From Zygnema cylindricum (Eukaryota > Streptophyta > Zygnematophyceae > Zygnematales > Zygnemataceae), in the NCBI GenBank assembly GCA_037447655.1, contig JBBHKE010002413.1:124001-188000 (forward strand): a stretch of 64,000 nt of DNA. Reading direction: 5' to 3'. The position numbers and the translations under genes are program-made. Within the stretch, counting starts at the first letter, position 1. Each line of letters starts with the position of its first letter. Below, piece by piece: positions 1 to 64,000 of this stretch. The notes below the pieces were generated by a model. The model ran no database searches and was not told where the DNA came from. It was given only the letters and a program-made list of their open reading frames with translations.

Positions 1-298
1 GATTAGCTTATCTCTCTGGTTTTCCCCTTATGCCACCTCAGCGGGACCAACAGATTTGGGGGAAGGACGCAATCTAAGATACTCCGCACTAAATTATACG
101 ACCAAATCTTGGATATCGAGGGCGAGAGATAGTTATCGTCACCTTTTACATGCGCACTACTACAAACGTTCATATTTACGCGTCAGCGATAACTCGCGCC
201 AACACGCAGGTTCAACAGCGATCGTAGGAGCTGAAAAAGCTTTTCCGACCACTCCATTGGTTAACAATTACAGTAGGGAATTGATCATGGCAGTGGCC

Positions 299-770
299 AA
301 AATATTGTTTCAACCGCTTAAACTTTTGCCGCGCTTGCGAACGTCGACCGTCATAATAAAATTAACAATTCACACGGCCGGCGAACGTTTACGGTAACAA
401 ACATGCGACAACCACATGTAAATAAAAGCCACATGTAAATAAAAGTGTTGCAGACAGTCCTTTTTGTCGTTACGTGAGCTCCACGGTGTGAGCACGTTCA
501 TATTACGTTAGCCGCAAGATTGAAATTTAATCGTTTAAGCGTTATACATTGAACTTAGACGCAAATTGAAACGAAACCTCATGAAATATGAACGTGCTTT
601 CACCGTGGAGCTCGCGTAACGACAAAAAGTGACTGTCTGCAACACTTTTATTTACATGTGGTTGCCGCAGTTTTGTTACCGTAAATGTTCGCCGACCGTG
701 TGAATTGCTAATTTTATCATGACGGTCGACGTTCGCAAGCGTAAAGTTTAAGCGGTTGAAACAATATTTT
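299..770. repeat. Long foldback (inverted) repeat
   Basis: The left arm (about 299-507) is repeated in inverted orientation at about 584-770, with a spacer of about 75 bp. The arms share the ATATTGTTTCAACCGC, TTTACATGTGG, GACAGTC and GAGCTCCACGGTG blocks. The left arm is about 22 bp longer, mostly because a 17-bp block (CCACATGTAAATAAAAG) is tandemly duplicated near 413-447. The structure resembles a foldback-type MITE or a hairpin locus. I found no convincing target duplication or ORF, so the element class is uncertain. The flanks 1-298 and 771-1087 hold nothing I recognise. Confidence 0.75.
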
Positions 771-1087
771 GAAAGTCAAAACTATCCAACCGATTGACCG
801 TCAACTTTACTAAGTAGTTTTAGTAACCGCAGACGCATGAGAATGTGCGTTCTAAAAAGGAAAAAAAACCAGGTCGTAAAAAATCCCCTTCCCACATATT
901 CGTCCGACAGTCGCGTTTCGACCGTGTGAATGTACGATTTGTGTACGATTTGTCAGATTTTGTACGGAGACCTATATTAGTGTAAGCATGTTGGCGACCG
1001 ACATTTTTTTTTTCAAAGATCCAAATTACCATAACCAAACAATTAGGATGTATGATTTTTTCCAAAAATTTTAAATTCTTAAATAGC

Positions 1088-1149
1088 GTACACCACGGTA
1101 ATTATTATTATACGCTAATCAAACTCCCACGCTAATAACGATTGGCGGT
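1088..1149. mobile_element. Fragment of a TA-target MITE
   Basis: The right-hand 60 bp matches the right end of the complete MITE at 45121-45332: a CGGTAATT block, an ACGCTAAT block, then ACGCTAATAACGATTGGCGGTG followed by TA, here written in parts. The left terminus is not visible, so this looks like a 5'-truncated copy. Confidence 0.45.
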
Positions 1150-1250
1150 GTAGTGTTTTAATTTTCGCAGTACTGCCTATTTTACTTTTAGTGCGTTAAA
1201 TATGAGCGCACGAAACTACACTTTTACTGAATTTCAGAATTTGCTCTCTA

Positions 1251-1467
1251 CACCGCGAATCGTTATTAGCGTCAAGGTTTTTATCGCCACTTAAAACATC
1301 TTTTCTGCGTACACACGTGTCGGATTGTGGACCTGACGGTTTCGATTGAAAGGAAACATTCTCGGATTCCGATTGGCGGTCTCAAATCGAAAATCCAACA
1401 AGTGTGTACGGAGAAAAGATGTTTTAAGTGCCGAAAAAAACCTTGACGCTAATAACGATTCGCGGTG
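1251..1467. mobile_element. TA-target MITE (mariner/Stowaway-like), complete copy
   Basis: This 217-bp non-coding element has terminal inverted repeats beginning CACCGCGAATCGTTATTAGC and is flanked by TA at 1249-1250 and 1468-1469. A second inverted pair (ACTTAAAACATCTTTTCT near 1290 and AGAAAAGATGTTTTAAGT near 1413) lets most of the element fold into one hairpin. It lies about 150 bp upstream of the lactonase start codon. TA duplication and hairpin structure are typical of mariner-type MITEs. Family membership is supported by further copies at 17095, 18776, 45121 and 45557. Confidence 0.85.
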
Positions 1468-1613
1468 TATTGTACTGTACTTGACTGCTACTAGCATTTT
1501 GGTAATGGTGGTGTGTCATATCCTGGCGCTTCAACGGCTACAGTATTGGCTACTGTTTTGAAGTTGTCCGCCATTTCTCCAGAAGTCCGGATACGCGGCC
1601 TCCTGTCCAGCTC

Positions 1614-4600
1614 ATGGCGAAAGTTGACGTGGCAGTATCATGTCGCGCGCTCCTGGGCGAGAGCCCCGTTTGCTTGCCATCTGGTGCCGTACACTTTGCT
1701 GACATCATGGGCCGCCGTGTTCACACCTTTCATGCTCCAACGGGCGCACAAACCTCTGTTGCTACAAACGGCTCCATGGTCGGCTGTGTGGTGCCCTGTT
1801 CTTCCGAAGCGCTAGGACTGCCACGTGTTGATCTCCTGGCTGGTTTGGAGGTAGGTAATTTGTTTTTTGAGAGTCTAATTTTTTTATTTGAATGCGATTC
1901 TGGTTAACAGGTGTTTGTAGAATTTCTGCAAGAGAGTTTGTTTTGACATGAATTGTATTGAAGAAGCATAAATTTTGTTTTGTTTTATTTCTGAAGAAGC
2001 ATCCTTACAGACTAAGGAAAATTAGGTCTTTTCTTTGAATTGTTGTGACCAGCTGTTTGTCAGATTTTTCAGTTTTGTTGTTTGTACCACTTTTTTTTTT
2101 CAGCTCTTTCTTTTCGAATGATTCGTCTCGCCTTTTGGTTTAAATTCTGTGATCAATCCTCTTCTTTTGTGTTCTTTTCAGCTCTGTGGCTGAATTATTG
2201 AATTGTTTTTTTCAACCAACACTTTTGTTCCGTTGTTTCCTTTTTTTCTGTGAAATTGTTTCTTTAAACTTCATTTCTCTTCATTTTCTCCCTCTATCTG
2301 TCCGTACAGGACTGTGTTGTGGCTGTTGACTCCAGTACTGGAGTTATTGGTCCTGAAGCCGTACTGAGTTTTCCTGGAAGCCATGGTGGACCCAAGTTTC
2401 GCTGCAATGACGGAAAATGTGACCCTCGGGGCCGGCTTTGGATTGGCACCATGAATACAGAGGTTCACCAGGATACCGGGACGCCACAGAAAGGACGACT
2501 CTACTGTGTACAGAAGGTGAGGTTTGCTGATCCCGTTCTCGTTTTCAGAAAGTGTATATGCAGCAGGACTCGTAGGGACTCTTTTGGATTTTCAGAAATG
2601 CTGAAGCAGCAGTTTTGGTAGGCAATTGACAAGGACTTTTAAGGATTTTCAAGTTATCCAAGGGCTGTTTTTATTATGAAAATTCAAATGCGGTGCTGAG
2701 GTGACTGCTCGAATTCGTACAACTGATTAGTGTATTGCACACTGTAAGCCATTTGTTTGACTTAGATGCGTATTTTTTGTCTGTGTTTTCTGTTCACCCT
2801 ACAGCTTTTTTCGTAAGTGAGAACCACATTAAAATGGGTTTTCTTTCGGCCTGCATAAACTATCTTGAATCACTATTGTTGAAACACTTTAGGGACATCA
2901 TATGACTATTAAACAATGCTGTCCATGGATATTTCCATTTCAAAGAAAAATTTGGAAGACTCGAGTATTGCAACAGCACCTATTTTGAAATGAAAATGAT
3001 TTACCCAGTTTAGTAAGTTTTTGCCACCTTGTCTATGTATGCCAATGATAGGTATAATATTGTATAATTGAGCTTATGTGATACAAAGGTACAATCCTTA
3101 ATTATTTTATAATTCATTAAGAGCCTTAGGAGCTTCCTGTTTTTTTACCAGGATTTGACTTGACTAATAGTATGCATATTGTTCATAACAGTGTATATGA
3201 CTGGGTCTTCAAACTAAAATGATAAGCTTTCCACTACCTTTCCGCGGACAGGCTGGATCTGATGCAAAATTTAACCATTGAACAAATTGTCTTTGTACAT
3301 CCATACCCATTTTTTGTAGATTGATGTTAATTTTACCACTGCCTTTGAAGGCAGGAACTTGTCCCTTAGGAACCTGACATAATTCATATCCAGGCTCCAT
3401 TTTATTTGTCTACATCATTTTACAAGAGTTTTCTACCTTCACTCCATGTGTATCTGAAAACTGTTACCCAGCTGTTCAAATGAGGAGAGAATAATTTAAA
3501 CAAGAAAATTTTGCCTTACTATCGAGAATTACATCCAGCTTGATTTAAGTACTTTCTGACTTTTGATTAGCAGGTAGCTTCATTTATCACCCACTAATGA
3601 TCCACTCTAGATTATCACTTCAACATTTGCACCAAAGAACAATATGGTATTTGCCTGACACAAAACTTCAGTAGAGTAATACAAGTGACCATTTCATGGT
3701 TCTTCATTAAAAGCCCAGAACACAGGCTACCGCAACCAGATCAAATACTGGCTAAACTCCTAATGTTTTTTGTAATTTTGATCAGTAGTTTTTACACCAG
3801 TGTGAAGCTATACGAAATTATGCATTCAAGCAGTTTTTGTTGTCAGTATCATTTATGAATATTTTTGATCTAGTTCGTTGCCAAGTGTATTCTTATTTTT
3901 ATTTAGTCCTATATTTTAGGTGGTTTCAACATTTAAATCCTTCATGCTGAGCCGTGTTGTCCAATCGCTTGTCCATCAAATCTGGCAACTTCTAACTTTC
4001 GACCCATTTATAGTTGTGATGCGTGTGAGCTCATGCGATTTTTCCACAGCTTCTATTGAGTTAGTGCAGAAATTTATGCCACATTGTAAATAAGCTGTCC
4101 CTCGACTCAGCAGTATTGGTGTGTATTTCTGGACTTGAAAAATTATATCCTAGAAGTTTAGTATTTTTTTCAACACTTATTGCAGTGCAATGTGTTAGAC
4201 AGTAAATTACTATTGTTGAACCTGGTCTCCCAGTTGGAAATAATACAATTGCCTGGCAATGTTTACAAATGCTGTCCGCTTCATATGGAATTAATGAATT
4301 AGGATTTATGTGACTTATGTGTCGTTGATTAGAAAATGTGGGACCGAATTAGTGTTGACTTTAGGGTTAATTTCATGGTTTAGTCAAGTTTAGTGACATT
4401 TCATGGTTAATTTTTTAATTTGGATTCGTTGGCAATGCTTTCTTCAGAATAATTTACATCTGTTGTTTTCATATCAGGTACGTGGTTTTGACTGAATTCC
4501 TCTTGTTTCCTCAAAAACTCATTCTTTTAGATGTTTCCTACTTCCAATTCTTGATGAATTGTATCTTCTTTGATTTCTTTGTGGCAGACAAAGACTGGCC

Positions 4601-7187
4601 CACTCTTTTCACTTGATGAGGACGTAAAACGAATTGGGGAAGTTGAGGCTGTGACCAAATTAGAAGGAGTACTTTGCAGCAACGGCCTCGATTGGGTGGG
4701 CCAACACATGTATTATATTGATTCTCATTTACAGGTAAAGGCTGTAACATCGCCCCACAAAGTTTTTGGGTGGCAAAGGATTTGTGAAAACGAATAGGCA
4801 ACCACTGCAAATAGTCTGGACAATTTCTGTTTGGAAATTTATTACAAGGAGCAACCATATAGAAATTGCACATGATTTAATGTGGACCTGAAATATCTAA
4901 TAAGTCGAGAATGGAAATCTACACACAGCGGGAGGTGGAGGGGGAGGAGGAGAAGGGGAGGCATGGAGGGATGGAGGGAGGAAGGGTGGGGAGAAGGATT
5001 TGAGGAGATGGGAAGGGGGAGTGCTGAGGGAGCTTATGGGTAGGGAGAGGGGGAGGGAGAGGAAGAGGAGGAAGGGGACGGGAGACGGAGAGGAAAAGAG
5101 AAACGTGTGTCTGCACTGTCTTTTGTGCGAATGAAACAAATAATATAGTGTTTTATGGTTTAATCCGCTTCAATCAAATGTATAATGTGTAAGAAACATG
5201 GTCATGTTTGGTAGTTTATTGCGATTTCTTCCAGTCTCTCTGAGTTTTGAGGCCTCTTTTGCAGTGTAGCGTGTGGACGTGATGGATTACAGCGAAGAGT
5301 CGGGAGATATTTGCAACAGAAGGACAGTGGTCAATTTTCCGAAAGAGGATGGTGGGTCTTCTGATGACAACAACAGATTTTGATAATAGTATTTGCTAGG
5401 TGATGATTTCTAATGTCGTAAGTTGAATCTAAATATTTCTAAGAATCGTAATACAGGATTCGTGGAACCAATTGTGAAGATGAATCCCAGCCTTTAAGAG
5501 CGATTTCATCCTCCTAGAAACTAGATTTAATCCAGGGGAGGGCGAGCGAGAGAGGAGAGGTTTTTCAAATTATGGCTATCAGAATGATGACTTTGTTCAC
5601 CATAGTAAATATCAATCTCACTCTTTTCATTATTTTGGCCAACTCAAGAAATCCTTCCCACTGTCAACCATGAAACAGCGTTGACAGCACATTAGTGCAA
5701 ACATCATATGCGAAAAAATTGTGAAGTCCCATTGTTAATTATGCAAATTAGCCTGAACCAAAAACCATGTCTTTTGTATCATGGTTATCTGTCAACACTC
5801 AAAGAAGTGTGAATACGACTCGAAATACATCTTTATTTATCTTTTAGCTCATCTTTATTACCTTAAAGACAAAAGGAAGAGTTTGTTTGTAATGGCTCTT
5901 CCATTTTGAGCTTTAGTATGTATTTTTAAACCTGTACTTAAGATTAATATTGCTATTCTGAAGCAAAAAAATGAAAATTTCAGATGACCCAACATCATCG
6001 AAAGCAGTCACAATATCAAGAAATCTACTAGTATATATGTATTTTTCTATCTTAATCATAGATTAAAAACGGCCTTGAGTCGGATTTTGTTTTATACTCT
6101 TTACCAGTTCATTTCAATGGGTAAAAATCCTTTCCGGGAACTGAGGTAAAAAAGAATTTGTGCAGACGTCATTTTTTTCTCAAACAAGCTTCTTTTTTTC
6201 GTTACCAGGATTTCCTGATGGTATGACTGTGGATGCGGATGGAAAACTTTGGGTGGCGATTTGGAGAGGAGGTTGCGTGGTTTGTTATGACCCTCAAACT
6301 GGACAAGAGGTCCTAAGAGTGCCAATTCCGGCAAAGTTTACGACCAGTGTCTGCTTTGGAGGTAAATGGGCGTGTTCATATCAGTCAATTTATTAGATTT
6401 CTTTGCTGGTTGTGACCCTCTGGCTAGTCGCCCTGTTGAAATAATCATTTCTTTAGGTTGGGAAAGATAAAAAGATAGTGATAATGATGGATAACAAAAG
6501 GAATTTCTCTAAAAATGTTTGAGTACTTTCGCTTTTGGTTTTTTCAACATTTGAAAAATATCTTCTTCATCTCCCTCTCCCGCTCCCTCTCTCTCTCCCT
6601 CACGTTTTGCTGGGTACTGAGCCCCTTATTACCTGCTGTTGATGGGATTTCCATGCAGGATCCGATCTGAGTGAGCTTTATGTCACTAGCTCCGCTGAAC
6701 CAGACGACGGTGAGATCTCAGTCCAGTTAGTTTGTCCCATTCTTATTTCTTTCCATTACTCCTATTTTTGCTTTTGTGTTTTCTTGTCTCATTTTTTTCT
6801 TGGGCATTCTGTCTTCAGTTCATTTTCTCCATGACTTGTAATGGTTCCTGTCTTTCCCATGTTTTGTTTTTTTTTTTACCTTCCCTTTGATGCACTGTGG
6901 GGTTCTCTTTCAGGCTAATGGTGTTGAAAACATGTTTCTAAAACAGAATTTGGATGAAATTCTATATATTTGGTTGAAAGTTGAATGGTGCAAAATGTTT
7001 TCTAAAGGTAAGTCAAAGTAGGTCTGGTTTATAAAACCGTTTTAAAGGGAAATGTTTGTCTATTTACGGGTGGTCAGGTAGTGGTCCCGATAATGTATCC
7101 GAACATCCTGGAGCTTTGTTTCGCGTACATATTCCCGGAGTGAAAGGTCGGGCTTATTCTCAAAGTTTTACAGGAGGGCCATTATGA
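1614..7187 (+). CDS. SMP-30/gluconolactonase/regucalcin family protein, 7 exons
   Basis: Exons are 1614-1850, 2310-2516, 4588-4734, 5270-5351, 6209-6361, 6659-6709 and 7078-7187. Phases join exactly to give 328 aa; the family is usually about 300 aa. This is a six-bladed beta-propeller, metal-dependent lactonase or sugar-acid hydrolase. Visible metal/active-site positions are E16 in LLGESPV, N112 in RCNDGKCDPRGRLWIGTM, N180 in CSNGLDW and D228 in FPDGMTVDADGKLW; the C-terminus has the usual PGALFRV motif. The start is the first ATG in frame with the conserved GESP block. No signal peptide is evident, so a cytosolic location is likely. Intron 2 is about 2 kb and intron 3 holds a purine-rich tract. 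The 82-bp exon 4 uses the acceptor TGTAG (5265-5269) because the upstream GCAG (5261-5264) leads to a stop. The physiological substrate cannot be told from sequence. Confidence 0.9.
4923..5103 (+). repeat. Purine-only GGA/GGGA low-complexity tract
   Basis: About 180 bases of almost pure G and A lie inside intron 3 of the lactonase, with many GGGAGG and GGGGGAGG runs. The complement is a long polypyrimidine tract. The tract could form G-quadruplex or triplex DNA. It is simple sequence, and the polyproline-like ORFs opposite it are artefacts. Confidence 0.8.
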
Positions 7188-7295
7188 TTCATTGACGGAG
7201 AGAGAGGGATCATTATGATTCACTACTGGAGTGTTACGTTTTTGTTTTACTGAGGCTTTTCGACTGCCAGTACTTCATTTGAAACGGTCATGTAC

Positions 7296-7331
7296 AAAGA
7301 AAGAAAGAGAGAAAGAAAGAAAGAAAGAAAG
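7296..7331. repeat. (GAAA)n microsatellite
   Basis: About nine AAGA/GAAA units with one interruption lie 110 bp past the lactonase stop codon, in the 3' UTR or spacer. Confidence 0.85.
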
Positions 7332-7620
7332 CTAGACGTGCGACTGACTATGCAAGGAGATGGACAAGTTTCGGTGTTTTGCAACCACGAAAATAAGACA
7401 TATGTATATGAGTTTACGACGCCATATTTTGGTTTGGATTGAAATGGAATGGGATTGGTGAAGACGTGTATTGTTCAATGCTTCTAAATTGTTTTTTTCT
7501 TCTTTTTTGTCCAAAAATGAAACGCATTCACTCACATGCAGAGATATGTTTGCATAATTGAAGAAGATGGCCTATTCTAAAGGGGTTCAAATGTGTGAAC
7601 CATGTACTCAGGATATGATC

Positions 7621-7849
7621 TGTTGATTTCCGTGAAATTCGGGATTCGGTATGTCCCATATTAGGGAAAAGTGAGCCGGCTAGGGCTCAAACCTGGGACC
7701 TCTGACTTGAGCTGTCAGCGCACTAACCACTGTGCCACCAGCTCGATGTAGAGCTTGGCGGGTCCGTGCTTATTTATTTTAGGCGGCTTCGAGTGTGACG
7801 TATCACATTCTACCCCGTATTGAACAGGCATTCACGTGCCAATCCAACA
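7621..7849 (-). repeat. TRIM 3' LTR (intact tRNA-like region)
   Basis: This 229-bp LTR has TGTTG/CAACA ends. On the minus strand it runs TGTTGGATTGGCACGTG, then a variable region, the tRNA-like unit, a short T-run and the terminal CAACA. It is the downstream LTR of the minus-strand element. Confidence 0.85.
7673..7744 (-). tRNA. tRNA-like Pol III unit inside the LTR (nominal anticodon CTC)
   Basis: The 72-nt minus-strand sequence folds as a full cloverleaf. The acceptor stem is GAGCTGG/CCGGCTC (7 bp with one G-U), the D stem GCAC/GTGC, the anticodon stem CTGAC/GTCAG around loop AGCTCAA, and the T stem CCAGG/CCTAG with one mismatch around TTTGAGC. The A box TGGCACAGTGG is perfect and the B box is GGTTTGAGCCC (GGTTCGAGCCC in the sister LTR). 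A TTTT run follows 2 nt past the acceptor stem, as a Pol III terminator would. Position 33 is G instead of U and no CCA is encoded, so decoding function is doubtful. It is better read as a tRNA-derived promoter module carried by the LTR. Confidence 0.65.
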
Positions 7850-7890
7850 ACCCCCCTCACGGGAAGGCCAATCACACCATCCGCAATCCC

Positions 7891-7906
7891 GTTGGCTCCG
7901 ATACCA
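7891..7906 (-). promoter_or_regulatory. TRIM primer-binding site
   Basis: Immediately inside the 5' LTR on the minus strand is TGGTATCGGAGCCAAC. The copia-type site complementary to the 3' end of initiator tRNA-Met is TGGTATCAGAGC, so there is one mismatch in 12. Confidence 0.8.
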
Positions 7907-8114
7907 TGTTGATATCTATAAAATCCGGGATTCGGTATGTCCCATACTAGGAAAAGTGAGCCGGCTAGGGCTCGAACCTGGGACCTCCTAACCACTGTGC
8001 CACCAGCTCGATGTAAAGCCTGGCGGGTCGGTACCTATTTATTTTAGGCGGCTTAGAGTGTGACGTATCAAATTCTACCCCGTATTGAACCGGCATTCAC
8101 GTGCCAATCCAACA
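7907..8114 (-). repeat. TRIM 5' LTR (20-bp deletion in tRNA-like region)
   Basis: This 208-bp copy of the LTR lies upstream in element orientation. Apart from point differences and a one-base indel it lacks 20 bp, exactly the anticodon arm of the tRNA-like unit. Confidence 0.85.
7958..8009 (-). pseudogene. tRNA-like unit lacking the anticodon arm (5' LTR copy)
   Basis: This has the same acceptor stem, D arm and T arm as 7673-7744, but the 20 nt forming the anticodon arm are missing. The A box is intact and the B box GGTTCGAGCCC is closer to consensus than in the other LTR. It cannot act as a tRNA but could still bind TFIIIC. Confidence 0.7.
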
Positions 8115-8119
8115 TGATC

Positions 8120-8691
8120 TCTGCAACCACCAAAGTTATTGAGAGGCCATAAAGTAGTTTTTACATAAGATATAATCTTTGAGGTTCTAAACAAAAAAGC
8201 AGTGCGAAAGAAGGTGATAGAAAGACAAAGGGCATGCCAACTAAAGACATTCGTAGCAATACGCAAAAGTAACAACAAGATAGTTTACCCAAACAACATC
8301 TTTACAGCCATCTATGGGCAACCAACTTATAATTCTTAACTCTAAACACGTTGCATTAATTTTTGGGTTTGTTGGCCATAAATAAGTAAAATAGTACTCT
8401 ATGATTGCAATAGTTTTTGTAATATGATTTATCGAAACAATGCCTATTGTTCTCCTTGCCCTATATAGATAGGAAAAACACTCGATGATGACCGCGTCCC
8501 CTCCGATGAATAAGCTAAGCAAGGCCTTGATTGGGAACTCGCGTTGAGTGAGAAGTCTCTCATTTCACACGTTATTATTACTCGGCACTTGAGCACTCGT
8601 ACTTGGACCGAATAGACATCGTTCTCAAAGCTGAGCAACTTGAATGCATATTTGTATGCTACAGTTGTGGTATACCACTTTTAGACTGATT
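8120..8691. other. Unassigned spacer between TRIM and copia tail
   Basis: No conserved coding signal was seen on either strand in this stretch of about 570 bp. It may be degenerate copia internal sequence, but I could not recognise RT motifs. Confidence 0.4.
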
Positions 8692-9034
8692 GTACCACCA
8701 GCTCAGTCCACTACGGAGGCTGAGTATATGGCCTCTTGTTCGGCTGTGAAAGAATTATTGTGGGTGAACTCTTTGCTTCAAGAACTAGGATATATGAAGA
8801 ATGGAGTGCAAAAGATATTTTGTGACAAACAAGCTGCAATTGCAATTGCGGCAAACCCTAAGCATCATTTTAAAGCGAAGCATATGGATATTTGTTTGAG
8901 CTTTGTTAGGGAGAAGGTTGAGAATAAAATAATTAGTTTGGAATATAGACCGGATGGAGAGATGGTAGCAGATATGATGACTAAGTCAGTTCCTTATCCC
9001 AAATTGACATTTTGTAGGGAGAAGTGTGGACTGA
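8692..9034 (+). pseudogene. Ty1/copia RNase H C-terminal fragment, interrupted
   Basis: The frame encodes the hallmark STTEAEYMA block, then ELLWVNSLLQELG, FCDKQAAIAIAANP, KAKHMDI and MVADMMTKSVP, which is the end of a plant-type copia pol (RNase H). Upstream protease, integrase and RT are absent. At 9035 a TIR element is inserted. Beyond it (10231 on) the reading frame resumes with a GSVE-like tail, a polypurine tract and an LTR start, so this is the 3' end of a 5'-truncated copia element. Confidence 0.85.
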
Positions 9035-10230
9035 GGGTGAAGTTCCATTAGACAAAAAGTGGGGTTCGTTACTGGACACCGTACGTTTTCGTACATCGCC
9101 GTACATAGCCGTACCAATTTATTTATTTTTCGGACGAAACATCGTTAGTGGAAAGCTGTCGGGAAGCTCCGATGATATAGGCGTAATTCCTGACCGTTGG
9201 ATGTTTCACTTTTTTAGATCCGGGAAGCAATCGCGCACATCATCCACTGGGCCCCTACTCTCCTCGCGAGGAGAGTTGGGGCCCACTAGATGATTGCCAT
9301 TCATTACCATTGGAAAGGAAAGAAAATATTTACGTTGTACAAGCAATCACAGGCGTGCACGTCGTACATGTCATGTGCCTCCTGCCACGTTGAATGCAAG
9401 TCAATGCAGGCCATGTGAAAATATCCTCGCACGCTCCGTGTGACATCCACCGACATTCAAAGTTTGTCGCGTCTTTTTGCCATTCTGTTTCGAAATTTTG
9501 AGAGTTGTGTATCGGTAAAAAAATTATCGCGATAACACCGATACCGATTCTTATTGGTTATCGAACGGTCAGAGTTAACGATATATTTGTACTTTCTATA
9601 CTTTCTGTCCAGAGTACACGTGGCAGGTTTCTAGTGGATCCCAAGGAAGAAAGGGACAAAGCCATGGCGTCCGATGTGAAAGCTACATCGTTTTAACTGG
9701 AGCCGTACTAAAGCCGTACATATCTTATGCGGGCTACTGTATTTTCGGCTTGTACAAATGATCTGATTGGTAGGCACCTCAGTAGATAGGGGTTGTAAGT
9801 AGGGTGCGTTGGGGGAATAACACGTACAGTTGAGTGAACCTGCCGTACGTTTATGTGTACGGTCCGTAAATATATCTCCTTACTCATATATCGATTATCG
9901 ACTACCCGAAAAAAGGCTCATATCGGTTATCGACAAGTACTTACATATACACAACACTATAAATTTTGATTTCCATTTTCAAAATCAAAATCTAGCCGAA
10001 AACTTTATGTACGAATCATTAATTACCTCCAGTGGTACAGAAATTTCGTACAGATATTCCGTTTTTGGATTTTTTTCAAGATTTTTAGAATCTGGACTCT
10101 AACCTACGTGGTGCCAATCATAATTGAGGAAGGTTTGTAACTGGCCCGACAGAATGGAGCGGACTTCCAGTAAACGCTGCTAGTAGACTTGTCCGTACAT
10201 TTACTGGGACCGCCTAATGGAACTTCACCC
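9035..10230. mobile_element. TIR DNA element E1, inserted in copia; TSD TGA
   Basis: Termini are GGGTGAAGTTCCATTAGAC and its inverse, flanked by TGA at 9032-9034 and 10231-10233. It is 1,196 bp with no transposase ORF. Inside is GACCGTTGGAT (about 9193), then GAAGCAATCGC (about 9225), then a 56-bp hairpin. It belongs to the same group as the elements at 12874, 47012 and 48200, whose ends read GGGTGGCGTTCCATCAGAC. A 3-bp target duplication with GGG ends is closest to PIF/Harbinger or Tourist, but TGA is outside the usual TWA. Confidence 0.8.
9239..9294. repeat. Near-perfect 56-bp central palindrome in E1
   Basis: The arms run from ATCATC to GATGAT, with GGGCCC blocks and a CTCCTCGCGAGGAG centre. 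Only a few positions are unpaired. This is the most GC-rich spot of the element and the likely hairpin core. Confidence 0.85.
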
Positions 10231-10251
10231 TGAAAGAAAGGATAGACAAGA

Positions 10252-10563
10252 AAAATAAGGGGAGTGTTGAAAGCCTGTACGAAGTGGAGGCCCTATCACA
10301 TGACTGTACCGTACCACATGGCGTGTCGCCTAAAATATTTCGTCTGAATTCTCCACCGACATTGAAATTCACTTTTGCGACAGTCGTGCCGCGTTTAAAG
10401 TGGTTCAGCGGACCCCTCTCGTTTGTCCGTTGAAATAAATCTAGCGGAGCGAATTCATTCTTGTACGCAGTCATTTCGCCGAGCCCTGAATCGACCACGT
10501 CCGATCAATCCGCGTATGCCGGATCTCCGCCAGATGTTCAACGGTTCAATTAAGCCGTACAAC
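10252..10563 (+). mobile_element. Copia polypurine tract and start of 3' LTR
   Basis: AAAATAAGGGGAG (10252-10264) is followed by TGTTGAAAGCC, the expected polypurine tract and LTR start directly after the copia frame that resumes past E1. The LTR end is uncertain. A CAACA at about 10559-10563 is one candidate; the LTR could extend to about 10825. Confidence 0.5.
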
Positions 10564-10825
10564 ACAAAAGTATCACCGTGCATATTATTTTTCGAACCGG
10601 CTGCACCGGCTGCAGACACGTAGACTCCTCTAAGACTGATCGCTTTGCCGAAAAGATCCGCTCCATAATTTTATCCGATCAATTTCTTTCCTATACACCC
10701 TGAAACAACTCCCGTCTCTATGCTGTACAACGTGATACCCGTGTTGACGTTTTCTCACCCTAACCGTACCTCTTACTTCCATTTGTTCGTCTACCCTAGA
10801 TCCAATTAGCGTGCACGCATACTAA

Positions 10826-11802
10826 GGGCGTGTTCCCATGTGTTAAAGTAAGGGTTTTTTTGCGTCGTTTTCACATAAAAATGGGACTTCCAACGAGAAA
10901 ATATTACGCCGTACCAAAAATGGGCAAAAACACAAGTACATTTTGCGTCATTTTTGAACTTGGAAGGTACGGCAATTTGGCGTTATTATCATCGCGACCC
11001 ACTTCCAACTCATCTTCACACTTGTAATGCAATGAAATCACAATCTGATTTTAACCAAAATAACACCCTATTGACGAATAGAAAGCAGGTATTGCACGCC
11101 GAAATTTTTTGACCGAGGGATAGTACAAGCTATTTTTTTCCATGCTCGTCACGCGCATGTAGGTACAAAAATGACAAGCATGTACGGAAAAAAAATCGTT
11201 GGGCTCTTAGACCTCCACTTTCATTCACGGATCCTTTGCAAAATTCTGCAACGTCCTCGTCTCTCCCCATCTTCTTCATTCGACCGCTCCTCTTTCTCTC
11301 ATCACTAAATAAAATGCAGCAATAATAGTATCAAATGAAGGATATATTATTTTATTTTATTTTAATATTTTTGGTCTCATTTTGATGGCATATCGAATCA
11401 TAAGTGGTAAGAAAAATAAATCAGGAAGCCATGGTGTAAAGTTTACGTGTTGATGATGTCACAAGGTAGCATGACTTCGCAAGGTAGCATGACTTCGCAA
11501 GGTAGCATGACTTCGCATGGTCACAAAACCCTAAACATCTAGAATGTCACAAAAAACTTGACGTTTACAACCGTCGTCGTTTTTGTAGAGGTCACTAATT
11601 TTAGGAAGTTTCGTAGTCGTCTACATTTCGTTTCGTACTATCGTAGGTTGTCGCACATTTTGTAGACGTCTACATTTGTCACATATTTGAAGTAAAGTTG
11701 CAAGCAATTATTGACATAGGAACACATTGAAAAGTACACTGTAAAATCTGCGCTAAAATCCAAAGTAACGTTTCAAATTTTCGGTTACATGGGAACACGC
11801 CC
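10826..11802. mobile_element. TIR DNA element E2 (GGGCGTGTTCCCATGT ends)
   Basis: Inverted ends are GGGCGTGTTCCCATGT and ACATGGGAACACGCCC; flanks are TAA and TAT, so the target duplication is imperfect. The interior matches E3 (11902-12824) in the opposite orientation, including the GAATGAAAGTGGAGG and CCGTACATGC blocks. There is no transposase ORF. Confidence 0.75.
11463..11516 (+). repeat. 18-bp tandem repeat, three copies
   Basis: AAGGTAGCATGACTTCGC is repeated three times perfectly inside element E2. Confidence 0.95.
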
Positions 11803-11901
11803 TATATCTTCAATTCCAATACCCACGTGCGTCCAAAACACCAACGTTAGACTCAGCCCTCAACTGTAATGGAGCGCATCAAATTTTGGTTCTTTGTATA
11901 A

Positions 11902-12824
11902 GGGTACTTCCCCATGTAAGCGATACTTTCAAAAGTATTATGGACTGTAATGAAGTGTTTCGTACTACTTTGAAAAGCGTCCCTATATGCGAACATTAAA
12001 TCGGAACTTTTAAATGTGACGGTTGTAGACGTAGGTACAACTTTGTGACGGATGAAGACGACTATAAAACTTATGACAATTGGTGACGCCAACAAAAACA
12101 GCGACGGTTAATTTTGTGACATGACAGATGTTTATGGTTTTGTGACATTGTGACGCCATGCTCACTTGTGACGACGTCGACGTCACAAAATTCAATAACT
12201 TTTTGCCATGGCTATCAGATTTCGTTTCCCCAACTTTTCTCACTCGACTTGCCATAAAAATATACATAAAGGTAGTCAAAATAATTATTTTTTAAATATC
12301 TTTCATTTAATACCAGTATTGTCGTGCCTCCTTCTAAAAAGTCAAAGATAAAAGCGATAGTGTGAGAGGGGAGGGGAGAGGCGACAACGGCGCAAAATTT
12401 TGCAAAGGACCAATGAATGAAAGTGGAGGCCCGAGACCCCTACAATTTTTTTCCGTACATGCTCGTCGTTTCCGTACATGCACGTGACGGGCAAGGAAAA
12501 AAATAGCGAGTGCTCTCCCTCGTCCTACAAATTTTCCCACTCGTGTGGCGCGTGCATGGACCGATTTCTTTCGTTGTTTGTGCAGTACTTTCCCTGAAAT
12601 CAGGTCGCGAGGTGATTTTTGATGAATTTTTTTACAGTCTTGATTCTCTTGCTTTGGGGTCGAAAAAAAAAGAAAACGCCAAAATTCGTTAACATGATGA
12701 CAAACATTAAGTAACTTTTAAAGAATTGATTTTCTTGTACGGCTAAATTTTTTCTTGTACGAAACTGCGTTTTGGGTCAAAACGACAAAATAAAGTCGAT
12801 ACTTTAATTCTTGGGGACGTACCC
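11902..12824. mobile_element. TIR DNA element E3; TSD TAA
   Basis: Ends are GGGTACTTCCCCATGTAAGC and the inverse, GGGGACGTACCC. The flanks are TAA at 11899-11901 and 12825-12827. It is about 923 bp and non-coding. It is the unoccupied counterpart of E4 (45508-46605), which shares its termini and interior but carries a nested MITE. Near 12594 it holds a degenerate version of the CTCGCGAG palindrome (AAATCA..TCGCGA..TGATTT). Confidence 0.85.
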
Positions 12825-12873
12825 TAAAGATGGATTACAGAGTCACGACAACCCGTAAAATAGTGCCATGTTA

Positions 12874-13992
12874 GGGTGGTGTTCCATCAGACAAAAAGTG
12901 GGGTAATTTACGGAAATTGGCGGCTATCCGTACCAGTCCGTACACCTTATTTTGTTTTTATGTGCGAGTAACATTACAAAGAATCTTACTATTAATCTAT
13001 GAAGGTCTGGGAGATAAAATTGACCGTTGGATTTATTATAGCGAAGCAATTGCTGTGAAAGTTTATGTAAATGATGATGTATCTCGTCGAGGTACTTCCC
13101 CATTTACATACAAAATTGAGCCGCGACACGTTGGATAATGTACATACGTGTCAAGACGGCAACCAACAGTAATCGAAAAATTCCGCACATGATACATCCA
13201 TTCAAAAATCCTAACCGAAATCACAAAAGTACAATAATCTCGTAACGAACTTTCGTCACGCTATTTTTGTTAGAGCCCGTGCGTCATTTGTGGAAACGCT
13301 CATTCCTCACGCAAAAAAACAGAAAGTCAAAAACCCTAAAAAAATTGAGTTGGTATTTGTTGGGGCGTCTGCAAAGAGTACAAATATTATGTCGTACGAC
13401 AAACTGATCCACACCATAGTTCAAAAGTAGGCGTTTTTTGGTAGGCCTTTTGTAGGCCGCCTTTAGCGTAAGTGTGTTACGGGCTTTCCATGTGATCTTT
13501 TTAGATCGCTACTTTCATCAAAGACCGTCAGATCGTCCGAATCTGACGGTTTAAATAAAAAGTCGCTCAAAACTCACAGAAAAATATTTTTTTGTCCGAT
13601 TTTTTTTTCAAATTTAGACATGACGTTTAATTCTCTATCGATCCATGTGCAACTCAACCCTCTTATTATTTTATTTCATTTTGCGGCCAATACAATATGG
13701 GTCTTAAGGCCATAATGTATGTTTTGCATACAATAGGCATATTGTATGGGCGTACGGTCACCTACTTTTGAACTATGATCCACACGTACATACTAGCAAT
13801 TGAAAATTTCAAGTTGAAACTGGTCGGTGAGAAAAATATTTGACAATTTTCAATATACGATCTTACCTTACGTGGTACCAATCAATTTGGAGCACGTGGA
13901 ATACAAACATTGCGCGATAGAACATTGTTCAAAATGTAGCATCGTGCAATGTTGGCCGTACGATCACAAAATTTCATGATGGAACGCCACCA
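12874..13992. mobile_element. TIR DNA element E7; TSD TTA
   Basis: Ends are GGGTGGTGTTCCATCAGAC and TGATGGAACGCCACC, flanked by TTA at 12871-12873 and 13993-13995. It is 1,119 bp, of which 363 bp is a nested hAT-type MITE (13415-13777). It contains GACCGTTGGAT (13021), GCGAAGCAATTGC (13040) and a decayed central palindrome (about 13060-13110). No intact transposase was seen. Confidence 0.85.
13415..13777. mobile_element. hAT-type MITE, copy 1; 8-bp TSD ATCCACAC
   Basis: Terminal inverted repeats are CATAGTTCAAAAGTAGG and CCTACTTTTGAACTATG. The perfect 8-bp duplication ATCCACAC lies at 13407-13414 and 13778-13785; 8-bp duplications define hAT insertions. It is 363 bp and non-coding, and shares interior blocks (GACCGTCAGAT, CCCATATTGTAT in inverse) with the copy at 44801. 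It is nested inside E7, so it is younger. Confidence 0.92.
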
Positions 13993-13995
13993 TTA

Positions 13996-16900
13996 TTCAG
14001 CTTTTTAACATATTAAAATAGTTGTTGTAACGTATGATATAAATAAATCTCACGTTGTTAACCCTCGTCATAACGCAATAAAAGTGTGGTCTAATAGGTG
14101 TACTCTTTTGTAACCGCCCATTATGCTTCCGAAACACCACAAACAACTATTAAACATCGTGTTATGTTAAACTCTATTATGGTACATTACCGCGCGAATT
14201 CACAAACTACTGATAACATAAACTGCTATAAACTCTTAAATTTCAACGCATAATATGTTAAGATTAACCCTCAATAAAAAACGATAAATTAGTGCTTTTT
14301 AAACCTAACAATCTTTTATTATACCAAGGACCATAGTACCATATCATCGCACCAATGATTATAAATAATGTGAAATCTTGGAGAAAGTGCCCATTTGCAA
14401 CCCAAATGGCACCACGTACCCAAATAGAAAGCGCGCCAAAATGGTTGTTCCTAGACGATACGATAAGCTTTAGTATTGTAACCGTCGTTGCACTGATTCG
14501 TATAGATTATCCTGTGCTTTTACGAAACACTATTAACACATCCTATATGTAAACGCTAATGCATCTTTAACCCTTTACGACGCACGATAACTAAAGGGTT
14601 TCTAATGCATCATAAGTTAACTACCAACATTATTTTGAAGTTACATTAATATTTACGATTGTACCACATATTTTAAGTGAGATACACAAATTGATTGTGT
14701 GTGTTGTAATTAATGTGTGATTGCACAATGTGCTTGTTACGTATTATTTTAATCAGCACTCTATGCACCATTGTCGTCTCAAAAGTTATCGTCCACCCTT
14801 GACAAGCATGATTTAAAAGTTTTTTATACGCATTAAGTTAATATAACCTCATTTGTTGTAACATGTGATATTATGATTGCAACAATCTTAACAAAGTGCA
14901 AGATTGTTGTGAGAAAAAATGATTGAATGACATTTTTTTATTTATTGATATCACCACTGTTTTTAGTTATTTAACTACACTTTATTTTACGCGACGAAGG
15001 ACTTTGTCGCTCCGTGCTTGCGCACCTTTTCTGCTGAAGTGTAATAAAAACATTACTCATCGCCTGATATTGATCGTATTTGTACATGCCCGAACAAAGC
15101 ACCAAGCAACAAAAAACTTCCGTTACTTTTCGTTATTGCTTCACAACCCCCTTAGAAACGTGCTTGGTGCTTCACATGTTTATGAAAATATGTACAGGTG
15201 TGTTAAAGTAAAATGTTTTTCCTTTTGTCGAAATGGATGTTACACCAACAAAATAATGGAGAAAGTGGAGAAACTAGTGTTATGTGTCGCGTAATTTCTT
15301 GTCGCGGTAAATTTGATCACTGATATTATAAATTCTCGAACGTTAATAGGCCTCGATATAATTATTCGGGCCAACAAACATTGCCACCAATAGTATTGCT
15401 TGGAGGGGTGTCGGGCAGCCTGTACCACATTGGTACGAAAGTAATATATGAGACGAGTACAAAATTAGCGCGAACGCGTGAAAGGTGGGGCGGGGGGTAG
15501 GGGAGGCGCGGTTGTTCAAATTCACAATCCATTATGCACCGCAATGCGGAGTTATCGACCCAAGATTCATAGATGATTTATCGTGATATGTCAATAATCC
15601 ATCGCGATATCTACTGATATATCGAGACAATATACTAGTTATCGGTAGGTAAAATAAAGGTACGTATCTGTTATTTGTAAATGGGTATAGATACACAACA
15701 TTAGTAGAAACGGAAGTAAAGTTTGTGTCATCCTCAAACTTAACATGTACTTAATATTATCGTCGATTAGTTTACGACCAACGACCATGTCACGCCAACA
15801 CATATTAAAATCTTAAGGGTTGTAAATGTCTATAAAATTAGGTTACAAAACTATAAATAATTTTAGACGTCTAGTTTTTTGTGACTCTGCATATGTGTAG
15901 GGTTCGGTGTGAATCTGACTTCATGCTCACTTGTGACAATGACGATGTCACTAATTTTGTAAGTTTCCACAGTGGCTTTACGATTTTGTTTTTCACTCGA
16001 TCTAGAGACAACTACGCCCAAATGTAGCCTATATATATATAAACTCTTTCATTGCACACCAATATTATAGTGATTCATTCCAATAAGTGGGATAGTTGAG
16101 AGTTATTGTGAAAAGGGTAGACGACCACGATAGCGTAAACTTTTGTCAATGACCTTTTAATGAAGTGGAGGTTGTAATATTTTTTGTGTGTACATGCGCG
16201 TGACTGGCAAGAAATTAAAAAACATGTACTCTCCCTCTTGCGAAAATGTTAAAGTACGTGTGGCACATGCGTAAACGTTTTACTATTTCTTGTTCATGTG
16301 TTACCTTAACTTAAATTGACTCTTCATGTGATTTTGGTCAAAGCTTGAAGGTGGGTTGGAATCACGTGACTGTTGGTCAATAAGAGGGAGACGATAAGCT
16401 TAGAGCACATCTAATGTTTAAAGGGGACGTATATTGTACTAAGGTTTTTGCAAACTTGAAGTAAAGCATAAGATTTTATCGTTGCAAATTCAATCGTGAA
16501 TGAAAACAACAAAAAATAACCCTTAATTTTTTAAAAAGGGCACACCCCTTTAATCTCCAACCACCTTCACAACCAGCTTAAGACAAAGTGACACTTACCC
16601 ACAAATATTAATTTTCCTTTGCACATTTTCATAGGATTTTAAATGGTTTAGGGAATGTGCACGTTTTTTGTATGGGCTCAACCCTCCAATATCATTTGCA
16701 AAAACGTTCCACTTGGCAAGGCTCCCACTCCGTCTCCCCACTCCCTTTCCCCACTCCCTCTTGTTGGAATGAATGATGAGTTTTTCTTCATGAGAAAATA
16801 AAGCGTTGAAAAGTAATTTTTTGGCTATTTATCGCGGAATTTGGTGAAAGGTCGAGAGAGGAAACAAAAGTATGAAACCAGGAAGCAATGGCGGAAAGTT

Positions 16901-17094
16901 ATATAGTTAGTGACGTCGACGGTGTCGCAAATGAGCATGATGTTGCAATGTCACAGAAAACCAGACGTCTACAACGTCACAACACAAATGACGTTTATAA
17001 TATCACAAAATTACGTAGTATGATACAAATGTCATGACTTTAAGTGACGATTTTTGGTTTCGAACATTACAGTACAATACAGTGCACCGCGAAT
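13996..17094. other. AT-rich non-coding region with decayed element fragments
   Basis: This 3.1-kb stretch has no recognisable gene. From about 15,900 it contains weak echoes of the E2/E3 family (TGACGTCGACG, CATGCTCACTTGTGAC, CTACAACGTCAC blocks at 15,925-16,000 and 16,910-17,000). The part from 14,000 to 15,870 shows nothing I can name; a G-rich patch lies at 15,484-15,510. Confidence 0.5.
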
Positions 17095-17597
17095 CGTAAT
17101 TATATAAGAGAAAAAATTAGAGTAAAACATGTAAAAAAGTATAATTAGAGTTATTAACTCTAGTTAGTGTGATATAACTTTTTCAAAACGGAAATTTACT
17201 CAAATTTTGCAATAACTCTAATTTGGACGTAAATCTGGGCGCTGGATATATCCACTGTAAATTAAGTACAAGTACATAATCTGACAATACGTACAGTTTC
17301 ATGTCATTATGACGTTTGCACTACGCGGTTTGTTAAAATGTAGTTACCTGAAAACTGCCTGTACTAAATCATTATTTGTACTTTTTTACTTAATAAAGTA
17401 CAGTTTTGCACGGTCACAATCCGACCGTACGCCACATTATTTAAAAAGGCAATGTATGAGCGTTATTAACGCTCATTCAAAAAGTACCTTAAACAACGTA
17501 AAAAATAATTTAGAATAATGTACTCTATTTATAGTGATACAGTGAAAATTTGGGGTGATCGAATTAGCGTACATAACTCTAGTTACGATTCGCAGTG
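17095..17597. mobile_element. TA-family element, long diverged copy
   Basis: The left end CACCGCGAATCGTAATTA pairs with the right end TAGTTACGATTCGCAGTG at about 503 bp. Flanking TA is degraded on both sides (TG and TT). The last 120 bp are repeated at about 18,290-18,407, so it is a family member longer than the 200-bp copies. Confidence 0.5.
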
Positions 17598-17718
17598 TTG
17601 TAGTTGTACACCCGTAAAACATGAGTACGGAGAATCTTCAGTACAAGATAGTTTTTGCTCGCTAAGTTACGGTTGCATCGGGTACTGTACATACCCTTGT
17701 CACCGTGCATCGCTATTA

Positions 17719-18762
17719 GAGTACTTTCGCATGTGCTAAAGTTACAGTTATTTTCTGTCGTTTTCTTCAATAACTTAGAAAAAAGCGAGAAAATCCGCAG
17801 CCGTACCAAAAGAATGAAATTAACACCGTACAAGCTGCGTTACCTTACAACTTTAAATGTACTGCAACTTGTCGTCTAGCGCGAAGCAGTTTGTCGTCTA
17901 GCGCATTTCGACCCAATTTCATGTCTTTCCAGCTCATCTTCAAACTTTATATAAAATCACCTCGCGAGGTGATTTTAAATAAAGTTCCATGAGGTAAACG
18001 AATAGGCAGATGATGTCGCACGTGCTGGAAGTTTTTTACAATGTTTGAGTGCGGAGTACCTTAAAAAAACCCGCCGCACGTTTCCAACCTGTGCGTGATT
18101 TTTTTTCCGTGCGCTTTTTTCCGTACGCTTTTTTCCCTACAGGGGCCTTAGAGGGGGTTTTGACCAACGGACGCCATTTCGCAAAAGCGAAGTCCGTGAA
18201 AGCGCCTCTCGTTCTCTCCCTCTCCCACTAACGCGTCTATCTCACAATTCTTGCAATGAAAGAAGGCAAAAAAGGTGTAAAATGAATTAAACCTTACCTT
18301 AAATAGCATAATGAAAAAATTAGAATCATTTACTCTATTTGATGTGATAGAGTCGAAATTTCGAGCGACCGAATTAGAGTAATTTACTCTAATTACGATT
18401 CGCGGTGTAGTGTGAGAACGGACGAAAAAACAAAATCGGGAAACCATGGCGGAATGTTTTGGAATTTGTGACGTCGACGCTATCATGAGTACGCGTGACG
18501 TTAAAATGTCACAAACCCTAGACATCTACAATGTCACAAGTAGGTAGACGTCTACAACCGTCTCTATTTTGTAAACGTCATCAATTGTCGCGAGTTTTGT
18601 ACGCGTCTACAATCGTCACAAATTATACCCACGTCTACATCCGTCACAATCTAAAGTTACGATTTCATTTCTTTACATCCGAATGCTCTAAAAGTTGTAC
18701 GTAAAATCTTCTCTAAAAAACAAAGTAGCAAGACTAAGTTTCGGTTACATGCGAAAGTACCC
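17719..18762. mobile_element. TIR DNA element E6; TSD TTA
   Basis: Ends are GAGTACTTTCGCATGT and ACATGCGAAAGTACCC, flanked by TTA at 17716-17718 and 18763-18765. The interior has the TGACGTCGACG and GTCTACAACCGTC blocks of the E2/E3 family, in E2 orientation. It carries a perfect CTCGCGAG palindrome at 17953-17976 and a right-end fragment of the TA family (about 18,280-18,407). There is no coding capacity. Confidence 0.8.
17945..17984. repeat. CTCGCGAG-centred palindrome in E6
   Basis: The 24-bp core at 17953-17976 (ATCACCTCGCGAGGTGAT centre) is a perfect palindrome. It extends imperfectly to CTTTAT and ATAAAG. Confidence 0.9.
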
Positions 18763-18775
18763 TTAGTCTAAATGA

Positions 18776-18964
18776 TTTTTTCGCCGCTTAAAAACATTTG
18801 TTCTCCGTACACGCATGTCCAATTTTAAATTTTAGGCAGCCAATCGGAAACTGAGAAATAAACTTTCAATCGCAGCCGTCAGATCTACAATCCGAAATGT
18901 GTGTACGGAGAAAAGATGTTTTAAGTGACGAAAAAAACATTAACAATAATAGCGATTCACGGTG
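18776..18964. mobile_element. TA-family MITE, left-truncated copy
   Basis: It carries the inner inverted pair of the MITE at 1251 (CTTAAAAACATTTGTTCT and AGAAAAGATGTTTTAAGT) and the right terminus GCGATTCACGGTG followed by TA. The left terminus is missing. It ends about 330 bp upstream of the aminopeptidase start. Confidence 0.7.
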
Positions 18965-18983
18965 TACTGTACTGTAGTAGGGG

Positions 18984-19060
18984 GCAGTGTTCTTACTGTA
19001 CAAAACTGAATGTGTTCCTAAGAGCAGTGTTCTTACTGTACAAAACTGAATGTGTTCTTA
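18984..19060 (+). repeat. 40-bp tandem duplication upstream of LAP
   Basis: Two near-identical copies of a 40-bp unit starting GCAGTGTTCTTACTGTACAA lie in the proposed promoter region, 230-310 bp before the start codon. Confidence 0.9.
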
Positions 19061-19293
19061 TTAATAGGATTATAGGATAGTAGGATGTAATAAGGATGGG
19101 CACTTAGCTCTCAGTTGAAACGAAGAATGTGCCACGTGATCTTTGCCTCACTCATGGTCGAGCGCTAATGAAGTGTTTCGTCTTTGGCTCTCAGTCAAAT
19201 ATAGGATTTAAAAACCTGATAAAGGCTCAATTGTTTAGTCCTCTTGCTGTAAATAGTGTGCCAGCTGTGGCACGAATTCGAAGCTCTTCCTTA

Positions 19294-22200
19294 ATGGCTG
19301 CTGCCAGTCTCCTGGATAGACTTGTTCTCCATCCCACGACATGCTCTCTGCCTCTGCAAGCTGCATGCAGCGGAGAGAGGGTCCCGCAATTTTCGGGATC
19401 AGGTTGGTACATACTGTTGCTTGCACTTTTAATTACCTTCCTTCTACTGTGTTATCCAGCTTTTGTATCACATTATTTGTTCAATTTTTAAAGTGTTATG
19501 AAATTCAATGTCGTTTTAGTGTTGTCTTTTTGGTGCAGTCAGTTACTCATTGGTTTTTCCTTACATCCACGCTTTGCGGGTGTTAATCTATTTAATATTT
19601 CTTAGAAACGACATATGAAATTGTGTTTGTTAAAGGAAAAGTTTTTGACGTCAAAATGTGAATGTTAGAACTATTGACTTTTGCTCAAACTTGTGAAATT
19701 CAATTGAGTTCCTTGTATTTGAGGGGCCCTGAAAATTCGAAACAAACTTGAAACGTCGTTTTTACTAAGTTTTATCTAGCAAAAAATAGCAGTAATCTGA
19801 TAAGTGTAGTTGCTAGTGTTGTTAATCTGTTGGGGAGTATGTGGAATAGGTTGGTTTGGAGCTCCTGTGAAGCACAATTACAGCAGTTTCTCAAGAGAAC
19901 AGAGGAGTAGAGAAGTGCCTACCAGACGTCTGACCACCTTTGCACAAGAGGTTCCTTTAACGGCGCCTCCTGCTGTTGATTCTCCCACTTCAAATGGAAG
20001 CGCTACTGTTGGGCTCACAACTCCCTCTAGGCCCTCTCTGCCAGAGGTTAGTGCCCTAGCTTTCGCTTGTCCACAAGCTTGTGGACGATATGCCCAATCT
20101 GGTGAACCATGTATATACATTGCCATTATGAGCATTCAATTTAATATTTAACTTGAAATTTTATCAACCATCATACCTCAAAGATGCAGATTCTGTTTGG
20201 CTTGCATCTATGTATGCAAGTTAGGGGCCGGGTTACAATGTTGCCATTCTCATGTCGATAGTATGAAAGGTATTTGTATTGTCTTATTAGTTTTCTGGAT
20301 CTGTTGAGAATGTTAACTTGTGACTGCTACTGCGTCATTCTCACCCTTTAATGTCTGCACCTCTGTTAAGTAACCCTTCACTAAAATTATTTTTGCAAGC
20401 TTTCCTTGGTGTTCGTTTTTATCATACAGCACCTTTACCTTGATTTAGCTATGTGAGAGTAAGGGCGTTGTGGTATTACGATTCATTTTTTTGTTACAGA
20501 TTACTTTTGAAAGTCTCGACACACCAGCAATGGAATTCAAAGGCGATTTGCTCCTCTTAGGAGTTTTTGACGACGCACTGGATTCTGAAAACAATTTTTC
20601 CTTCCTCGACTCTTTCTTGACGGAGGTTGATGCCAGTCTCTCAGGCCTTCTAAGTGAAGTAGCATCCGAGGAAGAATTCAAGGGCAAGTCTGGCCAGACA
20701 GTGATTGTAAGGCTACAGGGTCTTGGAGTCAAGAGATTGGGACTCGTAGGGCTTGGAAAGAAGGAGAATGCATCAGCACCTGGACCTTGGAAAGCCCTCG
20801 GAGGATCTCTTGCAACAATAGCGAAGCAAGCCAAAGTAGTCACAGCTGGTGTAGCTGTTATCAACACTTCAGGTCTCACAACCGCGGCTCTCACAGCAGC
20901 TGCTGGTTCCATTTCTGCAGGTGAGATTTTTTTGATTTCTTTGCGTTATGCCATTGTTTCATTGTGTTGTATCCTTATATTTATTGGATAATGACACACA
21001 TACGGGATTACTGGCCATTACTAGATAGTATTCGCGGTAAAATTCTACAGTTAAGTGTACCAATTGTACGTTTTTCTCTGCGATTATTGCAATTACTGTC
21101 CAATGATGCCAGTAATCACGTATTGTATGATGACCTTACTATCTTGATTGCCAGTGTCTCTTGATACTTATCATTCCAGACCTTTCACTAAGTCTTTTTG
21201 GATGTGGGTTCAGGGACACTGCTGGGAGCTTTTGAGGACTCGAGGTTTAAAGCTGAAGTGAAGCCGCCTACATTACAATCGGTTTCCCTTTTTGGCCTCC
21301 CTACTGGAGAAGAAGTGGAGGAGGTTGTCGGTATGGCAGCTCGATTGGCAGCTGGAGTTATCCTCACCAAGCAGCTCGTGAATGCTCCAGCCAATGTTCT
21401 CACTCCTTGTATGTCATTTAACAAATAAGTGAATTGGGAGTTCGCAGATTGAAAAACAATGTAGTTTGCAGCAGGTTTATTGATAGGAGACGTCTGATTT
21501 TAGATATTTCCTTATTGGTTATGATGCTGGAGATTCTTAAAGTTGCTGAACCATTGTACTTTACATATTGCGAATGTCAAATGGCATGCAACTTAGAATG
21601 GTTCCTAAGGTTATACCTTGTTTGGATTTTCCTTTGTGCATAATTCACTTAGGAGACAAGAGGGGATTGTCAAGTAGGTTTGATTTTCTGGTACACTTCG
21701 GCTGATTCATGTGTATTGCAAGTAACTGTCAATTTTTAATATTATTATTATTGTTGTTCTATGTTTTCAGGTGCTCTTGCGGAAGTTGCAGAGGCAATTG
21801 CTTTTGCACATAGTGATGTGATGACTGCAACTATTTTGGATGAGAAGGAATGTGCGGATCTGAAAATGGGAGCATACCTAGGAGTAGCCGCCGCATCCAC
21901 CAATCCCCCTCGTTTTATTCACTTAAAGTATACACCAGAGGGTCCAGTAAAAACAAAGCTGGCAATCGTTGGGAAGGGACTTACTTTTGACAGGTGAGGC
22001 AGGGAACATGAAGGGACAAACTATTTAGTGCCCGTAACTATTAAGGCAGGTATAAATTTTAGCAAAGCGTCCAGACTATATCTTGTGCTTTTTAACATGT
22101 ATGAGATCTTCTGCATTTTAACTAAAGATGGAGCAAGCCAAGATCATACTGTTTACTTCTAGCTCCTTAAAACGTTTAGGCCTGTCTAAAAGCAAAACTC

Positions 22201-25200
22201 CGCAATACAATATCCACCTTGTATTTCTTCACAGAAAAAAAAATCTAATAAGTCTGTTGGTACATTTCGGTTACTTCAATGCCAAGAGAGATGAAAATGA
22301 AGTGTTAGTATGAATAACTCAAAATTCTGGTCATTTTGTTGTCATGCTGGAAGGCAAACAAAAATTTGACCAAAATCTTGTATATCCAAATTTTCCACTG
22401 TCAGATAATGGTCACTATGCCTTCATGCGAACCTTAAATAAAGCGATGTACATGTGAGGCTTCCATGCATGTTTGGACTAACTCCATAAATGTATGATTT
22501 ACTGCTACACATCTATGAATGCATGGCAGTTTAAGCTGCTTGACAGTGAATCAATCCAAATAAAGTCAGTCTATAGTGTAACCATTTAAATAATTCTTTG
22601 GATAAACCATATCGGCCAAACTGGTTTTGGCAAAGCAAAATTACAATGCTCGCTTTGGAAATTAACATGGGATATCCGGTGGTTGTGACGCAGTGGAGGT
22701 TACAATATTAAAGCAGGGGCCGGATCCATGATAGAGCTTATGAAGTTTGATATGGGAGGAGCCGGGGCCACTTTAGGAGCTGCCAAGGCCATTGGAGCTA
22801 TTCAGCCTCCTGGAGTGGAGGTGAGCTGATGCTTCCTACCTATTGAAAAATGTTGAAAAGTGGGGGCCGTTTTTAAGTACTATAGCACGGTTGAATCATT
22901 CTGTCATTATAGCACGGTCGAATCATTCTGTCAAGTCAAGCATTTATCACATGACACTCTCCTTGTGGACAGAATCATCTTTCAGTTTCTTCACCTGTGT
23001 CTTTTATTGGTTCCATGCAGGATAAGATTGTCTAGTATGGTTTTTTTGCTTTTTTTCTGCACCATGAGTTCTTCTTGTTTTGATTTCTTCATGGGCATGA
23101 TGTTTGCTGTGTTTTTAATTTATCTTAAGATACTAAGAAAGACTTGCTTTGGCGTGTGAATTTGGCCAGGTACACTTTATTGTGGCAGCCTGTGAAAATA
23201 TGATTAGTGGAGGAGGCATGCGTCCGGGAGACATTCTCACTGCTTCAAATGGCAGAACCATCGAGGTTGGTCGAACCAGTTTATTTCCTGTTAAAGACTT
23301 CGCAAATCACTATTAGTGTTAAGAGCGCGGTATTTGTTGTAGCGAGTGACGTTAATTATTTTCAAACGTTTACTAAATTTGCGATAAGAAAAAATCAATT
23401 AGTGTCATTAACGCTATTTTATGTTTAATGACCAAAAATAACTCCAACAAATTAGTGTAATTAATGCTGAGATCTAAAGATGCGTGCTGTACCTTAAATT
23501 TGGGTGGAATTTGTTCAACATGTCAAATCCATAGCCCACTTACTCGCCATTTAAAACCCCTGCCTGCCTCTCCCTTCCTTACTCGTTGAAGTGGGCAAAG
23601 TAACAATGGCTAGCCCAGAACTTCACTCAAATGTCATATTAATTTTGTTTTCACTCTACTTCATTGGCACTGCAACAAATTTCTTGTTCTGTCTTCCGGA
23701 TCGCATACATATGTTGTCGGTAGTGTTAACTTATTAACTTGTAGTCTTGCGAATGGTTCAGGTGAATAACACAGACGCAGAGGGACGTCTTACCCTTGCT
23801 GATGCACTCATATATACATGCAAGCTAGGACCCAACAAGGTGAGCCCATTTTGCACGTTTCTTCTTTTTAAACGAGGGGTTACTAAAAAACATTTTTGTT
23901 CTGAAGTTTGGTGGGAAGCTAGCTAAATACATGGGTTATTGGGTTGTCAATATTCATCGAGTTCTTGTTACTTTTACATCGGGTGTTTGTCATTTCTGAC
24001 TGCTGGGGACTTTAATTCTAAGACTTCACCTCGGGACTCTGATACGCTTCAAGTTATGTAGATGTACTCTAAACTAACCTTCAGGATTTCTTAATTAGTC
24101 CGTCCTCCAAGCTCGGATTGTCTGCATTTGAAAGATTATCATTGCAGGTCACCATGATTGAATCTTGTACAGATGGAAATAAAATTGGTTTAATTGTTAT
24201 TTCATGTGTAGACTGCTATTGCCCTGATCATTTATGCCCTTATAGTTATTTGGAATAAGTTTCTAGTTGAAGTCTCTGGGCTTGAGCTGGGTTGATAAAT
24301 ACAGTGATTTTGGAAGAAACAACTTGGTTGAAACTTCGACTGACAGGTAAAAATCGCCTGTGTTTTTTCAGATTGTGGATTTAGCGACTCTTACTGGAGC
24401 CTGCATTATTGCCCTAGGAAATGACATTGCAGGTCAGCTCTCCTAATTGTTTGCCTGTTGGTTCTCTCCATTGAAGAAGTCAAAAACGTGTTTCTTTTGT
24501 GTCTATAAAACTGGAGACCTCAATGCCACCAGCAATTCACTGGGTTTTGGAGTTGTTTCTGCTGTCTAAATTTTGAAACCACTCTCTGTAGGCTTGTTTT
24601 AAGTTGTGTTTGATGGTCAAGATATTTGTTAACACTTGACGTTACCTTGTGTTTATCAGCATAAAAAGAGGCAAGTTGATTTATTGATTGCCTGCATAAT
24701 AAGCATTGTCATTATCTTTTGGAAGGATGGTAACATCTTCCGCTGAAAAAAAAAAATCTTCTTTTAGTGAGGGCTGTCTTATACTTGATAACATTTTCAA
24801 TTGTCTGGGCTGTATGTGCTATTTGTGTTGTCACTTGTCACACTACACATTTTTCAAATTGCATGCCATAATCGATTAACTGGATTTTTTACCCTCTCTT
24901 TAGCTCCCTTGCAAACTCCCACAGTTGTTTGTGACAATTAGGCATCCTCAATTTTTTCAATATCATAAACTGCAATAGGAATAATGTCATGCACACATCA
25001 CATACGATCTGCCACTCAAGACATCGTTGAATGATTTTCACTTCTTCTTAGGGAGATGTTGCCTTCTCATGTACCTGTGAAGAAGTCTGTTATGGATATA
25101 GAACCGCCAGTGACTGGAAAAGGAAAACAGTACAAACAAGTGATCTATGGATCACTTGCAGGCCTGTTCACTCCCCAAGCTCCCATGAAGCACACCTGTC

Positions 25201-26341
25201 AAAAATCTACAAGAACCGCTGAATCTGTTAAAATCTTGTGAGATATGGACATTTTTGCTTGATTGTGTGTCAGAATCTGTACGTTGATATAAAAATGGAT
25301 TACGTGTACTATTTTTAAGTGAATGGAAACAGAAAAGGTTAACCGGCTATATGTATGGACCTTTTGCAGGCATGTTCACTCCCCAGGATTCCATGGCCGA
25401 AGAGTTGCAGGAGGCTTCTAAGGGGGCTGGAGAGAAATTGTGGAGGATGCCAATGGAGGAGAGTTATGCGGAAATGTTAAAATCCAATATTGCAGACACT
25501 TCGAACATAGGTGGACGGCCGGCAGGCTCTATAACTGCTGCCCTCTTCTTAAAAGAGGTATGCTCGTCGTACTCTATTTATGGTTTAACTGGAATGATGT
25601 TAATATCCGCCATCTTAGTATATAAGATGCTTAAATCTCTAAGCAATCACCGATAAGAAAAAAGGAAACCTTCAATATTTCATAATAATTGTCACGTTTT
25701 AAGTTTAACTGAATAAAGTCTGTTAGAAATTGGTCATACTATTTATCTACTGTCTGGCAAATCTGTAAAGTTTCAATAAATATTCTGGAGGATTGAGAAC
25801 CTGTCTGGCTTTGCCTAAGTTTGGTTAAAGCCAAGAATATATGAAGGTTTAACACTTGAACAATACAGGTAACGAAAGTCTTGCCATAACTGCTTTTTTT
25901 ATATCGGGGCCTACTGGTTTACCTGCTGGTAGTTTGCAATCCACACCATTTTTCCCACTTATCTTTTGAGATGTTTATTGGTTATGATCACAAGCTGAGC
26001 AGCAGAAATACACGACTATGTTGCCTTTGTATATATTATTTTTTGGTCAATATGGTAGTTATATTCTCTGATCTGCTGCCGGGTTTGAGCACAGGTGAAA
26101 AGAATCACTTGAGCTGATCTGATTATAAGAAGACCACTAAACTGAAGGTAAATTGCATCTGAAACTGAAGTGACTGAGTGATTTTACTGGATTTGGGGGA
26201 CAGTTTGTAGACAAGGACATTCCCTGGGCCCACTTGGACATAGCTGGACCAGTGTGGAGCGAAAAGAAGGGAGGAGGTACAGGTTTTGGAGTCGCAACTT
26301 TAGTACAATGGGTGACAAAACATGCTAAAGTCACAGCATAA
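19294..26341 (+). CDS. LAP: Leucine aminopeptidase (M17, cytosol aminopeptidase family), 11 exons
   Basis: Exons are 19294-19402, 19862-20046, 20500-20920, 21214-21408, 21771-21993, 22694-22820, 23170-23265, 23762-23839, 24372-24432, 25370-25557 and 26204-26341. All are GT-AG and in phase, giving 606 aa. M17 enzymes are hexameric two-metal exopeptidases that remove N-terminal residues. Catalytic blocks are [15 protein letters not shown] (metal Lys and Asp, about residues 370-384) and the family signature NTDAEGRL (455-462). The first 98 or so residues are Ser/Ala/Pro-rich and non-conserved, fitting a plastid transit peptide as in plant LAPs. The frame is open upstream with ATGs at 19129 and 19168, so the start is uncertain. 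Exon 2 could also begin at 19850 in frame. A decayed duplicate of exon 10 lies in intron 9. Confidence 0.93.
25162..25241 (+). pseudogene. Decayed duplicate of LAP exon 10 in intron 9
   Basis: The sequence around 25145-25190 repeats that of 25352-25399 (TATGGA, a GCAGG acceptor, TTCACTCCCCA, CCATG). In the same phase it reads [10 protein letters not shown], matching [10 protein letters not shown] of the true exon. It then loses similarity and stops at 25239, with no matching donor. It is best read as a partial exon duplication that decayed; use as an alternative exon would truncate the enzyme. Confidence 0.7.
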
Positions 26342-27031
26342 TCCTTCGGGCTTTGTTATTTTGACAACCTCAAGGAGTAATACAACATCCAGTTTCTGGT
26401 ACAAAGGACTTCTGCGAACTCTTATGGGAAAGGAGATGCAGTTAGCGATTTTTGTTAAAGCCGCTATGTTTTTTGTATTTTTTTTCTGGCCTCCATGCAA
26501 AAGTCACCTATATGGTAAACGTGTAATATTTTTAATTATTAATGTAAATGATAACTTTTTATACTCAGCTGAGCTAAGCTGGGTGCTGGTGGAGAAAGGA
26601 TTATTTTGACAAAAAGAGTTTCATCAGTGACAAACAGGCATTGACTGTTTTATGGCACCTAACACCAAATCAAATAAAGCTCAAGAAGCATTGATACTCC
26701 AAAATTTTCATGATTGAATCTTGTTAAAGAGCAGAGCTATTTTCTCGGAAAGCGGGCAATCAAAAGCAACGAAACATAGAAGTGGACTGAAAGGCTACAT
26801 GAGGTGATTAAAAACAAGGGACTTAATCAAGAAAAATAGTAAGAATATACAGGACAAATAAAGATGCATTGTGACTCCAACATAAAAGAAAACACCTTGT
26901 AACAGAATAATACCACCAATCCTTAACAAACCCGAACTTCTCCCTACCTGAAAGTCCAAACCAGTTCCTAAAATGGAGTTCATATGAATAGATCTAAACA
27001 AATACCTTTTTTAAAAAAGATTACTCATCAA

Positions 27032-27692
27032 GTGTATGGTTACATCAGGAGGTCTTTGTAATAGTACGGACGGCAAAATTTCTGTATTACAGAGGCCTTG
27101 GCTACATCACGTATTGTCCGTAAATAGGTTTTTACATACATGTTCTGATTTGAGTGGTTCCACGTAAGTAGACAAAAAAATCTTTAAAATCGTCAAAGAT
27201 TTGGAAACCGACCATTTTCGTATGGAAATCCGTACTTGCGTATAACGTAAGTGTACTTCACAAGTGTACCACGTCAATGTACCTCAGAGATCTCCTTCAC
27301 TGATTTTCAGGAAAAACCGTATTTCTTTTCGGTAAGATTTTACAGTCACCTTGTCCGAAGGCACGTGACTTTGGGGACGTGTGAAAAAATTTCATTTTTC
27401 ATCGACACACGTGTGTATCGTCCGGGTGTAGCGAATTGACTGGTTCTGTATTCGTGAACCCACCTCGCGGAGGTGGGTTCACCAATACAGAGGCAGATGG
27501 AGCGATTGCTTCGCAGATGAAGACAAAAATGTCATCAGACGGTCGATGTCTTCTCCCGGATACTTGGAGAATCGTAATCTTATTTTCTGTAATGTTATTT
27601 TCAAGAAACTCACAAAAATATAGTACGGCATGGTACGGACAAGTACAAAATTCTGTATTAAACCTCACTTTTCGTCTGATGTAACCATACCC
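27032..27692. mobile_element. TIR DNA element F between LAP and SEC6
   Basis: Inverted ends are GTATGGTTACATCAG (left) and CTGATGTAACCATAC (right), with CCTCACTTTTCGTCTGAT at the right end as in E9 and E10. The interior has GACCGTCTGATG and GCGAAGCAATCGC (minus strand) beside a 45-bp palindrome. The right flank is TAA; the left flank does not match clearly. It sits between the two convergent host genes and has no transposase. Confidence 0.75.
27446..27490. repeat. Central palindrome of element F
   Basis: The outer arms are CTGTATT and AATACAG. The inner arms are GTGAACCCACCTC and GAGGTGGGTTCAC around GCG, about 20 bp of stem with one unpaired base each side. Confidence 0.92.
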
Positions 27693-28071
27693 TAAGTGAA
27701 CAAACACAATTAAAGAATAAATAATCATGGTACACCCTCAGCCTAAAAAGAAACGTAAAATAAGGCACATTTAGAGACGTTTGGTTAATGGTTCTGCTCT
27801 ATGATGTCCCAGGTGTCACACACAGGTGGTGATTCCCATTTCCACTGAAGAATAAAACTGAAAACTGAAAAAAACATGTATCTAACTTGTTATCGAGATG
27901 CAAATGATACTTAACTTCTATTGTGGAACGCATATAGAAAAACCAAAGAATGGATAAGCTGGAGGAGCCTCAACCCTGCAACTACCTTTAAGATTACATC
28001 CTCCATTTTCTGTAAATGTCGGAACCTCCGAAACCCAAAAGCTCGCATGTGATTGGCCCTCTCTTCTAACA

Positions 28072-31000
28072 TTACCGAACCCAAGTAAACGCACTTGACT
28101 TTTGCTTTAAAGCCTCCACGTTACTGAACAAAAATCCAGGCTTGGGTTTTCCTCCCATGGCTTTGATTGCAGTTTCATAAACTTCCTTACATTCCGTAAC
28201 AACCTGCAATAAACCAAGCCTCATGTTAACTCGTCATGGGCTAAAGTGAAGATGAGTAGATTGAGATATTGTCATCTCATTAAGGATAAGCTGGAGAAGA
28301 AAGATGAGGAAGTTGAAATGTTGTTATCTCATTAGGGATAAGTTAAGAGGGAAAACGAGTAAAACTGAGATAAGTGTTTTATCTCATTCAGCATAAGCTA
28401 GAGGGAATATGAGAGGTTTTTGTTGTTCTCATTAAGGAAAGACTATACTTAGGGAAGATGGACAAAATGAGATACTGTTATCTCGTCAAGGATAAGCTAG
28501 AGGGAAGATCAGTAAATTAAGATACTGATTAATCAGCATCTAGCTGATTACCTCATGAAAGATAAGCTAGAGAGAAAATGAGTAAACTGAGATAATTGTA
28601 TCAACAGCATACATCTTATACCGCAGAGAAATCAACGATGTAAAATGTCAACTGTAGTCAGCCATCCGCACACTCCAAAGGTTTTGTAGAAAGAGGAGAG
28701 GCAACAAAGTGTTGCCTAAGCTTAAAAAAATGACAGCTATACTGTCATCTTCACTAGAAAAATGAAGGCTGTAGTGTCATTGACACTTACCTCTTGTTGT
28801 TCTTTTCTGGAAATGCCATCCCTTAACGCCAAAAGCTTCTCAACCAATTCCGGCTGTCCCAAACCATCAGCAAGTCCCAAGAACCTGATAAGGAACTGAT
28901 CAGTAAGGCCCACCCACATCCTGATAACCACTGAGGCACGAATAATAAGGAAATTCCCACCGTATTTTTACACGTCTGCGAGTACTGCAGATAAAAATTA
29001 TATCATAACTATATCGGAGATGTGAAACAGTTCATGGTTTTAGTGTGTGCCTCGGTTTATCGACTATCTGGTGAAACTCCCATTACAAAACGAAATATCA
29101 AACTTTCTTCACATGTTTTAGTAGCTTAGTCCACCCTATGCTTCTTTTCCCTTTAACCCCAATTAAACTCCGTGCTAGGATGAAGAAATTGCCATTTCCT
29201 TCCTCTCTCAAATCTTGAAACCGTGTCTAGAATCCCCACCACACTATTCAGAAACTCCTCGCACAATTATCTCCCAGGTTAAGAACCACGTAGCCTTTAC
29301 GCTACAGGCTAAAACCCCAAAATCCCAGAATGGCTTCTTAACTTCTTGAATTACAATTGAATAGTTTGAGGGCAGAGTAATATTCAAAAGACGTAGAAAG
29401 CCCCTTCAAATTCGTTATACTCAGACTGTCGTGCATAGCTTTCATTCAATAATGTGGATCTATACCAGCCCCCGATAACCAAACTTACAGGAAGGCCAGT
29501 GACCCATCTGTTTTCGACCCTTTTTGTATACTTACAGGACAGTCGGGATGGGCTGAGAGAAGCTTTGTGTAACTTAAAGTGAAGGACTCCACACAATCCG
29601 CGGATGAGAGGTCACGAACGTCTGCGAGTGCTTCAAGGCGATCCTTCAACCTCTGTAACAAAAAAATAAATAATAAAAACACCAGTTTTCAGTTCCTGGA
29701 CCTCATGCAATAAAAGCCTCTATAGTATACCTGTTTTCAGTTTTGAAACAAGGGAGTTTGTAATGAAGCAATGGCTTATCGGAGCACTAATAGTTCATCA
29801 CAATCACTCACCCGAATCACAACCGCTCGCATATTTTTGGTAGAAATAAATAGAACGAAATGAGGTGAGTACATGCTCTTGTGAGAAATACAAGAGTATG
29901 ACTTCTCTGGCTCAAACATCAGCCTTGAAAAACATAATTTACATAATAAAGCAACATCTTTATGCATAACATATTTATGCAACCAGCCACGATGTGCTTG
30001 TCATTAGTTTAGGGCAACTGACACGATGTAAAGAAACAAAGAAAATTTTCAGAGAGATCATTCTCCATTGCATTTTGCACAAAAATCTGCTTGAATGTTC
30101 AAGCATGAATTCACTAGCATTAGTGTAGTCTAAACTATTTACCATGCCAGTTTGAGTTTTTAAGGTGAGATTAGGTCAAATGAGTATAAAATACGAATTT
30201 GTACAGAACGTACTTAATCTGGCAACATTGTGTCAACATTAGTCTAACAATTGCAGGAAATATTACCGACATCAGTGAGTTAGGGATAAAAAGAAAATCG
30301 TAAACTCGCTGAACCCGAATGGCAGTCGTGATCAATGAAGTGAAAATGTCACTTGAGCGACTAACATGCATACCCTTTCAGTGATACTTTCGCGAAAGAA
30401 TTCCTCCAATTGCTCCTCATCCCTCGCTAGACGTTTGATGGTGTCTTCATTAATATACCCTCGCTGAAACCCCACAAAAAAAAAACGAAAACCATCAGAT
30501 AAGAGTGAATTGAGTTTCATAACCATGATCAGTCGATAACATGAGGGAAAAGCGATCGAATTTTGCAACAATTCAACCATCCATGACCGGTTCACACCAC
30601 TTGCAATAAACTGTTAACCTCTTCTTTCTCAATGGGGTTGAATGCATCACCAGTGCCCAAAACTCAACCACAGATACAACTAGACCCTAACAACAAAGTT
30701 TTTTGGTTCCTTTGTCTCCACAAAAACAAAGACCCATTCTGGAAAATGTTGTGGACCTACATGTTACACAACTTTTTTTCCTGCGAAAAACAATTAAGGG
30801 CAGATAGAAACTTGCCATTTTCACCAGAGCGTTGACATAAACCACCAGAGTTTTCTCCAAACAGGCCTCTGCAAATCGACGGAATGACCTCTCTTCTATC
30901 CATCTGTCCCAACAATCATATATATTCATTTCAAGTTCATAACTAAAACCTTTTGAAAATTTGCGCATTGTATGCTTTTCTGACGTTTAGGGGCTCAGGT

Positions 31001-34000
31001 TACAGGCCATGAAGTGCACCGTTGCATTCTACTATCCTCCAACATTCAGTTTGGGACATAGGATGCAGAAAGAAACACAACCTGCTTGACTACAAGACAA
31101 TAAATGTAGATCTTTCAGACAAAAATACCACCCAACAATTGGGTTTCACCCACCCAGTAAGTTGAGATGTGTGATCCTTTCAAAACATGGTGGCGACTAT
31201 TTGTGATACACTCTTCGCCATTCCTCCAATAACAAACGAATATTTAACAAAGGCCTAACTTCTGAGATAAATGAGGTTCAACACTAAAATAGGTGTTGTT
31301 CAATGTCCTTTGAAAAATAGGTGGTAACAAGAGTGACTGATAACCTTCAGATAACACCTGACGTTAAGGGGAGCAAAACAATGCAGGCATATACATTCTT
31401 AACACCCCAAGAAAGCTCAAATTTGCGGAAAGCCCTTAAGAAGGTGAAGCAAATTGCAATACACTTTCTGTTTACGTCTTTTTTCTTAAGCTCAAGTCCA
31501 CTCAATTTCTAACAACTTTAGATGAAATTTTCGCTTTCCACGTTTAATCACCGAATTTTAACCTACCACTTTGTGATCCCTTAACCGAAACAGATCAAAC
31601 GCATGGATAAAAAATATCAAAATGTATAAAAACAGAAGGTTCATGAAATTCTTAATGCAGGAAAAGGGAAACCGTTTCTTACGACTTGATGTCCTCAAAA
31701 TAATCTTGGAATGTTAACACCAAAGACTCCGTTACTTGTTCCGTGAGCCATTCTACAGATTCAATTGAACTCACCCCACCCAGAAAGCATTAGTAAGATT
31801 TACCCATATTCTAGATCTACCTGACCATAAGACAAACAAAACAAGGAAAATATAGATGACGACTACCATTAGGTTTGCAACAATATCATGCCTACCATTA
31901 ATATCAGCTATTTTGATCAAACCCAATAGTTGATTATTAGGTGAAAAACATATACAGAATTATACCTTCTGTGTACAATTTGGCCACAAGGTCTTTCACT
32001 CCACTATCTGCAAAAATGTATTCCACGGTTTGCTGAACTGCCTCCTGGAGATCCACCAAAAGACAAATGACTTCTGAGTACAATTTCGAAAAACTTTCAG
32101 TAACCCAACAGTTAATTACAAGTTGGTTGGTAAGAATAAGACAGATAAAAGGGTACAGTAATATAGGTAAATAAGGGAGAGTTGGTAGGTAGGTAGGTTA
32201 TGAGAGGTCCATGGGCTGGTCGGCGGGCTTGCCGGTAAATGGATAGATAAGTTGGTTGGTAGATGGACAGGCAGGCTTTTTTCTTTTTTTTTACGTAGGT
32301 GAATTAATAAATTCGATTATATTTTGGCATGATTCTTAGATTTCTTTTAAACCTTTGGTCCATTTTGAGGTTCATCTGTGCAAAATATAGGCAGTCCCCT
32401 ATTGACAGCTGCTGATAAGAATGGAAGCGATCCAATACTATCAAATGAAGGAGGACAACAAAACATACCAAAAGTCGCCTCCTAGACAAACAGAATAAGA
32501 CGACGTAGAGGAGTTAACAATACAATGATGCAGTTATTTACACCCTCACTAAAGAAACAAATTACAAGTTACACCATTACAGTACATCACCCACAATTAA
32601 CTAGTGTGAGACATTGTAGACTCAGAGGCCGCTTTTTGAGGCATAGGCATATTTTAATGTGGACCACAGTGATAACTAACGCCGCGAGAAAGTCTTGGAC
32701 GACAAATGTCCTTAGAGACCTTAGTTGTTGACTAAATGTACTTGCATAGACTGCGATTCCCATCCATTCTCCAAGCCCCTCCACACTATTTAGGACGTAC
32801 ATGGTGAAGTTCGATCAAACATAGACCCATTTTGTAAATGAAGAGTTTCCCAACCGCAGAGCTGTAATCCTTACCTTGGCAACTTCAAGGAATCCGTTGG
32901 CCGCATCTGCAAATTCAAGCTGAAGACACCTCCCAGCACCCCCCACAAGAAATAAATAAATAAAAAAAAAGCACAAAGAATCAAAAGTAAGTATAACAAC
33001 AACCTGCACCTCTCCAACTTATTGCAGTTGGATAATTTGGCTCTGGTGTTTCCATAAAACTAGAGAAATTGTAGTCGCTATGAGTACAGAACACACGTAC
33101 ACTTCTTTTGTAAAAATGTTGGAATATTTTGTACTAAGGGGGGACATAAAAACACCTGATTGGAATATTTGGGCTCAAGGTCATCCACAATACTTGTGGC
33201 CAGTTCTTGTGCCAGATCGTGGCAACGCACATTATTATTCACCTGTCACATTGTAAAACTAAATATTTGATGTCATTTAACAGAAGGTGAATGTCAACAA
33301 CAAATGGGATATCTTTAGCAGTTCCCAAATTGATGGGGATCAAATGGGATTTTGCAGCTGAAATTACAACAGCTATATAGGAAACGATTCAAAAGTGGAA
33401 GCAAATACAGCACACAGAATGTTGTCTTTTTATACAATAAACATGCTTTTTGAACTTAATTCCTATATCCCCTACTTGTGTAAGATTAAAGAGTTCCTTT
33501 TCCCTTTCTTCGTCATCTTGAAAGGTGAGTTCACTTGACCTATTACATTGCAATGTCCTTAAAACTTCAGTTCCTCGAAAAGTTACTCCATTGAAAACAG
33601 AGGCGAATGTCTTAAGATTTGACGACATACTTTATTGATGAAACAACTTTGGTATCATTCCTTATGGTACGAACTCAAACTAAAACTCGTAATCTTGTTT
33701 TTCTCCCATGCATTTCAGATGAACCTCCTATATCTCACCATAGCACAAAGCATCTCCAGGCCAATTTCCGTGACAGGATCCTTCAGTCTTTCCCTCTCCA
33801 GATCCTGAAAGTCCGCAATGACCTGTCACAAACGCTCCATTGAAACAGAACAGTTATCATTTCCACAGTGGAGGACCATAACTCAATCGAGATTTTACAG
33901 CCCGTTAATGAAATTTTTTAGCTTCTAATGTAAAAAAACTCATTGTTCAGTATCAGCAGCAATGACTCTTTCTGTCTGGATCTCGCTTCAACATCACCTC

Positions 34001-37000
34001 CTTCCTTAAAAAAAACACCAAAAAAAAGCACAAAAGGACTTAGACCTACGTGTGAAGTCTTTCCCTGTTGTCTTCATAGACAACTATTGCCAGTACTCGA
34101 GTCTCTTATTCCAGTTTAAGAATACAATAAGAAGATAGCTCTCTTTCTCTATCCTGGTCCTGATCTGGCTAAAGACAAAACATCACTAATGCGTCCTAAG
34201 TAAACTTACATAGTAAACAACCAGTCACGACCTGTGTTCAAACTTAATACCAGCCAAACCTTCAACATTTGTCTTTTACCTGCAAGTTGGCCTGTGCGGC
34301 CTTAAAAAGCATGAGCCCTCTGCTGTGCTCTTGGACTATCTGGACTTGTTCTCCGAGAAGACGGAAAACATCCACAGCCACAGGAGTACACAGTCTTCCA
34401 TCCTCTCTCGGCTTTGGAGGATAATCAGGAATCTGCAATCCCGCAAGAGGAAAATTTGAGGAGAGCAAAAATTAAAAATAGACTCCCCATGTAAACCACC
34501 TATTTGAGACAGTAGAGAAGAAGTCAGACTAAGGTCTCTGTGAGAATCTTAAGTGGGAGAAAACAACATCCTTGAGTTCAGAATATGAAAAAATCTCCTG
34601 TATTCCAGTTTTTTTTTTGGCATCTTGGTCATTTCCGGCAAGGGCAATTGTGATGGTATTTCCTAACAAAATACATGGAGGATAATTTCCCAATATTCAA
34701 GACGGGGACTTCGTTTATCCCACGATACAACATATTTTATGTGAAACAGAATCCACCCCTGCCCCCAAAAGAAGAACAAACATGTTTACACAAAATCTGG
34801 CGTGTACAAGTTTGAATGAAAAGTTCAAATACCACGACATCATCATATTTGAGATGACATATGTACACTTCCTCAGGGTTCAGAGCACTTATCGTATTGG
34901 ACCTTAACATAGAATATTTGTATCAACAACAGAATACAGGTGCATAGCAATAAAGATTCCCTTTTATCCTTCTCTATACTTTATCCACGCTTTTTCCTTT
35001 AGTACTATGTACTCTGTGTTTTCTCGCGGCGGTTACAGGTTTAACAAATATTTTCATGGCATTTGGTTTGGGCTGATGTGCTTACCTATCAGTATCACAT
35101 TTTTTGGAAGAACATTTTTTACTCACATATCAAATATCAAAATTCTCCTTGGTACACGTCACAAATTACGTCCCAGTATGAAAAAATGCTGAGGTTCATA
35201 TAATATGAATACTGTATTATATCACAATATTTTGTTAAAAGATACAAACTACAACGTAAACGTTGCTCCTAAAAAGAACCTATTCACAAGGTTTTGAGAA
35301 CTCACCCTATCTCTCTCGAGCATGTTTGTTAGCCATGTCTGCAACAACATACCCGGAAAAAATCATCAGATTTACCTCCTGAAAGATGTTCTTTTGTGGC
35401 TAGATGCAAACTTGAACAAAAGTAAAAACATCTTCAGAGCAGGTTCCACAATACTGGACAGATGAGAGGTACATTGGATCTGAGATAGAGGATAGCAGGA
35501 AGGGGGGAGAAAATTCTGGGTCTACCGGTACACAGACAGCAATTGCAAAATGATTTTGTCCCAATGAGGGAGTCCATCAGCAATGGATTGACTTTTACTA
35601 TAAACATCAATTGCAGTAAGAATTGAAAAAAGGAATGACATACACACCCTCATACTGGTAGACATTCGTTTTACATATTCCTCAATGAGAGGCTCCAAAG
35701 AGCCGCTCTCTGCAGGAAATTCCGCTATTGATTGCTCAACTCCCAACTCAATCATCTGGTCTTCTGTTTGTTTAAGCCACCCCATCAACTGCAAAGGCAA
35801 TCATAGATTGTCAGAAGAATTATAAAAAGAGACACCTCCAACTAGTAATGCACATTGGAGGGATTTAGGGCTCAATCTGGAGAATTTATTCTATTCTGAA
35901 AGTTCTAAACGTCATCTATCACAAAATTTCACAATCTTCACAACCATGGGCTTAACACTCTGTAGCAGACCATAAAAAACATAGTGGGTCACTGTTCCAT
36001 TCCAAGGATGTCTAATAGCAAAGGTCGTTGAGAAACAAACCGCGTCCAAGTGTGGAAGTAATTATTTTTTCTTGGGATAATCTAGGGACCTCAAACAACA
36101 CATGATGTATCCAATAAGGTGGCAACTCTGCTGAAATGTCTGACAAGGAACCTCTTCATGACAGACAAGAGAAGGGATTGGTGCGCTGAGTAAAGATCTC
36201 CAGAAGAAATGGGGAAATTCAAAACAGAATATCTGAAAACGTGAACGACATCAAGAAGGGTTCAAGAAAGCACCTTCAGAATGTCTGTGTTTTCAATATC
36301 TGTGGCACGTTTACCAAATTCCTGCAACATCTCCACAAAAAAGCTTGTGTATAGCTGTACCACGTACTTGAACAAGTCGTATCTGCAACAGAAAAATTGA
36401 TGATAGGAACCTGAATATCAGAGAGTGTGGGTCGTTTCAGGAAACGACAAGGACAAATTTGCATGGTTCAAATGCGTTCATTGAGGAGAAAAGTAGCCAG
36501 GCTGAAGCAAATCCTGGGAAACCACAAGAAGAAAGAGATCAAGGAAACAAGTTCTGAACACGATTCCAATAATACAGCATCAAGAAAAGAGCACAACTGA
36601 AGTACAACAGACCTCTGAGGGAAGCAAGGGGCTGCATAATCATATACATCTGACAAATCGTTTGAGATCTGCAACAAAAGTCAGCATGTCAACAACAGTT
36701 TTGTTAACAAAAAAACTTATGGGCATTTATCAATGCATATTCAGTTTCACAACTTGAGCAACGACTGAGTAAACATGCGGAGCGCATGCGTTATTGGGAA
36801 TCATTCATCAATCAATGCCAGCATTACAGACTCAGCGACGTCAAATTGAAAACCACAGAGCATCCTCTAATTCTTCCTTTCTAAATATAGATAGCTGGAC
36901 AAACCATTGTGTGAAATTGCAAAAAATGAGAAAACATACTAAACATTACAAATGTCCTCATCTTCCGCACTTGCCTGCCCTTTAGAACTACTCCCATAAA

Positions 37001-40000
37001 CCAGGGACTAGAAATGGTAATTTAGATCCATATATTAATATTTTGAATGGTAATTAGTTTCCGTTGATTTAAATTTTAGGGATGAATATGTTCCATATCG
37101 AACTGTGTTTTTTTTTACGTCAACGAGATTTTAGTATAAGCTGCCAAACTAGAGCCTCTGAACCACATCTGAAAAAAAATGCTCGTACTCCAGGTGTGCA
37201 TTGTATGCTTCTGAAAGCAGTCAGTATCGACAGCAGAAGAAAAAGATCTATAATACACGCTAATATCAAGGTAGCTGCCAAAAGAAACACATTTAAATTT
37301 TATGTTTGTTTTGCCCGTGATGTTTTGCTTTCTAAAATTTCCTACTAATGAAGTGTATCGTAGCGTATTGTACAACGTCGGCAAGGAAGGTCCATATTAT
37401 CATAGAAAATATCTAGTCAAATGATACACGTTTCTACAAACTTTTGTGACCCATTCCCTGCCTTGGCTGAAAAGGAATGTAAAAAAACGAAATACCTTTT
37501 TGTTGAATTTCAAGGTTTGTGATTTCCAGGGATTTGGATTTTGTTAATGGTTTTTGTCCTATATCTGAAGTAATTGAAAAAAAGCCAGTCCCTGGTTTAT
37601 ATTGTATGGTACAAAGTGTGCGTCCAAGAAAAGGATGGTTATTGCTTGCTGTTGCTACGGATGCCAATGTGATCTTTGAGTAAAAATAATTACTGATGTC
37701 CAGATGGCGGTTTCTCTCACGGTTTTTACACTTATGCTAAAAATGGAATAATAACTGAAATTGGCACTACACATCCTTCGACCCCTAACTCAATCTCACT
37801 CTCACCAACAACGATGCAATCAGACTTCGCTTAATTAGGAAGCACTTTCTTTAGAATAATTTTCTGAGGAAGTTGACGTATCTCCGGTTGATCTCTGGTC
37901 CTAGATGACTTTCACACAGACTCACCACTGAAGTTTTGCAAATAGAAAAATCTTACCGCAGTAGCTTCTTCCAAAGCCAATTTCATATCCTCCTTCACCA
38001 GCTGCACATTGAAACATCAATAGAAACAAACGACCCAGCAAACAAAAACAAACCAACTAGTCAGTGAGCAAAAATTTCAAAACAGTATTGCAATAATAAC
38101 TGCCCCTCTTCTTGGCTCAACCAGGATGAAGAGCAAGAGCAGTTTCTTTCTCCAACAGTTAATTCTCTCCCAGACACGATCAGTGAAGACTCCCTGCTTT
38201 CTAACCACAAGGATGTGGATCTTGAATTTGTACTACCAATTTCGACATGCCAAAAGAACACACTAAACAAGTGCATCAAATTAAGGGCCGGGCCATTCCC
38301 CTCTCCACCTTGTTAAGAAGGTTGAAAAATCGGTCTTGCGCTGCTTTTTGAATCTGTTCATATGCCTTATCCTTATAGCTTAAAGGAGCCTTTGCAGGAG
38401 ACATGGGCTCCACTCCTCCACGAGCTTCTCGTGCCTTCTCTTCTTGTTCCTCTCTCAACTGAGTGTCGTAAATCTCTTGCATCTCTACCACTCTGAAAAG
38501 CCACCAGCAACCGTTTTTTAAGGTGAATGCTCAAATCTGTGTATCCCCATTGGATTGTCCCTGGGATTTAAATTTCACGACATACACATGAGCATCCCCA
38601 AAGGGCAAAGGGAAGTAAGGTTAAAAACAACTTGAAAATCAATCTGTAAATGGAGGCAGTAAGAAGCGAAAATAAATCTGACAATGACAACTTGCAAGCA
38701 TCTAGGATATGCAAAGTGTTTAGGGATCAAAACATGCAAAGTGTGCAGGAATTGAAACATCCAGCGTTAAGGAATTGACAAATGCATAGCATCTAGAAAA
38801 TAGACAAATGCACAGCATTTAGGAATTCACGAATATACAGTATTTAGGTGGTAGATATTAGATACTCACGTTAAGGCTCGCACCAAAGTCTGAGGGCTGC
38901 CAGACCATATCGCCACACAACATCCCCCCCAACTTTAACAGCTTAGGTCGACACTCATGCTTAATCATCAAGAGGACCAATGAGTAGTGAATCATATTTG
39001 CGTGAAAATTTAGAATAACCGGTGGATGAAAAAAAACGTGCAACGCAATGCCATCGGGTTTGTCTTCTTGCCATGGATGATGGAAATGCCCAATTAATTT
39101 TTGAAATCTATGTTTGAGATGAAATAAGTGCCTTTTCAACCATGTAGCCAAAACGACCAAAGCCTTCTGGAAGGCATCCTCAGAAATCCCCATTTTAGAA
39201 ATAACTCTATGAACTCTATGATGTCTCAATGGGTATTACTAGCAAAAATCCTTGACTCGGTAAATGAGCATAAATGTTTTGCCGTCCCTTTTCGAGAAAA
39301 TATCCGACCATCCATCCTGTGGTCCAATCTTGAACAACATATTGCCATAAAGAAGAGTAGCAAAAAACTGACAAAAATACGAGTGTCTGCTGAACCAAAG
39401 CCGGATTTTACTAAGGAAGGAAAAAGAAATTGAAAAGCATTAAGAGAGAGCTACCTGTCCTTGGCCAGCCGGAGGTAGTCGCGGATATAGTCCCACAAGG
39501 TTTGCTCAAAAATATCTTTAGTGCGACTCACATCCTTTTCAAAGTAATCTCTACAGCCGCGTATAAGAGAAAAAAGGGTGAAATAGCTTACACGATGTTC
39601 AAAATTTTAATTGCAGATTCAATATGAATAAACACAATTGCATGCAGTAATTTTAAGATCAAGTGCAGTCCACATTAACTTATGTTTTGATCTAAACATC
39701 CGTTGAGGAAACACATTTACACTCTGTTGAAACATAGTGGTCCAAGGACATCACCGAGTGCCCTTCCAAGTAGAAAATCAATCTGCTTAAGCTGGCTGCA
39801 GAATTAAGCTACTATTGTTCCATTCCATGTTTCTCTCAAAGATGGTAAACACATCGGGAGTCTCCAAAGGCCCCATTGCCTTTCTTCCGCAAAAAAATAG
39901 ACAATAACAGCTAAGCTTACCTTAGTTTCCCGGCCTCCTCTGGTCGTGAAGCAGCTGCAGCGAGTGCAAATCGTCGTTTTCCCTCCAGAGCCGTCAGTTG

Positions 40001-43000
40001 CTGCAAAAAGACGTGATTGCAACTAAAGTTGAGAAGAAGGGAACTAAAGGGAAAAGGTCCAGCGAAGAAGGTACAAATTAATTTGCTGGCAAAGTTTATT
40101 TGCACAAAGACAATGCCAGTTGACACAATTTTGTGTGTGAGTTTCCACACCAGATGTGAGCCACATAAACTCATGTTTTATACTAATCGGAACTATTTAA
40201 TCTCTAATAAATATATATCAGGCTTAAATGTGTTTAAACATTTTTTGGCTCAGGTGGTTAATGACCAGTGTTATGTCTACAGGAGATGTTCCTTACGACA
40301 ATCAACAATCTGAAGCACTTCACTAACTTGACAAGAAAAAACACAATTTATAAACCGGAGGTAAAAACATTAGTGAGATACAAAATTCATGTCATTAGAC
40401 CATCTCGTCTAGGTACATGGACTTGAAAAAAAATGATTCCTGACAAATGGTTGGTAGAGATAATTGTTAGACCAAATCATTGCAAGAATAAAGCAAGGAA
40501 TCTTTACTTGAAGAACCACACCACAGCGGCACTTGTTCAGTTACTCTGACACAGATCAAACAACCTCACAAAGGGGAAAATAATGTCATTACGTCCTGAA
40601 AACTAAAAGCAGCAAACTTCTCTGTCATGACAACAGCCCACATAAGTTACCTCATAAGTTCTAATAAGCTCCTTGGGGTCGTTTAGAGATTGCTGTGCAT
40701 CTGAAGCCTCCACTGCGATTGACAACATTCCCTCCACATCCTGCAACCGTAAGACATTACAAAAAGCCCCAAGGTAAAAAATCTCCAAGACAAAAATCTA
40801 ACATCAGAAAGTGCTCATAATCCAGAGCCACTGGACGGCCTACTTGACAACAAAACGTAACAGAAGCTTGCCAATGTCTCAATAAAAAAAACGGAGGAAC
40901 AGGTTCCATGTGGAACTGTAACACATAAGACTTGCTTCTAAGTGCTACACAATCTTCTGTTCCTGAAAATGTTATCAATCCCAGAGCATAAAACCAAAAT
41001 ACCACAAAGAACATGTTTGAGATAAACAGCGGGTTTCTTTAAGGGGTGTAGAAAGAGCTGGACCACTAACAAGAAATTCCCACCACATTGACCCATGTCA
41101 ATGCATCGTTTGGGATATGTACCGAGACAAAGTGACATGGGAAGGAATTGGCAACAGAGTAACCTTGAGTAAACTTCAGCCAAGACAATTTTTGAGCATA
41201 AAGTTAAACTGCGCAACTGCATGGGCGATATTTGCTACACCCTTTCACCTCAGCCACCCACAATTCCAAACACCATTGTTCTCATCTCCCTACGTTTTAA
41301 TCACCCTCGGTTCCACTACACCCCTAATTCTTAGTCACTCTCCTCACTCTCAGTCTCAAGGCCTCCTCACAATGCAGCCTCACTTTCAATGTCCCTTAGT
41401 CTCAATCACCTTGAGTGTCGTGTTGAGGTTATTTCGAACAACGCTGAGCTTCTGAATCAAATCATGGTTCTCGATTAACGCATCGCACTCCTTGCAAAGC
41501 CTGCATTCACACCACAATTTTGCCACTCACTCTTCTCTGATTTTCTTTTAGCCTTTCAACAGTACACGTAAATATTCATTGCATAATTGTAGAAATATTC
41601 CGAACTGTGGGACAATCTCAATATTTTTTCTGAACCAGACTAAACAACCCCAGATAATAAGGGTCAGCCCAATCTAAGAAAGTCTGACAGCATGCCCATT
41701 TGATTTTTCAATGAAAAAAGTACCCGGAGACACCAAAAACGAAGGAGGAAAAAACAAATATTCTAAACAACGGGATAGGGAGATCCAGGGAGCTCCTATC
41801 CCAACAGGTTAGGGAGCTTCTAAATCACCTTTCAATAGTCATGAAGTTTTGTCGCAAAGATACAATAGTAGCTTGTGATTTTGACAGCGCGTCAATACCT
41901 GCCCGTGCTTGCTCTACCTGTGTGTCAAAACACACAAAAAACATGGTTCAAATTAAGAAACAAACAATAATATAAGTAATATATATTATATATACACATA
42001 GCAAAGGAAATATCCACATCCCTACACCCAGCATTGATAGTTTGTCATGTGTAGGGGCACCCAGCCAGAACTCGAAACAAACAGGAGGTCCTTGAGGGTT
42101 TTACCAACGTGGTTTTTGCTATTTTTAAGAAGTAAGAGCATACTAAAGATGTCTAATACAAACACTAGCCGCCACTAAAGACAAACAAGGCATTTTCCTC
42201 ACAAAAGAAAAGCTATTAAAACCCAAATGTCTTTTGACAAGAGGCATTTCAGTTGATCGAAATGGAAAACAGTTTCACCTGTGTCGTCACACTGGAGCTT
42301 AACTGTGCATCATTGGCCTGCCCCAAAAACACACAAATTTAGCACAAAAATCCCGTCAAGATCTGTTGGCCCAATCATGTTAGAGCAAAAACAAAAACTC
42401 CGTTAAGTTACTCAAATTTGCCTTGTTTCTATCAAGCGATCACAAGCTTACCGAACTGAATGCCAATCCAATTCTGCTCAGCTTCAATTTACTTAATACT
42501 TCTCCCAGCTATTCTGTTCCTATCTATTTGTCCCATCTATTCACTAAAGAGACAAGGGCAAAACTTGCTCATGTTGGTGTCACCAGAACACACAAATTTA
42601 GCACAAAAATCCCGTCAAGATCCATAGGCCCAATCATGTTAGAGCAAAAACAAAAACTCCGTTAAGTTACTCAAATTTGCCTTGTTTCTATCAAGCGATC
42701 ACAAGCTTACTGAACTGAATGCCAATCCAATTCGGCTCAGCTTCAATTTACTTAATACTTCTCCCAGCTATTCTGTTCCTATCTATTTGTCCCATCTATT
42801 CACTAAAGAGACAAGGGCAAAACTTGCTCATGTTGGTGTCGCCAGTCAAACAAAGTAAAGACTTGCCAACTTCAAAGTTTCAACAATGGGACACTGTATG
42901 TTCAAAAAGCTTTGATCTGTGTGAAGCCTCAGACTCAAAAGACAAGAAGTATGTTAATTACGCTTTTCAAATGTCGGACAAGTACAGGCATTAGAAACAT

Positions 43001-44177
43001 AAATGTTGGCCATGTGACACCAGATTGTTGCTCCATCATTATTCATAACCTAAGTTATGCTAAGTGGGACGCAAGCTCAAAAATTGAATCAACAACTCCT
43101 TGACCGAACAAGCCTATGAACAAAACCTGGCTTATTATACGTTTTTAGAGCAGACAGCCCCAGCAACCCAAAGTAGGCATTTAAATGTTTGACGCTAACA
43201 TTGAGTGGCAAACCATGCCACATAAAAATAAACAAAATCGCCCATTTTTGTGATAGAACAACGGGGACAGCTAAAACCATGAACTCTATGGGATGATCAT
43301 TCATTGAATAATCTTCCACATTTCAAAGAGGGTTCATACGAGCACAAATGTTCCGCATTTGCCTTACCATAAGAGCATTTGCAGAATATCTTTAGTGCAT
43401 TTTTGACTGACGAATTTCGATGCATTTGTGCCTAGCCTATACATGTGAATCAACTACTATGAGTGAAATGAAAATGAAAAGAATGACCTCCAAAGAGACA
43501 CGATTGCTCAAACAGCCATAGGACAGCTGTGGACCTAAAAGTACAGAGAACCACATGAATATGAAGAATAGTTTGCCTACTAGGATTCGATTTCAACACA
43601 GCCCAATATCCGATTTCAAACCTAAACAGTTGAACATTCCTGGATCCTGCCAACCGCTAAATGTTTAAATCTGCATTCTGCAACATGAGTAGTACGGTTC
43701 AAAAAAACCACACAACGCACTCTTCCTATTCTGAAAAGAAGATTCTATGAACTTTACAAACTTATGTTCAGGGGTAAAACCTGGTGTACCGGATATAATG
43801 TTATCCAGGTTAATAACCATAAAACATGTACCCTTCCCAATTTTTAAAATGAGCATAATGTAGAGAAAGAGAGGGAAAGAAAGCAAAAAATTCCATCGCT
43901 TTCACTCTTGTTCATTCAGTTTTGCCCCTCCGATTCCTCTCCCACTTCCCCCTCCCCCTCCCCCTCCCCCTCCCCCTCCCTCTCCCCCTCTATAGAGAAC
44001 AAATTTGTCAGAGTTATCTTGCATTTAGCTGTACCTATCCAGGTGAGTTGTTACCTGCTGCCGAGCGGCATAGTCAGCTCGGACAGCTGCAATATTGGAA
44101 AGCAGGTCAGGCGACGGAAGCAGCTTTGCAAGCTCGCGAGCCGCAGCTTCCTGCGCGTCTATGAGGGCGTCATTCAT
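28072..44177 (-). CDS. SEC6: Exocyst complex subunit SEC6 (EXOC3), 25 exons
   Basis: Exons in coding order: 44055-44177, 42279-42317, 41829-41917, 41410-41500, 40651-40740, 39921-40000, 39455-39550, 38870-38896, 38309-38492, 37957-38001, 36613-36668, 36274-36382, 35648-35788, 35306-35338, 34280-34432, 33739-33822, 33156-33242, 32875-32919, 31966-32044, 31683-31752, 30825-30903, 30374-30463, 29536-29652, 28791-28853, 28072-28203. Phases close exactly at 733 aa; Sec6 is about 750 aa. Sec6 helps tether secretory vesicles to the plasma membrane. Plant-like blocks run end to end: [98 protein letters not shown] and [13 protein letters not shown] at the C-terminus. Exons are very short (27-184 bp). 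No frame break or transposon lies in an exon. Intron 1 carries a GC-skewed repeat and a 259-bp duplication. Confidence 0.95.
28261..28600 (-). repeat. Degenerate minisatellite (about 60-bp unit) in SEC6 last intron
   Basis: Five or six units share the pattern GATAAGCTAGAGGGAA, then ATGAGTAAA, then CTGAGAT and TTATCTCAT. Units vary in length and sequence. Confidence 0.8.
32160..32280. repeat. GGTA/TGGT-rich simple sequence in SEC6 intron
   Basis: Runs of GGTAGGTAGGTAGG and GTTGGTTGGTAGATGG form a short low-complexity patch. Confidence 0.6.
38690..38850. repeat. Degenerate 24-26-bp tandem repeat in SEC6 intron
   Basis: About six units follow the pattern ATGCAAAGTGTTTAGGRATC-AAAC or ATGCAYAGCATCTAGRAATT-ACAA, ending 20 bp before exon 8. 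Confidence 0.8.
42332..42849. repeat. 259-bp tandem duplication in SEC6 intron 1
   Basis: Positions 42332-42590 are repeated at 42591-42849 with only a handful of mismatches (for example GATCTGTTGGCC versus GATCCATAGGCC, and TTCTGCTC versus TTCGGCTC). This is a recent head-to-tail duplication that does not include an exon. Confidence 0.95.
43947..43990 (+). repeat. (CCCCCT)n repeat, G-quadruplex candidate on the SEC6 sense strand
   Basis: About seven CCCCCT units lie 65 bp inside intron 1. The transcribed RNA would carry GGGGGA repeats, a strong G-quadruplex pattern. Confidence 0.9.
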
Positions 44178-44800
44178 GGCGCTGTGCAGGCCTGCACTAC
44201 CTCACCTGATCCTCTGTAGACCGCTGCAGTGCAGTACAGTACTACAGTATTTCTCCGCGTTTCGAAAAAGCAACAGAGGAGAAGAGAGTTTCACTGCTAA
44301 CTGCTGCAGTACTGTACCACACTATTTTTCAGCAACGGCATGGAGGTGCCAGACAGCCAGAATGGTACAGACTAGACAGAACAGTAGAGCATGTCCTTCA
44401 TCTCTAAGTACAAAGGTACATAAATATTATTTTGGATATCTTGTTGTGTTGAGATCTTTGTCGTTGTAGGTCGTGTTGACTTGAGCGAGACCATATTTGA
44501 GAGTTGAAATTTGAGAGGCGAAACTTCGGTAAATTCATCCAAATGTGCGAAAACAATTAGAACGTGGTGATTGTTCCATCATGAACCGGCGTTCCATCAG
44601 CCAGTTCATGATAAAGCTGGCAGGTACACTTGGCTCCGTTTGCAATGATTAAAAAATTGTCAGCCAATGACATTGCTACGAATGTCATAGTAAAGCAGCG
44701 ATATGTCAAATAGATTGATGTTAAGAGATTTGGACCAATGAGAAGGAACCTCTGAACCTATAGTAGAAGTAAAGGTATCGAGTACACGGAAATTACAGAC

Positions 44801-45077
44801 CATAGTTCAAAAGTAGGTGAAAGTAGGGCCCATACAATATGCCTATTGTATGCAAAACATACAATATGACCTTAAGACCCATATTGTATTCGGAACTATT
44901 CGGACCAATTAAAACATTCGGACCAAAAAAATTTATTTACACCGTCAGATTTGGACGATCGGACGGTCGCTGATCAAAGTAGCGATCTAAGAAGATCACA
45001 TGAAAAGCCCATAACACAACTTACGATAAAGGCGCCGACCAAAGGCCTACCATAAAAACGCCTACTTTTGAACTATG
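44801..45077. mobile_element. hAT-type MITE, copy 2; 8-bp TSD TTACAGAC
   Basis: Termini CATAGTTCAAAAGTAGG and CCTACTTTTGAACTATG are identical to the copy at 13415, in the opposite orientation. The perfect 8-bp duplication TTACAGAC is at 44793-44800 and 45078-45085. It is 277 bp, with internal deletions relative to copy 1. It lies about 620 bp upstream of the SEC6 start codon. Confidence 0.94.
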
Positions 45078-45120
45078 TTACAGACCTTCCCAAATAAAAC
45101 AATTAAACTACAGTACAGTA

Positions 45121-45332
45121 CACCGTGAATCGGTATTGGCGTAATGGACGCTATTTAAGGTACCTTTTTTTTTTAATTCTCAAGTAGAATTATCCATACT
45201 ATTTAAAAAAACCCTAATCCCTAATTAGAATAAACGATTTCGTTGAAAATTTCCATATTCTCAATTAGCGTAAATGACGGTAATTGTTCCTACACGCTAA
45301 AGAAACCTTAACGCGAATAACGATTCACGGTG
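45121..45332. mobile_element. TA-target MITE, complete copy
   Basis: Ends are CACCGTGAATCGGTATTGGC and GCGAATAACGATTCACGGTG, with TA on both sides (45119-45120 and 45333-45334) inside CAGTACAGTA-like flanks. It is 212 bp. Confidence 0.88.
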
Positions 45333-45507
45333 TACAGTACAGTACCGGTTTAATGCGTGCGCTATATAATCTTGACAGTTGACAAGTACAGGACGCGTAA
45401 TATACGCGAAATTCCCGTATAACGGTTGATGTTTCATCAAGCCAGTTCTTTCGGTTGCACACATTTTTTCGATAATGGAACCGAAAGTATTGACGCAAAA
45501 ACTCTTA

Positions 45508-46605
45508 GGGTACGTCCCCATGTAAGCGATACTTTGCAAAAATATTTTGGACTGTACACCGTGAATCTTTATTAGCCTTATGTACGCTATATCGGCACCC
45601 CAAAATTTTGACATTGATACCTTAAATATAATATATGACACTATTTAAGGACGTGGATCATAAGCTGCCACGTCTCCTGGCACTAAATTAGAATGAATGA
45701 CGCTAATTTTTTCTTTACACTAATAATTTCTATACGCTAATAACGATTCAAGGTGTAGTGAAGTGTTCCGTACTACTTTGAAAAGCGTCCCTATGTGCGA
45801 AAATGAAATCGGAACTTTGAAATGTGACGGTTGTCGACGTAGGTACAACTTTGTGACGGTTGACGACGAAATTAGTGACGCCAACAAAAACAGCGACAGT
45901 TGTAGACGTCTACATTTTTGTAATTTAGTGACATGGCAGATGTTTAGTTTTGTAACATCATGACGTCACGCTCACTTGTGACAACGTCGACGTCACAGAT
46001 TCAAGGACTTTGGGCCATGGATACCGAATTTCGATTTCTCTACTTTTTTCGCTCTACTTACCATAAAAATATACATGAAGGGTAGCCAAAAGAATTATTT
46101 TTCAAATATCTTTAATTTCATACCAGTTTTGTCATGCCTCATTCTAAAAAGTGTGAGATAAAAGTGATACTGTGAGTGGGAGAGGGGAGAGGCGACAACG
46201 ACGCAAAATTCTACCGAGGACCCATGAATGAAAGTGGAGGTCCACGACCCCTTCAGTTTTTTTCCGTACATCCTCGTATTTTTCGTACATGCACGTGACG
46301 GGCAGGGAGAAAAATAGCGAGTCGTCCTAAAATTTTTCCGCTCGTGTATCGCGTGCGTGGGTCGTTTTGCATTCGTTGTTTTGGGCGGTACTTTCCTTGA
46401 AATCAACTCACGAGGTGATTTTTGATGAATTTTTTTGACGGGCTGGATTCTCTTGCCCGGGGGTCGAAAAAAGGAAAACGCCAAAATTTGTTAAGATGAC
46501 GACAAATATGAAGTACATTACGTCTAAAGTTTTTCCTGTACGGAACTGCGTTTTGTGCGAAAACGACAGATTAAAGTCGATACTTTAACACATGGGGACG
46601 TACCC
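45508..46605. mobile_element. TIR DNA element E4, copy of E3 with a nested MITE
   Basis: Ends are GGGTACGTCCCCATGTAAGC and GGGGACGTACCC; flanks are TTA (left) and TAA (right). Apart from the nested MITE at 45557-45755 the interior follows E3 throughout (TGTGACGGTTG, GCAAAATTTT/CTACCGAGGACC, CCGTACATGCACGTGACGGGCA and other blocks). It has a decayed CTCACGAG centre near 46400. There is no transposase ORF. Confidence 0.85.
45557..45755. mobile_element. TA-target MITE nested in E4
   Basis: Ends are CACCGTGAATCTTTATTAGC and GCTAATAACGATTCAAGGTG, with TA on both sides. The empty site is visible in E3 (GGACTGTAATGAAGTG), against GGACTGTA-element-TAGTGAAGTG here, which proves TA duplication. It is 199 bp. 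Confidence 0.93.
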
Positions 46606-46839
46606 TAATACAATTTTTTCCATTACACATGACCTATTTTTGATAGAAGATCGCCAACCGGCAAAAGTTGCAATCGGTTTCACGAATCTGGCCGTTCCCA
46701 AATTTTTTTTATTTTCAAATCACCCGGCCGAATTCGGCCGGCCCCAAAAATTAGGCACCCGAATCCATTCCGGACCCGATGCGACCGACTGGGTACGGAT
46801 CAGGTACGCATTCAGCTACTCCATTGCCACCGATGCCAA

Positions 46840-46970
46840 CCTGGAGGTGAGAATCTTACCTTTCAATAGCAACCGTTGGATTAGCAATTCGACAAGTGTG
46901 CACCGTAAAATTGTGTTTTAAGTGACCAAAAAAATGTTAACATAAGTAACAGTACACGGTTGTCGTTGTC
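46840..46970. mobile_element. Relic of TA-family MITE
   Basis: The blocks GTGTGCACCGTAAAATTGTG, TTTTAAGTGACCAAAAAAATG and AACAGTACACGG match the right half of the MITEs at 1251 and 18776. The termini are eroded. Confidence 0.45.
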
Positions 46971-47011
46971 TACACCGCCTATAATTATTAGTTATCAACG
47001 TTAAGGATTTA

Positions 47012-47759
47012 GGGTGGCGTTCTATCAGGATTTTATGTAATTGTACGAGCAACATTACTGGATGCTACATTTTGAACGATGTTCTATCGCGTAGAGTTGT
47101 AATCCACGTGCTCAGAAATGAGTGGTACCATGTAAGATAAGACCGTAATTGGAAATCGTCAATATTTCTTACACCGACCAACTTCAACTCGAAATTGTCA
47201 TTTGCATACCATGTACGTGCAGACTAGGGCATCGTACCACACAAATTTGGTACGCTTTGTAAACGCTTGTCAGATGGCGACTCATTTTCTTAGGGTTTCT
47301 TCTGTTTCGCGTGACGAATGAGCGCTACCACAAATAGTGTGATGAATGGGTGGTAACAAAATTAGTGCGACGAAAATTCGTTACGAGATTAATTTTGTGA
47401 TTTCAGTTGGATTTTTGAATGTGTCCCTTATGTGTGAAATTTTTCGATTTCCGTTGGTTGTCGTCCTAACACATATGTTCATTATCCAACGTATCGCGGC
47501 TCAAACTTTTATGTAAATGGTGATGTACCTCCTCGAAGTACATCACCATTTACAAAAACTCATTTACAAAAACTTTCGAATCGAATGCTTCGCGGAAAAA
47601 TATCCAACGGTCATTGTTACCTCCCGGACATTTTGAGAATATTGGCAAGATTTTTTGTAATGTTGGTCGCAGATAAAAGCAAAAAAAGAGGTACGGCATA
47701 GTACGGAGAGGTCCGAATTTTTATAAAAAATCTCACTTTCGTCAGATGGAACGCCACCT
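47012..47759. mobile_element. TIR DNA element E9; TSD TTA
   Basis: Ends are GGGTGGCGTTCTATCAGG and GATGGAACGCCACC, with TTA at 47009-47011 and 47760-47762. The 748-bp interior is collinear with E7 and E10. The central hairpin is at 47512-47554, followed by GAATGCTTCGC and ATCCAACGGTCA. Confidence 0.88.
47512..47554. repeat. Central palindrome of E9
   Basis: Perfect 17-bp arms (TGTAAATGGTGATGTAC and its inverse) surround a 9-nt CTCCTCGAA centre. Confidence 0.93.
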
Positions 47760-48199
47760 TTATTAGTGTTAATCCAAAATTTAAATGTATAATGCTCATT
47801 TAGTGCAAAGTGACGTGGCAATTTATAATCTACTTCACTAAATAGCATAACTATCACTTTTTCGGTCAAAAAAAGTCGTAAGCGATCATGTAACCCTGAT
47901 AGGCTAATGTCGATGGGCACTTGTACGGTCTTTCTGAAGCCAAATAAACACTAACTTGGATAATATAGACGGATGGTCGTTCAATTAGAATTTTACACAG
48001 GGTGGATGCAAATCAAACACGAAGTCTTTCTCAAGGAGTCTCCCGTCACATCTACGCCCTCGGAAAATCACATTGTTTGACAATTTCGGTCCCGTCATTA
48101 TAGCCAGAAAAGTGCACCTTCAAAAAATACAACACAAAATTTTACGTAGCAAGCTAGTCAACGTCTAATAACTAATAGGGGTGAGTTTCTTTCTAATAA

Positions 48200-48843
48200 G
48201 GGTGGCGTTCCATCAGGAAATTCTGTAAACGTACAGTCAACATTACAGAGTGCTACATTTTGATTAGTGTACTATCGCGCAGAGTTTGTAATCCACGTGT
48301 ACAAATAAGAGTGGTTCAACGTAACATAAGATCGTATTTGAAAATCGTCAAATATTTTTTACACCGACCAGCTTCAACTCGAAATCGACATTTGCATACC
48401 ATGTACGTGTGGACCAGGGTATCGTACCACACAAATTTTGTACTCTTTGCAAATGCTTGTCAGACGCCAGCTCATTATTTTTAGGGATTCTGCTTTTTCG
48501 CGTGACGAATGAGTGCTTCCACAAATAGTGTGAAGAATGGCCGGTAACAAAAAAAATGCAACGACACGTACATTCATTATCCAACGTGTCGCGGCTCAAT
48601 TTTTTCTGTAAATGGTGATGTACCTCGAGAGGAGGTACATCACCATTTACAGACAATTTGGAAGCGAATGCTTCGCACAAATATATCCAACGGTCATTCT
48701 TTTCTCCCAGACCTTTGGAGAATATTGGCAAGATTCTCTGTAATGCTGTTCGCCTATAAAAACAAAATAATGGGTACGGCGTAGTACGGAGAGGCCCCGA
48801 TTTCTGTAAAGAACCTCACTTTTCGTCTGATGGAACGCCACCC
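48200..48843. mobile_element. TIR DNA element E10
   Basis: Ends are GGGTGGCGTTCCATCAGG and CTGATGGAACGCCACCC; flanks are TAA and TTA. It is 644 bp and closely related to E9. Its right 171 bp is nearly identical to the fragment fused to the Hsp70 gene at 50760-50929. It has a 49-bp central palindrome. Confidence 0.88.
48604..48652. repeat. Central palindrome of E10
   Basis: Perfect 22-bp arms (TCTGTAAATGGTGATGTACC.. and inverse) surround GAGAG. The inner part reads ACCTCGAGAGGAGGT. Confidence 0.95.
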
Positions 48844-49500
48844 TTATTTGTTCGGACCTGTCATGTCCTCAAATTCAATATGTATTGGCTGCGATCGAAA
48901 ATGCTTACCCATTAATGCTTGGAAGTCTTTAATCATTCATTGATTAATATTGTACGATTAATATTGATCAATACATTTTTATTTTTACGATTGTATAGGA
49001 ACAATATGAAGAGATAAACAAATAGAATTGCCATGATGATAATTATTGGCGGGAGGAACATGACAAAACAGGGCGGAATCCCTGAAAAAAAGCAAGAAAA
49101 TAGAAGTGGCGCAAGTGAAAATGATAGGTTGATTGGTTCAACCAGCACGTAAATTACGCGTGGAAAAATGATTTGGTTCATGAATACACGGTATAGTTTA
49201 AGTTTGACTTTTTAGTGTGCGAAATCGTCACATGCCAAATCTGTCGTACATACTTTACATTCGTTCCACAAACGAGTAAGCTACAGAACAGTACGTGTAA
49301 AGAAAACGAACGAATAGTTTTGTCCTTTTTCCTCCGTCGCTTTCCTCCGTCGACAAATAAAAACCCGGGACGTTTTTATCTTCTGAAGGAACTCCAGAAT
49401 TTTATAGCCAATTTCCATTTCCCTGCTGATACAGAAAGGTTACTTTGTCACCTCTGCAAAGGAGAAGAGAAGAGTCAAATTATAATAAAGCCTCCATTCC
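48844..49500. other. AT-rich spacer and presumed Hsp70-like promoter region
   Basis: No gene or repeat was recognised. It holds the 5' flank of the Hsp70-like gene; no clear heat-shock elements were seen by eye. Confidence 0.4.
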
Positions 49501-50845
49501 ATGTCACCCCAGCCTCATGGTGAACGATACGTCGTCGCACTCGACTTCGGAACCACGTTTTCCGGCGTCGCATATGCTCGCAAGTCCTTCCCTGACGATG
49601 TTTTCCTCATCGACCATTGGCCGGCACAGGAAGAGCATGCGATTCCGTACTGCAAAACGCCAACCGCACTTTGGTACATGCAGGACGAATGCAGTGCCTG
49701 GGTCGCACGTGCGTGGGGCTGGCAGGCCATCGACGGTTTCACCAAAGAATTTGACGCTGCAAGACGTAGCAAAACAGAGGCAGAAAAACCTGCAGCAGGA
49801 TATATTGTAAAGCGATTCAAGCTCCAGTTGTCCGATGAAGGGACGCCTGAAATTCAAACCGGTCTTCCTCCCGGTGTTACTGCTGACATGGCGATTGCCG
49901 ACTACTTGCGAGGCATGTCTGAATATGTTCTGAAAGAGCTGCGTGAAGAATTTGGCTCACACGTGCGAATGAAGGAATTAGAGTGGGCGCTCACTGTGCC
50001 AGCTATCTGGGGAGAAAAGGCAAAGCAGAAAATGTGCGATCTTGCCCGAGAAGCCGGGATGACTGTCGAAGGATCTCCGCCTCTCAGCATCATTCTGGAG
50101 CCAGAGGCGGCTTCCACATATTGCTTCCACAAGCAGGCGGTCACAGTGCAGAAAAAAGACAGAATATTGGTTCTTGACGTGGGAGGAGGCACAGTGGACA
50201 TTGTGGTTCATGAGAAGGTGGGAGATGAAGCGGAGGTGAGAGAGGTAACAAGGAGCAGTGGAGGACTGTGCGGGTCTTCCTACCTTGACGAGTGTTTTTT
50301 TAAATTTTTGGAGCAGAAGATAAACTGTTTAAAGAGCTGCGTGCAGCAGGATCCGGGCATCTTAGCAAAGCTGTTAAAGCAATGGGATAAAATCAAGAGG
50401 ACATTCAGGTGAAACCACATCGATCCAGTCAAAACTCTGAAATTTGTCACAAATCGAGCTACATGCCCCCTTTGAGTTCTGTTTCTTCATTTTGAGATTA
50501 CTGTGTCTGTATGTACAGTACTGTAGTCAAATTCTATATAAAAACACGTAAATTTCTTTGTTATTGTACACGTTCCCCTACGGAGATCCAACCGCATGTT
50601 TTTTTCTTAACAATGACTGTTTCTGTTTACATAACATGTTGCATTTTTTTGTTTTCAGTGGTGACGGTCGCCTGAAATACTTCGATCTTCCAACCAAGCT
50701 TGCTGCTGCTTGGGAGAAAACCGGTGCCTATGAACCTGATTTTGATTCGATTGAGTTTACGCGAAAATATATCCAACGGTCATTCTTTTCTCCCAGACCT
50801 TTGGAGAATATTGGCAAGATTCTCTGTAATGTTGTTCGCGTATAA
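49501..50845 (+). CDS. HSPA12-type Hsp70-like ATPase, 3' end replaced by transposon
   Basis: Exon 1 is 49501-50408 and exon 2 is 50659-50845 (GT-AG, phase 2). The product of about 364 aa contains the actin/Hsp70 ATP-binding elements: VALDFGTTFSGVAYA (phosphate 1, residues 11-25), WALTVPAIW, IILEPEAASTYC and LVLDVGGGTVDIVVHE (phosphate 2, about 223-238). The spacing is of the HSPA12A/B kind, not canonical DnaK. HSPA12 proteins are usually 550-680 aa, so the distal half of the fold is missing. From about 50760 (after EFTR) the frame runs into a TIR-element end and stops after about 26 foreign residues. No continuation was found beyond it. It is probably a truncated pseudogene, though a short chimeric protein remains possible. 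Confidence 0.8.
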
Positions 50846-50929
50846 AAACAAAATAGTAGGTACGGCGTGGTACGGAGAGGCCCCGATTTCTGTAAAGAAC
50901 CTCACTTTTTGTCTGATGGAACGCCACCC
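50760..50929. mobile_element. Right-end fragment of an E10-type TIR element
   Basis: The 170 bp match 48674-48843 with only a few mismatches and end CTGATGGAACGCCACCC followed by TAA. No left end exists nearby. Its inner boundary is the break point in the Hsp70-like exon. Confidence 0.9.
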
Positions 50930-50932
50930 TAA

Positions 50933-51519
50933 GGGAAACTACAAAAGTGAGGATGTTTACATTATTACGTACTTTTTGTACCATTTCGTACTATTGTTTT
51001 TATTATATTTTGAAAAATAGCAGTACAGAAGATCCTGCAAAGATTATAGAAGGGTCCGATCGCAAACAATGACCGTGAATCATATTTTGGTTGTCATCCG
51101 CGAAGCAACTTTTCCATCCGGGTTTATACATGTCTAGCCATCTACAGAGCGTGTAGAGTTAGTACACGTGGATAATATATTTTATTGCAACGATGGATTA
51201 TAAATTAGCGGCCATAACAAAGGAAATGATTTAAAGGTACAGAAAAACAAAAGGTACAAAGTAAAAGAAATAAAAAAGGACAGCAAGGACAAAAAAGACT
51301 GTCGTGAACTTAAGTTCAAAATGATAAAAGAATTGAATTTTAAGACATTGTGAGACGCTTAAGTTTTATAGATGAACTCAAGCGTGTAGGACGTACTAAA
51401 TGGAGGTAAAACTAAGGAAGGTACAACTAATTTAGGTACATCTAATAAGTGGAACTATGACTAATCAAGGTATATCTAGAAGAATCTAGAAAAATTTGCT
51501 ACGATTTCAGAAAGTCCAG
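50933..51519. other. AT-rich spacer, no feature recognised
   Basis: About 590 bp downstream of the Hsp70-like fragment. No homology to the missing HSPA12 C-terminal half was found in any frame by eye. Confidence 0.5.
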
Positions 51520-52400
51520 AACCTTCGGCCATGGCTGCCTGATAACGTTTTTCAGCTTTCTTTTTCCTTATCTGCCACCGATTAAAGCGTGCAGATAGTC
51601 AAAGGAAAGGATTTTCCAATACCTTTCTACTAATACTCGAATCACCTCTGTCCGCTCCTTCTTTTTCGCCCAAATCCGGCCTGTGCCACGGTAGAAAAAG
51701 AAGCCATCTCGGCCATAGCTTCCTGCTAGGGTCTGTCTCACTTCCCTTCGTGAATCCGGCGCCAAATTCAGCGTGCGACGGCTCTAAAAAACGTATTTTC
51801 AACACCTTTTCTACCAGTGGGTAAATTAGCGCCGTTCTTTTCCCGTTCTCTTTTAATCGGATGTCAATTTCGGCCGATTTTCATTTTTCCTTTCACGGCC
51901 AGCTCCTATTATCTTTGCCGCCTAATTTGGCGTGCCGGCTTCTTCCGTAAAATTCAGTTTGTGTAGCTTTGACTCCTTTTTTACTTGGCGGCTTTTCTTC
52001 GACCATCCTTTCCTGTTAGGGTTTTTTTGCCCTTCTTTTTGTGTATCCGGCGCCGAATTTGGCATGCGGAGACTCTAAATGATTTTTTCAAGAACTTTCT
52101 ATTAGTAGGAGAATTAGCCTCATCCGTTTTTTCGTTTTCTCTAGTTGGATCTGCCTCTTTCAGCCGACTTCCTTTTTACTTTTAGTGGCCACCTCCTACA
52201 ATCTTGGCCGTCCAATTTAGCGTGCAATTAGTCGGGCATCGACATTTCTGCACTTAATACCTTCTTACGTCAAGATCAGCTCGTAATTGAAGGAATTGCC
52301 TTTTAGCCGTCGACCTTCCACAGCTTCGGCCACTGCTTCCCACTAGCAAAAAAGGCTTTTCGGGCAACTTTATGCCATCTCGACATCCCCATCCTCTCTT
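51520..52400 (+). repeat. 5' region built of diverged tandem monomers (about 290 bp)
   Basis: The block TTCGGCCATnGCTTCCTGnTAG recurs at about 51524, 51709, 51999 and 52325. A second motif, GCCnAATTTRGCGTGC, recurs at about 51577, 51757, 51921, 52050 and 52211. Segments 51754-51940 and 52046-52230 align over most of their length at a 291-292 bp offset. The layout resembles promoter monomers of some non-LTR elements. Confidence 0.7.
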
Positions 52401-52405
52401 GTCAT

Positions 52406-52912
52406 ATGGCCCCTCACAAGCGGCGGGCGTCGCGCTCCCCGTCACAATCTTCTTCGGAATGTGCTCGGCCTCGATTGGAAATCTCAGATGAGATCCTTAC
52501 CCCTCCACAACATCCCTCCCAAACCATCAATGCCCCCCTCCCCACTTTACCCTTACCCGCATGTACCCTTCCCCCCATGACAACCAACCTTTGCACAGAG
52601 TCATGTGAGGAAGCATGTCCCGATGAGTGTGTGCCCCTCCTAGCTCCTACGAACCCTATTCCATCCCCATCTTCTTGCCTAGAGCCTCCCCCTAATCCTG
52701 TTCAACCTTACCGTCCACCTCATTTTGGGGAGCAGTCTCAACCTTCGCATCCGCACTTGCATGTCCACCCGATCGCCCCTATTGTTACTCCTCCGGCTCC
52801 TTCACTCACTCAGCCTACTTTGGCTCCCCTATCAAATCATGGTCCTCTTAGGGTGCCGTGCCCTCAGTGTGGGAAGTTGTATGTTGCGGGGGGGGTTTGT
52901 CGCGACATTTGA
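52406..52912 (+). pseudogene. Retrotransposon N-terminal segment: Pro-rich plus half zinc finger
   Basis: The 168-codon frame opens with basic MAPHKRRASRS, is Pro/Ser-rich throughout, and ends in PCPQCGKLYVAGG, the first half of a C2HC-type finger. The second half (LSRHLKSC) continues in the overlapping frame starting at 52858. The switch point is a run of eight G at 52888-52895. A lost G is the simplest explanation; -1 slippage is an alternative. Confidence 0.75.
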
Positions 52913-55209
52913 AGTCATGTCCTCTCACTCCTAAAGGAATTCCACCCCCCACTAAAGGCCATCCTCCACCCTCAAGTGTCCGCCAACAACCGTCTTCTAC
53001 TGATTGGGACTATGTTCGACGCTTAGACGTCCTTGGGTGTTACCACCTAGGTTATCCTCGGCCTAGGCTCTACACTCGTATTCCGAACCATCTTCGTGAA
53101 TCTGTCCAAGCGGCTCTTCGACTCCCTTTGGCTTTATTGGCAGCCGACATCACCAACGACGCGGCTTGGCATTTACTTTTCTTATTCCCACTTTGGGTTC
53201 TAGTTTTGCCACCGAGGGGAGGGGCGAGCGGGGCCCGTGAGACTAAAGCGCGGTGTCAACGGTTTTTGAGAGGGGATTGGGAGTCCTTGCAACAAGAGCA
53301 TACAGATCGTGTCATCAGTCTTTCTATGTCCCCCCCTCAACGTCGTGCCCCACTCCCAGGCTCCACGGGTAGGTTGCATCGGGCGGTCCACCTTGGTCGT
53401 TCTGGCGAGTATTCTCGGGCTGCTCGTGCTCTTCGACCTTTCCAACCATCTCCGTCTTCCGAGGCGACGGTTGAGGCCTTACGTTTATTACATCCTCCTG
53501 CCCCTGAAGAGATCCTCCCATTCGTGGAAGTCCATGATCCTCTTGAATCGTTCGACTTGGAGCGGGAAGCATTTACTACAGCTTTGCTTCGGTCGCCTCA
53601 TCTTTCTTCAGGAGGCCCATCTGGGATGGTGTACGAACTCCTCAGGGACATATTTCCTCCAGACATACCCTCTCAGGGTTTTGATCTTCTTTTTAAGGTG
53701 GCTTCAGAGGTGGCTCGAGGACACGTTCCTCACAATGTTGTACCCCTTCTCTCTGCGGCTCGCCTTGTGGCTATTACTAAACCTGCTGGGGGAATTCGCC
53801 CAATTGCTATCGGTGAGGTGTTGTACCGTTTGGTTGCTCGCTCAATGTGTATTCAACTCCAAGGGGCTTTCCATGACCATTTTTCACCGCATCAGTTCGG
53901 AGTTGCTACAAAAGGGGGTTGTGAGGCGGTTGTTCATGGTCTTCGAGCTGTTTTGGATCTCCATCCGGATTGGGTAGTCCTCCAGGTAGATATTGCAAAC
54001 GCCTTTAACACTGTCAACCGTAATGCTATCTTTCGAGAATTGAGACATGCTCCATCTCCCATCAGCCACATTTTCCCTTTTGTTCGTGCATTTTATTCTC
54101 GCCCGAGCTCCCTCATCTTTCCTCTTGGCGGTCCCTTTGGTGAGGTTGCCACATTGGAGTCTGCGACTGGCACCCGTCAAGGTGATCCTTTGGGGGCCCC
54201 CCTTTTTGCTTTAGCTCACCTTCAAGCTTTGCGCGACTCTGCTATGACTTTTCCTAATTGTTTATTCCCATCTATCGCGGATGATACTCATATTGTGGGC
54301 CCTCGTGACCAAGTTTTATCTGCCTTTTCTCATTTTGCGGAGCAACTTCGTCGGATTGGTTTGTCAGTCAAGCCGTCTAAATGTGTGGCTTGGTGCCCGC
54401 AAGCCTTACCTTCAGACTTCCCTGTTCCTGTGGGTTTTCGTATTGCATCTCCGACCGACGGTATTAAAGCTTTAGGCTCTCCTATTGGTGCCCCATCTTT
54501 TGTGAACCAAGTTGTCACTGATGCATTGTTGGAGGACCTCTCTCACTCTGATGACCTTCCTAAGCTCTCCGACTCCCAAGTGGCATTTCAAATCCTCACT
54601 CGTTGCTTTGCTCAACGTCCTCTGTATCTCGCTCGGACGGTACCACCAACAGATCCATTTTTGTCCTCACTAAAAGGGTTCGACGATCAACTTTTTAGTG
54701 TTCTCCATCACCTCGTTGGGCATGGGATTTTCGATCGCCCAGAGGGTTTATTTGCACGCCGTCAAGCTAGCCTTCCAATTTCCAACGGGGGTTTAGGTTT
54801 GATTCTAGTGGCTCGAGTTGCTCCAGCAGCTTTTTTGGGTAGTTGGGCTTTAGTGGCGCCTTCCATCGCTTCCCGTTTTATTGCAAATGATGTTCCCATT
54901 CTAGCCAAAGTCGTCCCTAAAGTGGAGGATAATCTTTTTCCGTTTCATCAAGCTCTTCTCTCCGCTCGTGCACTTCTTCCGTGTGATGCCCGAAACCAAG
55001 CGCCACCTTTCCCGTCCCTTATTGCTGACAATAACTACCATGTGCAACAACGCATATCCGAGCAGTTGGCAGTCGCTGAATTTTATGATCTATTAAACGC
55101 GCTACCTTCCGCTCAATCGCGTGCTCGCTTACGTTCGTGTTCTGGGCCGAGAGCCGATGCGTGGTTACAGGCAACACCGAATTTTTCGACGCTTTCGTAT
55201 GACGTCTGA
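52858..55209 (+). CDS. Retrotransposon reverse transcriptase
   Basis: This long frame (783 codons; the first ATG at 52858 is probably not the native start) begins with the second half of the zinc finger. RT motifs are in order: FQVDIANAFN-type motif A (VLQVDIANAFNTVNR, about 53980), GTRQGDPLGAPLFALA motif B (about 54175), SIADDTHI catalytic motif C (IADD in place of the usual YADD/FADD, about 54275) and SVKPSKC motif D. A thumb/linker follows with LPISNGGLGL. The frame breaks at about 55195, after which the sequence continues in another frame. The two catalytic Asp of motif C are intact. Confidence 0.9.
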   Translation: MPSVWEVVCCGGGLSRHLKSCPLTPKGIPPPTKGHPPPSSVRQQPSSTDWDYVRRLDVLGCYHLGYPRPRLYTRIPNHLRESVQAALRLPLALLAADITNDAAWHLLFLFPLWVLVLPPRGGASGARETKARCQRFLRGDWESLQQEHTDRVISLSMSPPQRRAPLPGSTGRLHRAVHLGRSGEYSRAARALRPFQPSPSSEATVEALRLLHPPAPEEILPFVEVHDPLESFDLEREAFTTALLRSPHLSSGGPSGMVYELLRDIFPPDIPSQGFDLLFKVASEVARGHVPHNVVPLLSAARLVAITKPAGGIRPIAIGEVLYRLVARSMCIQLQGAFHDHFSPHQFGVATKGGCEAVVHGLRAVLDLHPDWVVLQVDIANAFNTVNRNAIFRELRHAPSPISHIFPFVRAFYSRPSSLIFPLGGPFGEVATLESATGTRQGDPLGAPLFALAHLQALRDSAMTFPNCLFPSIADDTHIVGPRDQVLSAFSHFAEQLRRIGLSVKPSKCVAWCPQALPSDFPVPVGFRIASPTDGIKALGSPIGAPSFVNQVVTDALLEDLSHSDDLPKLSDSQVAFQILTRCFAQRPLYLARTVPPTDPFLSSLKGFDDQLFSVLHHLVGHGIFDRPEGLFARRQASLPISNGGLGLILVARVAPAAFLGSWALVAPSIASRFIANDVPILAKVVPKVEDNLFPFHQALLSARALLPCDARNQAPPFPSLIADNNYHVQQRISEQLAVAEFYDLLNALPSAQSRARLRSCSGPRADAWLQATPNFSTLSYDV

Positions 55210-55953
55210 CCAGTTCACCTCTGCTATCCGCCTTCGTTTGGGTTTGCCTCACCCTCCGCTTCTTGGGCGCCCCAACTGTATTTGCAACCAGCCTATTGAC
55301 TCCAACGGCATCCATTTACTTCGTTGTTCGCGGGGGGGTGAACGTACCGTCGCGCATGATTTGGTTCGTGATGCGGTTGCTGCGATTGGTGTTGAAGCAG
55401 GCTACATTGTGAAGCGGAGGTTTCTCATATCTTACCTCCTCGTCCCCAATCTAGTGGTATCCGAAGCCCTCGGGTTGACTTGGTTTTCCTTCATGGGACT
55501 GGGCGGACTTTGGGTGATGTGGTCCTTACTGATCCGATTGGGACCCACATTTTTTCTCGCGCGGCAGTGCATACAGGTGTGGCGACTAGGGACGCATCGG
55601 CTTCCAAGGAGAGGGATTACGCTCACCGAGACCCGGCGGACCAGTTTGTCCCATTTGCCGCAGAGATTTTTGGTTCTTTGGACAAGTATTTCGATGATTT
55701 TCTTCGCAACTGTGCTAAGAGAGCTTTTGATTCTAGGGGTCCAGGGAGCCTCCCCCAAGCCTTCTGGTTGCTTTTTATCGGCAACGTGTATCGATCGCCC
55801 TTCAACGAGCGCAAGCTGCGGCCCTTCTCCGTCGAGGCACGGTGGCGGACGATAGGCGAAGCCTCCCAGACCTTCCTCCACGAGATCTGGTCCACATCCA
55901 CGATCTTCGGGGGTGTGGAATTTAGTTTGCTGGGTTTGTGGGGCATCATATAG
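55195..55953 (+). pseudogene. Retrotransposon C-terminus: zinc knuckle and restriction-like endonuclease, split by a frameshift
   Basis: One frame (to about 55410) encodes RLRLGLPHPP, then CICNQPIDSNGIHLLRCSRGG with Cys/His spacing like the R2-type knuckle, and HDLVRDAV. A different frame from about 55410 carries SGIRSPRVDLVF, GDVVLTDPIG, ASASKERDYAHRDPADQFVPFAAEIFG in segments: the R..D, D, K..Y pattern of a PD-(D/E)XK nuclease. The stop is at about 55951. The two shifts compensate each other. The nuclease would nick the target to prime reverse transcription. Confidence 0.75.
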
Positions 55954-56201
55954 AGTGGTTTTTTCCTTTTTTGTCTATTCATCTTTGGTTTTTTGTTTAG
56001 TCTTGCTAGTTAGCCTAGTTGCTTTTGTTTTTCCTCATTTGTTTGTTTTGTTTTGCTTTGTTTTGTTTTCATAGCTGCAGGCTCTTGTAGTCTTTAAATG
56101 TTCAATTTCTCTTTTTCATCCCCTTTGTACTTTGATGGTTTTTCCATCGCACATAATGTAATAAAGTACATACCATATCTAGAAGTGGAGTTACAGCTAG
56201 G

Positions 56202-56316
56202 TAGAAAGATTCTTAAATGTTTTAGTGGGAATCTTTCTACGCAACATCATTATGTACAAACAAGTACAGGAACACTAAATAAAGTGGTACACTTAAGACT
56301 TAGTGTTCTGGGACTT
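56202..56316. repeat. Two small inverted repeats
   Basis: GTAGAAAGATT (about 56202) pairs with AATCTTTCTAC (about 56230), and GAACACTAA (about 56270) pairs with TTAGTGTTC (about 56303). They could form adjacent hairpins just past the retrotransposon. Significance unknown. Confidence 0.5.
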
Positions 56317-56380
56317 AGAAGTATCGTACGAAAAAGTGATTCAATAGTATAGTGGAATTACGAATTCCAACAGCAAGGAG

Positions 56381-56872
56381 ATGCATGAAGTCGAGGATGA
56401 TTCCGATTTGGAGGATGAAGAAGCTGAAAATTATGAGGATGTGAAAGAAGAAGAAGGAAACGAGGAAGGAGACGAAGAAACTGTGGAGGAAAATGTGTGG
56501 AAAATTGGGAAAGAAAAGGGGAAGAGATTGCAAAGATTTCAATGGAGGAGAAATGGTGAATTGTACGGATATGTTTTTGACCGAGGAAAAATAGGCTCGG
56601 TGAGAGGAGGAAGACGTGGTCATTGTCGCAGATTAGGTTGTGGAATTGGTCATGGATTTTTGTCATGGAGAAAATGCGATTTTAAAGAAAATGATAGTTG
56701 CCACAATGTTAAGGCATTTAAAGTTGAATGTAGAAAACGGTATGCGGCAGTTGAAAGACTTGCCGGTTATTTCGGGTACGGTGAGAAATTGACGACAACG
56801 GTGAAAGAATCTGCACGCGGCAGATGTTTATGTGAGGAAGGAAAAATTTGTGAGGAAGACGTTCGTGAGTGA
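56381..56872 (+). CDS. Uncharacterised ORF, acidic then basic; possible retroelement gag relic
   Basis: The 163-codon frame begins with about 40 residues rich in Glu/Asp (EDDSDLEDEEAE and EEEGNEEGDEE), then a basic RGGRRGHCRRLGCG stretch and CHNVKAFKVECRKR. The last resembles a zinc knuckle (CHNC-KF-H---C) that has lost its second Cys and its His. An LTR-like sequence starts 190 bp downstream. It could equally be a chance frame in purine-rich DNA. Confidence 0.3.
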   Translation: MHEVEDDSDLEDEEAENYEDVKEEEGNEEGDEETVEENVWKIGKEKGKRLQRFQWRRNGELYGYVFDRGKIGSVRGGRRGHCRRLGCGIGHGFLSWRKCDFKENDSCHNVKAFKVECRKRYAAVERLAGYFGYGEKLTTTVKESARGRCLCEEGKICEEDVRE

Positions 56873-57050
56873 GGTGAGGTGAGGAGGTGACGAAGGAGAA
56901 ATTTGAAGAGGAAAATATATGTACGGTTTCGCATGTACGGTTTCGTTTGGAGCGTGAGCGGGTTGGTGTTCGATTTTGGTATTGGCGTATGACGATAGGT
57001 TTGAGAGGGGGCAAAAAGCATCGGCATTGGGCCTCTCACCGCTTCGCCCA

Positions 57051-57938
57051 ATAAGAGGGGGAATGTTAGGAATATTGGGTGAATCGGCAGATCGGCCAAA
57101 TTCACGTTCGGCTCAGTTCGCGTTAAGTTATGTTTGTTCAGTTCGCGTCGGCTGTTAAGTTGTTGGTATGTTTTGTTTTGTTTGAATTACTTGTACTGTA
57201 CCGTAACATTTACTTCATGTCGTTTGGTACGGTACGGACGTTGGTTCATTTAGTGCGTAGGACCTTTGTATGCTTGGTCCAGCGCACGTTTAAGTTCCGC
57301 GTCACTTCCATTTCGGCGCTGAAAGTTCTAGTGAGTGTGTGAGTTAGTTTCCGTGAAGTTAGTAAGTCAGTGACGTGAGGAGAAAGTAGAGAAGTGTAGA
57401 GTAAGTCTCCCCGTATATTCTTATTTAAAGAGAAGTCTGAGTTAGGAAATATAATGCGTCTTGTAATAGTAGATGCATCATGTGTCTGAAATAGTGATGC
57501 ATCAGAGTTAGGTGAGGGTGAGTGTAAGGAAGAAGCAAGTGAGAGTAAGTGAGTGAGAAGATGTAAGTAAGTGAGTGAGTGAGAAGCTATAAGTGAGTTA
57601 GTGAGTGAGTGAGAAGAAGAGATGTGAGTGAGTGAGAAGAGTGAGAGTAAGAGTTTGTAAAGGAAAAGCTTCGGCTGAATAAAAGTATATTTGGTCGATG
57701 AACTTTGTTGGAGATTGTGAGACTGTTATGCGATAAGCTTCCGCTGTGCATGATATATTTTTCTGTCCCGTTTTTGTGAGCAACGATCCTATTTTTATCA
57801 GGCCGTCCACTATCGCCTCTTTTTCGATGTCTAAATTTCTTTTGGCTTGTGCACTTTGGTTGTCTGAAATTTTTTCACGAAAGTTGGAATACCATTCTTC
57901 CTTGAAGCACATGCGCTCCGATGCACTCGTGTCTAACA
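57051..57938 (+). mobile_element. Candidate polypurine tract and LTR
   Basis: ATAAGAGGGGGAA (57051-57063) precedes TGTTAGGAATATTGGG. About 875 bp later the sequence CTAACA (57933-57938) gives matching TGTTAG/CTAACA termini. The interior holds GTGAGTGA-type simple repeats (57,500-57,650). No second LTR was seen in the window, so it would be a 3' LTR of a deletion derivative or a solo LTR. Confidence 0.4.
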
Positions 57939-60616
57939 TTCAATGGTCGTTGATGGTTGCGATATAGGACGTCATCATTGTTATTCAGGTAACGATCTTC
58001 TTTTTCTTTTATTTTATTTTTTCAGTTTTGTCTCGTCAACTTTCTTTTGCTACTAATTTTAGGAGTTCTTTCGGCAAACTGAAATGAAATGACTAGATTT
58101 GTCACAATAAAAGCATTTTTAATTACAAAATTTCTCAAAAAAAATTGATCTCTTTTCTTTGTTTCGGTACTTGACTAAAACGTATGGGGAACTTTCGGCG
58201 TTGGACTTACGGCTTGTCATAATTTTCGTTTAAAACTTGTTTATGAGGAGATCCTCAACAACATTATTTTACTTCCACGAGATAATGTATTTTTGGTCTA
58301 ATTATGTGATTATAGGCTTATACTCTACGAGATATGCGAATACAAGCAGATTGGTCTTCGGGTCATTAGAGAGGGTGAAACCAACGACGTTGGCTTCGAC
58401 CAGCAAGTTGGCATAATAGGAGGTAAATGCCTCCATTGACATTCTGTCTTGATGAAATGTGGTCATTACCGTGTTTCCTAACTTAATGCGCCTTCGAACT
58501 TGCCTAATGTGTCGGACAGACCCAAATACAGATCAACTTGACATATTAACCAACAATTGACGTATGTCCTATAGATTGGGTGATATTAAACTATCTTGGC
58601 TTGCACTTGTTTTCTAAGTTTTATACTGTGCGATTCCTCTTGCGTTTTTTGCTCTTGGTAAAGTGATGCCTTATTTTCCACTGTCATTCTCCATCTTTTT
58701 GTCATTCTCAACTCTTAAAAAACTAATGGGTGTGCTCCCTATTTGCAAATTAGTTTAGTTTTTTGCCTTAGTGACCGTGAAACAAGGCGTTTCACATGTC
58801 ACAGTACACTATAGCTTGACGGCTACCTATCTTGTTGACAATCGACAATTTTTTCCGTATTTCTCGAGCTTTTTCTACAAAATGAGTAGAGGGACCTCGT
58901 CTGTTTTAAATTTTGAAGTTGTTTTGAGTGTGTGAATTTGTCATGTCTTGCGCTGGTTTAATGTCTTTTGGGATTTTACCCTGAGCTCTATCACCATATA
59001 AGAGTTCCTTGTTGAATTCGGATTCTCAAATATCCTGCCAGTTGGACTTGTTTCTATTATACTGTTGCTTGTCATGCATCTCTACGTAATCTGTTTTCTA
59101 TTTTGCTTAGTTTCCAAGTTTACACTAACTTGGTTTGCCTTTTGACGGTGTGGCAAGTCTGCGAAATATGATTTGGTTGAGGGCTTTGATTCCCTACTAA
59201 CATCTTCTACTGGAAATAGAAATTGTGGAGGGGAGTAACGTTCATCTTTCGGATAAAGTTGTTGCCTAACTCGCCTTTTTCTGTAAATTTTGCCTCTTTT
59301 TTTTGTTTTCCCTCCCTATGTTACACTGTTCATCACTCTATTTGTTCAGTGATTGCCTTTGGTGATTTCTTGTAAGCGCGAGTTTTTTTATCTGCTTTTC
59401 TGTTGATTTGTTGCAAAGATTGACATGTTGTTGGTGATGCTAAGTCTTTTGTCTTTGCTTGAATGTATTTTCCTCAACTGCACCTCTCTCTGACCCGGTT
59501 GGAACTTTCTCTATAAGCAACTTCTCCGATGCAATCTGCAAATCTCCATTAGTAAGTTTGTATACCTATGTCTGTGACGAACGTCATTCTACTTCCGTTG
59601 AGTCATGCAATACCTATGCCTGTGTTTGTTGTTGATTTTTTATATGTGATATGCTCTTTGCATACCGCGATGAGATGCTTTCCGTTGAGATGACAAAGGC
59701 ATCATCTTTCTTTCATGTGAGTTTTATAGAGCCTGCAAATGTTTGCTCAATTACAAACTCTTTCTGTCTCTACTGTTTACAATTGTTAGCTCCTCTCTGT
59801 GTCTTTTTTTTTCTGGTTACATGTTTTTTTTTTTCTGCTTGCATATTTCTCCAGTCTCTTTTTTTTTGCTTGCTTTTGCACATAGAAATTCTTTTTCTGC
59901 TTCCACTCGCAGCGAAAATTCGAGACCGACACCGAATTAGAGTCATTCTGCGATCAGTACTCAAAGACCTCCACCGACGAACCTACTGCAACGAACTCAA
60001 AAAATCCCGCTTACTGAAAGTGAGGAAAGTGAGAGTGTATCCCTACAGAGACAAGCATCATCGCTTACCAAAAGGGGGATGTAGAGACCGACAGATTACT
60101 TGCGGATTAAGAGTACAGCAGCGGCAACGACAAATTAACGATGCTCATTGCAATGACACTGTAGAGGGCGACAACTCCTAGGGAGATGAAAAGACGCAGA
60201 TGAAAAATCTGCAGAAAGATAGCAAAACATCATAGCGTCAGTCTATACAAACATCATAGCGTCAGTCTATACAGTTTTTAACTTTTAATCTTAACTGTTT
60301 TTCCCCTCCGTTTTCCCCTTCCACCCGCTACGGTTCCCTCCTTGCCTTTAATTATTTTCTCCCCTTTTCTTTCCCTTGCTGCCCCCTACCACTCCTTTCC
60401 TTCATTTCACCCTCCCCTCCCATCTCATGTAAATTTACCTTGTTAAACGCGTTTCTCCCCATCTCTCTCTTCTAAAGTTCTGACGTAAATTTTTTCCCTC
60501 CAATTCCCAATTTGTTTTATAAGTCCATTTTACGTCGTCTTCCATCCACGCTCTCCACACCCAACCATTCATTGACCTCCTTTTAGCAACTGTTTTTTTT
60601 TTCGCCTTCTATCCTA
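57939..60616. other. T-rich region, no gene recognised
   Basis: Long T-rich, low-coding-density sequence. A stretch at about 59,910-60,180 is less AT-biased and contains RDRHRIRVILRS in one frame and ESEESESVSLQR in another, but no family is recognisable. From 60,300 to 60,610 the sequence is pyrimidine-rich. Confidence 0.5.
60225..60273 (+). repeat. 24-bp tandem duplication
   Basis: AACATCATAGCGTCAGTCTA plus TACA is present twice in a row. Confidence 0.9.
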
Positions 60617-60807
60617 ATGTCAAAATTGTTTCCAAATATTTTATACGTAAGTCCTAGAGTGTCTCCACCTCTGGCTAATTTCCACTCTTTTCTACAACAC
60701 AAACTCGTACGAACTAACAAAGATATCAGAAAATTGCCTTGCGTCCTTCGCGCAAATGACTACATTGCGTTACCCAGGTACACAATTAGAGAGAGGCTTG
60801 GGTATAG

Positions 60808-61458
60808 GCTGCCGAAGTAGGAAGAGAAGAAGCCAAAGATATGTCAAATAAGATATTCAAATTGAAGCGTAATTGGCTTAGACATTGCCATATCCAAGCA
60901 TATGGTTTTTGGTGCAAATTGTTCCGACACACCACGAGCAAGGTAACCAATTACGTTATTGTATTTAGGTGAAAGCCTTTTTCAACTGATATTTTTATAT
61001 CTATAGTTTGTAGAGAGCATATCATCAACAATTCTTCTTGCCAACCTCGACCCTTCGCTCGGAACTCTCTTATACATCCGACCTTAGTCCTAGCCATAAT
61101 ATCAGGTCAGTGATATTGTGTACATGAGATCCTTAAACTATAGTTATCTTTTTGAGATTCATTCTGTTCCAGAATGAAAGCCACACTATCTTTGGTCCAC
61201 TTGAGATCTCGAAACAATTTCCCAATCATTATCGGTGCTAACTCTTCTTCGGTCTTCAAACTCCTTTCTATCCTTTATGGCCTCCTATGTTGTCGCGAAC
61301 AAGTGAGAGGAATCAGCTCCATTGTTGCCTTTCTTTTAAGAGTTCCTTTCAATCAGATTAAATTAAAATCACTTCAATACAAACGACTTCATCTATTAGA
61401 TTCGCTCGGAATTTGTCAAATGCAACCAACATTAGAGAATTACAGTCCATTTATTTGA
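60808..61458 (+). other. Possible spliced transcript, unrecognised
   Basis: A frame from about 60808 (AAEVGREEAKDMSNKIFKLK, then RHCHIQAYGFWCKLFRHTTSK) runs into a plausible donor GTAACC at 60943. An acceptor CTATAG precedes 61006, a donor GTCAGT follows near 61104, and an acceptor TTCCAG precedes 61172. A third open stretch of 94 codons then follows (61174-61458, hydrophobic, LLSILYGLLCCREQ). The second piece stops in the phase expected from the first, so the model does not close. No family is recognised; it may be a decayed gene. Confidence 0.25.
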
Positions 61459-62745
61459 TTTAAATTCACCAAGTTTCAAGCAGATTCGGTAGAATACAGC
61501 TTAGACTTCGGCAATTTTGACGAGTTTCACAAAAAAAATCAATGGAACTCATTGAAATCCCAAAAAAAAATCAATAAGAGTCATTCAGTGAAACAATGTC
61601 ATAATCGACAGCTTTAGGTTGATTAAGTCAATTTCAATCATATTCAGAGACATTCAACTAAGTTCCGTGACATTAAATCATATATTAGATTCAACAATTA
61701 GTTCTTAATTATTGTGAATTATTTAGAACTCGTTTAAATGACCCTAAATGTGAAAATTTTCATTTGGATATAGTTTAATCTAGATAGCACCATGGTCGTT
61801 ATTTGAATTCGTTAGTTCTCAATACTCATGTAATATTTGTTGAATGTACGGAATGTAGCGACCAGCTGTGTGAAATATATATTTTCGGAATTCACATATG
61901 CAGAATCCACTGTACGAGGTATAACGGTGAATGGTTACAATGCCTAATCCTCAACGGAAAAGACGAACTTTTCAATGTCATTTTTACCTCATCTTTGTGT
62001 CTAAATCAGATCGTACTATTAACTATTCCAAACTGGTTCACTACTGCATGAATCTCATGTTTGTCCGTATTCGATTTGAGAAATAAGTTTCTAGAAGAAG
62101 GATGAGATGAATGAAAGTTAATCTTGAAATATGAAATTCTGAGACAAGACCACAAACTAATGCTAAATGGACAAAAAGCAGGCAAACAGACAAAAAATTC
62201 TTGACAGACAATTTCCATAGTCCAATAGTTGTAAAATTTTCTAAAAGGGCCTGAGAACATACATGTTTTACCAGAGAAAAAATCTGTAAAGAGTAGACAT
62301 AAAGCAAAGCAGATAAGAAGCATTAGACCTTCAACATCTTCATTAAGTTAGCACCAATACTTTAATACAAAAACTCGAACATTAAAGGGGCAATTCATTT
62401 GCGCAAAGATTAGGCAAATTCAAAAACGGACGCATCAAGTAACACACCATTTGGCCATTTCCATGCAAGCAATGTACAAATTAACAAAAAAAGGCACAAT
62501 GAGGAAAAACTGAATCTTCATTGATCGTAAATAAAATTTCCTACACAAATGGTCATGTGTAAAAGGACGGTCATGTCTTTACTATTTAGAATACTCGCAC
62601 AAAGAAAATTGCAAGCAGTTATTGAGACAGATAACCGCAGTGCTCGAGTAGCCTTTAGCATAGTCTCTAAGGTACATGGAAGTGAATCAAAAAATGAAGA
62701 AGTAATCCAATTGATCAATTGTAAACAAGAAAAAAATGCAAAAAC
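61459..62745. other. AT-rich intergenic region
   Basis: Nothing convincing here. Short repeats of CAAAAAAAATCAATRRGARTCATT occur near 61,530-61,590. Confidence 0.5.
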
Positions 62746-63971
62746 TTAAGACTTCTTGAACATCACACATTGCCTCTTTGTGATAAAGAGGTGTTCCTTA
62801 TCATCTGCCGGTACATTGAAAGCAACACCATTATAGGTGATTATGAACACATTAATGGGCAACATGACACAACGGTTACGTAAGTAATCGATGCCTGGAG
62901 TTGTTTGAAAGGTCCGGGCTTTCAAAACCGCATCTTCACCATTTAGGTAGAATTGATTTCCGACAATGTTGTTACTTGCTGGACATTCCCGGAAGAGAGC
63001 CGAACCGGATTCGTCCACCTCAACGACAACCTCCGCGCCCGTTCTATTTGTCCTCAAACCGGTGCTCAAACTCGTTCACTCGCCATTCACAAGATTAACT
63101 GTTGGGGTTTTGTCCTTGTACCCCTCAAAATAAAAGTCACAAAGGTCCAACGGAGTGGATGGGCAAGAGGTGTCGCATGCGGAAGGAGGCGCTAGTGAAG
63201 GATGATTTGGAGGAGGAAGAAATGGTGACGGAGGAGGTGGAGGTGATAAGGGAAGGGGTTTAAAAGAATGTAAACAGGTGCATGGCGCGGTTGAGGGACC
63301 CGTGGCAAATATGAGGCATCGACGCTCATTGGGGTAAGCTAGTTGGTTTTTGTCGCCCCAGTTGAGGTTTAGGACGCTAGTGCCTGCTGCAATTTGTACC
63401 GCGGTGAGAGGAATCACAAAGCACGAGTTCTGGAAGTAGCTCTTCGGTGCCTGCGACCGATGGTAATCCTTATTCGGTAAGCCTCCTATATTCCGTCAGC
63501 CTCAACATTTAATCTTATGGCTTTGCTATGTTTATGGAAAACTAACCTTCCATTTTTTGTACACAAGCTGTTATGATTTTCAAAATGGGATTTTAGCCAC
63601 ATGGACGTCTCACCAAGTGGACAACCAAGATCTTTCTCTCATACGTCATTCTAAGCTGGAAGTTTCGGTTTTTGATTCTTTCGGCTTCTGAAACTCACCG
63701 AATTAAAGGTGCGAAACTTGATCTGCATTTTTTGTCCGTTGACATAAAACTGGTCAGTGCTAGTTCCCGCCTTATCCGAGCAGATGAAGGACCCTTTTCC
63801 GGAAGCATCCACTTCAACAATCTTTCCACTTACGGAATCCATAACGTATGGCGCTACTTCCGTGTCATGTGATCTGTCCAGATTGAAATAAACCACAACT
63901 TTTGGGTCAATTTTTGTTGTGTTTTCCAAATGCACACACGTGCGACATACTTTCGCAAAAATATTATACAT
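62746..63971 (-). pseudogene. Two-module Cys/Pro-linked protein with in-frame stop (3' part, runs off window)
   Basis: The upstream exon ends at 63699 (GTGAGT donor) and the next begins at 63429 (TTCCAG acceptor), in phase. Two related modules of about 125 residues are visible. Module 1 has KIVEVDASGKGSF, TDQFYVNGQKMQIKFRTFNS, then NSCFVIPLTAVQI and NERRCLIF. Module 2 has VVVEVDESGSALF, NQFYLNGEDAVLKARTF, then RCVMLPINVFII and KRQCVMF. They are joined by a Pro-rich, Cys-flanked linker (CTCLHSF, PLSPPPPPSPFLPPP, CDTSC), an arrangement recalling algal wall or pherophorin-like proteins, which is only an analogy. A TGA at 63076-63078 interrupts module 2 just after LVNGE. The stop may mark a pseudogene. 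The start lies beyond, or near, the right edge. Confidence 0.6.
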
Positions 63972-64000
63972 ATATAAGTTCTAAAATGCGCCAAACAACT

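Follow-up and report, generated by a model that had tools for sequence, protein, structure and literature searches.

The 494-bp element at positions 7621-8114 of the window, the 64,000-nucleotide stretch of DNA analysed here, probably belongs to a family of Helenus-type TRIMs from a probable streptophyte alga, and Pol III transcription is inferred for its LTRs. Direct reading and self-BLAST gave it the layout of an LTR retrotransposon on the minus strand. The initial annotation had described a complete element of this length with the TSD TGATC, LTRs starting with TGTTG and ending with CAACA, an iMet-type PBS and a polypurine tract (PPT), and all of these are present, arranged as follows.

7616-7620: TSD TGATC, left copy (direct reading and script)
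7621-7849, minus strand: 3' LTR, 229 bp, full length (self-BLAST)
7667-7670, minus strand: TTTT, candidate Pol III terminator, right behind the tRNA-like block (direct reading)
7672-7744, minus strand: tRNA-like block, complete, 73 nt (ARAGORN, RF00005 and covariance model R1)
7683-7693, minus strand: B box, window form GGTTTGAGCCC, the family's commonest form being GGTTCGAGCCC (direct reading)
7727-7737, minus strand: A box TGGCACAGTGG (direct reading)
7850-7860, minus strand: PPT GTGAGGGGGGT, G-rich, adjoining the 3' LTR (direct reading)
7850-7906, minus strand: internal region, 57 bp, non-coding (self-BLAST and script)
7894-7906, minus strand: PBS TGGTATCGGAGCC, beside the 5' LTR, which we take to be of the iMet type (direct reading)
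7907-8114, minus strand: 5' LTR, 208 bp, with a 20-bp deletion within the tRNA-like block (self-BLAST)
7957-8009, minus strand: tRNA-like block of the 5' LTR, truncated, anticodon arm mostly gone (covariance model R1, 51.1 bits)
8115-8119: TSD TGATC, right copy (direct reading and script)

In the self-BLAST alignment of the two LTRs, 193 of 229 columns are identical, with 21 gaps and 15 mismatches. The 5' LTR measures 208 bp instead of 229 bp mainly because 20 bp of its tRNA-like block are gone. Since the LTRs of one element are normally identical at insertion, this deletion probably arose afterwards. A tRNA-like block had been proposed for each LTR: both indeed carry one, complete in the 3' LTR alone. 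As for its signals, the A box and the TTTT are exactly as first described, and the B box is present with one change (GGTTTGA versus GGTTCGA).

At least 46 matches to the element were found in its own genome (352.8 Mb, 2689 contigs), a lower bound, since scoring covered 40 of the 854 first-look candidates. The family set comprised 38 loci and the window, that is 40 elements and 86 LTRs. Two of its members, L035 and L036, agree in length, in TSD and in internal sequence, and their starts are separated by 6.75 kb of the same contig; they may go back to a single insertion that was duplicated, which would then count double. LTR matches are about 229 bp long in most copies. The commonest form has an LTR of 229 bp, an internal region of 57 bp and a total of 515 bp, a length reached exactly by 11 of the 40 elements; complete two-LTR elements (n=27) range from 494 to 552 bp, and arrays of 3 or 4 LTRs, 783-1084 bp long, occupy 5 of the 38 loci. 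An exact 5-bp TSD flanks 20 of the 31 elements with both ends complete, and is absent from the other 11. Among 46 internal regions, 35 are 57 bp long, 42 contain the PBS core TGGTATC (31 in the form TGGTATCNGAGCC) and 40 have a run of at least five G near their end. With two LTRs, a total below 1 kb, no coding sequence, a PBS, a PPT and a 5-bp TSD, these elements have the features that define TRIMs.

Between the LTRs at the two ends of an element, identity ranges from 75% to 100%, gaps uncounted; on the same count, 3 of the 40 pairs show no difference and 8 are at least 99% identical. Because LTR-pair identity spans this range, the family has moved recently and also long ago. In a 200-kb sample of the genome, two family loci were found, both inside one of the 20 segments, too small a number for estimating how many copies the genome contains.

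We then consider the tRNA-like block itself. In the 64-kb window ARAGORN called one tRNA gene, Glu(CTC), at 7671-7744 on the minus strand; an Rfam scan of the entire window, at gathering score and with fast filters, reported no match. With laxer filters on the 3.5-kb locus L001, the block of the window 3' LTR scored 45.9 bits against RF00005 (gathering score 29), and it reached 104.2 bits with covariance model R1, whose alignment includes the window copy itself. Looked for across the LTR copies of the genome, the block proved to be family-wide and no one-off: of the 86 LTRs, 68 received a tRNA call from ARAGORN, which was Glu(CTC) for 62 of them, and 18 received none. RF00005 matched 20 of 21 LTRs from nine hand-chosen loci, 19 at or above gathering score and 14 at 54.6 bits, the score of the commonest form of the block, and no non-standard pairs are marked in the two RF00005 alignments shown. 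One 73-nt block is letter-identical in 18 of the 86 LTRs. There is little doubt, then, that the block is tRNA-derived.

On the 200-kb sample ARAGORN called no tRNA, hence no host tRNA gene either; the sample nonetheless held one fairly intact and some decayed family blocks, which ARAGORN missed. In L047, an old copy outside the alignment of R1 whose LTR matches are 72-78% identical, the block scored 62.3 bits with R1. This locus also shows internal duplications (5855-6442), and in one of these the junction falls close to the A box of the block. At L016 (4630-4724), sub-threshold matches to several miRNA families were found on both strands, and are probably due to simple sequence and chance.

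Signals expected of a Pol III unit recur in the LTRs. The A box TGGCACAGTGG is exact in 64 of the 86, and its more general form TRGCnnAGTGG occurs in 70; the B box is GGTTCGAGCCC in 48 and GGTTCGANNCC (GGTTCGAnnCC form) in 53. The motif CTCA[CT]TTTT is found in 72 LTRs, and the longest T run is of 4 in 77 LTRs, of 5 in five and of 3 in four. The anticodon loop reads AGCUCAA in 69 LTRs, with a G where U33 is expected.

The host-independent Pol III transcript suggested in the initial annotation is plausible, and from these motifs a replication cycle can be proposed. Pol III would initiate in the 5' LTR, close to where the tRNA-like block has its 5' end. Some transcripts would read through the short 4-T stop of this LTR, and the full-length RNA would end at the corresponding TTTT of the 3' LTR; such read-through is needed because the 4-T stop sits in both LTRs. 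The RNA of a 515-bp copy would then measure about 364 nt, and the tRNA-like sequence of about 78 nt repeated at its two ends would act as R region. Reverse transcription, primed by initiator tRNA-Met, would depend on enzymes supplied by an autonomous Copia element, strand transfer would proceed via R, the second strand would be made from the G-run, and integration would create the 5-bp TSD. Both the 5-bp TSD and the iMet PBS are compatible with mobilisation by Copia, and say no more than that. Transcripts halting at the first TTTT would end as short tRNA-like by-products. A further suggestion, which we regard as rather doubtful, is that the 4-T stop would balance short tRNA-like RNA against transposable RNA, by being passed over in the first LTR and effective in the second.

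The fold of the block and its constraint were then analysed. The initial annotation had described a 72-nt cloverleaf: the complete block has 73 nt and is called as a tRNA by ARAGORN, but folded for minimum free energy it does not form a cloverleaf (z of -0.36 for the window copy and -1.13 for a young copy). For compensatory changes, the 86 LTRs were reduced to 55 different blocks, all exactly 73 nt long: the window 3' block and 54 blocks of the loci. Repeated sequences and blocks containing indels were left out. The outcome was weakly positive: four pairs were changed on both sides versus 3.0 in shuffles, and 171 of 500 shuffles were as high. Other measures were 9 cells changed on both sides versus 4.0 (3/500 shuffles as high), 20 further pair types versus 18.0 (55/500), a covariation score of 0.094 versus 0.084 (2/500) and 92.5% of cells paired versus 92.1% (18/500). 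Because relatedness alone can raise such measures, the covariation seen in the stems of the aligned blocks is counted as weak.

Mean column identity is 0.950 in the block, 0.933 upstream and 0.935 downstream, so that the block is just slightly more conserved. Whether the block changes more slowly along the lineage that transposes was then examined. A first count of changes along the tree gave 44 internal and 187 terminal changes in the block versus 130 and 275 in the rest of the LTR (p 0.0004), a result which was not robust to controls. With block and terminator together, on all columns and 86 LTRs, p was 0.0027, and 35 of 229 rotated masks were as low. A tree from the outside columns gave 3.6e-06 (6/229 rotations), by a design that favours this result, and a tree from the block columns gave 0.51 (88/229). 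Keeping a single LTR for each element (39 LTRs, omitting L036 as the likely duplicate of L035) gave a p of 0.18 (75/229 rotations). When columns were split, p was 0.011 for non-CpG and 0.086 for CpG columns. Much of the contrast between the block and the rest stems from a variable stretch at LTR positions 46-75.

These tests bear on what the block does in the LTR. The family could be an ordinary TRIM transcribed by Pol II, in which a tRNA or a SINE inserted into the LTR long ago and is now a passenger. The weak covariation, a constraint signal that was not robust to controls and the non-cloverleaf fold all agree with this, the TTTT could terminate Pol III transcription prematurely, and AAATAAATA is present in 25 of the 86 LTRs. 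However, the three elements with identical LTRs have one intact block of 54.6 bits in common in all six of their LTRs, and no TATA was found in the five young LTRs examined. We hold such a passenger origin to be possible but unlikely, and we prefer the Helenus-type TRIM with LTRs transcribed by Pol III.

The Glu(CTC) calls raise another question, namely whether the element is a vehicle spreading functional tRNA-Glu(CUC) genes. The G at the position of U33 and the minimum-free-energy fold argue against it, as they do against tRNA mimicry, a function proposed in the initial annotation and disfavoured here. Even if a few Helenus families may encode tRNA, as allowed for in Kojima 2024 (PMC10886601), we judge this vehicle function very improbable. 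As to a chance tRNA-like fold or a one-off nested insertion, the silent fast Rfam scan of the whole window and a single-strand folding energy no better than that of many shuffles would fit; the many copies of the block, still recognisable in the old copy L047, and the shuffles (no ARAGORN tRNA call in 2000 dinucleotide shuffles, 1000 for each of two LTRs) rule it out, and we leave it next to no credit.

A comparison with known elements places the family, as a Helenus-type TRIM, within a published kind. The initial annotation saw in it the tRNA counterpart of Cassandra, which is right in kind: such TRIMs were named Helenus in Kojima 2024 (PMC10886601). The term TRIMp3 is also proposed there; it calls for a functional Pol III promoter, of which the motifs are present here. 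Helenus elements, as described in that paper, are TRIMs with tRNA-derived sequence in their LTRs. They occur in fungi and animals, and the only plant listed is a lycophyte, Selaginella moellendorffii, whose family has an LTR of 120 bp and an internal region of 85 bp. The family described here resembles them in being a non-coding TRIM of a few hundred bp in multiple copies with a PBS and a PPT, and in carrying A and B boxes as part of a tRNA-like sequence in its LTRs, the 5' block of the window copy being truncated; it shares the 5-bp TSD with the fungal and plant Helenus families. The form usual in Helenus is TRGCY (PMC10886601), from which TGGCA departs here at the fifth base, whereas YGG and GGTTC fit. 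Compared by description, it differs from the Selaginella family in its LTR of 229 bp, its internal region of 57 bp and its host, a probable streptophyte alga. Since multiple origins of Helenus are proposed (PMC10886601), the name requires no homology. By these described features, we assign the elements to Helenus as a new family, the kind being published and the lineage new.

With Cassandra it shares Pol III promoter and terminator motifs within the LTR, a methionine-type PBS, and tandem arrays with shared LTRs (PMC7215508). Unlike that of Cassandra, an element of vascular plants whose promoter derives from 5S rRNA, the promoter here is tRNA-derived, and a scan of the nine loci with Rfam gave no 5S rRNA match up to an E value of 0.1. 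Pol III transcription is supported by the literature for Cassandra, whereas here it is predicted from motifs. Like tRNA-derived SINEs (SINE2), the element is short, non-coding and equipped with tRNA-derived A and B boxes; unlike SINEs, which have no LTR, PBS or PPT, it keeps a full acceptor stem followed by TTTT. Gao 2016 (PMC4717578) lists TRIMs in Selaginella and in three algae (Chlamydomonas, Volvox and Chondrus), not in Physcomitrella, and no mention of tRNA is found in its available main text. In the titles and abstracts of the open-licence literature found, no tRNA-bearing TRIM was reported in an alga.

In the green lineage, the known range of tRNA-bearing TRIMs would grow beyond one lycophyte and take in a probable streptophyte alga, and if this family is related to that of Selaginella, such elements would be older than land plants. 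Some copies are young enough for testing whether Pol III drives an LTR retrotransposon. As a warning for annotation, some apparent tRNA-Glu(CTC) genes of this genome are retrotransposon LTRs (62 in the 86 LTRs).

The nature of the host was approached with a leucine aminopeptidase gene at about 20449-25656 of the window. Among the best 120 of 4642 matches, a metagenome protein is 68% identical, SM000101S09250, presumably a Spirogloea identifier, 66%, and sequences of Calypogeia, Sphagnum and Klebsormidium 64%. Among the same 120, some flowering-plant rows are equal in bits, and the top match by bits is Phtheirospermum, at 46% identity. In a midpoint-rooted tree built from 28 rows, of which 27 were hand-chosen from the best 120, the window grouped with Spirogloea, Klebsormidium and two other rows, apart from the land-plant rows, with support 98/97; this tree carries warnings for the long branch of eukprot176 and for the letter make-up of the Spirogloea row. 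By this one-gene tree, the host is probably a streptophyte alga, outside land plants.

Other features were noted in the window. At 52858-55953, a reverse transcriptase ORF (RVT_1, 1.1e-17) precedes ORFs that overlap in other frames, a Cys-His motif being present in one of them; the whole looks like a decayed non-LTR retrotransposon. An Hsp70-like ORF of 303 aa lies at 49501-50412, with 24-45% identity among the best 120 of 147 matches; the best named ones among these include proteins of the liverwort Calypogeia, the fern Ceratopteris and fungi, as well as animal HSPA12-like proteins. Finally, a 259-bp unit is present in two tandem copies at 42328-42845, with 97% matches.
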